DNA of 39,063 nucleotides from an uncultured Hungatella sp. (GTDB taxonomy: Bacteria; Bacillota; Clostridia; Lachnospirales; Lachnospiraceae), in the NCBI GenBank assembly GCA_947066955.1, contig CAMTAF010000026.1, forward strand, positions 1 to 39,063, given 5' to 3'. This document shows, piece after piece, positions 1 to 39,063 of this stretch. Position 1 is the stretch's first letter; each line of letters opens with the position of its first letter. Under the pieces are notes generated by a model. That model was not told the DNA's origin. It searched no databases and saw only the letters and a list, made by a program, of their open reading frames with translations. The position numbers and the translations under genes were made by a program.

Positions 1-961
1 TGACCAGAGGGGCATAAATGACACCGAACACGGCGCCGAATACAACTTTAAATGTCCCTGTAATTCCGGCAAATACCACTGCGGAGATTGCCGCTCCCAC
101 CTTCCAGCCGATGGGGCCCAACACAAAATGGGCGGCCATTACCGACAGCAGCAGACTTAAGAAAGGTACCACGATCATGAAGATCACCTGGGGCGTGATC
201 TTTCGGAAAAATTTTTCCAGATACACCAGCGTAAATGCTGCCAGAATGGCGGGGATCACCTGCCCCTGGTAGCCGATCATGTTCACCTGGAAACTGCCGA
301 AATTCCATTTGGGAATATCCGCTGCCGCTGTCCCGGCCACCGCATAGGCGTTGAGCAGCTGCCCGGATACCAGAGTCAGACCCAGGACAATCCCCAGCAT
401 CTGGGTAGTCCCCATCTTTTTTGTCACGGACCAGCAGATCCCCACCGGAAGCATGTGGAATACCGCCTCCCCGATGAGCCACAGAAAGCTGTCGATCCCT
501 GCCCAGAACTGGCTGATGTCGCACAGGGTCTTGGTCCCGTTTTCAAACAGATATAAGCTGTCAATGCAGTTCCTGAAGCCAAGGATCAAGCCGCCTGTGA
601 TGATCGCCGGGATCAAGGGAGCGAAAATCTCGGCCAGGGCGGTTATCACTCTCTGAAGCGGGTTCTGGTTTTTCTTTGCCGCCTGTTTGACCGCTTCTTT
701 GGATACCCCTTCAATCCCTGCCGTTTTTACAAAATCATTGTAAAAATCAGCTACCGTATTGCCGATGATCACCTGAAACTGCCCTGACTGGGTAAAACTT
801 CCTTTTACAACTTTCATTTCTTCAATGGCCTTTACATCTGCTTTTCCCGGCTCCACCAAAACAAACCGCATTCTCGTCATGCAATGCGAAACTGCCGCGA
901 TGTTCTCTTTTCCGCCTACCAGATGCAATAATTCTTTTGCGTCCTCTGCATATGTTCCCAT
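1..961 (-). CDS. treB: Trehalose-specific PTS EIIBC permease, 3' end beyond the left edge
   Basis: Imports trehalose and phosphorylates it to trehalose-6-phosphate at the membrane. I translated the minus strand from the ATG at 961; it stays open to the left edge, giving about 320 residues of a protein usually near 470. The N-terminus is an EIIB domain with the phosphorylated cysteine at residue 27 (SHCMTRMRF). The EIIC domain follows, with ILGFRN, FLWLIGEA and VGICWSV, which closely resemble Escherichia coli TreB from memory and set it apart from other EIIBC types. It diverges from treR, and the region between carries three matching operators. The phospho-trehalase gene expected with it would lie past the left edge. 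The family call is firm; the substrate is inferred from sequence resemblance plus the regulator. Confidence 0.85.
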   Translation of the reverse strand, partial: MGTYAEDAKELLHLVGGKENIAAVSHCMTRMRFVLVEPGKADVKAIEEMKVVKGSFTQSGQFQVIIGNTVADFYNDFVKTAGIEGVSKEAVKQAAKKNQNPLQRVITALAEIFAPLIPAIITGGLILGFRNCIDSLYLFENGTKTLCDISQFWAGIDSFLWLIGEAVFHMLPVGICWSVTKKMGTTQMLGIVLGLTLVSGQLLNAYAVAGTAAADIPKWNFGSFQVNMIGYQGQVIPAILAAFTLVYLEKFFRKITPQVIFMIVVPFLSLLLSVMAAHFVLGPIGWKVGAAISAVVFAGITGTFKVVFGAVFGVIYAPLV

Positions 962-986
962 GCTTTAATCCTCCATCTCTTTTTAC

Positions 987-1067
987 TTGTTTAAACAACT
1001 TTCTGAATTATGTTATAGCACACTTGTTTAAACACGTCAATACTGTTTTTAAAATTTGTTTAAACAA
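987..1067. promoter_or_regulatory. Three TreR operators in the treB/treR divergent region
   Basis: The perfect 12-base palindrome TTGTTTAAACAA occurs at 987-998 and 1056-1067, with a one-base variant (TTGTTTAAACAC) at 1024-1035. Centres are 37 and 32 bases apart. One copy is in the treB promoter spacer, one lies downstream of the treB start site, and one sits just upstream of the treR -35 box. The neighbouring GntR-family treR is the natural ligand; that assignment is inference. Confidence 0.8.
1012..1040 (-). promoter_or_regulatory. Promoter of treB
   Basis: On the minus strand TTGACG (1035-1040) and TATAAC (1012-1017) are 17 bases apart, a good sigma-A type promoter. The middle TreR operator (1024-1035) fills most of the spacer, so bound repressor would directly block polymerase. 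Confidence 0.7.
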
Positions 1068-1071
1068 GTCG

Positions 1072-1100
1072 TTGACTTTTCTATTTTTTCCTTCTATAAT
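1072..1100 (+). promoter_or_regulatory. Promoter of treR
   Basis: TTGACT (1072-1077) and TATAAT (1095-1100) are separated by 17 bases and precede treR by 55 bases. An operator ends 5 bases before the -35 box, consistent with autoregulation. Confidence 0.75.
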
Positions 1101-1154
1101 AAATGGTATCAACATGGAATGATAATATGGGAATCTTATTGAGGTAAAGAATTT

Positions 1155-1889
1155 ATGCCAAAATCAATATACGAAACGATTTACAGAGACTTAAAAGAGA
1201 AGATTGAAAGCGATGTTTTCGCCTATCAGGAACTTTTACCCTCAGAGAACACTCTGATCAAAACGTATAACTGCTCCCGCAATACCCTACGCCGGGCAGT
1301 CAGCTGCCTGGTAACTGACGGATATGTACAGACCATTCAGGGAAAAGGAGTGCGCAACATCTATCAGCCTGTCTCCCAGACGGCCTTTACCATCGGCGAG
1401 ATTGAGACCTTTCAGGAGTCTGCCGCGCGAAACGGCCACCATGCTATTACAAAAGTCCTTCTGTTCACTGAATTTTCTATCAATGAAAAGCAGTCTTTAT
1501 ACACAGGCTTTCCTGAGGGAACCGATATTTATTATATCCAGCGTGTCCATTATCTGGATGCCATACCGCTGATTCTTAACCACAATTATTTCTTAAAAGA
1601 GGCAGTACCCGGCCTCACAAAAGAGATCGCGGAAAGTTCCATTTATCAGTATCTGGAGCAGACGCTGCATATGACCATTGTGAACAGCAAACGAGTTATG
1701 ACCGTAGAAAAGATGACCGAGATCGATGAAAAATATCTGATGATGAATGTTCAGGATTATAACTGCATGGCGGTAGTCAGCAGCCAGACCTACAACAGTA
1801 ACGGCGTTATGTTCGAGTATACCCAGTCCCGGCACCGCCCGGACTATTTCCGTTTTTATGACAATGCGGTGAGAAAAACTGTGTTGTAA
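1155..1889 (+). CDS. treR: Trehalose operon repressor, GntR/HutC family
   Basis: A 244-residue transcription regulator. Residues about 5-70 form a GntR winged helix (ENTLIKTYNCSRNTLRRAV is the recognition region). Residues about 85-240 form a UTRA ligand-binding domain, which in TreR proteins senses trehalose-6-phosphate. The length is usual for the family. It is divergent from the treB permease, and three matching palindromes lie between the two starts, which is the main support for the name. The final residues (SRHRPDYFRFYDNAVRK) have the typical UTRA ending. The gene ends just before a hairpin shared with the convergent scrA gene. Confidence 0.85.
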   Translation: MPKSIYETIYRDLKEKIESDVFAYQELLPSENTLIKTYNCSRNTLRRAVSCLVTDGYVQTIQGKGVRNIYQPVSQTAFTIGEIETFQESAARNGHHAITKVLLFTEFSINEKQSLYTGFPEGTDIYYIQRVHYLDAIPLILNHNYFLKEAVPGLTKEIAESSIYQYLEQTLHMTIVNSKRVMTVEKMTEIDEKYLMMNVQDYNCMAVVSSQTYNSNGVMFEYTQSRHRPDYFRFYDNAVRKTVL

Positions 1890-1897
1890 CCAGCCTT

Positions 1898-1934
1898 TTG
1901 GGGAGAGACGGACATTCTGTCCTTCTCTCCCCAA
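1898..1934. terminator. Hairpin between convergent treR and scrA
   Basis: TTGGGGAGAGA (1898-1908) pairs with TCTCTCCCCAA (1924-1934), and GGACA (1910-1914) with TGTCC (1918-1922) around a three-base loop. The 16-pair stem has one mismatch. It lies between two gene ends and probably stops both transcripts, although neither side has a strong T run. Confidence 0.6.
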
Positions 1935-1957
1935 GTCCCCTGTGAACCGAAACCGCG

Positions 1958-3880
1958 TCACAGCATCTTGATAATTTTTTCCAAAAGCTCTGTCTTTCCC
2001 GTCTTCTCCACGCTGCATCCGCCGTAATTGTAGGTGTTGGCCACCAGAACCGCCGTGGTGGTGCTGTAGCCCGCTGCCTTGATCTTGGCCATGTCAAAGG
2101 TCAGAAGTTTCTGCCCTGCCTTCACCTTGTCCCCCATGTTTACCCACACTTCAAAGCCATCCCCGTTCATTTTTACCGTGTCCACGCCCACATGGATCAG
2201 GATCTCCATGCCGCTCTCGCTGGTCATGCCGATGGCGTGGCGGGTGTCAGTGAGGGACGCGATCTCGCCGTCGCAGGGAGCCACCACGACTCCAACTTCC
2301 GGTTCGATTCCCACGCCCTCTCCTAAAAGGCCGGAGGCAAAGGTCTCGTCGGGGATGGACTCCCTGGGGATCACATTTCCCTTTACAGGGGCATACAGGG
2401 TGTTGGGCTCCGTCTCTATAGGGGCCATCTCTTTTAACAGCTTATCTGCCTCGCTCTCCTGGTTCTCCTCTGAAGGCGCCTGTTTGTCCGGCGCGGCCTC
2501 TGCCACGGTCTCTTCCTTCCACAGGGTCCAGGTGAGGGCAAAGGCAATCACCGCCGACACTCCAAGAACAATGGCATACTGGGCGGTATAGTCCAGGGTG
2601 ATGAGAAATCCCGGCAGCCCTGTGACGCCGTAGGAGGTTGCCCCGATGTGGAAAATGGCTCCCAGCACTGCCCCGCAGGCGCCTCCTGCCATGCCGCACA
2701 GGAGAGGCTTCATAAACCGCAGGTTCACGCCGAAGATTGCCGGTTCCGTGATGCCCAGGGCCGCTGACAGGGCGGAGGGCACGGCCACGGCCTTTGTCTT
2801 GTTGTTTTTCGCCTTGAGCCCCACTGCCAGGCACGCTGCCCCCTGGGCAAAGTTGGCCGCGGAAGCGATGGGCATCCAGGTGTTCAGCCCACCTGCCGCT
2901 GACAGCATTCCCGCCTCAATAACATTGTACATATGGTGGATGCCGCAGACCACCGTGAAGGGATAGAGGGCTCCCATGATCATGGCCCCGATTCCGTGGC
3001 CCACGGTGATGATCCACTGGGCAAAGCTGAGGATGTAGTTCTCTGCCGTGGAGAACACCGGCCCTATGATCCCCAGGGTCAGGAACGCGGTGATCATCAC
3101 GGTGCACAGCGGCGTCACGAATAAATCGATCATCTCAGGCACATGCTTGTGGAGCCACCTCTCCAGATGACACATCAGCCACACGGCGATGATCACCGGG
3201 ATCACATGGCCCTGGTAGCCCACCTGGCGGATGGAAAAGCCAAAGAGACGCCAAACCGGAATCTGGGACGGATCCATGCTCCCCACGGACCAGGCGTTAA
3301 TCAGGTTGGGATGAATCATGATCATGCCGATAACCGCGCCCAGAAAAAGATTGCCGCCAAAAACCCTTGCCGCCGACACCGCGATGAGCACCGGAAGGAA
3401 CACGAAAGCCGTGTTGGCCAGCAGATCCAGGATTCCGTACCAGTCGCTCCCCGCAAATGCCGGAAGAGCTTTTCCAAGGGCCTCCACAAGCCCCATCATC
3501 AGGCCCGAGGCCACGATGGCCGGCAGGATAGGCACAAACACATCCCCCATAGCCTTCACCATCTGCTTGGGGATGGGCTGCTTTGCCGCCGCTGCCGCCT
3601 TTACCTCCTCCTTGGTTGCCGCCGTCATGCCGCTGACCTTTAAAAACTCGTCATACACCTTGTTTACCGTTCCCGTACCAATGATCAGCTGGAGCTGTCC
3701 GTTGTTGCTGAACACGCCCTTGACCCCGTCGATCTCCTCCAGCTTCTTCATGTTGATCTTGCTGTTGTCCACTGTCACCAGCCTCAGCCTGGTGGCGCAG
3801 TGGGCAGCGCTTACCAGATTCTCCCGGCCGCCTAAGTTCTCAAAGATCTCCTTCGCGCACCTTCCGTAATCCATAGCCAT
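1958..3880 (-). CDS. scrA: Sucrose-type PTS EIIBCA permease
   Basis: A 640-residue membrane transporter that imports and phosphorylates a disaccharide. The domain order is EIIB (1-85, phosphorylated Cys28 in HCATRLRL), EIIC (about 105-455, with GYQGHVIPV, CGIHHMYN and GITEPAIFGVNLR) and a fused Crr-like EIIA (about 490-640, active His563 in LIHVGVDTVKM and partner His548). Within this permease family HHMYN and the surrounding EIIC are most like sucrose ScrA proteins; a beta-glucoside substrate cannot be excluded. The start at 3880 has AGGAGGGG six bases upstream. A GntR gene lies upstream and inverted repeats sit in the gap, so that regulator probably controls it. No sucrose-6-phosphate hydrolase is in the window. 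Confidence 0.75.
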   Translation of the reverse strand: MAMDYGRCAKEIFENLGGRENLVSAAHCATRLRLVTVDNSKINMKKLEEIDGVKGVFSNNGQLQLIIGTGTVNKVYDEFLKVSGMTAATKEEVKAAAAAKQPIPKQMVKAMGDVFVPILPAIVASGLMMGLVEALGKALPAFAGSDWYGILDLLANTAFVFLPVLIAVSAARVFGGNLFLGAVIGMIMIHPNLINAWSVGSMDPSQIPVWRLFGFSIRQVGYQGHVIPVIIAVWLMCHLERWLHKHVPEMIDLFVTPLCTVMITAFLTLGIIGPVFSTAENYILSFAQWIITVGHGIGAMIMGALYPFTVVCGIHHMYNVIEAGMLSAAGGLNTWMPIASAANFAQGAACLAVGLKAKNNKTKAVAVPSALSAALGITEPAIFGVNLRFMKPLLCGMAGGACGAVLGAIFHIGATSYGVTGLPGFLITLDYTAQYAIVLGVSAVIAFALTWTLWKEETVAEAAPDKQAPSEENQESEADKLLKEMAPIETEPNTLYAPVKGNVIPRESIPDETFASGLLGEGVGIEPEVGVVVAPCDGEIASLTDTRHAIGMTSESGMEILIHVGVDTVKMNGDGFEVWVNMGDKVKAGQKLLTFDMAKIKAAGYSTTTAVLVANTYNYGGCSVEKTGKTELLEKIIKML

Positions 3881-3898
3881 TGTGGTCCCCTCCTGTTG

Positions 3899-4035
3899 AT
3901 ATGAAATCTTTTTGTTTTATGTGAAATCGATTACATTTCATATTCTGATTACATATCCAATTAATTCCTTTGTATATTGACATTTTCTCCAAAGTCGTTA
4001 TATTATTTTTGTGCATATTAGTGAAATCAATTTCA
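3899..4035. promoter_or_regulatory. Probable GntR operators upstream of scrA
   Basis: The half-site TGAAAT/ATTTCA recurs: TGAAAT-CA-ATTTCA at 4022-4035, TGAAAT with ATTTCA seven bases apart at 3922-3940, and a lone ATATGAAATC at 3899-3908. They lie in the 234-base gap between the GntR gene and scrA. I could not pick a single convincing minus-strand promoter here. Confidence 0.55.
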
Positions 4036-4068
4036 TATCATCTGCTAAAACGGGATTATGGCCCGAGA

Positions 4069-4097
4069 CAGGCCCCGGTCAAAAAGGCCGGGGCCTG
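4069..4097 (-). terminator. Hairpin after the GntR gene
   Basis: CAGGCCCCGG (4069-4078) pairs perfectly with CCGGGGCCTG (4088-4097) around a nine-base loop, 18 bases past the GntR stop codon. There is no T run directly after it on the minus strand, so it may be a weak terminator or an RNA-processing signal. Confidence 0.5.
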
Positions 4098-4114
4098 GCA
4101 GATACCTGCATTAT

Positions 4115-4834
4115 TTACCGGATGCTGACCGTGTGCAGTTCAAAACAGTCGCCCCTGTATCTGGATTTTGAGTACTCAAAAATCCTTCCGTCGCTTAGAT
4201 AGGCAACCTGCTCGATCTCGAAAACAGGGATGGGCAGATCGCGGATATCCAGCCAAACCTTCTCGTCCTCAGTGGGCACGGAGGCCCGGACCACGCGATG
4301 AGCGCTCTGAATCTTTAATTTCAGCGTATTTTCAATATAGGAGTACACAGAGCCGTTCACCACCTCCATGGTAATCCCGGTGATAAACTCTGTGGGCATG
4401 TAGGTATATTCCACCAGCTTGGGCTCATTGTCTGCCAAGCGGGTCCGGCAGATATAACAGACAAATGCCCCCTCCTGGATCTGGAGTTTGTCCGCGATCT
4501 CCTTCACAGCCGGAACCAGGGTCAGCTGGTGGACATCCGAGGTGACTTTCCTGCCTGCATTGTCCCTGCTGAAACCGCGGCACTGCTGGGATCTGGCTAG
4601 ATTTTCCCTTCCCCCTGTACCTCCCGCCACGGGTTTTACAAAGGTTCCCGCCCCCCGCCGCTTGGTCACCAGCCCTCTGACCACCATCTGCTCCATGGCC
4701 TGGCGTATGGTAATGCGGCTCACCTGATACTGCCTGCACAGTTCTGTCTCCTGAGGCAGTTTTTCGTCCGGCTTATAGTAGCCGGAGAGGATCCTGGACT
4801 GGATATCCTCCGCAATGGCCTCGTACTTAAACAT
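4115..4834 (-). CDS. GntR/HutC-family transcription regulator
   Basis: A 239-residue regulator. It has an N-terminal winged helix (about 1-70; QYQVSRITIRQAMEQMV is the recognition region) and a C-terminal UTRA effector domain (about 90-239). I chose the ATG at 4834, giving MFKYEAIAED, because AGGAGAGAGG lies just upstream; a longer reading to 4882 only adds residues that overlap the preceding HAD gene. It overlaps that HAD gene by 8 bases, so translation is probably coupled. Its position before scrA, with repeated TGAAAT half-sites between, suggests it controls scrA and senses a phosphosugar. Confidence 0.85.
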   Translation of the reverse strand: MFKYEAIAEDIQSRILSGYYKPDEKLPQETELCRQYQVSRITIRQAMEQMVVRGLVTKRRGAGTFVKPVAGGTGGRENLARSQQCRGFSRDNAGRKVTSDVHQLTLVPAVKEIADKLQIQEGAFVCYICRTRLADNEPKLVEYTYMPTEFITGITMEVVNGSVYSYIENTLKLKIQSAHRVVRASVPTEDEKVWLDIRDLPIPVFEIEQVAYLSDGRIFEYSKSRYRGDCFELHTVSIR

Positions 4835-5681
4835 GGCTTCCTCTCTCCTGCAGGATCCTCTCCACGACAATCCCGATGCCATCCTCGTCGTTGGAGGCCG
4901 TCACCTCGTGGGCCATGGTCTTCAGCTCCTCCACTGCGTTCGCCATAGCCACGCTCCTTCCGGCATAGGCCAGCATGGAGGCATCGTTCTGTCCGTCACC
5001 GAAGGCGATCATCTCCTTAGGGCTGTACCCCATAGGTCTCAACACCGCGTCGAGAGCTTTGGCCTTGTCAATGCCTTTGGCGGTGAATTCAAAATAAAAC
5101 CTTCCCGTGAACATGCAGCTGAGACGGTCTTTAAACGGCTCCATCATGGCCTCATAGTGGGCCTGCAAGTACTCCGGGTCAGCGGTCGTCAGGATCTTGT
5201 TTAGGGGAAAATCCACAAAAGCCGCCAGATCGTCTTTCTCGCACAGCTTGTAATGGCCTCCCCTGGCCTCGTACTGGATGACATTGAACTCTTTCCCGTC
5301 TAAGCGGATCATCTGGTTATATACATTGTTCACATACATATACTCCCCGTGGTCGATCATGGGCCGTACCTGGTCAAATTTTTTCATGTGCTCCAAAACC
5401 GCTTTGCCCTCCTCCACGGTCATGGCCTGGTTGAACAGCTCCCGGCCGCTCTGGCAGTCCACCACCTTGGAGCCGTTGTAGCACACCAGTAGACCGTGAT
5501 GCCGGTCCATCTCCAGCTCCTTGGCAAATCCCGTCAGCCCGCTGGTAGGCCGTCCGGATGCCAGGATCAGGACCATCCCCGCCTCCTGGGCCCGCAGCAG
5601 CGCCTCCCTGGTCCTGGCGCTGATTTTCTTTCCGCTGTTCAGCAGTGTTCCATCCATATCCATAGCAATCAATTTTATCAT
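4827..5681 (-). CDS. HAD-superfamily Cof-type phosphatase
   Basis: A 284-residue soluble hydrolase. Motif I is AMDMDGTLLNSG, with catalytic Asp8 and Asp10; motif II is in LILASGRPTSG, and the C-terminal motif is MIAFGDGQNDASML. The C2-type cap between them fits the Cof/YidA group, which removes phosphate from sugar phosphates and related compounds. It is the second gene of a PHP-HAD-GntR-scrA array and overlaps the GntR gene. A role in clearing excess sugar phosphate from the PTS is plausible but is inferred only from position. Confidence 0.85.
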   Translation of the reverse strand: MIKLIAMDMDGTLLNSGKKISARTREALLRAQEAGMVLILASGRPTSGLTGFAKELEMDRHHGLLVCYNGSKVVDCQSGRELFNQAMTVEEGKAVLEHMKKFDQVRPMIDHGEYMYVNNVYNQMIRLDGKEFNVIQYEARGGHYKLCEKDDLAAFVDFPLNKILTTADPEYLQAHYEAMMEPFKDRLSCMFTGRFYFEFTAKGIDKAKALDAVLRPMGYSPKEMIAFGDGQNDASMLAYAGRSVAMANAVEELKTMAHEVTASNDEDGIGIVVERILQERGSHV

Positions 5682-5724
5682 GGTTCTCCCCCTATCTTTC
5701 CTATCTTATTTCCCGCGGCTCTGC

Positions 5725-6549
5725 CTATGCCAGGCTGTGCCTTATGGGTTTCATCCTGTCAAAAGTGTAGATTGCCCCGAATCCCAGCTCCCTAAGCTCC
5801 TCCTGAGTTTCCCTTGTCTCCCACCCGATCCACGGGATGGTGTGGGCGTCTGACCCTATGGTGATGATCTCCCCTCCCAGACTGCGGTACAGCTTAAGGA
5901 TATCCCGGCTGGGCGTTAAGTCCGGAAGCTTGTAGCGGTAGCAGGAGGTGTTCACCTCGATCCCCTTGCCATCCGCGATGACCACCCGGAGAATCTCTTC
6001 CACCAGGTCTTTCCCTTTCTCAAACGGATAGATCCCCGCCCTGTCGTACCGGCAGATCATGTCCAGATGCCCCAGGATGCTGTAGTCCTTGTAACTTTGT
6101 ACAACATTGAGGATCTCCTGGTAGTATCTCCTGTTGTACTCTTCCTGGGTTTTCCCGTTCTGAAACTCATAGGTCCAAAACTCCTTATCCTCCACCTGAT
6201 GACAGGAGAGGATGATAAAGTCAAACGGATATTTGTCAAAGGTCTCCTGAAACTGGGGGATGGTGTGGGTCTGCATCCCAAACTCCATCCCGAAACGGAT
6301 GCGGATCTTGCCGCCGTACAGCTCCTGGCACCGCCTGACCTCTCTTAAATATGCCTCGCAGTCGCAGTTTAGATCCGTCTTCACCCCATAGTCAATGTGC
6401 TCCGTAAAGCAGATCTCCCCCAGCCCCACTGCTATGGCGTGGAGCACCGCGTCCTCCATGGGGGTCTCAGAGTCATCGCTGAACTGCGTGTGCACATGAT
6501 AATCTGCCAGCAGCCTGCTGCCCTCTGTCTTCACAACCTGATCTGTCAT
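5725..6549 (-). CDS. PHP-domain phosphatase, HisJ (histidinol-phosphatase) family
   Basis: A 274-residue metal-dependent phosphoesterase. The PHP signature ADYHVHTQFSDDSE supplies His18 and His20. FTEHIDYG, LSCHQ, LGHLDMI and TIGSDAHT carry further metal ligands in the expected order. Proteins of this type are annotated as histidinol-phosphatase, but no other his genes are nearby. Its place at the head of a sugar-PTS cluster, 43 bases before an HAD phosphatase, suggests another phosphorylated substrate. The start follows a GGAGGAG ribosome site, which itself follows repeat copy 1. Confidence 0.8.
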   Translation of the reverse strand: MTDQVVKTEGSRLLADYHVHTQFSDDSETPMEDAVLHAIAVGLGEICFTEHIDYGVKTDLNCDCEAYLREVRRCQELYGGKIRIRFGMEFGMQTHTIPQFQETFDKYPFDFIILSCHQVEDKEFWTYEFQNGKTQEEYNRRYYQEILNVVQSYKDYSILGHLDMICRYDRAGIYPFEKGKDLVEEILRVVIADGKGIEVNTSCYRYKLPDLTPSRDILKLYRSLGGEIITIGSDAHTIPWIGWETRETQEELRELGFGAIYTFDRMKPIRHSLA

Positions 6550-6572
6550 AATCCTTCTCCTCCTTTTTAAGA

Positions 6573-6763
6573 TATCACCACGCGCCGCTGCGCGTCACCT
6601 GCCAGCTCGTCGGAAGGCAGTAACAGTTCAGACAACCCCCTGAACTGTTACTAGATGCTCTCCGACCACTATGTTTTCTTACGGTCAGCGCAGCGAGTGC
6701 GCAGACCTATCTAAACGGTTATGGAAGGCATCTTAGAAACGCTTACGTGTTTGCCTTCCTCCT
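6573..6763 (-). repeat. Interspersed repeat, copy 1, with a nested insertion
   Basis: On the plus strand a core at 6573-6620 matches copies at 10408-10454 and 25085-25133 (shared TCACCTGCCAGCTCGTCGGA). The outer hairpin GGAAGGCA/TGCCTTCC is at 6723-6759. In copy 3 core and outer hairpin are contiguous. Here about 100 bases (6621-6722) separate them and GGAAGGCA is present on both sides, as expected if another element inserted with a short target duplication. The repeat lies immediately upstream of the PHP gene and overlaps the end of the MFS gene. Confidence 0.7.
6620..6651. repeat. GTAACAGTTCA hairpin repeat, copy 1
   Basis: GTAACAGTTCA (6620-6630) pairs perfectly with TGAACTGTTAC (6641-6651). 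Both arms are identical to those at 28799-28829, while the loops differ. It is part of the insertion nested within repeat copy 1. Confidence 0.75.
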
Positions 6764-7917
6764 CTAATACGGTTGAGGCACTCTACTGTGGCGGTCATGA
6801 CTGCCACAAGGGATATTAGATACCAGGGATACAGCCAGATTCCTGCCAGCCCTGAGAGCATCCCGAACAGCGGCGGCATGGCCATGGTGCCCACATAGGC
6901 GCAGGCCATCTGCATCCCCATGATGGCCTGGGACTTATCCTCCCCGAAATTTTCCGGGGTCTCGTGGAGAAGGGCCGGGTAGATGGGCGCGCACCCAACC
7001 CCTACCATCACCAGACCGATCCCTGTCACGCTCTGGCCAAAGGGAAGCAAAAGGAGCAGAATCCCGCAAAAGGCTACGCCCTGCCCCAAGCGGACCATGG
7101 CTTTGTCGTCCAGTTTTAAGGTGATGAAACCGCACAAAAACCTTCCCGCCGTGATTCCCAGATAAAACAGGGAGGCCCATTTGGCGGCTGCCTCCGCCGT
7201 CACTCCCCGCTTAAGCACCATGTAGCTGGCAGCCCACAGCCCCGCTGTCTGTTCCAGGGCGCAGTAACAAAAAAACGATGCCAGAGCCGGCTTTGCTCCC
7301 GGCAGCTTTAACAAATCTTTGACGCCAAGGCTTTTTCTTTCTCCCTGGCCTGCAACATCCCCCTGACGGCCTCCTGTCTCCTTCCATTTGGAAAGCGTGG
7401 CGAACAGCACGGCCGTGAGCACGATCTGGAGAAGGGACACCACCCTGTAGCCCGTGTTCCAGGAAAATCCCCCTGTCAGACAGGCTCCCATGATGTAGGG
7501 CCCCAAGGACGCCCCCACTCCCCAGAAACAGTGAAGCCAGCTCATATGCCTGGCTTTATAGTGGATAGCCACATAGTTGTTGAGCGCCGCGTCCACCGCT
7601 CCCGCCCCCAGCCCGTAGGGGAAGGCCATCACGCACAAAGCGGAAAATGAACGGGCCATGGAAAATCCCCACAGCGCTGCCGCCGTCAGCGCCACGCTGG
7701 CCGCTGTCACCCTGCCTGTACCCAGCTTTCTGGTGAGAGTGTCGCTGTACAGGCTGGATACGATGGTCCCCGCCGATATGATCATGGAGATGACCCCAGC
7801 CCAGGACACGGCGACCCCCAGTTCCCCCTGCATGCTGGGCCACGCTGCCCCCAAAAGGGCATCGGGAAGACCCAGACTGATAAACGCCACATAGATGATT
7901 CCAAGCAATAAACTCAT
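6733..7917 (-). CDS. MFS transporter (exporter or sugar:proton type)
   Basis: A 394-residue protein with about 12 hydrophobic segments and no other domain. It begins MSLLLGIIYVAFISLGLPDA, a form seen in MFS proteins annotated as fucose/glucose-type or drug transporters. I chose the ATG at 7917 because AAAGGA lies just upstream and the first membrane segment starts there; the 28 residues possible further upstream are basic and unlikely. The substrate cannot be told. It diverges from an AraC regulator, its likely controller. The last residues (QTRKRF) and the stop codon are encoded inside an interspersed repeat. Confidence 0.8.
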   Translation of the reverse strand: MSLLLGIIYVAFISLGLPDALLGAAWPSMQGELGVAVSWAGVISMIISAGTIVSSLYSDTLTRKLGTGRVTAASVALTAAALWGFSMARSFSALCVMAFPYGLGAGAVDAALNNYVAIHYKARHMSWLHCFWGVGASLGPYIMGACLTGGFSWNTGYRVVSLLQIVLTAVLFATLSKWKETGGRQGDVAGQGERKSLGVKDLLKLPGAKPALASFFCYCALEQTAGLWAASYMVLKRGVTAEAAAKWASLFYLGITAGRFLCGFITLKLDDKAMVRLGQGVAFCGILLLLLPFGQSVTGIGLVMVGVGCAPIYPALLHETPENFGEDKSQAIMGMQMACAYVGTMAMPPLFGMLSGLAGIWLYPWYLISLVAVMTATVECLNRIRGGRQTRKRF

Positions 7918-7973
7918 AATCCTTTCCCCGCCTGCTTTCTCTTGTATTTTTCTCTTTTTGTAAGTATAATAAT

Positions 7974-8001
7974 ATTGTATTTTTTTTCTGTATTCTATCA
8001 A
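7974..8001 (-). promoter_or_regulatory. Promoter of the MFS gene
   Basis: On the minus strand TTGATA (7996-8001) and TACAAT (7974-7979) are 16 bases apart, about 60 bases before the chosen start codon. The surrounding A/T tracts also lie upstream of the divergent AraC gene. Confidence 0.5.
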
Positions 8002-8047
8002 AAAATAGCCCTAAACTATTAATATCCGGCCAGAAAAGGAGAACATC

Positions 8048-9031
8048 ATGATTCAGCCCCCCCTTCCCCCCGCCATATCTTTTGCAGACAGCAGTTCTGG
8101 CGGCTACATTAATACCGGCAACAGCCGCATCAACACCTCCACCCTGGAGGAGAGCCACCGCCGCATCACGCCGGAATTTCCCTACATGACGGATCTGTGC
8201 GCTATCCACGATCTCCCCGGCAGGGCCTTTCCCTGGCACTGGCACAACGAGGTGGAGATCTTCTATATACGGGAAGGCGTCATGGACTATGCTCTGCCCA
8301 GCGGCGTCTACACCTTCCGCCGGGGGGAGGGGGCCTTTGTCAACTCCGGCGTCCTCCACATGACCAGCTGTCCCAAAGGCGACACCTGCATCCAGGAAGA
8401 GCACATCTTCCCCCCGTCTTTCCTGGGCGGACAGGAGCCCAGCATTCTGCTGCGCCGCTACATCACCCCGGTCCTGGAACATCCGGGCCTGGACATCTAC
8501 CGCTTTGACCCTGCTGTTCCGGAACATCAGGAGATCCTGTCCCTCATGAAAAAATCCTTCGACTGTTATGAAAAAAAAGAAGAGGGCTATGAATTTGATA
8601 TCCGGGAGATCATGACCCGGCTGTGGCGTATCCTGTTTTCCCAGACAAAAGACCTGCAGACAGACCAAAAAAAGCGGCCCCGCAGCGACCGCATAAAGAT
8701 CATGATGGAATTCATTGCCTCCCACTATCAGGAAAAGCTGTCCCTGGGCCAGATCGCCGGCTCCGCCTTCATCAGTCCCAGGGAGTGCAGCCGATGTTTT
8801 CAGGAAAATCTGGGCCAGTCCCCATTTTCCTACTTAACAGACTACAGGCTTCGGAAAGCCTGCGGCCTTCTGGCCCACACCGTCCTTCCGGTCACTCAGG
8901 TAGGCGCTGCCTGCGGCTTCAACAGCAGCAGCTACTTCGGCCAGGCCTTTCGGGAATCCTTCGGCTGCACCCCAAGGGAGTACCGCAGCCAATCCCGGAC
9001 AGCAGACTCCCCTGTGCCTGCAGAGATGTGA
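8048..9031 (+). CDS. AraC-family transcription regulator with cupin sensor domain
   Basis: A 327-residue regulator. Residues about 45-130 form a cupin-like sensing domain (PWHWHNEVEIFYIREG, then GEGAFVNSGVLHM). Residues about 215-320 contain the paired AraC helix-turn-helix motifs (SLGQIAGSAFISPRECSRCF; GAACGFNSSSYFGQAFRESF). An AAGGAG ribosome site precedes the ATG. It diverges from the MFS gene with 130 bases between, so it probably activates that transporter in response to a small molecule, by inference. It converges with the MATE gene, whose end is only 6 bases away. Confidence 0.85.
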   Translation: MIQPPLPPAISFADSSSGGYINTGNSRINTSTLEESHRRITPEFPYMTDLCAIHDLPGRAFPWHWHNEVEIFYIREGVMDYALPSGVYTFRRGEGAFVNSGVLHMTSCPKGDTCIQEEHIFPPSFLGGQEPSILLRRYITPVLEHPGLDIYRFDPAVPEHQEILSLMKKSFDCYEKKEEGYEFDIREIMTRLWRILFSQTKDLQTDQKKRPRSDRIKIMMEFIASHYQEKLSLGQIAGSAFISPRECSRCFQENLGQSPFSYLTDYRLRKACGLLAHTVLPVTQVGAACGFNSSSYFGQAFRESFGCTPREYRSQSRTADSPVPAEM

Positions 9032-9037
9032 GCTTTT

Positions 9038-10390
9038 CTATGCATAGCCGTACCGCTTTCTGTTTCTCGCCAACAGTCCGGCTGTCACCATGAGGGCCAG
9101 CTCCTCCGCCGCGACGATGGCCAGCCAGATCCCGTCGACCCCCAGGTACACGGGAAGAATCAGCACCGACGCCACCTGGAACACCAAGGTCCTCAGAAAA
9201 GAGATAGCCGCTGACACGCCTCCGTTTCCCAGGGCCGTAAAGAAAGAAGAGCCGAAGATGTTAAACCCGTTCAGCAGAAACGACAGGGAGTAGAGCTTCA
9301 GCCCGTGGCAGGTCAGCAGGTACAGCTCCCGGTCATATCCCACAAAGATCCTGGTAAGGGGAGCCGCCGCTGCCAGGGCCAGAAGGGTCATGACACAGCC
9401 GGAGACTCCCATGATCACCAGACTCTTCCTGAAAAGATTCCCCAATTCATCCCGGCTGCCTGCCCCGTAGTGGTAGCTGACAATAGGAGCGCAGCCGATG
9501 GCATACCCTAAAAACATGGCGCAGAACACAAAGTTCATGTACATGATCACCCCGTAGGCCGCCACCCCGTTCTCCCCCGCTATGGCCATGAGCTGGTAAT
9601 TGTACAGCACCGTGACCAGAGACATGGAGATGTTGGTCATCAGCTCCGAGGAGCCGTTTGCGCAGGTCTTTAAAAAGATCCCCATATCCAGCCTGGCTTT
9701 TGTCAGCCTTAAAAGGCTGGTGTTCTTTCTGAAAAAATAGACCAGAGGGATCCCCCCTCCCACCAGCTGGCTCATACCTGTGGCAAAGGCAGCCCCGGCC
9801 AGGCCCCAGCCAAACAGGGCGATGAACACGTAGTCCAGCACCACATTGGTCAGCCCCGCCGCCACGGTGATCTTCAGCCCCAGCTTGGGCTTTTCCGCCG
9901 TGATCAGAAAGCTCTGGAACACATTCTGCAGCATAAAGCAGGTCTGGAAGGCCAACATGATCCACCCGTACACCACACAGTCCTCAAGCATCTGCCCGCT
10001 GGCCCCCAGCATCCTGGCAACCGGCCTAAGCCCTGCCATCCCCAGCGCCGTCAGCGCCAGTCCCAGACCTATGGTCACATAGATAAGCATGGAAAAATAC
10101 TCATTGGCCTTCCCCTTCTTCCCCTCTCCCAGCGCCATGGCCACCACCGCGCTGCCTCCTGTCCCGATCATAAATCCCAATCCTCCCAGAATCATCAGAA
10201 GGGGATAGATCAGATTCAGGGCTGCAAAAGGGGTCTTTCCCACATAGTTGGACACAAAAAGCCCGTCCACCACACCGTAGATGGAGGTGAACACCATCAT
10301 CACCACTGACGGCAGAACGAACCGCAGCAGCCTCTCCCCTGTAAAATGATCCGACAGCCGGATCTCTGTTCTTCTCTTTCCCGTTTTCAT
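9038..10390 (-). CDS. MATE-family efflux transporter
   Basis: A 450-residue inner-membrane protein with about 12 hydrophobic segments and the MATE halves in order (FVLPSVVMMVFTSIYGVVDG near the start; second half from about residue 230). Such proteins export drugs or organic cations using a sodium or proton gradient. The ATG at 10390 is preferred because AGGAG lies 8 bases upstream; a start at 10420 would fall in the interspersed repeat. It follows marR in the same direction, with repeat copy 2 between them, so MarR probably controls its level. Confidence 0.88.
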   Translation of the reverse strand: MKTGKRRTEIRLSDHFTGERLLRFVLPSVVMMVFTSIYGVVDGLFVSNYVGKTPFAALNLIYPLLMILGGLGFMIGTGGSAVVAMALGEGKKGKANEYFSMLIYVTIGLGLALTALGMAGLRPVARMLGASGQMLEDCVVYGWIMLAFQTCFMLQNVFQSFLITAEKPKLGLKITVAAGLTNVVLDYVFIALFGWGLAGAAFATGMSQLVGGGIPLVYFFRKNTSLLRLTKARLDMGIFLKTCANGSSELMTNISMSLVTVLYNYQLMAIAGENGVAAYGVIMYMNFVFCAMFLGYAIGCAPIVSYHYGAGSRDELGNLFRKSLVIMGVSGCVMTLLALAAAAPLTRIFVGYDRELYLLTCHGLKLYSLSFLLNGFNIFGSSFFTALGNGGVSAAISFLRTLVFQVASVLILPVYLGVDGIWLAIVAAEELALMVTAGLLARNRKRYGYA

Positions 10391-10407
10391 CTCTGACTCC
10401 TTCTTGT

Positions 10408-10463
10408 TATCGGCACGCACCGCTTTGCGGCACCTGCCAGCTCGTCGGAAGGCATCCTTCCTC
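10408..10463 (-). repeat. Interspersed repeat, copy 2
   Basis: The plus strand carries the same core as copies 1 and 3, including CACCTGCCAGCTCGTCGGAA, followed by a shortened GGAAGGCA/CCTTCCTCC end. It fills the gap between the marR stop codon and the MATE ribosome site, in the same orientation as the other copies. Confidence 0.75.
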
Positions 10464-10898
10464 CTACAACTTCTTGACTTTTTCTCTGAAATGTTCCAGG
10501 TATTTTGCCGTGATCCTTAAAATCTGCCCGCACTCTTCCTCTGTCAGTCCGCCAAAGGCCTCCGCCTCCAGGGCCGCCACGGGGACAATCTTCTGATTGA
10601 TCAACTCTCTTCCGGCCTCGGTGAGAAAGATCCCTCTCTCCCGGCCCTTTCCCGGCTTTAAGTATAAACAGCCTTCCTGCTCCAGCTTCCGTATGGATGA
10701 GTGGATGGTCTGCTTGCTGACTCCCACTGCGTCGCAGATGTCCTTCTGAAGACATCCTTCTCCCAGATCCCAGATAGTGTATAAAATGACAAACGCGCTG
10801 TCCGACAGCCCGATCTTCCTGCATATGGTGTGATACACACTCTCGAATCCCCGGTTCAGCCGGTTGAACTCCTTCAATTTTTCCTTGTTATCTCCCAT
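10464..10898 (-). CDS. MarR-family transcription regulator
   Basis: A 144-residue winged-helix regulator. The helices CLQKDICDAVGVSKQTIHSS and the wing LYLKPGKGRERGIFLTEAG are typical of MarR repressors, which release DNA on binding small aromatic compounds. It is the first gene of a marR-MATE operon. Two 18-base direct repeats overlap its own promoter, so autoregulation and control of the exporter are likely. Confidence 0.88.
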   Translation of the reverse strand: MGDNKEKLKEFNRLNRGFESVYHTICRKIGLSDSAFVILYTIWDLGEGCLQKDICDAVGVSKQTIHSSIRKLEQEGCLYLKPGKGRERGIFLTEAGRELINQKIVPVAALEAEAFGGLTEEECGQILRITAKYLEHFREKVKKL

Positions 10899-10952
10899 AA
10901 TAGCGGCGCCTCCTGTACCAGATGCCGGCGGGCGATCCGCCGGGCAGGGTTT

Positions 10953-11001
10953 TAGTATGATTTCAGACTTACAGTATAGTATGATTTCAGACTTGTGTCA
11001 A
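10953..11001 (-). promoter_or_regulatory. marR promoter with two tandem operator-like repeats
   Basis: On the minus strand TTGACA (10996-11001) and TATACT (10973-10978) are 17 bases apart. The 18-base sequence TAGTATGATTTCAGACTT (plus strand) occurs at 10953-10970 and 10977-10994, 24 bases apart. One copy fills the promoter spacer and one covers the start site. A GC-rich hairpin (CCGGCGG/CCGCCGG, 10925-10943) lies in the leader. Confidence 0.75.
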
Positions 11002-11059
11002 GAGGAATTTTCCAAAGCAAAGGGATTATAAATACATGGAAATAAATATTAAAATATCT

Positions 11060-11123
11060 TATAATAAGTAATGATCTGACGCACACACAGCTTAACGTCT
11101 TGGCAGGTGGTGGCCTGATATAA
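11060..11123 (+). other. Promoter-leader element A, similar to one at 27066
   Basis: A -10 like TATAAT (11060-11065) is followed by a leader sharing CTGA at the same offset, a CRCAC block, GGTGGTG and ATATAA with the segment at 27066-27128, using only a one-base gap. I see no family name for it; it may be a structured leader or a repeat. Confidence 0.35.
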
Positions 11124-11163
11124 CCATAGAGACACTTTTTCAAATCATAAAAGGGGTGATATA

Positions 11164-11319
11164 ATGATCAATACTGCGGAAACCATTGAGAATTTAGCTC
11201 GACAACTTGAACGAGCATGTATTTTAAGTGATTTAAAAGAGTGCAAAACTTTAGAGGAATTTCAAGAGCTCACGAAAAAGTATGAAACACTCTGTGCCAA
11301 TGACAAGATTAACCAGTAA
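11164..11319 (+). CDS. Small hypothetical protein, 51 residues
   Basis: I found this short gene by reading downstream of AGGGGTGATATA. It begins MINTAETIENLARQLERACI and ends NDKINQ. It is charged, rich in Glu, Lys and Leu, has no membrane segment and is probably helical, with two cysteines about 8 residues apart. A perfect terminator follows 11 bases after the stop and a -10 box precedes it, so it looks like a complete single-gene unit. I do not recognise the family and propose no function. Confidence 0.65.
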   Translation: MINTAETIENLARQLERACILSDLKECKTLEEFQELTKKYETLCANDKINQ

Positions 11320-11329
11320 CGATCAACCC

Positions 11330-11356
11330 GGGCCTGTTAAGCCGCAGGCCCTTTTT
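11330..11356 (+). terminator. Rho-independent terminator of the 51-residue gene
   Basis: GGGCCTG (11330-11336) pairs with CAGGCCC (11345-11351) around an eight-base loop and is followed by TTTTT. Confidence 0.85.
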
Positions 11357-11427
11357 CCTTGTTGTCGTTGTCTGTCTGACTGCCTGACATATATGGCATA
11401 TTTGCGGACATGAATGAGTAAACCAGG

Positions 11428-11456
11428 TTGTGTTCTCCAGGGAAATGATATATACT
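11428..11456 (+). promoter_or_regulatory. Probable promoter of the PARG gene
   Basis: TTGTGT (11428-11433) and TATACT (11451-11456) are 17 bases apart, 43 bases before the start codon. Confidence 0.5.
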
Positions 11457-11499
11457 GATTTTACAAAAAGAAAAATTAAGAAACAGGAGGCCCCTATCC

Positions 11500-12369
11500 A
11501 TGTGGATCGATTACACCGCTATGATCCAGGAGACCATCAGGATCTCGGAACAAGGCTGTTACAGCAAGAATGATGAGACAAAGACCCTTACAACTTCCGC
11601 CCAGGAGAGAGAAGATGTTATCCTCCTTCCCCCGGAAACGCTCCGCCAGATGACAGAATCGAAAAATGCCCCAGCCCCCTGCCTCGCCGGCGGAACCTGT
11701 CAGGTGTTCATGAGCAACCAGGATTCCTTCCAGGCGGCCCGGGACATGGCCGAATGCTATCACATTGAGGACACCCGCAAGATCCTTGTCCTGAATTTCG
11801 CCAATCCGGTCTCTCCCGGCGGCGGAGTGCTCAGGGGGGCCCGGGCCCAGGAAGAGGATCTCTGCCGAAAAAGCACTCTCTATCTGTCCCTGAGAACAGA
11901 GAAGGCCAGGGCCATGTATGAATATAATCAGTCCTTAAATGATCACCGCTCCTCCGACTACATGCTCCTCTCGCCCAATGTGGAGATCTTTCGGGATTCC
12001 GACAACGGCCTTCTTGATGAGACCATGGTGGTGGGCGTTCTCACCGCCGCAGCGCCCATATCTCCCTTCGGAATCGGAGACAAGGCGAAAGAGGAGCTTC
12101 TTGCGATCCTGGGGATCCGGATCCGGGAGGTGCTTCACGCCGCTGCCTTCTATGGCTACCAGTATCTCGTCCTGGGCGCATGGGGATGTGGCGCTTTCGG
12201 AAATGACGCCGCCCAGGTGGCCAAACTTTTCTACGAAGAACTGCGAAGCTTTGGGCGTCCCTTAAGTTCCATCGACTCCTGCTTTCGCGCCATTGTGTTC
12301 GCGGTGCTCAATCCCTCGAAAAGCGGATACAATTACAAATATTTTGAGAAATACTTTGGGGATTTTTAA
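11500..12369 (+). CDS. Bacterial-type poly(ADP-ribose) glycohydrolase, TIGR02452/DUF2263 macrodomain family
   Basis: A 289-residue soluble protein. It carries the bacterial PARG signature GGG-X7-QEE: Gly107-109, then Gln117-Glu118-Glu119, in a context beginning FANPVSPGGG. The second glutamate pair residue is the catalytic position known in this family. The C-terminal part (VLGAWGCGAFGNDAAQVA) is the phosphate-binding loop region of the macrodomain. These enzymes remove ADP-ribose chains or units from targets. An AGGAGG site lies 9 bases before the ATG. It is a single-gene unit ending in a terminator and faces a Panacea/NADAR operon, so three ADP-ribose or antitoxin-linked proteins sit within 2 kb. 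Confidence 0.88.
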   Translation: MWIDYTAMIQETIRISEQGCYSKNDETKTLTTSAQEREDVILLPPETLRQMTESKNAPAPCLAGGTCQVFMSNQDSFQAARDMAECYHIEDTRKILVLNFANPVSPGGGVLRGARAQEEDLCRKSTLYLSLRTEKARAMYEYNQSLNDHRSSDYMLLSPNVEIFRDSDNGLLDETMVVGVLTAAAPISPFGIGDKAKEELLAILGIRIREVLHAAAFYGYQYLVLGAWGCGAFGNDAAQVAKLFYEELRSFGRPLSSIDSCFRAIVFAVLNPSKSGYNYKYFEKYFGDF

Positions 12370-12386
12370 AAACAAAGGCAGTATAA

Positions 12387-12418
12387 AGGAGAGGCTTTTG
12401 TCCTCTCCTAACTTTTTT
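12387..12418 (+). terminator. Terminator after the PARG gene
   Basis: AGGAGAGG (12387-12394) pairs with CCTCTCCT (12402-12409) and is followed by TTTTTT at 12413-12418. It may also serve the Panacea gene on the other strand. Confidence 0.8.
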
Positions 12419-12422
12419 CCGC

Positions 12423-12854
12423 TTAAAGCCCGCCATAATATAATGCCATGCTTTCTTTTGTAATCACATTATCGCATCCCGCACCAGACGTAACTCCCTC
12501 TCTCGCCTTAATCCACGGGTCCTCCATATGTGTCAACTGGCTGAGCCACTGGGCATTGTGGCTGCCATAGTGCTCTAATACTCTATCTATAGTATCTTTC
12601 TGATTATCAGACAGATCTCCCTCACCGTCGGTTTCATCTCTCGCGCTCACCAAGTATTTACCCTGTGTTTTGAAAAACAACTCCTGGCAAACCGGACCAT
12701 TCGCCCATGCTTGAAAGTCTTCCTCAAATAAAGGAGAATCATCCCAGACAAGAGACCATGCCTGAGAATAATAGCACAGCTTCTGAAGTTTCATGGTTGA
12801 CATAGAGCCAGCTTGTTCCAGAATATATTTTGCCGTATCAAAAATATTTGCCAT
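12423..12854 (-). CDS. Panacea-domain (SocA/GepA-like, DUF4065) protein, possible antitoxin
   Basis: A 143-residue soluble protein. MKLQKLCYYSQAWSLVWDD followed by FQAWANGPV is the hallmark of the Panacea/SocA/GepA family (residues about 20-60). In that family members are antitoxins for many unrelated toxins, or phage-associated proteins. Its ATG is only 3 bases after the NADAR stop codon, and AAAGGAGAGG lies inside the NADAR 3' end, so the two are almost certainly made together. Panacea antitoxins are usually paired with the adjacent gene, which makes the NADAR protein the candidate partner. That pairing is inference. Confidence 0.82.
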   Translation of the reverse strand: MANIFDTAKYILEQAGSMSTMKLQKLCYYSQAWSLVWDDSPLFEEDFQAWANGPVCQELFFKTQGKYLVSARDETDGEGDLSDNQKDTIDRVLEHYGSHNAQWLSQLTHMEDPWIKAREGVTSGAGCDNVITKESMALYYGGL

Positions 12855-12857
12855 TTT

Positions 12858-13418
12858 TTAGCCCCTCTCCTTTCCCAAAAGCTCATCCCTCACCTGGGTC
12901 AGGGCAAAGCCCAGAAGGTTGGTCCCCCTCCACTTAAGAGGATCCTGGACGTCAGGGTTCGCCTTTCCCATGCCAATGCCCCAGATCCGGTCCCTGGGGC
13001 TGGCTTCCACCAGTATCCGCTTCTCCGTGCCTTTCATATACTGCCACAACTCCGGATTCTGGGAAAATTTGGCCTCATTCCCCCGCCTCACAATGTCAAA
13101 ACATGCTTTGTCCCATGTCTCCTTGTCAAAATTCCTCACCGCCCGGCCAAAGGCCTTCATCTCCTTTGGGTGAACGGCCTCCATAATCTTCTGAAGCATG
13201 TCTGTGTCATGAAATATCCTGGCCTTCTCCGCCATCATAAACTGCTCGGCGCAGGTGTACGGAATTCCTTCCACTACAAACCGGCAGGACCACCACTGGC
13301 TTAAACAGGTCTCGCTGATATGTCCATCCCGTTCCGGAGTGTGACCCCAGAAAAAAACAAATTTAAAGGACTGGCCCTGTCTGCAGGCCTCCTGAAGATC
13401 TTTCAGATTGTAGATCAT
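12858..13418 (-). CDS. NADAR-family protein (YbiA-like, DUF1768)
   Basis: A 186-residue soluble protein. FFWGHTPE, LSQWWSCRFVVEGIPYTCAE, MMAEKARIF and the C-terminal WGIGM with WRGTNLLGFAL are the conserved blocks of NADAR proteins, in order. The family cleaves N-glycosidic bonds of ADP-ribose-like compounds; some members remove ADP-ribose from DNA guanine and act as antitoxins to DarT2-type toxins. I chose the ATG at 13418, with GGGGTGA five bases upstream, over a GTG at 13427. It leads an operon with the Panacea gene from a strong promoter. No DarT or other ADP-ribosyltransferase is visible in the window. Confidence 0.85.
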   Translation of the reverse strand: MIYNLKDLQEACRQGQSFKFVFFWGHTPERDGHISETCLSQWWSCRFVVEGIPYTCAEQFMMAEKARIFHDTDMLQKIMEAVHPKEMKAFGRAVRNFDKETWDKACFDIVRRGNEAKFSQNPELWQYMKGTEKRILVEASPRDRIWGIGMGKANPDVQDPLKWRGTNLLGFALTQVRDELLGKERG

Positions 13419-13472
13419 AAGTCTCACCCCGCCTCTCGATATTTTAGATTCACATCCAAACTGGTACTATCC

Positions 13473-13501
13473 ATTATACAGAGCCCCTCCGCCAAGGTCA
13501 A
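13473..13501 (-). promoter_or_regulatory. Promoter of the NADAR-Panacea operon
   Basis: On the minus strand TTGACC (13496-13501) and TATAAT (13473-13478) are 17 bases apart, about 55 bases before the NADAR ATG. It is one of the best promoters in the window. Confidence 0.75.
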
Positions 13502-13508
13502 CCTCAAT

Positions 13509-13566
13509 CGAGTAGGGGAGGCTTTCCCCCTACTCGCTGCGCTTGGGCGAGGCCGCGCAAGCGGCC
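13509..13566. repeat. Two adjacent GC-rich hairpins upstream of the NADAR promoter
   Basis: CGAGTAGGGG (13509-13518) pairs perfectly with CCCCTACTCG (13527-13536). GGCCGC (13551-13556) pairs with GCGGCC (13561-13566) around a GCAA tetraloop. The linker ACTCGCTGCGCT also occurs, in reverse complement, near 6680-6700. It is probably an intergenic repeat rather than a gene. Confidence 0.5.
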
Positions 13567-13592
13567 ACATTTCCTTTCCGCCCCATGTGCAT

Positions 13593-13640
13593 AAAAAAGC
13601 GCCCCGGGCTGGTCCTCTGCCAACGCCGGGGCGGTTTTTT
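13593..13640. terminator. Bidirectional terminator after the mannitol-type PTS gene
   Basis: CGCCCCGG (13600-13607) pairs with CCGGGGCG (13626-13633), with an A run on the left and TTTTTT on the right. It lies 12 bases past the EIICBA stop codon. Confidence 0.8.
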
Positions 13641-13651
13641 ATAAGGAATTT

Positions 13652-15514
13652 CTAAGACAGCTGTCCCAGTACCCAATCCACATCATCCGTGGTCTTTAAG
13701 GTTTCCAAAAGAGCCGAGTCCTCCAGAAGGGTACACAGTTTGCTCAAAAGATCCAGATGCTCGTCGCCGATTCCGGCGATGCCGAACACCAGATAGGCTT
13801 TCTCCGCGCCAAAGTCCACGCCCTCGGGATACTGGAAGCACACGATTCCCGTCTTCTTCACCGTGCCCTTGGCCTGGGTGGTTCCGTGTGGGATGGCCAC
13901 GCCCATACCGATGTAGGTGGATACCAGCTTCTCCCTCTCCTGCATGGCGTCGATGTAGGTCTCATCCACATATCCCAAGTTCACCAGCATCTGCCCTGCT
14001 GCCTGGATGGCCTCCTCCTTTGTCACAGGCTTCTGTCCCAAGTGGATCCCCTCCCGGATGATCACCTGTTTTTTAATGGGAACATCGGGGATGACGATGT
14101 CCGTGTTCTCACCTGCCGGAGCCGCCGGAGCGTCTCCCGTGGTCAGCTGCACATAGAGGGCGTCGAGAGCCGGGTCTGCGAGGAAATTGCCGATGGTGAT
14201 CAGCTGCGCCTGGGGAGCGGATTTTCTGGCCCTGTCCGCCAGTGTGGTCTGAACTACGGCGATGTCGCAGTCAGAGGGGATATTGTCAACCGATGTATTG
14301 CTCACGGCAATATCCGGGCGGTTGGCCTTGATCCGGTTGCGGAACTTGGTGGCTCCCATAGCGGAAGATCCCATGCCGGCGTCGCAGGCAAAGATGATCT
14401 TTTTGATCTCCGAGGATTTCTCGATGGTTCCCGGCACAACCGGGGTTCCCTTGGCCTGAGCCTTCATGGCTGCCATCTCCTTCTGGGCCTCCTCCAAGCT
14501 CTTTCCTCCTGCCAGCTTCACCAGCACAGAGGCCACGGCAAAGGAAATGCCTGCGGAAATTGCCACTCCTATAAGCACTTTCACCATATCCGGCCCCGGG
14601 GTCATCATCAGATAAGCGATGATGGAGCCAGGGGAGGCCGGTCCCACCAGCCCGCATCCGGTCATGTTAAACCAGAAGATGGCGGCAATATTGCCCAGGA
14701 TGGGAGCGATAATCACCAGAGGATTCATCAGGATATAGGGAAAATAAATCTCGTGGATGCCGCCCAGCAGGTGGATGATCACAGCGCCGGGGGCAGAGTC
14801 CTTAGTGGCCTTGTCCTTGCAGAAGAACATGTAGGCCAGCAGTACTCCAAGGCCTGGGCCCGGGTTGGGCTCCAGCATGTACATGATGGATTTTCCCGTC
14901 TCCGCGGCCTGGGCCGTGGCGATGGGAGTAAAAATGCCGTGGTTGATGGCATTGTTCAAAAACAGAACTTTCGCCGGTTCGATGAACACAGCTACCAGGG
15001 GCAGCAGCTCATTCTGAACCAGAACATTGACCCCTGCCGACAAAAGGCTGAGGATCCCGCTCATCACCGGTCCGATGACAACGTAGCCCAGCATAGCCAG
15101 GATCATGCCCATGATGCCTGCTGAAAAATTGTTGATCAGCATCTCAAAACCCGCGGGCATGTGGCCGTCCATGGCCTCGTCAAACTTTTTGATACAGAAA
15201 CCCGCCAGGGGGCCCATGACCATGGCCGCCATCAGCATGGTGATATCGGTGTTGCTCATGATGGCGCCGATCACCGCGATAGCGCCTACCACACGCCCCC
15301 TGTCACCGCCGATCATCCTGCCGCCGGTGGAGGCGATGAGGATAGGGATCAAGTAGGTGAGCATGGGGCCTACCATGCTGTTGAACCCGGCGTTGGGTAT
15401 CCATCCGGTGTCTATAAACAGCGCTGCCAGAAAACCGAAGGCGATCAGGGCGCCGATGTTGGGCATGACCATTGCTGATAAAAATTTGCCAAATTTCTGT
15501 ACTTTATTTTTCAA
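13652..15514 (-). CDS. mtlA: Mannitol-type PTS EIICBA permease
   Basis: A 620-residue membrane transporter that phosphorylates a hexitol during uptake. The domain order is EIIC (1-345, with GGIHEIYFPY at 251-260), EIIB (about 370-460, phosphorylated Cys377 in FACDAGMGSSAMGA) and EIIA (about 480-620, active His543 in MGVAIPHGT). This layout and the GIHE motif are those of MtlA. It is the last gene of an operon with a kinase, a SorE-like dehydrogenase and a DeoR regulator, ending at a strong terminator. No MtlD-type mannitol-1-phosphate dehydrogenase is present, so mannitol itself is likely but not proven. Confidence 0.85.
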   Translation of the reverse strand: MKNKVQKFGKFLSAMVMPNIGALIAFGFLAALFIDTGWIPNAGFNSMVGPMLTYLIPILIASTGGRMIGGDRGRVVGAIAVIGAIMSNTDITMLMAAMVMGPLAGFCIKKFDEAMDGHMPAGFEMLINNFSAGIMGMILAMLGYVVIGPVMSGILSLLSAGVNVLVQNELLPLVAVFIEPAKVLFLNNAINHGIFTPIATAQAAETGKSIMYMLEPNPGPGLGVLLAYMFFCKDKATKDSAPGAVIIHLLGGIHEIYFPYILMNPLVIIAPILGNIAAIFWFNMTGCGLVGPASPGSIIAYLMMTPGPDMVKVLIGVAISAGISFAVASVLVKLAGGKSLEEAQKEMAAMKAQAKGTPVVPGTIEKSSEIKKIIFACDAGMGSSAMGATKFRNRIKANRPDIAVSNTSVDNIPSDCDIAVVQTTLADRARKSAPQAQLITIGNFLADPALDALYVQLTTGDAPAAPAGENTDIVIPDVPIKKQVIIREGIHLGQKPVTKEEAIQAAGQMLVNLGYVDETYIDAMQEREKLVSTYIGMGVAIPHGTTQAKGTVKKTGIVCFQYPEGVDFGAEKAYLVFGIAGIGDEHLDLLSKLCTLLEDSALLETLKTTDDVDWVLGQLS

Positions 15515-15626
15515 GACAGTCCCTCCTCAACACTGCCAGAGCGCGGGGGAACCGATCAGTCAACACCCCGCAGCAGCAGCCAAAGGCGCATGCAGGCATG
15601 CCCATCTGGCTCGCTGTCTGCGGGAA

Positions 15627-16388
15627 TTACAAAACCGTCACATCATATTTCCGGCATTCTTCAAGAAATTCCTCCGGAAGATTTCCGTCAGAGACCACCA
15701 TGTCAATCTTATCCAGCCCGCAGATGCCGAAGGTGCTCCATGCCCCGATCTTGGATGAATCCATGAGCACGATGGTCTGCTCCGCCTGGTCTATGGCTGT
15801 CTGCTTCAAGATGGCTTCGTCACTGCTCCCGCAGGTAAACCCTGCCCTGGAGCTGTAGCCTGTCACTCCCAGAAAGGTCTGAGAAAAATTAATCCTCTCC
15901 AGTTCCCTCACAGCTGAGATTCCATAGACGCTCTGGCTGTAGCGGTTTAAAGTCCCTCCCGGTATCATCACGCTGGGCTTTGACAAATTGGCGAACTCCG
16001 TGGCGCAGCTTAATCCCGTAGTGCAGATCAGATTCGACTGATCCGGAAACTGGCGGGCAAGCAGGGTTGTAGTGCTCCCGGAATCCACAAAGATGGTTGT
16101 GTCCGGCCTTATGAGAGAGAGGGCCTTCTCCGCGATCTTCTGTTTTTGGGCAATATTGCGGACAGAGCGGTTGCTCAAGTAATCGTCCGTGCCTATGACC
16201 ACCTGGACAGACTTTGCGCCGCCGTGGATCCTCACGATCCTCCGGGCCTCGTCCAGAAGCTTTAGGTCCGTGCGCAGAGTCATCTCTGACACATTGGGAA
16301 AGGTGTCTTTTATCTGGGAAAATGTGACTGTTCCCTGTTCATTGATCAGTTCCACTATCGCGTTTCTCCGCGTTTCCATTGAATCCAA
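15627..16388 (-). CDS. DeoR/GlpR-family transcription regulator
   Basis: A 253-residue sugar-phosphate-responsive repressor. It has an N-terminal helix-turn-helix (about 4-60, FPNVSEMTLRTDLKLLDEA) and a C-terminal DeoR sensor domain (about 75-235, with IFVDSGSTTTLLAR and TAIDQAEQTIVLMDSSKIG). I chose the TTG at 16388 over the ATG at 16379 because GGGAGG is six bases upstream of the TTG but fifteen from the ATG. A GC-rich hairpin ends within that ribosome site. It lies in the hexitol operon and probably binds the repeated TTGAAA-type sites in front of the first gene. Confidence 0.85.
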   Translation of the reverse strand: MDSMETRRNAIVELINEQGTVTFSQIKDTFPNVSEMTLRTDLKLLDEARRIVRIHGGAKSVQVVIGTDDYLSNRSVRNIAQKQKIAEKALSLIRPDTTIFVDSGSTTTLLARQFPDQSNLICTTGLSCATEFANLSKPSVMIPGGTLNRYSQSVYGISAVRELERINFSQTFLGVTGYSSRAGFTCGSSDEAILKQTAIDQAEQTIVLMDSSKIGAWSTFGICGLDKIDMVVSDGNLPEEFLEECRKYDVTVL

Positions 16389-16397
16389 AATCGTCCT

Positions 16398-16425
16398 CCC
16401 GTCCGCGCCGAAACCCGCGGACGGG
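16398..16425 (-). promoter_or_regulatory. Hairpin touching the deoR ribosome-binding site
   Basis: CCCGTCCGCG (16398-16407) pairs perfectly with CGCGGACGGG (16416-16425). On the transcript, the three G bases at the foot of the stem are the first half of the GGGAGG ribosome site of the DeoR gene. It could lower deoR translation or stabilise the upstream message. Confidence 0.55.
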
Positions 16426-16440
16426 AATTCTGGCGCTGAA

Positions 16441-17709
16441 TTATTTTTCTATAAAATTAGCCAGCAGATACTCCTCTGCCTCCGGGCACCACAGGCCCTT
16501 GTGGGCGTCCACGATGTCCGCCAGTTCCACCAGGCGGCGGTCCTTGTTCTCCTCGCCCTTGGCGCGCAGGTCTGTCAGCGCGGTGAGGGGCATGGACAGC
16601 CATGTGTAGATCAGCTTCTTGCCTCCGGGGATCTTGGGCAGGTTCAGGGTAGTCTCGGCAACCGCATCCAGGCCTCCGATGTGTGTCACCATCACGGCGG
16701 GATCGATCCTCTTGGCCGCTGTCAGCTCCAGGGACTCGATCATGTCCGCGGTGTTGCCGCCTGTTGTCCCCATAACATGGGTGGAGTTATAATGTACATC
16801 ATAAAAATTGATGGTGGCGCTGAACTTGTTGTCCGTGGGGCCTGCGAAGAAGTTGAGGCAGCCGTCCCGCCCCAGGATATCGCTGGACTGCTTGATCACC
16901 GCCGCCACAGGGGCATAGCAGAGGACATCGTCGTAGCCGGTTCCTCCGGAGATCCGCATAAGCTCCGCCACGGGATCCTCAAATTTCCCTGTATTCACAA
17001 AGTGAACCTCAATGCCCTCTTTCTGGTACTCTGCCGGCGGGAACAGCTGGGCCGCTCTGTCAAGACGGTCCTGGGCTAAGTCCGTAACCACTACCAGAGA
17101 GGGGCGCACATCCCGGTGCAGGGCATAAGTCAGAGCTCCCAGACCCATGGGGCCGGCGCCTGCCATGATGGCCAGCTTCCCGTTCTCCCGGATGCCCATC
17201 TGGTGGGTGTACACGCCCATCTGGGTGTGGTAGGCCGCGTTAAATGCGCCGATGCTGCAGGACATGGGCTCTGCCAAGGATGCCTCATAGTAGGCTCTCC
17301 CCTTGTACTCCAGCAGGCATCCCAACTCCATAACCTCTGCCGGGATCACGCAGTAGGTGGTATCCCCGCCAAAGAACTCGTAGGAATATCCCGGGCTCCA
17401 CATGGTCCCCTTGTAGTTCAGAGCCGGCTGCAAAGTAAACTTCATGCCGGGCTTAAAGGTATCCTGATGGTTCTTTCCCACCTTCACAATATCCCCCGCG
17501 AACTCGTGGCCCATGATGGCCGGATGCTCCGCCACGTCGTCGTGCACCCTCTTGTGCTTCTCACCCAGGATCGCGCACTTGTATGTAGACATGCAGATGC
17601 TGTCAGAAACTACCTTTACCAGGATCTCGTCGTCGGTGATCTCCGGAAGCTCAAACTCCTCCAGTCTCAAATCATTTGCTCCGTGCAGTCTCACGCCTTT
17701 TGCTTTCAT
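16441..17709 (-). CDS. Zinc-binding dehydrogenase, SorE-like (ketose-1-phosphate/hexitol-phosphate)
   Basis: A 422-residue medium-chain dehydrogenase. The catalytic-domain region contains HPAIMGHEFAGDIVKVG (zinc-site histidine and glutamate). The nucleotide fold is marked by AIMAGAGPMGLGALTYAL. It resembles L-sorbose-1-phosphate reductase (SorE), which interconverts L-sorbose-1-phosphate and glucitol-6-phosphate, and is longer than ordinary alcohol dehydrogenases, as SorE is. It sits between the kinase and the regulator in the hexitol operon. With a mannitol-type PTS, oxidation next to the phosphorylated carbon would give fructose-1-phosphate, the substrate of the kinase encoded just upstream; this is inference. 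Confidence 0.75.
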   Translation of the reverse strand: MKAKGVRLHGANDLRLEEFELPEITDDEILVKVVSDSICMSTYKCAILGEKHKRVHDDVAEHPAIMGHEFAGDIVKVGKNHQDTFKPGMKFTLQPALNYKGTMWSPGYSYEFFGGDTTYCVIPAEVMELGCLLEYKGRAYYEASLAEPMSCSIGAFNAAYHTQMGVYTHQMGIRENGKLAIMAGAGPMGLGALTYALHRDVRPSLVVVTDLAQDRLDRAAQLFPPAEYQKEGIEVHFVNTGKFEDPVAELMRISGGTGYDDVLCYAPVAAVIKQSSDILGRDGCLNFFAGPTDNKFSATINFYDVHYNSTHVMGTTGGNTADMIESLELTAAKRIDPAVMVTHIGGLDAVAETTLNLPKIPGGKKLIYTWLSMPLTALTDLRAKGEENKDRRLVELADIVDAHKGLWCPEAEEYLLANFIEK

Positions 17710-17743
17710 AATAAAATACTCCTTTCTTATAATAAACCTTATT

Positions 17744-18676
17744 TTATTTAACTACAAGCACCACTTTGGGGATCAGTTCTTTAATCACATCATACTCGGC
17801 CGCCTGGGTGCCGCTGCACATCACGTTGGCGGCTCCTGTGGCAGTGGACAGCCGGACCGTGTCCTCCAGGCTCATGCCTCTCTCCTCTGCCACCGCCAGG
17901 GCAGCTACCACGCTGTCTCCGGCTCCCACGGTGCTTCCCACAGGAACCTTTAAGCCTTCCGCCGAGACAGTGGCATCTCCCGTGAGATACAGGGCCCCGT
18001 CTCCTCCCAGAGAGATCACCACCTTTTCAATATAGTGCTCCCTCATCAGCTTCCTTCCGGCCTCTTCCAGCTCATCTTTCGTGGTCAGGGTTCTTCCAAA
18101 CAGCCTGGAAAGCTCATGGTTGTTGGGTTTGACTAAGTAGGGGGACGCCTTGAGCCCTTCCGCCAGAAGATCTCCGTCCGCATCCAGGATTACCTTGGCG
18201 CCTGCGCCCTTAAAGGCCTCTGTCCAGGTTCGATAAGTGTCTTTTGGCGCTCCCTTGGGAAGGCTGCCGGAGAGAACCACGATGTCCCCTTCATCCACCC
18301 TCTCCAGCAGTTCCTTCAGAAGGTTCCCCAGGGTCTCCTCCGTGACCGTGACACCCGGCTCGTTGATGTCCGTGTTGGTATGTCTCGCCGGATCCACCAC
18401 CTTGAGATTTGTCTTGGTCTCCCCCTCTACAAAATGAAAGCAAGTCTCCAACCCCATCTCCTCAAGCGCCGCCAGGATGGCTTTTCCAGTGGAACCGCCC
18501 AGAATACCGGCAGCTATGCTCTTCCCCTCAAGCTTTTGGATGACCTTGGAGACATTGATGCCTTTTCCGCCCGGGTCTGTCCTCATGGCTGAAATCCGGT
18601 TGACGCTGTCCACGGCAAATTCCCGGATCTCCACTGTCTTGTCCAGAGCCGGATTCAATGTTACAGTGTAAATCAT
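17744..18676 (-). CDS. fruK: 1-phosphofructokinase-type PfkB kinase
   Basis: A 310-residue soluble sugar-phosphate kinase. It opens MIYTVTLNPALDKTV, a FruK/LacC/PfkB start. It carries DPGGKGINVSKVI (substrate-binding signature) near residue 34 and VPVGSTVGAGDSVVAALAVA (ATP site with catalytic Asp) near residue 250. It phosphorylates fructose-1-phosphate or tagatose-6-phosphate to a bisphosphate. It is the first gene of the hexitol operon, from a strong promoter flanked by repeated sites, with a 34-base gap to the dehydrogenase. The gene symbol reflects the best-fitting subfamily. Confidence 0.8.
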   Translation of the reverse strand: MIYTVTLNPALDKTVEIREFAVDSVNRISAMRTDPGGKGINVSKVIQKLEGKSIAAGILGGSTGKAILAALEEMGLETCFHFVEGETKTNLKVVDPARHTNTDINEPGVTVTEETLGNLLKELLERVDEGDIVVLSGSLPKGAPKDTYRTWTEAFKGAGAKVILDADGDLLAEGLKASPYLVKPNNHELSRLFGRTLTTKDELEEAGRKLMREHYIEKVVISLGGDGALYLTGDATVSAEGLKVPVGSTVGAGDSVVAALAVAEERGMSLEDTVRLSTATGAANVMCSGTQAAEYDVIKELIPKVVLVVK

Positions 18677-18698
18677 GTTACCCCTCCTCTTTGTTATT

Positions 18699-18782
18699 GT
18701 TGAAATAACATCTTAGATTTTTGTTTCAACATCTATGACCCTATAATAGCAGGGTTTTCCCCGGTTGTCAACTGTTGTTTCA
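18699..18782 (-). promoter_or_regulatory. Hexitol operon promoter with three DeoR-type sites
   Basis: On the minus strand TTGACA (18766-18771) and TATTAT (18743-18748) are 17 bases apart. The sequence GTTGAAAYAA recurs: GTTGAAATAACA at 18699-18710 (plus), GTTGAAACAA at 18721-18730 (minus) and TTGAAACAACA at 18773-18782 (minus). One copy is upstream and two are downstream of the promoter. The DeoR protein of the operon is the likely binder. Confidence 0.7.
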
Positions 18783-18810
18783 AAAATAATTTAATTATTT
18801 TCAAAAGTTC

Positions 18811-18838
18811 TTGCACCTTTTGAATTTTTCTATATAAT
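18811..18838 (+). promoter_or_regulatory. Promoter of carB
   Basis: TTGCAC (18811-18816) and TATAAT (18833-18838) are 16 bases apart, 31 bases before the ATG. An AT-rich inverted repeat (AAAATAA/TTATTTT) lies just upstream. Confidence 0.6.
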
Positions 18839-18869
18839 AGAATGAGAAAAAAACAAGGAGGACAACAAA

Positions 18870-21800
18870 ATGCCAAAAAGAACTGACATTCACAAAGTGC
18901 TCATCATCGGCTCCGGTCCTATCATCATTGGCCAGGCCTGTGAATTTGACTACTCCGGGACTCAGGCCTGCAAGGCCTTGAGAAAACTGGGCTATGAGAT
19001 CGTGCTGGTCAATTCCAACCCGGCTACCATCATGACCGACCCGGAAACCGCCGATGTCACGTATATCGAACCTCTGAACGTGGAACGTCTGGAACAGATT
19101 ATCGCCAAAGAGCGGCCTGACGCCCTTCTCCCCAACTTAGGCGGACAGTCCGGCCTGAATCTGTGCGCGGAGCTGTACAAAGAAGGCATTTTGGATAAAT
19201 ATAACGTCAAGGTCATCGGCGTCCAGGTGGATGCCATCGAGAGAGGCGAGGACCGCATCGAGTTTAAGAAAGCCATGAATCTCCTTGGCATCGAGATGGC
19301 CCGCAGCGAGGTGGCCTACTCTGTAGAAGAAGCCTTAAAGATCGCCGACGGGCTGGGCTACCCTGTAGTTCTCCGTCCCGCCTACACCATGGGAGGCGCC
19401 GGCGGCGGGCTTGTATATAATAAAGAAGAATTGAAAGTGGTCTGCGCCAGAGGCCTTCAGGCCAGTCTGGTGGGACAGGTTCTGGTGGAAGAGTCCATCC
19501 TCGGCTGGGAGGAGCTGGAGCTGGAAGTGGTCCGGGACTGCGAAGGCAACATGATCACCGTATGCTTTATTGAGAACATCGATCCCCTGGGAGTCCACAC
19601 CGGCGACTCCTTCTGTTCCGCTCCCATGCTGACCATCTCCCAGGAGTGTCAGAAACGTCTTCAGGAGCAGGCCTACCGGATCGTGGAATCCGTTCAGGTC
19701 ATCGGCGGAACCAATGTACAGTTTGCCCACGACCCTGTGACGGACCGCGTAGTAGTCATCGAGATCAATCCCCGCACCTCCCGTTCCTCCGCCCTGGCAT
19801 CCAAGGCCACAGGCTTCCCCATTGCCCTGGTATCCGCCATGCTGGCCACAGGACTGACCTTAAAGGACATCCCCTGCGGCAAATACGGCACTCTTGACAA
19901 ATACGTTCCTGACGGGGACTACGTGGTGATCAAGTTCGCCCGGTGGGCTTTTGAGAAATTTAAGGGCGTTGAGGACAAGCTGGGAACCCAGATGAGAGCC
20001 GTGGGCGAGGTGATGAGCATCGGCAAGACCTACAAAGAGGCATTCCAAAAGGCCATCCGCAGCCTGGAGACAGGCCGCTACGGCTTAGGACACGCCAAAG
20101 ATTTTGATTCCAAGACAAAAGAACAGCTGTTAAAGCTTCTGATCACTCCCTCCAGCGAGCGCCATTTTATCATGTACGAGGCTCTGCGCAAGGGGGCTGC
20201 TGTGGAGGAGATCCACGAGATCACCAAGGTGAAGCACTGGTTTATCCAGCAGATGAAGGAGCTGGTGGAGGAAGAAGAACTCCTCATGAAGAACAAAGGC
20301 AGCCTCCCGTCGGATGAACTGCTGACCGCTGCCAAGAAGGACGGTTTCTCTGACAAATATTTAAGCCAGATCCTGGAGATCCCTGAGGAGGATATCCGCC
20401 ATCGCCGCATGGAACTGGGCGTGGAGGAGGCCTGGGAGGGAGTCCATGTAAGCGGGACCAAGGACAACGCCTACTACTACTCCACCTACAATGCCCCCGA
20501 CAAAAGCACCGTGAACACGGACCGCCCCAAGATCATGATCCTGGGGGGAGGCCCCAACCGCATCGGGCAGGGAATCGAGTTCGACTACTGCTGCGTCCAC
20601 GCCTCCCTTGCCCTGAAAAAGCTGGGCTTTGAGACCATCATCGTCAACTGCAACCCTGAGACCGTGTCCACGGATTACGATACTTCCGACAAGCTGTATT
20701 TTGAGCCCCTGACCCTGGAAGACGTGCTGAGCATTTACAAAAAAGAAAAGCCCGCAGGGGTTATCGCCCAGTTCGGCGGCCAGACGCCTCTGAACCTGGC
20801 AGCGGACTTGGAGAAAAACGGCGTCAAGATCCTGGGCACCTCCCCGTCTGTCATCGACTTGGCAGAGGACAGGGACTTGTTCCGGGCCATGATGGAGAAG
20901 CTGAATATCCCCATGCCCGAGTCCGGCATGGCCACCACTGTGGAAGAAGCCATCCAGATCGCGGGCCGCATCGGATATCCGGTTATGGTCCGCCCATCCT
21001 ATGTTCTCGGAGGCCGGGGCATGGAAGTGGTCTATGACGACGAGAGCATGGCAGGATACATGAACGCCGCCGTGGGAGTCACCCCGGACCGCCCCATCCT
21101 CATTGACCGCTTCCTGAACCACGCTACAGAGTGCGAGGCTGACGCCATCAGCGACGGAACCCACGCCTTTGTCCCCGCGGTCATGGAGCACATTGAGCTG
21201 GCAGGAGTCCACTCCGGCGACTCGGCCTGCATCATCCCGTCTGTCCACATCTCTGCCGAGAACGTGGAGACCATCAAAGAGTACACCAGAAAGATCGCCG
21301 AGGAGATGCATGTCCGGGGGCTGATGAACATGCAGTATGCCATTGAGAACGGAAAGGTCTATGTCCTGGAGGCCAACCCCAGAGCTTCCCGCACCGTGCC
21401 CCTGGTATCCAAGGTGTGCAATATCCGCATGGTGCCTCTGGCTACCGATATTATCACCTCCGAACTCACGGGAAGGCCCTCACCGGTTCCAGCGCTGAAA
21501 GAGCAGGAGATTCCCAATTACGGCGTCAAGGAGGCCGTGTTCCCCTTCAACATGTTCCAGGAGGTGGATCCCATCCTGGGGCCGGAGATGCGCTCTACAG
21601 GAGAGGTCTTAGGGCTGTCCCCCTCCTACGGCGAAGCCTTCTACAAGGCCCAGGAAGCCACCCAGTCCAAGCTGCCCTTGGAAGGCACGGTGCTCATCTC
21701 CGTCAATGCCAAGGATAAGCCGGAAGTGGCGGAGATCGCCAGGATCTTTGCGGAAGACGGCTTCCAGATCGTGGCCACAGGCCGGACCTACGACTTAATC

Positions 21801-22100
21801 CGCCAGGAAGGCATCCCGGCCCAGAAGGTGAAAAAGCTGTATGAGGGCCGCCCCAACATCCTGGATATGATCACCAACGGCAATATCCAGCTGATCATCA
21901 ACTCCCCGGCCGGCAAGGAGAGCCGCCACGATGACAGCTATTTGAGAAAAGCCGCCATCAAGGCAAAGATTCCCTACATGACCACCATGGCCGCGGCCAG
22001 GGCCACCGCCAAGGGGATCCGCTATGTGAAGACCCACGGGCAGGGGGAGGTAAAATCCTTACAGCAGCTTCACAGCGAGATTCACGACAAAGTTCAGTAG
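18870..22100 (+). CDS. carB: Carbamoyl-phosphate synthase large subunit
   Basis: A 1076-residue enzyme making carbamoyl phosphate from ammonia (from the small subunit), bicarbonate and two ATP, for arginine and pyrimidine synthesis. It shows the two homologous ATP-grasp halves: the first from IIGSGPIIIGQACEFDYSG (residues about 10-400), the second from ILGGGPNRIGQGIEFDYCC (about 555-940), followed by the C-terminal MGS-like allosteric domain (LISVNAKDKPEVAEIARIFA). Full length and intact. AAGGAGG lies just upstream of the ATG. The glutaminase subunit gene carA is not adjacent, which is unusual; it must be elsewhere. Confidence 0.97.
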   Translation: MPKRTDIHKVLIIGSGPIIIGQACEFDYSGTQACKALRKLGYEIVLVNSNPATIMTDPETADVTYIEPLNVERLEQIIAKERPDALLPNLGGQSGLNLCAELYKEGILDKYNVKVIGVQVDAIERGEDRIEFKKAMNLLGIEMARSEVAYSVEEALKIADGLGYPVVLRPAYTMGGAGGGLVYNKEELKVVCARGLQASLVGQVLVEESILGWEELELEVVRDCEGNMITVCFIENIDPLGVHTGDSFCSAPMLTISQECQKRLQEQAYRIVESVQVIGGTNVQFAHDPVTDRVVVIEINPRTSRSSALASKATGFPIALVSAMLATGLTLKDIPCGKYGTLDKYVPDGDYVVIKFARWAFEKFKGVEDKLGTQMRAVGEVMSIGKTYKEAFQKAIRSLETGRYGLGHAKDFDSKTKEQLLKLLITPSSERHFIMYEALRKGAAVEEIHEITKVKHWFIQQMKELVEEEELLMKNKGSLPSDELLTAAKKDGFSDKYLSQILEIPEEDIRHRRMELGVEEAWEGVHVSGTKDNAYYYSTYNAPDKSTVNTDRPKIMILGGGPNRIGQGIEFDYCCVHASLALKKLGFETIIVNCNPETVSTDYDTSDKLYFEPLTLEDVLSIYKKEKPAGVIAQFGGQTPLNLAADLEKNGVKILGTSPSVIDLAEDRDLFRAMMEKLNIPMPESGMATTVEEAIQIAGRIGYPVMVRPSYVLGGRGMEVVYDDESMAGYMNAAVGVTPDRPILIDRFLNHATECEADAISDGTHAFVPAVMEHIELAGVHSGDSACIIPSVHISAENVETIKEYTRKIAEEMHVRGLMNMQYAIENGKVYVLEANPRASRTVPLVSKVCNIRMVPLATDIITSELTGRPSPVPALKEQEIPNYGVKEAVFPFNMFQEVDPILGPEMRSTGEVLGLSPSYGEAFYKAQEATQSKLPLEGTVLISVNAKDKPEVAEIARIFAEDGFQIVATGRTYDLIRQEGIPAQKVKKLYEGRPNILDMITNGNIQLIINSPAGKESRHDDSYLRKAAIKAKIPYMTTMAAARATAKGIRYVKTHGQGEVKSLQQLHSEIHDKVQ

Positions 22101-22116
22101 GTGTGCATAAAAAGAA

Positions 22117-22158
22117 CGTCCCCGAGGCTTAAGGGATAAACCTTAAGCCCCGGGGACG
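22117..22158. terminator. Terminator between carB and the VOC gene
   Basis: An 18-base arm (22117-22134) pairs with 22141-22158 around a GATAAA loop, with one A-C mismatch. On the minus strand it is followed by TTCTTTTTAT, so it terminates the DsbA-ABC-F-VOC operon and probably also carB. Confidence 0.85.
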
Positions 22159-22180
22159 CTCTCTATTCCGCAAAAAACTT

Positions 22181-22564
22181 CTACACCGTAATCTCGATCT
22201 GATTGCCCTCAAGATCCAGGATGCAGCTCTCATAGTATCCGTCCCCCGTGGTCCTGGGGCCGCTTATAACCTGGTATCCGTCCTCCTTCAACCGCTGTGT
22301 CAGCTCATCCACCTTGTCCTTGCTTCCCACGGAAAACGCCACATGGATAAAGCCTGTTCGGACCAGCTCCTCCCCCGAGTCCCTGGCCTCCGGTTTATTC
22401 ATGATCTCCAGTCTGGCGCCCTGATCAAAGGTTATAAAATAAGAACGAAAGCCTGTTTTCTGATTATGATACATCTCATTGGACTTCCCGCCAAAATACT
22501 TGGCAAAGAAAGCCCTGGCTCCCTCTAAATCTTTTACATACATAGCTGTGTGTTCAATTCTCAT
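22181..22564 (-). CDS. VOC-family protein (glyoxalase/bleomycin-resistance fold)
   Basis: A 127-residue soluble protein with two beta-alpha-beta VOC repeats: [20 protein letters not shown] at the start and [20 protein letters not shown] from about residue 70. The probable metal ligands are His5, Glu53 (ARLEIM), His74 and Glu123 (NQIEITV). The family includes lyases, dioxygenases and drug-binding proteins; the substrate is unknown. The ATG at 22564 follows GGAGGAG and overlaps the ABC-F stop by 11 bases; the longer upstream reading is a shadow of the ABC-F gene. Confidence 0.85.
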
Positions 22565-24446
22565 AGTTTTCTCCTCCAAAAAACTCTCTCTCCCATTCCA
22601 GGCATTTTTCATGCCACTCTCTCCAGGCCGTCTCCAGCTGCTTTTCCATCTCCCTGTAAGACAGCTCCTCCTCCCAAGTCTCCCCGTCCCAGAATTCCCG
22701 GGAGGATGTCCATCTTGCCGCCATCTCCTCCATGGCATGGCTCATCCGCTCCACTTGCTCCCCGGCCTCCTCCATGGCCTCTGTGGCCAGCCTCACCTTC
22801 CAGTCTCTGTAGGCTTCCTCCTGGGGAATCTCCCGAAGTCTGTGGTGTTCCGCCTTAGGCACGGCCCGCATCCCCGCGATCAGGGCCTGGTCCTCGGCCT
22901 TTACCTGGGCGCTCATGGCCTCCCCTGACTCCTGCCTTCTCTTTCGCTCCAGATAATGGTCATACCCAAAGGGGTAGTACATCACCCGGTCCCCTTCCAG
23001 CGTCATCACGGAATCCGCCACTTGTTTCACAAAGTATCGGTCATGGGACACAAAGAGGATGGTCCCTGTGTAGGCCATGAAAGCCGACTCCAGAGTCTCC
23101 TTTGCGTGGATGTCCATGTGGTTGGTGGGCTCGTCCAGCACAAGAAAATTCGGCCTGGCCTGCAAAAGCTCCGCCAGCACAAGCCTGGCCCTCTCCCCGC
23201 CGGACAGGTCCTTTACCTGCTTTGCCGCCTGGCGTCCTCCGAACAGATAATGGCCCAGTATGGTTCTGGCCTCCTTCTCTGTCAGGGACGGAAACTTCTC
23301 ATGAAAATGCTCAAGCACCGTCTTCTCCGACGTGATCTCAGCGGACTTCTGGTCAAAATATCCCATGGTGATCTGATTTCCCAGAAAACAGGTTCCCGAT
23401 ATGGCCTTCTGAAAGCCTGCCACGGTTTTCAAAAATGTGGTCTTCCCCGCCCCGTTGGGCCCCAGAATCCCGATCTTCTGCCCCTTTTTAATCCGAAAGG
23501 TCAGCTCAAACAGAGGCCTGTCGTAGCCGATCTTCAGATCCTTGGCCGTCATCACCCATTTGCTTCCCCCGATCTCAGGGCTGATCTCCCCTGTGAACAG
23601 ATACGCGTGATCCTCCCGAGGTTTCGGAACCCTGTCCATCCTGTCCAAAATTTTCTTTCTGGACCTGGCAAATGCCGCCTTTCTGGGCTTGTTCTTAAAC
23701 CGCTCCACCAGATCCTCCAGCCGCTCAATCTCCTGCTGCTGCCTGTCGTAAGCTTTTCTCTGGAGCTGGAGGTTCTTTAACTTTTCTCTCCGGTAATTGC
23801 TGTAATTGCCCGGGTACCGGACCAGTTTTCCCTCCGACAGCTCGTAGACCGTCTCCGCCACCTGGTCCAGAAAAAAACGGTCGTGGGACACCATGACCAC
23901 GGCCCCGTCATAATGTTGTAAGTACGTCTCCAGCCACTGGGTGGTCTCCATATCCAGATGATTGGTGGGCTCATCTAACAGAAGGACATCGGGTTTCTCC
24001 AAAAGCAGCCGGATCAGGGCGATCTTGGTCTGTTCCCCTCCCGAAAACTCACGGATCCTCTTCTTCTTGTCCTTTTTGTCAAATCCAAAACCAGCGAACA
24101 GACTGTCATACTCCTTCTCATAGGCAAACCGCTCCACATCGTACCGATCCCCTGAGGGGCAGGCCGCCAGAAGCTCCTCCTCCACGGTCCTGGAGCCGTC
24201 GGCAAAGGCCTGCTGCTTTAGCATCTCCACAGTCAGCTTTCTGGACTGGAAAATTCCCGGCTCCTGCCTTCTGTCATCCCGATCAAGTTCCAACTCCCCT
24301 GCCAGAAGACGCAGAAGCGTAGTCTTGCCCGCCCCATTTAGACCTGTCACGGCCACCTTTTCCCTGTCCTTTATCTCAAAATCAATGTGGGACAGTACCT
24401 CCGCCCCTCCTAAGGACACCGTGCCATCCCTGATCTGATACAGCAT
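22554..24446 (-). CDS. ABC-F family ATPase (ribosome-associated)
   Basis: A 630-residue soluble protein with two ABC domains and no membrane segments. The first has Walker A GLNGAGKT (35-42), signature [11 protein letters not shown] and Walker [12 protein letters not shown]; the second has [19 protein letters not shown] and [12 protein letters not shown] basic linker (about 220-300, [17 protein letters not shown]) separates them, and an acidic coiled tail follows residue 500. ABC-F proteins bind the ribosome and may relieve stalling or protect from antibiotics. Its start overlaps the DsbA stop by one base (TAATG), so it is translationally coupled. Confidence 0.9.
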
Positions 24447-25060
24447 TACTCTGTTTCCTTTTGAGCGAACCCGCGGAGAATTCCGGTCATCTCTTCCCTG
24501 GTGTAAGTCTCCAGGCTGATCCGCTGCCCGTTAACATAGATGGTGGGGATCACCTCCACCTTGAGCTCCTCCTTAGAATACCTCACTGCCTCCTTCTCCT
24601 CAGGCCCGTAGATGCCCTCTTCCAGAGCCTTTAAAAAATCCTCCCGGTCAAGGCCGGACTCGGCTGCCAGATCTCCCAGAATCTCTCGGTCCCCAATATC
24701 CTTCTCATCAATAAAATAGGCCCGGTAGACCTTATCCCCGTAGACCTCTCCCCTGCCCTGCTCCTGAGCATAAAAATAACCCTCAAAAGCCAGCCTGGTG
24801 TAAGGCCGCGGACAGACATTGGGCGGCAGCTTCATGTCCAGCCCCATCTGCCTGCAGGGCTCCTCCAAAACCCGGTAGCGGGCCTTTCTCTTCTCGTCAT
24901 GGCAGGTGTCCACCTGCGGGTTTGGCTCCTCTGTCAGCTCCATGGGCTGCAGGGTAATCCTTGCCTCCAGCCCAAGATCTCTTAAGGATTCGTCCAGAGC
25001 CTCCTTGGCCACCAGACAGTAGGGGCACACAAAATCCGTTACAAACAAAATATCAATCAT
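24446..25060 (-). CDS. DsbA/FrnE-family thioredoxin-like oxidoreductase
   Basis: A 204-residue protein with the thioredoxin-fold active site Cys12-Pro-Tyr-Cys15 (FVCPYCLVAK) close to the start and an inserted helical domain. The cis-proline loop is VEVIPTIYVNG. There is no signal peptide, so it is cytoplasmic, like FrnE-type proteins. It leads an operon with ABC-F and VOC genes and follows repeat copy 3. The natural substrate is unknown. Confidence 0.85.
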   Translation of the reverse strand: MIDILFVTDFVCPYCLVAKEALDESLRDLGLEARITLQPMELTEEPNPQVDTCHDEKRKARYRVLEEPCRQMGLDMKLPPNVCPRPYTRLAFEGYFYAQEQGRGEVYGDKVYRAYFIDEKDIGDREILGDLAAESGLDREDFLKALEEGIYGPEEKEAVRYSKEELKVEVIPTIYVNGQRISLETYTREEMTGILRGFAQKETE

Positions 25061-25084
25061 ATAAAAACCCTCCTAATTAATCAG

Positions 25085-25182
25085 TATCGGCACGCGCCGC
25101 CTGCGGCGTCACCTGCCACTTCGCCGGAAGGCATCCTAAAAATGCTGCGCATTTGCCTTCCTCCTCAGTTTGCCTTCCTCCT
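25085..25182 (-). repeat. Interspersed repeat, copy 3 (most complete)
   Basis: The core at 25085-25133 is followed directly by the outer hairpin GGAAGGCA (25126-25133)/TGCCTTCC (25154-25161). A second TGCCTTCCTCC lies at 25171-25181. On the minus strand it ends about 20 bases before the DsbA start codon, the same placement as copies 1 and 2. Confidence 0.75.
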
Positions 25183-25318
25183 CGCAGATAATGGTTGCCT
25201 GCGCCGCGATTTTCCGCTATATTTAAAGATAGATCCCACAGCAGACGGCAGGGCGGGGGCTGATCCGCGTCGCCTGTCAAGATCGCCTGCCGTAAAAAAA
25301 CAATGAGGAGGCATATCC

Positions 25319-26344
25319 ATGTACAGCTTTACCAACGACTACAGCGAAGGGGCCCACCCCCGGATCCTTCAGGCCATCCTGGAGGCCAACCTGACGCAGA
25401 ACAAAGGCTATGGCTTAGACGCCCACAGCAGTCACGCCAGAGAGCTGATCCGGGAGGAGATCCGCCCCCAGGACGGAGACATCCACTTTATCCCCGGCGG
25501 CACCCAGACCAACTTGATCGTCATCGCCTCTGCCTTAAGGCCCTATCAGGCCGTCATCTCCGCCGTCACCGGCCATGTAAATGTCCACGAGACAGGGGCC
25601 ATTGAGGCCACGGGCCACAAAGTCCTGGCCATGGACACAGCAGACGGCAAACTGACCCCTGCCCTGGTGCAGCAGGCGCTGGATTCACACACGGACGAAC
25701 ACATGGTTCAGCCCAAGATGGTCTACATCTCCAACTCCACGGAGGTGGGAACCCAGTACACCAAATCAGAGCTGGAGGCCCTGTCCCGCATCTGCCGCCT
25801 GAAAGGCCTTTACCTTTTCATGGACGGCGCCCGCATAGGGTCCGCTCTCACCAGCCCGGCAAACGACTTAACCCTGGCAGATATCGCCGCTCTCACCGAC
25901 GTGTTTTACATCGGAGGCACCAAAAACGGGGCCCTTCTGGGAGAAGCGGTGGTCATTGTCCGGGAAGAACTCAAGGCAGATTTCCGGTTCATGATCAAAC
26001 AGCGGGGCGCCATGATGGCCAAGGGCTGGCTTTTGGGAATCCAGTTTGAGGAACTGTTCCAGAACAACCTGTTCTACGACATGGCCCGCCACGCCAACCG
26101 CATGGCCCGGCGGCTCAGGGAAGCCATTGCCCGCCAGGGCTGGTCTTTCTCCTCAGACTCCTGCACCAATCAGCTGTTCCCCATCTTTTCCCACCAGGCG
26201 GTGGGGGAACTGGAAAAACATTTTACCTTTGAGATCATAGGCCAGACAGACGACAATCACACCTGCATCCGGCTGGTGACCTCCTGGGCCACCACCGAAG
26301 AAGGGGTTGAAGAATTTATCCGTGTTCTGGAAAAAATATCTTAA
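25319..26344 (+). CDS. ltaE: Low-specificity L-threonine aldolase family enzyme
   Basis: A 341-residue PLP-dependent enzyme that splits threonine or related beta-hydroxy amino acids into glycine and an aldehyde. The PLP lysine is Lys202 in FYIGGTKNGALLGEA. Asp169 in LYLFMDGARIGSAL is the ring-nitrogen aspartate. FIPGGTQTNL is the phosphate loop. AGGAGG lies 9 bases before the ATG. It stands alone on the plus strand, divergent from DsbA and ending 8 bases before the broken UPF0340 gene. Confidence 0.85.
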   Translation: MYSFTNDYSEGAHPRILQAILEANLTQNKGYGLDAHSSHARELIREEIRPQDGDIHFIPGGTQTNLIVIASALRPYQAVISAVTGHVNVHETGAIEATGHKVLAMDTADGKLTPALVQQALDSHTDEHMVQPKMVYISNSTEVGTQYTKSELEALSRICRLKGLYLFMDGARIGSALTSPANDLTLADIAALTDVFYIGGTKNGALLGEAVVIVREELKADFRFMIKQRGAMMAKGWLLGIQFEELFQNNLFYDMARHANRMARRLREAIARQGWSFSSDSCTNQLFPIFSHQAVGELEKHFTFEIIGQTDDNHTCIRLVTSWATTEEGVEEFIRVLEKIS

Positions 26345-26352
26345 AGGCGCGG

Positions 26353-26837
26353 CTACATTTTCTCCTCGTCATATACGGCCCTCTGGCCGCCTATAAATTT
26401 GGGTCTCACCCGGGCGCACACCACCCGGGCTTCCCCTATGGTTTTTGTCCGGATCCTCACCGGCACTGCCAGGCTGCAGTGGCAAAAGAGCCTCCTGCCT
26501 TTGGCTGAGGAACCACATTCACTTCCTCATACCCGTACCTCTCTGCCGCCTCCCTCTCCAGGATCAAGGCCCTGTTCAGATGCTCGCAGCACTGGGCCGC
26601 CAGCCACACCTCCTTCTCCCTGGCCGCTCTCCAGATCCCCTCAAACACGGCCGCAGCGACGTCAGGCGCCGAGGATGTGCCGATCCTTCCGCCCCCGATC
26701 TCACTGGTGGAGCAGCCCACCACAAACAGCTGCCCCCTCTTTGCTCTCCCTGCCTCCAGGATCTCCCTCGCGGCCTCATATCCCTGTTCCCTGATTCTCT
26801 CCAGCCGCTGTCTCTGATCCTCTGTGGTCTCAGCCAT
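26353..26837 (-). pseudogene. UPF0340 (DUF436, YwlG-like) gene with an internal deletion
   Basis: The first 122 codons read as a normal UPF0340 protein (VGCSTSEIGGGRIGTS, AAQCCEHLNRALILE, NVVPQPKAGGSFATAAW). The frame then runs into a stop after WQCR (stop at 26457). The family's C-terminus is still present in another frame directly after that point (AVPVRIRTKTIGEARVV, then RPKFIGGQRAVYDEEKM, stop at 26353-26355). Compared from memory with YwlG, about 30 codons between these parts are missing and the deletion is not a multiple of three. The function of the family is unknown. An assembly error is the main alternative. Confidence 0.8.
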
Positions 26838-26973
26838 ATCCGGTCATCTCCCCTCTGTCTTTTCTTAATACAGCCTGCCCATGGCTTCCATGGGCTCTGT
26901 CCCTTGTATATGCACAGTTTACCATAAAGGCGGCGGTTTTTAAAGGGCATATTGTTACGGCAATTTTTAACTT

Positions 26974-27002
26974 ATTATAGTAGATAGACGCAAGATTTTC
27001 AA
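26974..27002 (-). promoter_or_regulatory. Promoter of the broken UPF0340 gene
   Basis: On the minus strand TTGAAA (26997-27002) and TATAAT (26974-26979) are 17 bases apart. The leader to the ATG at 26837 is about 130 bases. Confidence 0.55.
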
Positions 27003-27042
27003 GAGAGAACAGTATTTTTTCCTGCAATCACATGATAAAATC

Positions 27043-27071
27043 TTGTTTTTTAAAGGTGAACGTGTTACAAT
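27043..27071 (+). promoter_or_regulatory. Promoter of the XRE-DUF1016 pair
   Basis: TTGTTT (27043-27048) and TACAAT (27066-27071) are 17 bases apart, about 80 bases before the first gene. Confidence 0.6.
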
Positions 27072-27128
27072 AGGTAGCGCGCTGATGCGCACGCGGTCAG
27101 CACCCTGACGGGTGGTGACATTATATAA
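27066..27128 (+). other. Promoter-leader element B, similar to element A at 11060
   Basis: After the -10 box this leader carries GTCAGCACCC and GGGTGGTGAC, able to pair imperfectly, and ends in ATATAA. It aligns with 11060-11123 with a one-base gap. I do not recognise it as a known riboswitch. Confidence 0.35.
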
Positions 27129-27160
27129 TTCACATTTTCTCAGAAAACGGAGGTTCATTT

Positions 27161-27388
27161 ATGGCCATCAGTTATAAAAGATTATGGAAACTGCTGATTG
27201 ACAAAGATATGAAGAAAAAGGATCTGCAACAGTTGGCCGGGATAAGCGCGGCATCGATCACAAAACTTGGAAAAAACGAGAATGTGAATACTGAAATAAT
27301 CGAAAAAATTTGTGTGGCCCTTCAATGTGATATTAGTGATATTATGGAAATGGCGGATAAAGGAGGGATTAGTAATGGGAGAACATAA
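27161..27388 (+). CDS. XRE-family helix-turn-helix regulator
   Basis: A 75-residue DNA-binding protein. The Cro/C1-type helix-turn-helix covers residues about 10-60 (KKKDLQQLAGISAASITKLG). It has the form often seen beside restriction-modification genes in Lachnospiraceae. It overlaps the DUF1016 nuclease start by 14 bases, so the two are made together and it probably represses the pair. Confidence 0.85.
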   Translation: MAISYKRLWKLLIDKDMKKKDLQQLAGISAASITKLGKNENVNTEIIEKICVALQCDISDIMEMADKGGISNGRT

Positions 27389-28397
27389 TCTAACTCTTGT
27401 TCAAAACATCTACACCGAGATAAAAGAAACTCTCCTGCTGTCGCGCAATCAAGCATACAGTGCGGTCAATTTTGCGATGGTGCAGGCTTATTGGCAAATC
27501 GGGCGCATTATCATAGAACATGAGCAGGACGGAAATGAACGGGCCGGTTACGGGAAATCTGTGCTTCAGGAATTGTCCAGCCGCCTGACCAAAGACTTTG
27601 GTAAGGGCTTTTCCGTGCGGACGTTGCAGCAGATGAAGAAATTTTATGTAATGTTTCCAAATACGAACGCACTGCGTTCGCAATTGACGTGGACGCATTA
27701 TCGCCTTTTGCTATCAGTGGAAAATGAGCAGGCCAGACAGTGGTATATGGATGAAGCCATCGCTTCCGCTTGGTCGAGCCGCCAACTGGAGCGGCAAATT
27801 TCCACACTGTATTATGAGTGCCTTCTTGCAAGCCGAGATCAGACTCCTGTAAGAGATGAAGCTATGGAACTTACGGCTCCCTTAGCTGCGAAAGATTTCA
27901 TCAAAGACCCCTATGTCCTGGAATTTCTTGACCTGAAAAATTATCCGGCCTTGCGGGAGTCGGATTTGGAACAGGCACTGATTAATAAATTACAGGAATT
28001 CCTATTAGAGTTGGGGCGTGGTTTCTGCTTTGTCGCCAGACAGAAGCTGATGCGTTACGAAGATGAGGATTTTTATCTGGACCTTGTGTTTTACCACAGC
28101 ATTTTGAAGTGCCATGTACTAATTGATTTGAAAATCGGCAAGCTGACCCACGGTGACATTGGGCAGATGGACAGTTACATTCGGATGTTTGATGCGCTTT
28201 ACAAAAACGAGGACGACAATCCTACCATCGGCATCATTCTGTGTTCCCAGAAGAACGAGGCAATCGTCAAATACTCTGTCTTGAATGACGCTCAGCAAGT
28301 CTTTGCTTCTCGTTATCGGTTCGCGCTGCCCACTGCGGAAGAATTGCAGCGTGAAATAGAAGCCGAGCGCAGACGGATTGAGGAACCAGATGACTGA
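27375..28397 (+). CDS. PDDEXK nuclease-domain protein, DUF1016/YhcG family
   Basis: A 340-residue soluble protein. I chose the ATG at 27375 (MGEHNLTLV), which has AAGGAGG upstream. Residues about 10-150 form the DUF1016 N-terminal domain (YWQIGRIIIEHEQ, LTWTHYRLLLSV). Residues about 170-330 form the nuclease domain, with LDLVFYHSILKCHVLIDLKIG giving the D...D-x-K active site. YhcG-type proteins are linked to restriction systems and mobile DNA. No methylase or specificity gene adjoins it, so it forms a stand-alone pair with the XRE regulator. A terminator follows. Confidence 0.85.
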   Translation: MGEHNLTLVQNIYTEIKETLLLSRNQAYSAVNFAMVQAYWQIGRIIIEHEQDGNERAGYGKSVLQELSSRLTKDFGKGFSVRTLQQMKKFYVMFPNTNALRSQLTWTHYRLLLSVENEQARQWYMDEAIASAWSSRQLERQISTLYYECLLASRDQTPVRDEAMELTAPLAAKDFIKDPYVLEFLDLKNYPALRESDLEQALINKLQEFLLELGRGFCFVARQKLMRYEDEDFYLDLVFYHSILKCHVLIDLKIGKLTHGDIGQMDSYIRMFDALYKNEDDNPTIGIILCSQKNEAIVKYSVLNDAQQVFASRYRFALPTAEELQREIEAERRRIEEPDD

Positions 28398-28407
28398 AAT
28401 ACAATTT

Positions 28408-28446
28408 GAGGCAGGGCCCTCAGACACGCCCTGCCTCAATACTTTT
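28408..28446 (+). terminator. Terminator after the DUF1016 gene
   Basis: GAGGCAGGG (28408-28416) pairs with CCCTGCCTC (28429-28437), followed by a T-rich stretch. It also lies 14 bases past the stop of the HMA gene on the other strand. Confidence 0.75.
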
Positions 28447-28450
28447 CTCT

Positions 28451-28669
28451 CTATACAAGTACCACGCAGTCCTCATCCACCCTCTTACAGGCAGCGGCCG
28501 CTTCCTTCACGATCTCATCAAACCTGTCGTCGTCCGCCTCGATCACCAGCCTCTGGGTCATAAAGCTGACCGTGGCCTCCTTCACCCCCGGGATCTTGTT
28601 GATAGCGGTCTCCATCTTGGCCGCGCAGTTGGCGCAGTCCAAATTCTCCATCTTGAATTTCTTCTTCAT
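28451..28669 (-). CDS. Heavy-metal-associated (HMA) domain protein
   Basis: A 72-residue protein that is one HMA domain and nothing else. The metal site is LDCANCAAKM (Cys12 and Cys15). The ferredoxin-like fold follows (VKEATVSFMTQRLVIEAD). Such proteins carry copper, zinc or cadmium ions to a P-type ATPase. No ATPase is adjacent. AGGAGG precedes the ATG, and the promoter carries an ArsR/SmtB-type operator, which supports a metal-responsive role. Confidence 0.88.
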   Translation of the reverse strand: MKKKFKMENLDCANCAAKMETAINKIPGVKEATVSFMTQRLVIEADDDRFDEIVKEAAAACKRVDEDCVVLV

Positions 28670-28704
28670 AAAAATATCCTCCTGCGATTTCCCACATTTT
28701 ATTC

Positions 28705-28757
28705 ATATGAATAATTGTTCATGTATTTCATTATACACTTTCTGCGGAAAAACGCAA
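28705..28757 (-). promoter_or_regulatory. HMA gene promoter with ArsR/SmtB-type operator
   Basis: On the minus strand TTGCGT (28752-28757) and TATAAT (28730-28735) are 16 bases apart. ATATGAATAATTGTTCATGT (28705-28724) overlaps the start site and matches the 12-2-12 form bound by CzrA/SmtB-type metal sensors. No such regulator is in the window. Confidence 0.65.
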
Positions 28758-28798
28758 GAGTTTTTACAGAGAAGTTTTTATCAAACAGACCTTGGCTT

Positions 28799-28829
28799 GT
28801 AACAGTTCAGATGACCCTTGAACTGTTAC
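28799..28829. repeat. GTAACAGTTCA hairpin repeat, copy 2, at the ftsH stop
   Basis: GTAACAGTTCA (28799-28809) pairs with TGAACTGTTAC (28819-28829). The arms are identical to those at 6620-6651. The ftsH stop codon (28826-28828) lies inside the arm, so the element may serve as the ftsH terminator. Confidence 0.75.
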
Positions 28830-30685
28830 CTTGGCTTCACTGGGGCCTTGAGGATATCCATAAATTCCTCCCCGGTAATGGTCTCCTTCTCCAGAAGGTA
28901 GGCCGCGATCTCATGGAGCTTTTCCTGGTTTTCCTTCAGAAGCTCCGTGGCCTTGTTGTAAGCAGACTTCACCAGCTCCACCACTTCCTCGTCAATCACC
29001 TTGGCAGTGTCCGGCGAACAGGCCAGAGAAGTATCCCCGCCCAAATACTGGTTAGTCACGGTCTCCAACGCCACCATCCCGAACTGGTCGCTCATGCCGT
29101 AGCGCGTCACCATGGCCCTGGCCAGCTTGGTGGCCTGCTCGATATCATTGGCCGCTCCCGTGGTGATAGACCCAAAGATCAGCTCCTCCGCCGCCCGGCC
29201 TCCTGTGTAGGTGGCAATCTTGTTGAATGCCTCCTCCCTGCTCATAAGGTATCTCTGGTCCTTGTCCACCTGCATGGTATAGCCCAGAGCCCCGGAAGTT
29301 CTGGGGATAATGGTGATCTTGTGAACCGGAGCGGAATCACTCTGGCAGGCCGCCACCAGGGCATGGCCCACCTCGTGGTAGGCCACGATCTTTTTCTCCT
29401 TCTCGCTGACGCTGGAATCCTTTCTCTGGTATCCGGCAATGACCACCTCCACGCTCTCCTCAAGATCCTGCTGGCTCACTACGCTCCGCCCCATGCGCAC
29501 CGCGCGCAGGGCTCCCTCATTGATGATGTTGGCCAGCTCCGCGCCGCTGGCTCCCGAAGTAGCCCGGGCCACTTCCTTGTAGTCCACGTCGTCGCTCATT
29601 TTCACATTCTTCCCATGGACCCGGAGAATGGCTTCCCTTCCCTTTAAATCCGGCAGCTCCACGGGGATCCTCCGGTCAAACCGGCCCGGACGCAGCAGCG
29701 CCGGGTCTAAGGACTCCGGCCTGTTGGTGGCCGCCAGGATCACAACGCCCTTTCGGCCGTCAAAGCCATCCATCTCCGCCAGAAGCTGGTTCAGCGTCTG
29801 TTCCCTCTCGTCGTTGCCGGAAAATCCGCCCCCATCCCTCTTCTTTCCGATGGTATCGATCTCGTCAATAAACACGATGCAGGGCGCCTTGTCATTGGCC
29901 TGCTTAAACAGATCCCGAACCTTCGCGGCTCCCATGCCCACGAACATTTCCACAAACTCGGAACCCGAGATGGAGAAAAACGGCACCTTGGCCTCCCCTG
30001 CCACTGCCTTGGCCAGAAGAGTCTTTCCTGTTCCCGGAGGGCCCACCAGAAGGGCTCCCTTGGGAAGGGCAGCGCCGATATCCGCGTATTTCTGGGGATT
30101 GTGAAGAAAATCCACGATCTCCTTCAAAGCTTCCTTGGCCTCCTCCTGGCCGGCCACATCCATAAAAGTCTTTCCTGTCTCCGACTCCGCGTAGATCTTG
30201 GCATTGGACTTGCCAAAGGTCATAGCGTTGCCGCCCATCCTTTTTTGCAGCTGCCGGGACAAAAGCTGCCCCACCACCACAAAAAGAATAATGGGGATGA
30301 TCCAGGATACCAGAATCGACACAAAAGGCGACGCCGGCTCCACGATGGTCTCAGAGAACATGATCCCCTTGGACATCAACAGATCCGTCAGCTCATCATC
30401 CGGCCAGTTGCCGGTCTTAAACTGCTGCACCGCATCCTCGCCCATGATATTCTTCTGGCCTGTCTTGGCAAGAAAAGTGATCTGCTGATCATTTCTCCCA
30501 ACCTGGGTTACAACCCCTTCCTCAATCATCTCCCGGAACGTGCTGTAGGGAACCTCTGTCACCGCCCGCCGCTGCATGGAAGGCATCAGAAACAGATTCA
30601 CTAGCATCATCACCAGCATGACAATAGCATAATAAAACATAAATGGTTTTCGGTTGTTGTCCGGCTTATTTTCTTTTATCCCCAT
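28826..30685 (-). CDS. ftsH: ATP-dependent zinc metalloprotease FtsH
   Basis: A 619-residue membrane AAA+ protease that degrades membrane and regulatory proteins. There is a transmembrane segment at about 15-34, an extracytoplasmic stretch, and a second segment at about 122-142. The AAA domain has Walker A GPPGTGKT (215-222), Walker B VFIDEIDTIG and the second region of homology LLRPGRFDRR. The protease site is HEVGH (437-441). All key residues are present. Its start overlaps the flavodoxin stop by 10 bases. The C-terminus ends in APVKPR, with the stop codon inside a repeat hairpin. Confidence 0.95.
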   Translation of the reverse strand: MGIKENKPDNNRKPFMFYYAIVMLVMMLVNLFLMPSMQRRAVTEVPYSTFREMIEEGVVTQVGRNDQQITFLAKTGQKNIMGEDAVQQFKTGNWPDDELTDLLMSKGIMFSETIVEPASPFVSILVSWIIPIILFVVVGQLLSRQLQKRMGGNAMTFGKSNAKIYAESETGKTFMDVAGQEEAKEALKEIVDFLHNPQKYADIGAALPKGALLVGPPGTGKTLLAKAVAGEAKVPFFSISGSEFVEMFVGMGAAKVRDLFKQANDKAPCIVFIDEIDTIGKKRDGGGFSGNDEREQTLNQLLAEMDGFDGRKGVVILAATNRPESLDPALLRPGRFDRRIPVELPDLKGREAILRVHGKNVKMSDDVDYKEVARATSGASGAELANIINEGALRAVRMGRSVVSQQDLEESVEVVIAGYQRKDSSVSEKEKKIVAYHEVGHALVAACQSDSAPVHKITIIPRTSGALGYTMQVDKDQRYLMSREEAFNKIATYTGGRAAEELIFGSITTGAANDIEQATKLARAMVTRYGMSDQFGMVALETVTNQYLGGDTSLACSPDTAKVIDEEVVELVKSAYNKATELLKENQEKLHEIAAYLLEKETITGEEFMDILKAPVKPR

Positions 30686-31203
30686 GATCCCTCTCCTTCT
30701 TCTCTCTCATGTACAATTTCCTGGACAAATGTTCTGGCATTTTTCAAATCCCTCTCATCTGGATGGAGCATAGCCTCCCGGTAAGCCTGGATCAGCTCCC
30801 GGATCCCGGGACTGTCCTCCCTCTCCTGCATGGCCCGGAATTTCTCCAAAACCTGGGGAGACATCTTTCCGGTACACAGAAAGGATCCCAAATACCGGTT
30901 GTCCTCCGGTATCAGCGCTTCCATCCTCCTAGACACCTGGCGGCAGTACTTCCGGTCCCCGCCCATGCCGCAGGTTCCGAATAAAGCCACCTTTTTCCCA
31001 TGAAGCCTGTCCAGAAAATCCAGGATATCCTGCCCGCAGATCCCTCTGCGGACCCAGAATCCCACAAAATAGGTGTCCGCCTCGCCGCTTTGTTCCTCAA
31101 TCTTCTGTATATCCTTGGACTTGCCCGGAAGGGCCTCAAAGATCTCCAGGGCAAGCTTCTGCGTGTTGCCTGTCTGGCTGCTGTATATAACCAGATATTC
31201 CAT
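30676..31203 (-). CDS. Flavodoxin-family protein
   Basis: A 175-residue protein with the flavodoxin FMN loop YSSQTGNTQKLALEI (residues about 7-21) and VGFWVRRGICGQDILDFLD, typical of the Lachnospiraceae flavodoxin family close to BilS-like proteins. The ATG at 31203 follows AGGAG; upstream codons are read through a low-complexity leader. It carries electrons through FMN; its partner is unknown. It overlaps ftsH, an unusual pairing. Confidence 0.8.
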   Translation of the reverse strand: MEYLVIYSSQTGNTQKLALEIFEALPGKSKDIQKIEEQSGEADTYFVGFWVRRGICGQDILDFLDRLHGKKVALFGTCGMGGDRKYCRQVSRRMEALIPEDNRYLGSFLCTGKMSPQVLEKFRAMQEREDSPGIRELIQAYREAMLHPDERDLKNARTFVQEIVHEREEGEGSWG

Positions 31204-31287
31204 CCAGAACGGCTCCTTTCTCAAAGCGCAGCCGCCTCCCCTTTGACGGAGCGAAAAGCGCGCTCTGTTATTCAATATATACCTTAT

Positions 31288-31369
31288 GGCACGAAGTGCC
31301 CCTGCTCCGGAGGAGCATGAATTACGGTATGCCCTCGGGTATACCTTGGGTATATCTTATGGTATATAC
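31288..31369. promoter_or_regulatory. Hairpins and phased GGTAT boxes upstream of the flavodoxin gene
   Basis: The gap between the flavodoxin start and the LRR locus (31204-31488) holds no convincing gene. It contains small perfect hairpins (GGCAC/GTGCC 31288-31300; TGCTCC/GGAGCA 31303-31317). Four boxes of the form GGTATRYC follow, starting at 31326, 31338, 31349 and 31361, that is every 11-12 bases, on one face of the helix. They may bind a regulator. Confidence 0.45.
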
Positions 31370-31488
31370 TAAATTGTTCGGATTTTCAAGATATATACGG
31401 AAATATTTATACACTTTTAGAGACTTTTTAGATTTGAGCCTGCCATCTGCCAGAGGGTCAAATTCTCTTGCCGGGGCCGCCTTTCTCA

Positions 31489-31575
31489 TCACAACGCCGA
31501 AAATGCGGTTTCAGCAATGTATTTAATGTTTTTGGGAATCCATGGTTTACGTAAACTGACACATCCCGCAAATGC
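31489..31575 (-). other. In-frame continuation of the LRR gene past its stop codon
   Basis: Directly after the TAA at 31576-31578 the same frame reads AFAGCVSLRKPWIPKNIK and then YIAETAFSAL before a TGA at 31489-31491. This is one further leucine-rich repeat in register with those before it. It suggests that a tyrosine codon became a stop. Confidence 0.75.
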
Positions 31576-32568
31576 TTAAGCCTCAATTATCTCAATAGAA
31601 TCTGACAAATATACCTTTTTTAAAGATTTACAGCCATTAAACATTCCTTCAGATATCTTTTTAAGATTAGAAGGGAGATGGATACTCACAAGATTTGCAC
31701 AGCCAGAAAAAGCATAAGCCCCAATTTCCAACACAGTGTCAGGAATATAGAGATCCTTGAGCGAGCTGCAATTACTGAACGCATATGCAGGAATTCGTTC
31801 CACGCCATTGGATAAATGAATACTCTCCAGTGAAGCGCAGTTGCTAAAGCTCCAAGAAAGATTGCCACTTAGAGAACCCTCCACAGTCCTTAAATTCTTC
31901 AAGCCCTCAAAACATCGATTATTCGGCTCATCCCCGTCCCATCCGTTTTCAATAAATGGATACACCTTTCCTGAAAAAGTCATCTCTTCAACACAACTTG
32001 GAATACTGCCCCTCAACTCTGTTTTATTTGCGTTCACCGCTACCGCCTTTGCACTTGGCATATGAAGAACTAACTTATCATCACACATGATTGAACATAA
32101 TTCAACCTGTTGTCCTGGGTTCCCGTAAAAGTCAATCTCCACTTCTACAGATGAGTTTTTCTGGTTCCTATCCTCTTGTTCACGAAACATATAAAACAAA
32201 AGAGCCCCTAAGCCATTATCAGCGTCTTTTATCTGTTCATCTAAAGATTTTTTACCAATTTTAATGAATACTCTTTTCAAATTTCCGTTTTCTATTGCGA
32301 AAGGGTTTCGAGATTTAAGAAGGATCGTCTGATGCAGTTCAGTAACTGGAATATCATTAATTGTATGCGGCACATATACATCATCAGCTGAACCAGGATA
32401 CACAAAGCCACTGTTAATGAGGGTAGAATCATATGCAGCAAAGCCATCATGAATACGCTTGAACCGCAGTTCGCCTTCTTTCCCTTTTAGGATGCCTTCT
32501 TCAGGCAATTCGCCAGGAACTTCAAAATGATAATAGGATTTACTATGACTGTATTCTGTAGTAAACAT
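31576..32568 (-). CDS. Leucine-rich-repeat (BspA/LRR_5) protein, ended early by a nonsense codon
   Basis: A 330-residue protein. The first 190 residues are not recognised. Residues about 225-330 are BspA-type leucine-rich repeats (CASLESIHLSNGVERIPAYA; CSSLKDLYIPDTVLEIGAYA; CANLVSIHLPSNLKKISEGM). No signal peptide is visible, so it is probably cytoplasmic. AAGGAG precedes the ATG. The coding sequence stops at the point where EAYAF would be expected and continues as another repeat after the stop. Function is unknown; LRR_5 proteins mediate protein binding. Confidence 0.78.
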   Translation of the reverse strand: MFTTEYSHSKSYYHFEVPGELPEEGILKGKEGELRFKRIHDGFAAYDSTLINSGFVYPGSADDVYVPHTINDIPVTELHQTILLKSRNPFAIENGNLKRVFIKIGKKSLDEQIKDADNGLGALLFYMFREQEDRNQKNSSVEVEIDFYGNPGQQVELCSIMCDDKLVLHMPSAKAVAVNANKTELRGSIPSCVEEMTFSGKVYPFIENGWDGDEPNNRCFEGLKNLRTVEGSLSGNLSWSFSNCASLESIHLSNGVERIPAYAFSNCSSLKDLYIPDTVLEIGAYAFSGCANLVSIHLPSNLKKISEGMFNGCKSLKKVYLSDSIEIIEA

Positions 32569-32802
32569 ATTTCTTCTCCTTCATGAATAATGGATTTTCT
32601 ATTTGAGGGTAATTTCCCAAGTATAGTATATGATGCTACCATCTGTTTAAACTCTTTGTGAGCATTGCCATCTCAGAGGCAGAGCAGGCATCCACATCTG
32701 CGTTAATGTTTGAATCAGATACAGATAATTAGCGAGAACATCTTTTCCATTATAAAAAGTAAATATGAAAATAGCAAGTGCTTCTGTCAGAACATGCCAA
32801 GA

Positions 32803-32842
32803 GATTCTGCCGGAGCGGAGACGGATCAGATGAATGAAAAGA
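32803..32842 (+). repeat. 40-base direct repeat, copy 1 (start region of an Rpn-type gene)
   Basis: This segment and 33054-33093 share GATTCTGCC, a GGAGAC ribosome site and AGATGAATGAAAAGA in the same spacing, with an ATG 27 bases in. It is a duplicated gene start. Confidence 0.65.
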
Positions 32843-33084
32843 TTGTTTTTATGCTGGAGACCCACTTTTTGAATCAACAGGACGGTTGGGAACGCATGAA
32901 AACCGTTTTGTGGAGTATAATGAGGATAATACATGGGCAACGGGGGATAGTATTGGCCATGAATCTAAAAATGGCAAAAATCGATACGAATTCTGACATC
33001 AGCTTGCCCGAACCTAGCCTTTTGTGGTATAATAAGATCAGAAAAAAGCAGAAGATTCTGCCTAAAAGGAGACAGGCCAGATGA
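32830..33084 (+). pseudogene. Remnant of an Rpn-type PDDEXK nuclease/transposase gene, first copy
   Basis: From the ATG at 32830 the frame gives EKIVFMLETHFLNQQDG, which matches the early region of Rpn/PD-(D/E)XK transposase-like proteins (usually ...NEHFLNQQDG...). The rest of the frame does not resemble the family and ends at 33084. It is internally deleted and degenerate. The upstream reading from 32710 has no family resemblance and I do not treat it as coding. Confidence 0.55.
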
Positions 33085-33093
33085 ATGAAAAGA
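33054..33093 (+). repeat. 40-base direct repeat, copy 2
   Basis: The counterpart of 32803-32842, 251 bases downstream, with its ATG at 33081. Confidence 0.65.
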
Positions 33094-33191
33094 AGAACAT
33101 CAATATAGTCAATACCCCTTATGATAACCTGTTTCGCACGCTGTTCAATGATTGCAGCAGCCTGATCTTGCACAAAATACGACTTTGCTGA
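33081..33191 (+). pseudogene. Truncated start of an Rpn-type nuclease/transposase gene, second copy
   Basis: The ATG at 33081 gives MNEKKNINIVNTPYDNLFRT and LFNDCSSLILHKI before a stop at 33191. PYDNLFRTLFND is the typical N-terminal block of Rpn-family recombination-promoting nucleases. Only 36 codons of a roughly 300-codon gene remain, followed directly by the Phd/PIN locus. Confidence 0.65.
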
Positions 33192-33245
33192 AATTTCACT
33201 CTCTGACGCTTCCAGAAATTTGTCCAATTTATTTAATATTTTTGT

Positions 33246-33263
33246 CTGTTTCACGTAAAACAG
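33246..33263. promoter_or_regulatory. Inverted repeat upstream of the Phd/PIN module
   Basis: CTGTTT (33246-33251) pairs with AAACAG (33258-33263), 35 bases before the antitoxin ATG, where a toxin-antitoxin operator is expected. Confidence 0.4.
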
Positions 33264-33297
33264 TCATACAACCCAAAACCATAGGAGGTATAAGTTT

Positions 33298-33519
33298 ATG
33301 ATCGTTACCGCAACCGAACTACAAACAAATCTTAGTAAATATCTCGAGTTAGCTGCCATACAAGATATCTTTATTACCAAAAACGGCAAAAACATTGCCC
33401 GGCTCACCAGCCCGTCTATTGACAAACTGTCCATACTGAACAGCCTTGTGGGGATCATACCTCTGCAGGAAACCATAGATGAAGATGCCATCAGAGAGGA
33501 GCGACTGGCCAGACAATGA
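33298..33519 (+). CDS. Phd/YefM-family antitoxin
   Basis: A 73-residue protein. MIVTATELQTNLSKYLELA is the Phd/YefM DNA-binding start, and IFITKNGKNIARLTS is the typical sheet. The remainder would wrap the toxin. ATAGGAGG precedes the ATG. Its last codons overlap the PIN toxin start by four bases (ATGA). Confidence 0.9.
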   Translation: MIVTATELQTNLSKYLELAAIQDIFITKNGKNIARLTSPSIDKLSILNSLVGIIPLQETIDEDAIREERLARQ

Positions 33520-34133
33520 GGATTTTAATTGATACGAACGTAATGCTGGATATTTTCCAAAAACGCGAACCGTTCTTCTTGGATTCCTATCAGGCACTAC
33601 ACAAAGCAATCGAGGCCGAATCTGAATGCCTGGTCTCAGCCTCATCTGTCACCGACATTTTTTATATACTACGCAAATTTTTTAAATCAGCCGATGAAGC
33701 AAAAGAACGGATCAAGCAGCTTTCCCAACTTGTTATTTTTGCTGATGTACAGGGAATGGATATACAAACAGCCCTTATGCGTACCATGCCAGATTTTGAG
33801 GATGCGGTAGTAGATACTGTGGCCGAACGAAACTGTGTCAGCTATATCTTAACCCGTAACACCAAAGATTTTACGGGGTCTGTTGTTCCTGCATTTCCAT
33901 CATCTTTTGACGTTAGACCTGAGTTAAGAAAAAATCGAGATATTGGAGCTGCAATTCGCAATTTCAGTAACCCTGAGAAAGTAAAAGGAGAGTATGCAGA
34001 ATTATCACTTCAGTTTGAGCATAAGGAAGAAGAAGGTGGAGATCTGGGTACAGTAGAGGAAATGGCGAAAAGAGAAGGCGTAAAACCATTAAAACCGAAG
34101 CAGAGTAAGTGCATGAATAACGAAGAAAGTTGA
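33516..34133 (+). CDS. PIN-domain toxin with an unusual C-terminal extension
   Basis: A 205-residue protein. Residues 1-131 form a normal PIN ribonuclease: Asp6 in LIDTNVMLDIF, Asp47 region in ASSVTDIFY, Asp96 and Asp100 in MPDFEDAVVDTVAERN, and the end ILTRNTKDFTGSVVPAF. PIN toxins of this group usually stop soon after that point. Here about 74 residues follow (charged, with EFDHKEEE-like acidic runs and KPLKPKQ) that I do not recognise. They look like the tail of another gene joined in frame. With the Phd protein it forms a type II toxin-antitoxin module. Confidence 0.85.
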   Translation: MRILIDTNVMLDIFQKREPFFLDSYQALHKAIEAESECLVSASSVTDIFYILRKFFKSADEAKERIKQLSQLVIFADVQGMDIQTALMRTMPDFEDAVVDTVAERNCVSYILTRNTKDFTGSVVPAFPSSFDVRPELRKNRDIGAAIRNFSNPEKVKGEYAELSLQFEHKEEEGGDLGTVEEMAKREGVKPLKPKQSKCMNNEES

Positions 34134-34189
34134 GATCGTATTAAATCTTCAGGAATAATGTAACGAAGAGTGAAAAAGCTTCATAAACC

Positions 34190-34257
34190 TTGACTTATAA
34201 ATAGAAATGGGATAGAATAATCTTGGAAACCAAGAAACAAAGAATACTATTTCTTTG
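34190..34257 (+). promoter_or_regulatory. Promoter and operators of the AbrB/RelE module
   Basis: TTGACT (34190-34195) and TAGAAT (34213-34218) are 17 bases apart. Two perfect inverted repeats follow: TCTTGG/CCAAGA (34221-34235) and CAAAGAA/TTCTTTG (34238-34257). They lie over and just after the start site, where the antitoxin complex is expected to bind. Confidence 0.6.
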
Positions 34258-34289
34258 ATTTGCATATGATAGAGGAGGAGAATATAGTA

Positions 34290-34670
34290 ATGCCAGCAAC
34301 GATGACGAAAGGTAGAGTTCCTATGGAAATAAAAAAATTGAGCATTTCTGCGAAGCGGCAGATTACCATCCCACAGAAATTTTTTACCATGCTGGGATTT
34401 GATACAGAGGCAGAATGTACCGTGCGTGGAAATGAACTGGTTATTCGTCCTGCCAGAACCAATACAGGAGGAGAGTTTGCGGAGCAGATTCTGGCGGACT
34501 TGATTGCCAAGGGATACAGTGGCAATGATCTTCTGGAGCGCTTTAAAAAAGCACAGGGGCAGGTACGCCCAGCGGTGGAAGCAATGCTTGTGGACGCAGA
34601 GCAGGTTGCATCTTCAGAATCTGGTTATATATCTTATGAGGATGTTTTTGGTACAGAGGATGAGGAATGA
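34290..34670 (+). CDS. AbrB/MazE-type (SpoVT-fold) antitoxin
   Basis: A 126-residue protein. The swapped-hairpin DNA-binding domain covers residues about 12-55 (KKLSISAKRQITIPQKFFTM is the signature). An acidic helical tail (about 60-126) would bind the toxin. The ATG at 34290 has AGGAGGAG nine bases upstream, better than the upstream alternative. It overlaps the RelE-type gene by four bases. Confidence 0.85.
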   Translation: MPATMTKGRVPMEIKKLSISAKRQITIPQKFFTMLGFDTEAECTVRGNELVIRPARTNTGGEFAEQILADLIAKGYSGNDLLERFKKAQGQVRPAVEAMLVDAEQVASSESGYISYEDVFGTEDEE

Positions 34671-34990
34671 CAGACGTGCGTTTTCTTCCGCCTGCGGCAA
34701 AATTCATCAAAAAACTGAAAGATAAGAAATTGAAGATGCTGTATCAGGAAGCGGTTGATAAGATAAGAGAGGATCATACAGTCGGGGAAGCCAAAACCGG
34801 AGATCTGTCTGGCGTATATGGGTATGATATTTATTACAATAAAACAAATTATGAGTTGGCATATACCGTAGAGTATCTGGAGGATAAAGTGATTGTTGTG
34901 ATTATGGCTGGTACCAGAGAGAATTTTTATGATCAGTTGAAACAGTATATGAGGAAGAATTTGATATTCCAAAGAGAAGGATATTCATAA
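34667..34990 (+). CDS. RelE/ParE-family toxin
   Basis: A 107-residue protein. FLPPAAKFIKKLKDKKLKML, DLSGVYGYDIYYNKTNYELA and VVIVVIMAGTRENFYDQLK follow the RelE/ParE fold. RelE-type toxins cut mRNA at the ribosome and ParE-type toxins act on gyrase; I cannot decide between them. It is coupled to the AbrB-type antitoxin by an ATGA overlap. Confidence 0.85.
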   Translation: MTDVRFLPPAAKFIKKLKDKKLKMLYQEAVDKIREDHTVGEAKTGDLSGVYGYDIYYNKTNYELAYTVEYLEDKVIVVIMAGTRENFYDQLKQYMRKNLIFQREGYS

Positions 34991-35050
34991 CCAGGCCTCC
35001 CTTAATTCTTTTTGTGTTTGGAATTATAGTATAGGTTATCCGCGCGGACA

Positions 35051-35308
35051 ATACATATCAATGGAGCGCAGCTTTTGTTTATTTCGTATGACATGGCCAC
35101 CATGAAGAATACAGTATTCCGCAGGGATGAGATCTGGTTCGCTGCTGCTAATGAAAACCACGAGAGCGAGATCTATTCCCTCTACGAGATCCGGCGTGAA
35201 GACAATGAGCATGTCAATAATACCGCTGCCTATGACAAGCGGTATCTGGAAAGGCGTTATGGCGCGGACCCATATCTGTCTGCCATGCTGGCGAGAGGCT
35301 GGTCATGA
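35051..35308 (+). pseudogene. C-terminal remnant of an RloA-like AAA ATPase (AbiLi-type)
   Basis: In one frame the sequence reads NGAQLLFISYDMATM, then FRRDEIWFAAANENHESEIY, SLYEIRREDN and YDKRYLERRYGADPYLSAML. These are the final 80 or so residues of RloA/AbiL-type ATPases (usually ...AQLIFTTHD...FRRDQIWF...YLRGRYGA). Everything upstream, including the ATP-binding site, is missing. The stop codon at 35306-35308 overlaps an ATG for RloB, as expected in an intact rloA-rloB pair. Confidence 0.75.
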
Positions 35309-35921
35309 GCTTGAAACCTCCAAAGAAAACCGACCTGCAAAAAAGCTGGATGAAAAAAGACGTGATAAGCTGATCCGCATCCAGCCGGAATACCATCTGA
35401 TCGTCACAGAAGGAATGAATACAGAACCGTCGTATTTCCAGGTGGTCCGAGACATCATCAACCGCCAGTACCAGCACAAGATACATCTGGATATCCATGG
35501 CGAGGGTGATAATACGCTGAGCTTGTTTGAGAAAGCAAAGATGCGTGCGTTCCAGAACCCGAATGGATACAAGCATGTCTGGATCGTGTATGATACGGAT
35601 GACTTCCCGGCTGCCCACATCAATAAAACAGCAGAATTGTGCCAAACGAACACCACACAGGATACCAAGTATCATGCTGTCTGGTCGAACCAATGCATTA
35701 AGCTGAGGTTTCTTCTGCATTTCGGGTATTTCCAGTCCGACATCCACCGGAATGAGTATTGGCCAAAGCCTTCCGAACAGCTGCGGGGTATCGGTGCCGG
35801 GGAATATACGAAAAACCGGCATGACATGTATGCCGTATTAAGACCTTTCATGGATGCCGTCCGATATTATGAACTTACCAACTTCCTGCCAGGCTCGATC
35901 GATCTGGAGGTGCTTGTGTAA
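35305..35921 (+). pseudogene. RloB-family gene with a one-base frameshift near the start
   Basis: The ATG at 35305 (overlapping the RloA stop) reads MSLKPPKKTDLQKS and stops 23 codons in. The frame one base earlier carries the rest: NRPAKKLDEKRRDKLIRI, YHLIVTEGMNTEPSYF (the RloB signature) and HVWIVYDTDDF, the Toprim-like acidic pair, to a stop at 35919-35921. One extra A in the AAAGAAAACC run near 35328 would join them. The result would be about 205 residues, the usual RloB size. Start elsewhere in the second frame, or ribosome slippage on the A run, are alternatives. Confidence 0.7.
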
Positions 35922-35953
35922 TACTGATTTTACGGTGAAAGACATTACGGAGT

Positions 35954-36253
35954 TTAAGGAATATCATGGTCTCTACATCTCTGCCACCGGATATCATCCC
36001 AATCCACGTTATAGTCAGCCTCTTCCGCCCGCTGTTCGCTGGTAAAGCACATAATCATTCTCTTATCCATTACGTCCATATAAGCCTGTCCTTCCATCCC
36101 AGGCATTTCCGGATCATAGACACACGCCATAATGAGATCCCTGTCCTTGTCGTATGCTTCCTTCAGCAAAAGCATAAACTTCATTTCCCTCTGGAAAGAT
36201 CTTTCCTCATTTGCGAGAGTTTCCATGTCCCGCCATAACTCTTTATCAGTCAC
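35954..36253 (-). CDS. SseB-like fragment, probably truncated at the 3' end
   Basis: A 99-residue protein from a GTG at 36253 (MTDKELWRDMETLANEERSF). The ribosome site AGAGGG lies eight bases upstream, and a TTGACA promoter gives a leader of about 40 bases. The segment ACVYDPEMPGMEGQAYMDVM followed by KRMIMCFTSEQRAEE resembles the start of SseB-type domains. The reading ends abruptly next to the RloB remnant, so the gene is probably cut short. Function is unknown. Confidence 0.5.
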   Translation of the reverse strand: MTDKELWRDMETLANEERSFQREMKFMLLLKEAYDKDRDLIMACVYDPEMPGMEGQAYMDVMDKRMIMCFTSEQRAEEADYNVDWDDIRWQRCRDHDIP

Positions 36254-36296
36254 CACGATTCCCTCTTTATGTAGAAATTTTTGAAAATTCCCTTTT

Positions 36297-36326
36297 ATTT
36301 TATGTCTATTACGCACATTTTGTCAA
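36297..36326 (-). promoter_or_regulatory. Promoter of the SseB-like gene
   Basis: On the minus strand TTGACA (36321-36326) and TAAAAT (36297-36302) are 18 bases apart. It supports the GTG start at 36253 over the longer reading. Confidence 0.55.
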
Positions 36327-36367
36327 TACATCTTCTGTATATCGTCAGGTGTTTACCTATTAAAGGC

Positions 36368-36396
36368 TTTACACCTTCTCGATTGTCTATTATAAT
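36368..36396 (+). promoter_or_regulatory. Promoter of the 47-residue gene
   Basis: TTTACA (36368-36373) and TATAAT (36391-36396) are 17 bases apart, 52 bases before the ATG. Confidence 0.65.
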
Positions 36397-36448
36397 ATAA
36401 GCAGTAACGATATAATATCCCAGAGATCAAAGGGAAAGAGGTGATTAA

Positions 36449-36592
36449 ATGGGAATGACAAATAAGCAATTCCAAGGTTTTATCAGGCTTACCTTAGCTC
36501 AAATTGAAAGAGCATTGAAGGAATCCCCTGAAAATAAAGAATTGCAGGAGCTAAAAGACATTTTCCAATCTATGGTGGAAGATAGTGACTGA
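36449..36592 (+). CDS. Small hypothetical protein, 47 residues
   Basis: Found downstream of a strong AAAGAGGTGATTAA ribosome site and a good promoter. It begins MGMTNKQFQGFIRLTLAQIE and ends SMVEDSD. It is amphipathic, likely two helices, with no cysteine or membrane segment. The MTNKQF...FIR opening is a form I associate with small uncharacterised proteins of mobile regions in Clostridia; I propose no function. It lies between truncated defence genes on the other strand. Confidence 0.6.
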   Translation: MGMTNKQFQGFIRLTLAQIERALKESPENKELQELKDIFQSMVEDSD

Positions 36593-36671
36593 AGAAGGAA
36601 CTCTCTCCCCGGGCATTACCTGAAATCCAAGCCCTCCAACACCGGACGGCTGTTTTCATTTTCTCAATTTT

Positions 36672-37098
36672 CTACACGCCTGTAGGAGGATTCACCATAA
36701 CATAGCGGATAATCTCAGGGCAAATATACATCAGCCAGGTCACGGCCTCCTCCACTGTGATCGATTTTTTCTGTTTCTTCTGTTCACTTTGGCTTCCATG
36801 AAAAAAAGTATTGCGCTTCTTCGTGATAAAAGCTATATGTTCTTTGTCAATGGGAATCTTATTTTCCCCTGCTCCAAACTCCACCCCCCATGCTCTGGAG
36901 AATATTTGCCAGCTTCGCATCTCTTCCCATATCCGTTATCACCAGCATCTTCTGCCGAACCGCAGACTTGATCCTCTCCCTTTTCTCCTTGTTATTTGGA
37001 AATGATTCATGGATCGCGTTTTCCACCAGGGTTATGTCTTCCTCATAGTACCCTATTTTTTTAAGGTACTTATCTTCAAATATTGATATACTATCTTT
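36672..37098 (-). pseudogene. HEPN-like gene, frameshifted in a G run and cut at the 5' end
   Basis: The upstream part reads, in one frame, EDKYLKKIGYYEEDITLVEN through VRQKMLVITDMGRDAKLANI and LQSMG, open from 37098. The downstream part, in another frame, reads GVEFGAGENKIPIDKEHIAF, ITKKRNTFFHGSQSEQ and VTWLMYICPEIIRYV to the stop at 36672. They join perfectly if the run of six G (36884-36889) were five. RNTFFHG matches the R-x4-H form of HEPN ribonuclease domains in abortive-infection proteins. No start codon with a ribosome site is visible and the 5' part overlaps the flippase end, so it is truncated. HEPN identity is inference from the motif. Confidence 0.6.
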
Positions 37099-38585
37099 TT
37101 AAACTCTGGGAGCCTATGATAAAAAACAGCAAAAATAGAATTGGGTATCACAATACAAAGTATCCCTTTCCAAAAAAATTCAATATATCCTCCACGATCA
37201 AACCAATTACATATGTTATACGTAATAATCATGGACAAAACCGCCACAATGGCATAATAAAATTGACGCCGTATATATTCTCTTGGACTTCTCTTTAAAA
37301 AGAACCTAAAAATAATCCTTATATATCCTATATCATATACCAGTAAGATACTGATAATTGTTGAAATTAATATGCCTGAAAGTCCTATTACCTGAACCAA
37401 AAAAACATTTATCAATAAGTTAAGCATAGCGGCAATAAGAGGAACATATCTGTTTTCCCACCACAAACCTGCCGCTTCCTGATATACATAATTCATATCC
37501 ATCCACTTATAAATAAAAAAATAGGCAACAAATATAAATATAATTTGATCCGACAGAACCAACTCCTCATTTCTTAACCAAAGAATCATAAAAGGCTGAT
37601 ATAGGCAAAGCAAGCATACAGAAAACCATGATATAATCCAAATATAAATAAAATTAAATTTCTTAAAATCGTCATAATTTTCATCTAGTGATTTTGTATT
37701 AATCGCATTTCCAACACTTGGTATAATTGCATTCATAATTACTGCTAAAATTCCAAAAAGAGAGGAAATTATCATATAATAATTGTTATACAACGCTAGA
37801 ACTGATAATCCCAAAAAAGTAGAAATTACTATATTATCCGCTGAGTTTAAAACAACACTACCTATCTTTTGAAAAAACATTCCCTTTACTTTTTTAGTTA
37901 TTTCAGCTTTTGATTTTGAGTCAATAGTTCCTGTGCATGTAATCTGAGGAAATAATTTATCGGCATAATATGCTGTCATTATATTGGATCCAATAGAAAT
38001 AAACGGAGAAACAATCATATAAATGTAATAGTTTCGAAATGCTATTAATAACATCGCCTGTGCCATATATTGAATAATTTGCCATATTGATCCAATATTG
38101 CTTTGAACATCTTTTCTTTGATATACTGACAATACTGCTCCTTTATAAGCAAACATAAAATAACTGATAACTGTATTAAACAAATAAATACCATATAGCA
38201 AATATAAGTTAAGATCTGATGGATACTGACCTTTAATCAAGAATTGGATAAAAGGCATAAAGGTTAAACCAACCATAAGCAGAATAATACCAATAATTCT
38301 ATAACAATGTTTATAAAAATTTAGTAATGCTGACAACATCTTTATATCATTGTTAGCTGCAGGCGCATACATACTAAATGTCAATGCACTTCCGATACCC
38401 AATTCTGCAAGGCTTAAAACCCCAAGTACAGATGAAAACAGATTTCCTAGCCCAGCATACTGAATACCCAAAAGGCGAATTAACAGAGTACGCATAAAAA
38501 AAGGCATAATAATCCCTATAATTCTGTTCACTAATCCCCATAAAATATTACGCACTGAATTCTTAGTCCTGCTACTCTTTTCCAT
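37053..38585 (-). CDS. Wzx-type oligosaccharide flippase
   Basis: A 510-residue protein with about 14 hydrophobic segments, of the polysaccharide-biosynthesis (MVF/Wzx) family. It starts MEKSSRTKNSVRNILWGLVN and has LLGIQYAGLGNLFSSVLGVL, both typical. It moves lipid-linked sugar repeat units across the membrane for capsule or exopolysaccharide. It is much richer in A and T than the left part of the window. It follows a glycosyltransferase on the same strand with a 27-base gap, so it is the downstream end of a polysaccharide operon. Confidence 0.85.
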   Translation of the reverse strand: MEKSSRTKNSVRNILWGLVNRIIGIIMPFFMRTLLIRLLGIQYAGLGNLFSSVLGVLSLAELGIGSALTFSMYAPAANNDIKMLSALLNFYKHCYRIIGIILLMVGLTFMPFIQFLIKGQYPSDLNLYLLYGIYLFNTVISYFMFAYKGAVLSVYQRKDVQSNIGSIWQIIQYMAQAMLLIAFRNYYIYMIVSPFISIGSNIMTAYYADKLFPQITCTGTIDSKSKAEITKKVKGMFFQKIGSVVLNSADNIVISTFLGLSVLALYNNYYMIISSLFGILAVIMNAIIPSVGNAINTKSLDENYDDFKKFNFIYIWIISWFSVCLLCLYQPFMILWLRNEELVLSDQIIFIFVAYFFIYKWMDMNYVYQEAAGLWWENRYVPLIAAMLNLLINVFLVQVIGLSGILISTIISILLVYDIGYIRIIFRFFLKRSPREYIRRQFYYAIVAVLSMIITYNICNWFDRGGYIEFFWKGILCIVIPNSIFAVFYHRLPEFKKIVYQYLKISTLKK

Positions 38586-38612
38586 TTACCCTGTATTCCT
38601 TTATTTTTTAGT

Positions 38613-39063
38613 CTAATTCTTTTTAATGAGTTTTATAATTTCTGGCGATAATTTCATATATTCACTATAATATTTTTTCATTGCGACAAACAATTTTTCT
38701 CTAAGCAAATAATTTGCTTCAAGATTTCGAATACACTTTATAAATTGTTCAGCAGTATCCGCTATAAGAATTTCTTCAGATATATCATAATCCTTTGCCG
38801 CAAAAGAAGTCGCAATCGTAGGAATGCCCCTTCCTATAGATTCTAATACTTTTATCTTTACGCCTGTTCCAGAAAAAATAGGAATTATACTTATATCACA
38901 GTCACAAAAATATTCATCCGTTGACGGAACCCTCCCTGTAATAACTATATTATCAGGATATAATTCTTTTAACCTATAAATATCCTCATTCGGTCCACCT
39001 CCTACTAAATATAGGGTATATCCCTCATTAGCTAATACAGTCATTACATTATGTACAAACCAT
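38613..39063 (-). CDS. Glycosyltransferase family 4 protein, 5' end beyond the right edge
   Basis: The C-terminal 150 residues of a GT4-type glycosyltransferase. The frame is open to the right edge (WFVHNVMTVLANEGYTLYLV), so the start lies outside. YLVGGGPNEDIYRLKELYPD, ITGRVPSTDEYF and FSGTGVKIKVLESIGRGIPT are the nucleotide-sugar-binding block; the E of KVLESI is the usual conserved glutamate. It would add a sugar to a growing polysaccharide. The AT-rich composition matches the flippase. Confidence 0.8.
   Translation of the reverse strand, partial: WFVHNVMTVLANEGYTLYLVGGGPNEDIYRLKELYPDNIVITGRVPSTDEYFCDCDISIIPIFSGTGVKIKVLESIGRGIPTIATSFAAKDYDISEEILIADTAEQFIKCIRNLEANYLLREKLFVAMKKYYSEYMKLSPEIIKLIKKN

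Follow-up and report, generated by a model that had tools for sequence, protein, structure and literature searches.

ADP-ribose hydrolases that act without a coupled transferase are known from the ARG-centred host systems, in which a one-component Nudix-HTH regulator is thought to sense ADP-ribose. According to the sections of PMC9503650 devoted to them, these systems are built around an enzyme of the ADP-ribosylglycohydrolase (ARG) fold, use Nudix or WYL transcription factors and carry Macro and NADAR as extra variable genes. NADAR proteins are also found paired with transferases, with DarT1 in DarTG1 (PMC11543638, in part) and with YarT in the YarT-YbiA pairs of myxobacteria (PMC11125620, in part). 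The stand-alone bacterial-type PARGs SCO0909 and DRB0099 are presented in passages of PMC11833690 as protective enzymes, and E. coli was shielded from an RNA-targeting transferase. The role of NADAR outside DarT operons and that of bacterial PARGs are called unclear or unexplored in the corresponding passages of PMC11125620 and PMC11833690. NrtR is released from DNA by ADP-ribose, and pnuC-nadR is one of its targets (PMC12735969 and PMC6800001, in part); the word NADAR occurs in neither of these papers. Finally, the Panacea domain is shared by the PanA-PanT pairs, some of which are prophage-derived (PMC8832971, in part).

We analysed a window of 39,063 nucleotides from the draft genome of an uncultured Hungatella sp. 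(240 contigs, 92% complete), in which the original prediction had recognised a PARG facing a NADAR and a Panacea gene and had considered that the three might form one system. The three gene identities were confirmed by Pfam and TIGRFAM profile scores, and the positions and strands given for the genes were also correct. PARG (11500..12369, + strand) is convergent to the NADAR (12858..13427, - strand) and Panacea (12423..12854, - strand) genes, of which NADAR comes first, its stop lying 3 nt from the start of Panacea. At a probability close to 0.7, we read this locus as what remains, after remodelling, of a conserved operon for ADP-ribose clean-up that is linked to NrtR, with the hydrolases likely uncontrolled and Panacea an orphan. 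What the sequences show is the protein families and their catalytic residues, a conserved operon in the relatives, an assembly that lacks NrtR, the lineage of PARG and the origin of Panacea; we infer the substrates, the regulation by ADP-ribose and the lack of control in the window.

The window PARG is a stand-alone protein of 289 aa that matched PF10021 (E=6e-32) and TIGR02452 (174 bits, cut-off 50). The predicted GGG-X7-QEE motif was present and lined up with the solved PARGs 3sig and 5zdf, in agreement with the family signature GGG-X6-8-QEE quoted from part of PMC5966428. By signature and family score it is a bacterial-type PARG like SCO0909 and DRB0099, although in the part of PMC11833690 describing it DRB0099 adjoins genes for a ligase and a phosphatase-kinase rather than NADAR and NrtR.

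The NADAR protein (PF08719, E=4e-53, 180.4 bits, cut-off 35.1) counts 189 aa from GTG 13427 or 186 aa from ATG 13418; the latter start, in register with the relatives, is the likely one. Its residues E61, K68 and E141 corresponded to E43, K50 and E125 of the P. nicotianae enzyme in an alignment to 8bau, if the chain numbering is taken to be shifted by two residues. These residues are important in characterised NADARs (PMC11543638, in part), so that the window protein shares with the NADAR of DarTG1 the residues used for removal of ADP-ribose from guanine. Judged from a full-length match it is of the YbiA type, as in YarT-YbiA, but no ART gene adjoins it; DUF3990-NADAR neighbours seen in other relatives look nearer to that design. 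PADLOC assigned the NADAR to the candidate class PDC-M42C and gave no match for PARG or Panacea, and the score against the anti-phage NADAR equivalog NF053876 was 41 bits at a cut-off of 240. The latter score is far below its cut-off, and neither result was taken as a sign of defence. NADAR-domain proteins are listed among the defence proteins identified in a 2026 paper (PMC13092281, in part), with no link to the window NADAR clade established. In the plasmid search NADAR was found in 68 records, every match being below 60% identity.

As predicted, no ADP-ribosyltransferase gene was visible among the 26 window proteins scanned with Pfam. The same 26 proteins included no ARG domain (PF03747) and no regulator of the kind found in the ARG-centred systems. 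Elsewhere in the genome there were three DUF3990 matches and a single DarT match, on contig C11, adjoining a macrodomain gene. Membership of the window NADAR in a DarTG1 system was rejected, as no DarT was found beside it. Its action as an antitoxin in trans to the distant DarT was not favoured, since that DarT has its own macrodomain neighbour.

The Panacea protein (143 aa, SocA-like antitoxin domain) scored 70.9 bits against PF13274 (E=2e-19, cut-off 25.7) and 44.6 bits against the SocA equivalog NF047745, short of its cut-off of 190. With two prophage copies, L219 and L220, it shared 89% and 88% amino acid and 86% and 85% DNA identity. In blastn, window positions 12859-12412 matched L219 5996-6443 over 448 bp, and the homology ended 25 nt into the overlapping partner gene, whose ATG lies at L219 6419. 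Only the first 8 codons of the phage partner are left, as a remnant overlapping the 3' end of Panacea (12412..12436, - strand), and no adjacent partner toxin gene was found beside the window Panacea. The intact partner belonged to phrog_8366, of unknown function, in all five copies tested, three of which gave weak NsnC matches. GC3 of the window Panacea was 0.44 versus 0.67-0.76 in four other genes measured. The gene looks constrained (dN/dS of about 0.07 against L219), and 10 of 13 polarised amino acid changes fell on its own branch. The plasmid search returned 31 records with Panacea, all matches again below 60% identity. By its sequence, Panacea is a prophage-type gene in origin and an orphan antitoxin with its partner cut off, which sets it apart from the PanA-PanT pairs, and it has no demonstrated role in ADP-ribose chemistry. 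The predicted NADAR-Panacea operon is correct as a layout.

The three-gene combination did not recur in the sets searched. Among 200 family genomes, Panacea lay near NADAR or PARG in the window genome only; it was absent within 3 kb of the 80 nearest NADAR loci and from the neighbourhood of 80 viral NADAR loci. Conversely, no NADAR was found near Panacea in the 80 tested of 86 Panacea-bearing genomes found in the phylum, three of which carry NADAR on another contig or far away. Within these sets the trio was adjacent in this strain alone, and the idea of a three-part PARG-NADAR-Panacea system was abandoned on that ground.

A different association was found in the relatives. Among the 80 nearest of at least 587 NADAR loci, NrtR was encoded within 3 kb in 56 cases and PARG in 38; both genes were present in 34 and at least one of them in 60, leaving 20 with neither (short flank in 9 of the 80; 42 without PARG). 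Figures from this selection cannot be extended to NADAR in general, since in the family set PARG lay within 5 kb in only 4 of the 39 NADAR genomes. All the NrtR and PARG genes counted were on the NADAR strand, and the domains, including the NrtR-type Nudix plus winged helix, were confirmed by Pfam on examples. Within the genus, five of six other NADARs of the window type adjoin both PARG and NrtR; the neighbourship of NADAR and PARG is thus more than chance. NADAR and NrtR are fused in L036 and L063 (Pfam) and in L061 (overlap). KptA was found near 7, PnuC near 15 and a NadR kinase-like gene near 16 of the 80 loci. A small conserved gene in these neighbourhoods was assigned to no family by Pfam. 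We consider the NrtR-linked operon, which the original prediction could not see as NrtR is missing from the window, to be of greater weight than the trio. Our literature search found no description of an NrtR-NADAR-PARG operon.

Compared with the ARG-centred systems (PMC9503650, in part), the operon, found mainly in Bacillota, has NADAR and a macrodomain-type PARG instead of an ARG-fold core enzyme. Of the 64 NrtR copies, among which three genomes are represented twice, 56 kept the strict Nudix signature, in contrast to the loss of Nudix catalysis in the NrtRs described in parts of PMC12735969 and PMC6800001. The data support NADAR and PARG as neighbours that recur in an ADP-ribose-processing context with no DarT-like toxin coupled to them, and the pair may therefore fairly be read as removing marks that a different enzyme has made. 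In this respect the original prediction is supported; in its three-part system it is not.

GATAWTATC repeats preceded 18 of the 20 operons that begin with NADAR and include NrtR, or 15 of 17 when only distinct loci are counted, many in pairs 14 nt apart, compared with 0.12 per shuffled sequence, the motif having been picked by eye from the same regions in which it was later counted. They also preceded 7 of the 33 loci in which no NrtR had been placed. The GATAATATC repeats of the relatives are predicted to be the NrtR operator.

By identity and tree, the window NADAR belongs to the operon clade. It was 64-71% identical to six NADARs adjoined by NrtR and/or PARG, and the tree placed it among NrtR/PARG-linked NADARs, next to L064, a NADAR from the same genus that has both partners (support 84). 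In the PARG tree all 38 NADAR-linked PARGs fell into a single clade of 42 rows (support 100), with the window PARG outside; both trees were quick searches with long-branch warnings. No same-strand PARG of the operon clade was found; the window PARG is convergent and of another clade, and its position beside NADAR may for this reason be a coincidence. No GATAWTATC repeat occurred in the 200 nt upstream of the window NADAR, one mismatch being allowed. NrtR (PF21906) had no match in the window genome, whose completeness of 92% means that the gene could lie in the missing part. As neither NrtR nor an operator-like repeat was found, and the only PARG found is convergent and of another lineage, production of the two hydrolases probably escapes control by ADP-ribose. 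The window NADAR and PARG are best read as a rewired ADP-ribose-removal pair, probably lacking the ADP-ribose switch.

Alternative explanations were weighed against this reading. The most serious of them, though improbable, is that a variable site bounded by MarR and CarB merely accumulated the three genes and a sugar PTS operon, all of them functionally unlinked. The block of about 8 kb holding PARG, Panacea, NADAR, PTS, DeoR, ADH-like and PfkB genes (10899..18869) is indeed not present at this site in two congeners (L330 and L331), there are dispersed repeats immediately outside (10397-10458) and within it (13505-13591), PARG is of another lineage and Panacea is foreign by composition. On the other hand, the genome was found to have one NADAR and one PARG, and these adjoin each other, as members of the two families do in many relatives. 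From the 50 PARG match rows obtained for 200 family genomes of about 3 Mb, we estimate that chance would place a PARG within 5 kb of roughly one NADAR in a thousand. It is still less likely that NADAR acts in metabolite repair, as an N-glycosidase of riboflavin intermediates unrelated to nucleic-acid ADP-ribosylation. Its TIGR02464 score (152 bits, cut-off 73.7) and the first description of E. coli YbiA as such an enzyme (PMC11543638, in part) speak for this, but relatives of the protein are fused to or lie beside NrtR-family proteins and PARG, and the residues for ADP-ribosyl-guanine hydrolysis are conserved.

A joint defence or toxin-antitoxin-like action of PARG, NADAR and Panacea against a foreign ADP-ribosyltransferase is largely refuted here, and we give it very little credence. 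Adjacency of the three genes, the 3 nt spacing of NADAR and Panacea on one strand, the catalytic residues kept in both hydrolases, the preserved Panacea frame and the PDC-M42C match are outweighed by the lack of recurrence (1 of 200 family genomes and none of the three sets of 80), by the origin of Panacea as half of a cut phage pair and by the low NF053876 score. Equally slight is the chance that the Panacea insertion is an assembly artefact, as a draft in 240 contigs, a phage match of only 448 bp and an arrangement seen in one genome might suggest: the gene differs from the two phage copies at 62 and 64 sites out of 429 nt, chiefly in third codon positions, both junctions lie inside the contig, and the NADAR end offers a ribosome-binding site (by eye).

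According to the preferred reading, a remodelled NrtR-linked operon, the two enzymes probably strip ADP-ribose tags from nucleic acids. NADAR would remove ADP-ribose from guanine bases and PARG would remove ADP-ribose that is O-linked, for instance in poly-ADP-ribose or at the 2'-OH of RNA. In the relatives, free ADP-ribose would lift NrtR repression, and the Nudix domain of NrtR, its catalytic signature intact in most copies, would convert ADP-ribose to AMP and ribose-5-phosphate. KptA and PnuC-NadR would give some of the operons a link with RNA repair and with the salvage of NAD. In the window, the single NADAR found beside a convergent, likewise single PARG of another lineage would probably work without the ADP-ribose switch. 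More tentatively, the NADAR-NrtR-PARG set, in part with KptA and PnuC-NadR, may form a self-regulating regulon of nucleic-acid de-ADP-ribosylation and NAD recovery in Bacillota and some Bacteroidota. Foreign transferases would mark DNA or RNA, the hydrolases would free ADP-ribose, NrtR would permit induction and its Nudix activity would reset the system; the window lineage would have lost the switch and captured a phage antitoxin beside NADAR, possibly kept to neutralise the partner of incoming related prophages. We doubt this extended scheme more than we favour it.

A conserved operon in which NADAR and PARG are joined by a member of a repressor family that senses ADP-ribose, and for which an operator is predicted, offers a concrete testable setting for ADP-ribose induction, for the split of substrates between the hydrolases and for the phenotype under transferase attack. 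The window provides an example of such a module decaying and being rebuilt, in which the Panacea next door can be phage debris, not a component. Upstream of NADAR, a sigma-70-like promoter (TTGACC-17-TATAAT, 11/12 matches; 13473..13501, - strand) was recognised by motif match, and no GATAWTATC-like repeat follows it. In the gap between the PTS gene and NADAR, the terminator scan placed a terminator-like hairpin (13615..13634, + strand), and by eye the sequence around it is also T-tailed on the - strand.

Profile searches confirmed the families and positions of the three genes named in the original prediction: a PARG gene at 11500-12369 on the plus strand (PF10021, 6e-32; TIGR02452, 174 bits) and, on the minus strand, a Panacea gene at 12423-12854 (PF13274, 2e-19) and a NADAR gene at 12858-13427 (PF08719, 4e-53; TIGR02464, 152 bits). 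The predicted GGG-X7-QEE motif of PARG was present, with both glutamates aligning to those of solved PARGs, and NADAR residues E61, K68 and E141 aligned to residues of tested importance in other NADARs. By these alignments both window enzymes look catalytically intact. The proposed three-part system did not recur: among 200 family genomes, only the window's own had Panacea no more than 5 kb (by coordinates) from either NADAR or PARG, and Panacea and NADAR matches co-occurred in six. Panacea was found near NADAR neither among the best 80 of at least 587 NADAR loci nor among 80 viral NADAR loci. Own genome counted, 87 of 398 phylum genomes had a Panacea match; 80 of the 86 others were checked for NADAR, and three carried it, none close to Panacea. 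In our assessment the trio is a NADAR-NrtR-PARG operon that has been rewired, in part by accident.

That operon emerged from a search for relatives of the window NADAR in a species-genome collection. Of at least 587 loci found, the best 80 were retained, so the set leans to the window NADAR clade; 71 of them had 3 kb or more of flank on each side, and three (L087, L090, L110) came from genomes also present in the family set. Within 3 kb of NADAR, 56 of these best 80 of at least 587 loci had an NrtR-type gene and 38 a PARG; 34 had both, 60 at least one of the two and 20 neither. KptA lay within the same distance in seven and Panacea in none, and all NrtR, PARG and KptA genes counted shared the NADAR strand. 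Pfam searches on examples confirmed Nudix plus the NrtR winged helix, PARG and KptA. The usual order was NADAR-NrtR-PARG in Lachnospiraceae loci and NrtR-NADAR-PARG in Paenibacillaceae loci, and NADAR-NrtR fusions occurred in three loci (L036, L061, L063). Within 4 kb, 15 of the same best 80 loci had PnuC (PF04973) and 16 an AAA_28 gene, which we read as the NadR kinase domain. NrtR and PARG accompanied five of the six other full-length-type NADAR loci in the genus, and DUF3990 the sixth. In the family set NADAR was present in 39 of 200 genomes, with PARG within 5 kb in four, the window's included; many of these NADARs belong to other kinds. As far as gene neighbourhoods tell, the pairing of NADAR with PARG is genuine in relatives. 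The window NADAR was placed among the operon NADARs, adjoining that of a congener whose operon is complete (support 84; quick tree, long-branch warnings).

In six loci (L040, L042, L044, L045, L046, L060) three genes stood consecutively on the same strand: DUF3990, a small conserved gene with no Pfam family, and NADAR. DUF3990 may be ART-like; if so, these rows would be a second ART-NADAR design. Eight of the 80 viral NADAR loci (L237, L262, L263, L269, L284, L286, L291, L299) had an NrtR-query match, perhaps to Nudix only, in the fetched stretch; a PARG-query match was seen in none.

No NrtR match was found in the window's own genome (92% complete), which has one NADAR and one PARG match. In the PARG tree, a 42-member clade (support 100) took in all 38 NADAR-linked PARGs; the window PARG fell outside it and grouped with seven others (support 97; quick tree, long-branch warnings). 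Two of these seven partners were scanned, and both were larger ADP-ribose hydrolases with two or three such domains per protein: a single large frame in L190 (1453-3558) joins PARG to an ADP-ribosylglycohydrolase (PF03747), and one in L068 (949-3333) adds to these two a Macro start at the locus edge.

In NrtR-bearing operons, GATAWTATC repeats were located upstream of NADAR, mostly close downstream of the -10 box. When a single mismatch was tolerated, at least one repeat occurred within 200 nt upstream in 18 of 20 NADAR-first operons (15 of 17 distinct loci), a count that is descriptive because the motif was picked by eye in the same regions. Two or more repeats, neighbours spaced 14 nt, were present in 13 of the 20, and the mean was 1.65 vs 0.12 in shuffled sequence. 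The motif was found in 22 of 39 NrtR-first operons and in seven of 33 loci lacking a placeable NrtR start; the 33 include the window and four Aquimarina loci with diverged NrtR. At the same settings none was found upstream of the window NADAR, where a promoter-like TTGACC-17-TATAAT was kept.

According to PMC11833690 and PMC11543638, NADAR enzymes take ADP-ribose off guanine in both DNA and RNA, whereas the targets of bacterial PARGs are RNA 2'-OH groups and phosphate ends; PMC6800001 and PMC12735969 state that ADP-ribose binding releases NrtR proteins from DNA. The strict Nudix signature was present in 56 of 64 NrtR copies (three genomes counted twice), so these may hydrolyse ADP-ribose too. 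The simplest model would be clean-up under feedback control: hydrolases would strip ADP-ribose marks, the freed ADP-ribose would be sensed and then split, and NAD would be rebuilt in operons with PnuC-NadR. In the window the hydrolases are retained and the switch is probably missing. Candidate sources of the marks would be a phage, a competitor or an enzyme of the host itself; in the own genome DarT adjoins a macrodomain gene, and DUF3990 was matched three times, once beside the small conserved gene that accompanies DUF3990 in relatives too. An older paper by de Souza and Aravind on NAD-utilising pathways may mention the NADAR-NrtR-PARG operon. In the literature searched, seen in part and with most subscription journals outside its scope, no description of this operon was found; the closest was section 3.8 of PMC9503650, which proposed operons built around ARG and controlled by Nudix or WYL regulators, with NADAR and Macro listed as further genes of variable presence.

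The closest Panacea proteins found were encoded on viral (prophage-type) contigs L219 and L220 (89% and 88% identity). The window region matched phage DNA at 86% identity over 448 nt with abrupt ends, beginning at 12859, five nt ahead of the Panacea start codon (two of them in the NADAR stop), and ending at 12412, 11 nt beyond the Panacea stop and within the ninth codon of an overlapping phage gene. Gene order at eight of 10 viral Panacea loci identifies this following gene as that of a partner, 151-173 aa long, which was phrog_8366 in five of five tested; the window retains eight of its codons. To judge from its sequence, the window Panacea is a phage-type gene with its partner cut off. Its GC3 was 0.44 vs 0.67-0.76 in four other window genes measured. 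Against L219, dN/dS was about 0.07 (dN 0.056, dS 0.85), therefore the reading frame was kept across both branches combined; of 16 amino-acid differences, 10 fell on the window branch, three on the phage branch and three were unclear, a mild hint of relaxation. The phage partner (L219 6419-6883 and equivalents) is uncharacterised, Pfam being blank in five of six copies with a sub-threshold match in the sixth.

The window is one 39-kb contig of a 4.22-Mb, 240-contig, 92% complete assembly. The flanking genes scanned were all ordinary: GntR/UTRA regulators, HAD, PHP, MFS, AraC, MATE and MarR on one side, and a PTS gene, DeoR, an alcohol dehydrogenase-like gene, PfkB and CarB on the other. Congener loci L330 and L331 had HAD, PHP, MFS, AraC, MATE and MarR, then CarB after 170 and 387 nt; in congener locus L329 CarB adjoined the MATE gene too, the order differing farther out. 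By this comparison, the PARG-to-PfkB stretch of about 8 kb is extra in the window. Upstream of the MarR-MATE genes (10953-10994), an 18-nt sequence is perfectly repeated in direct orientation, the two copies starting 24 nt apart, and is a possible MarR operator. A dispersed, often tandem repeat of about 45-100 nt (6555-6619, 6723-6766, 10397-10458, 25066-25166) occurred at many own-genome sites and in congeners. A second, upstream of the NADAR promoter (13505-13591), had copies at other own-genome loci, and a possible third (31278-31342) was seen in one other place. A YhcG/DUF1016 PDDEXK nuclease gene, of a family often found near defence genes, was located at 27312-28397.
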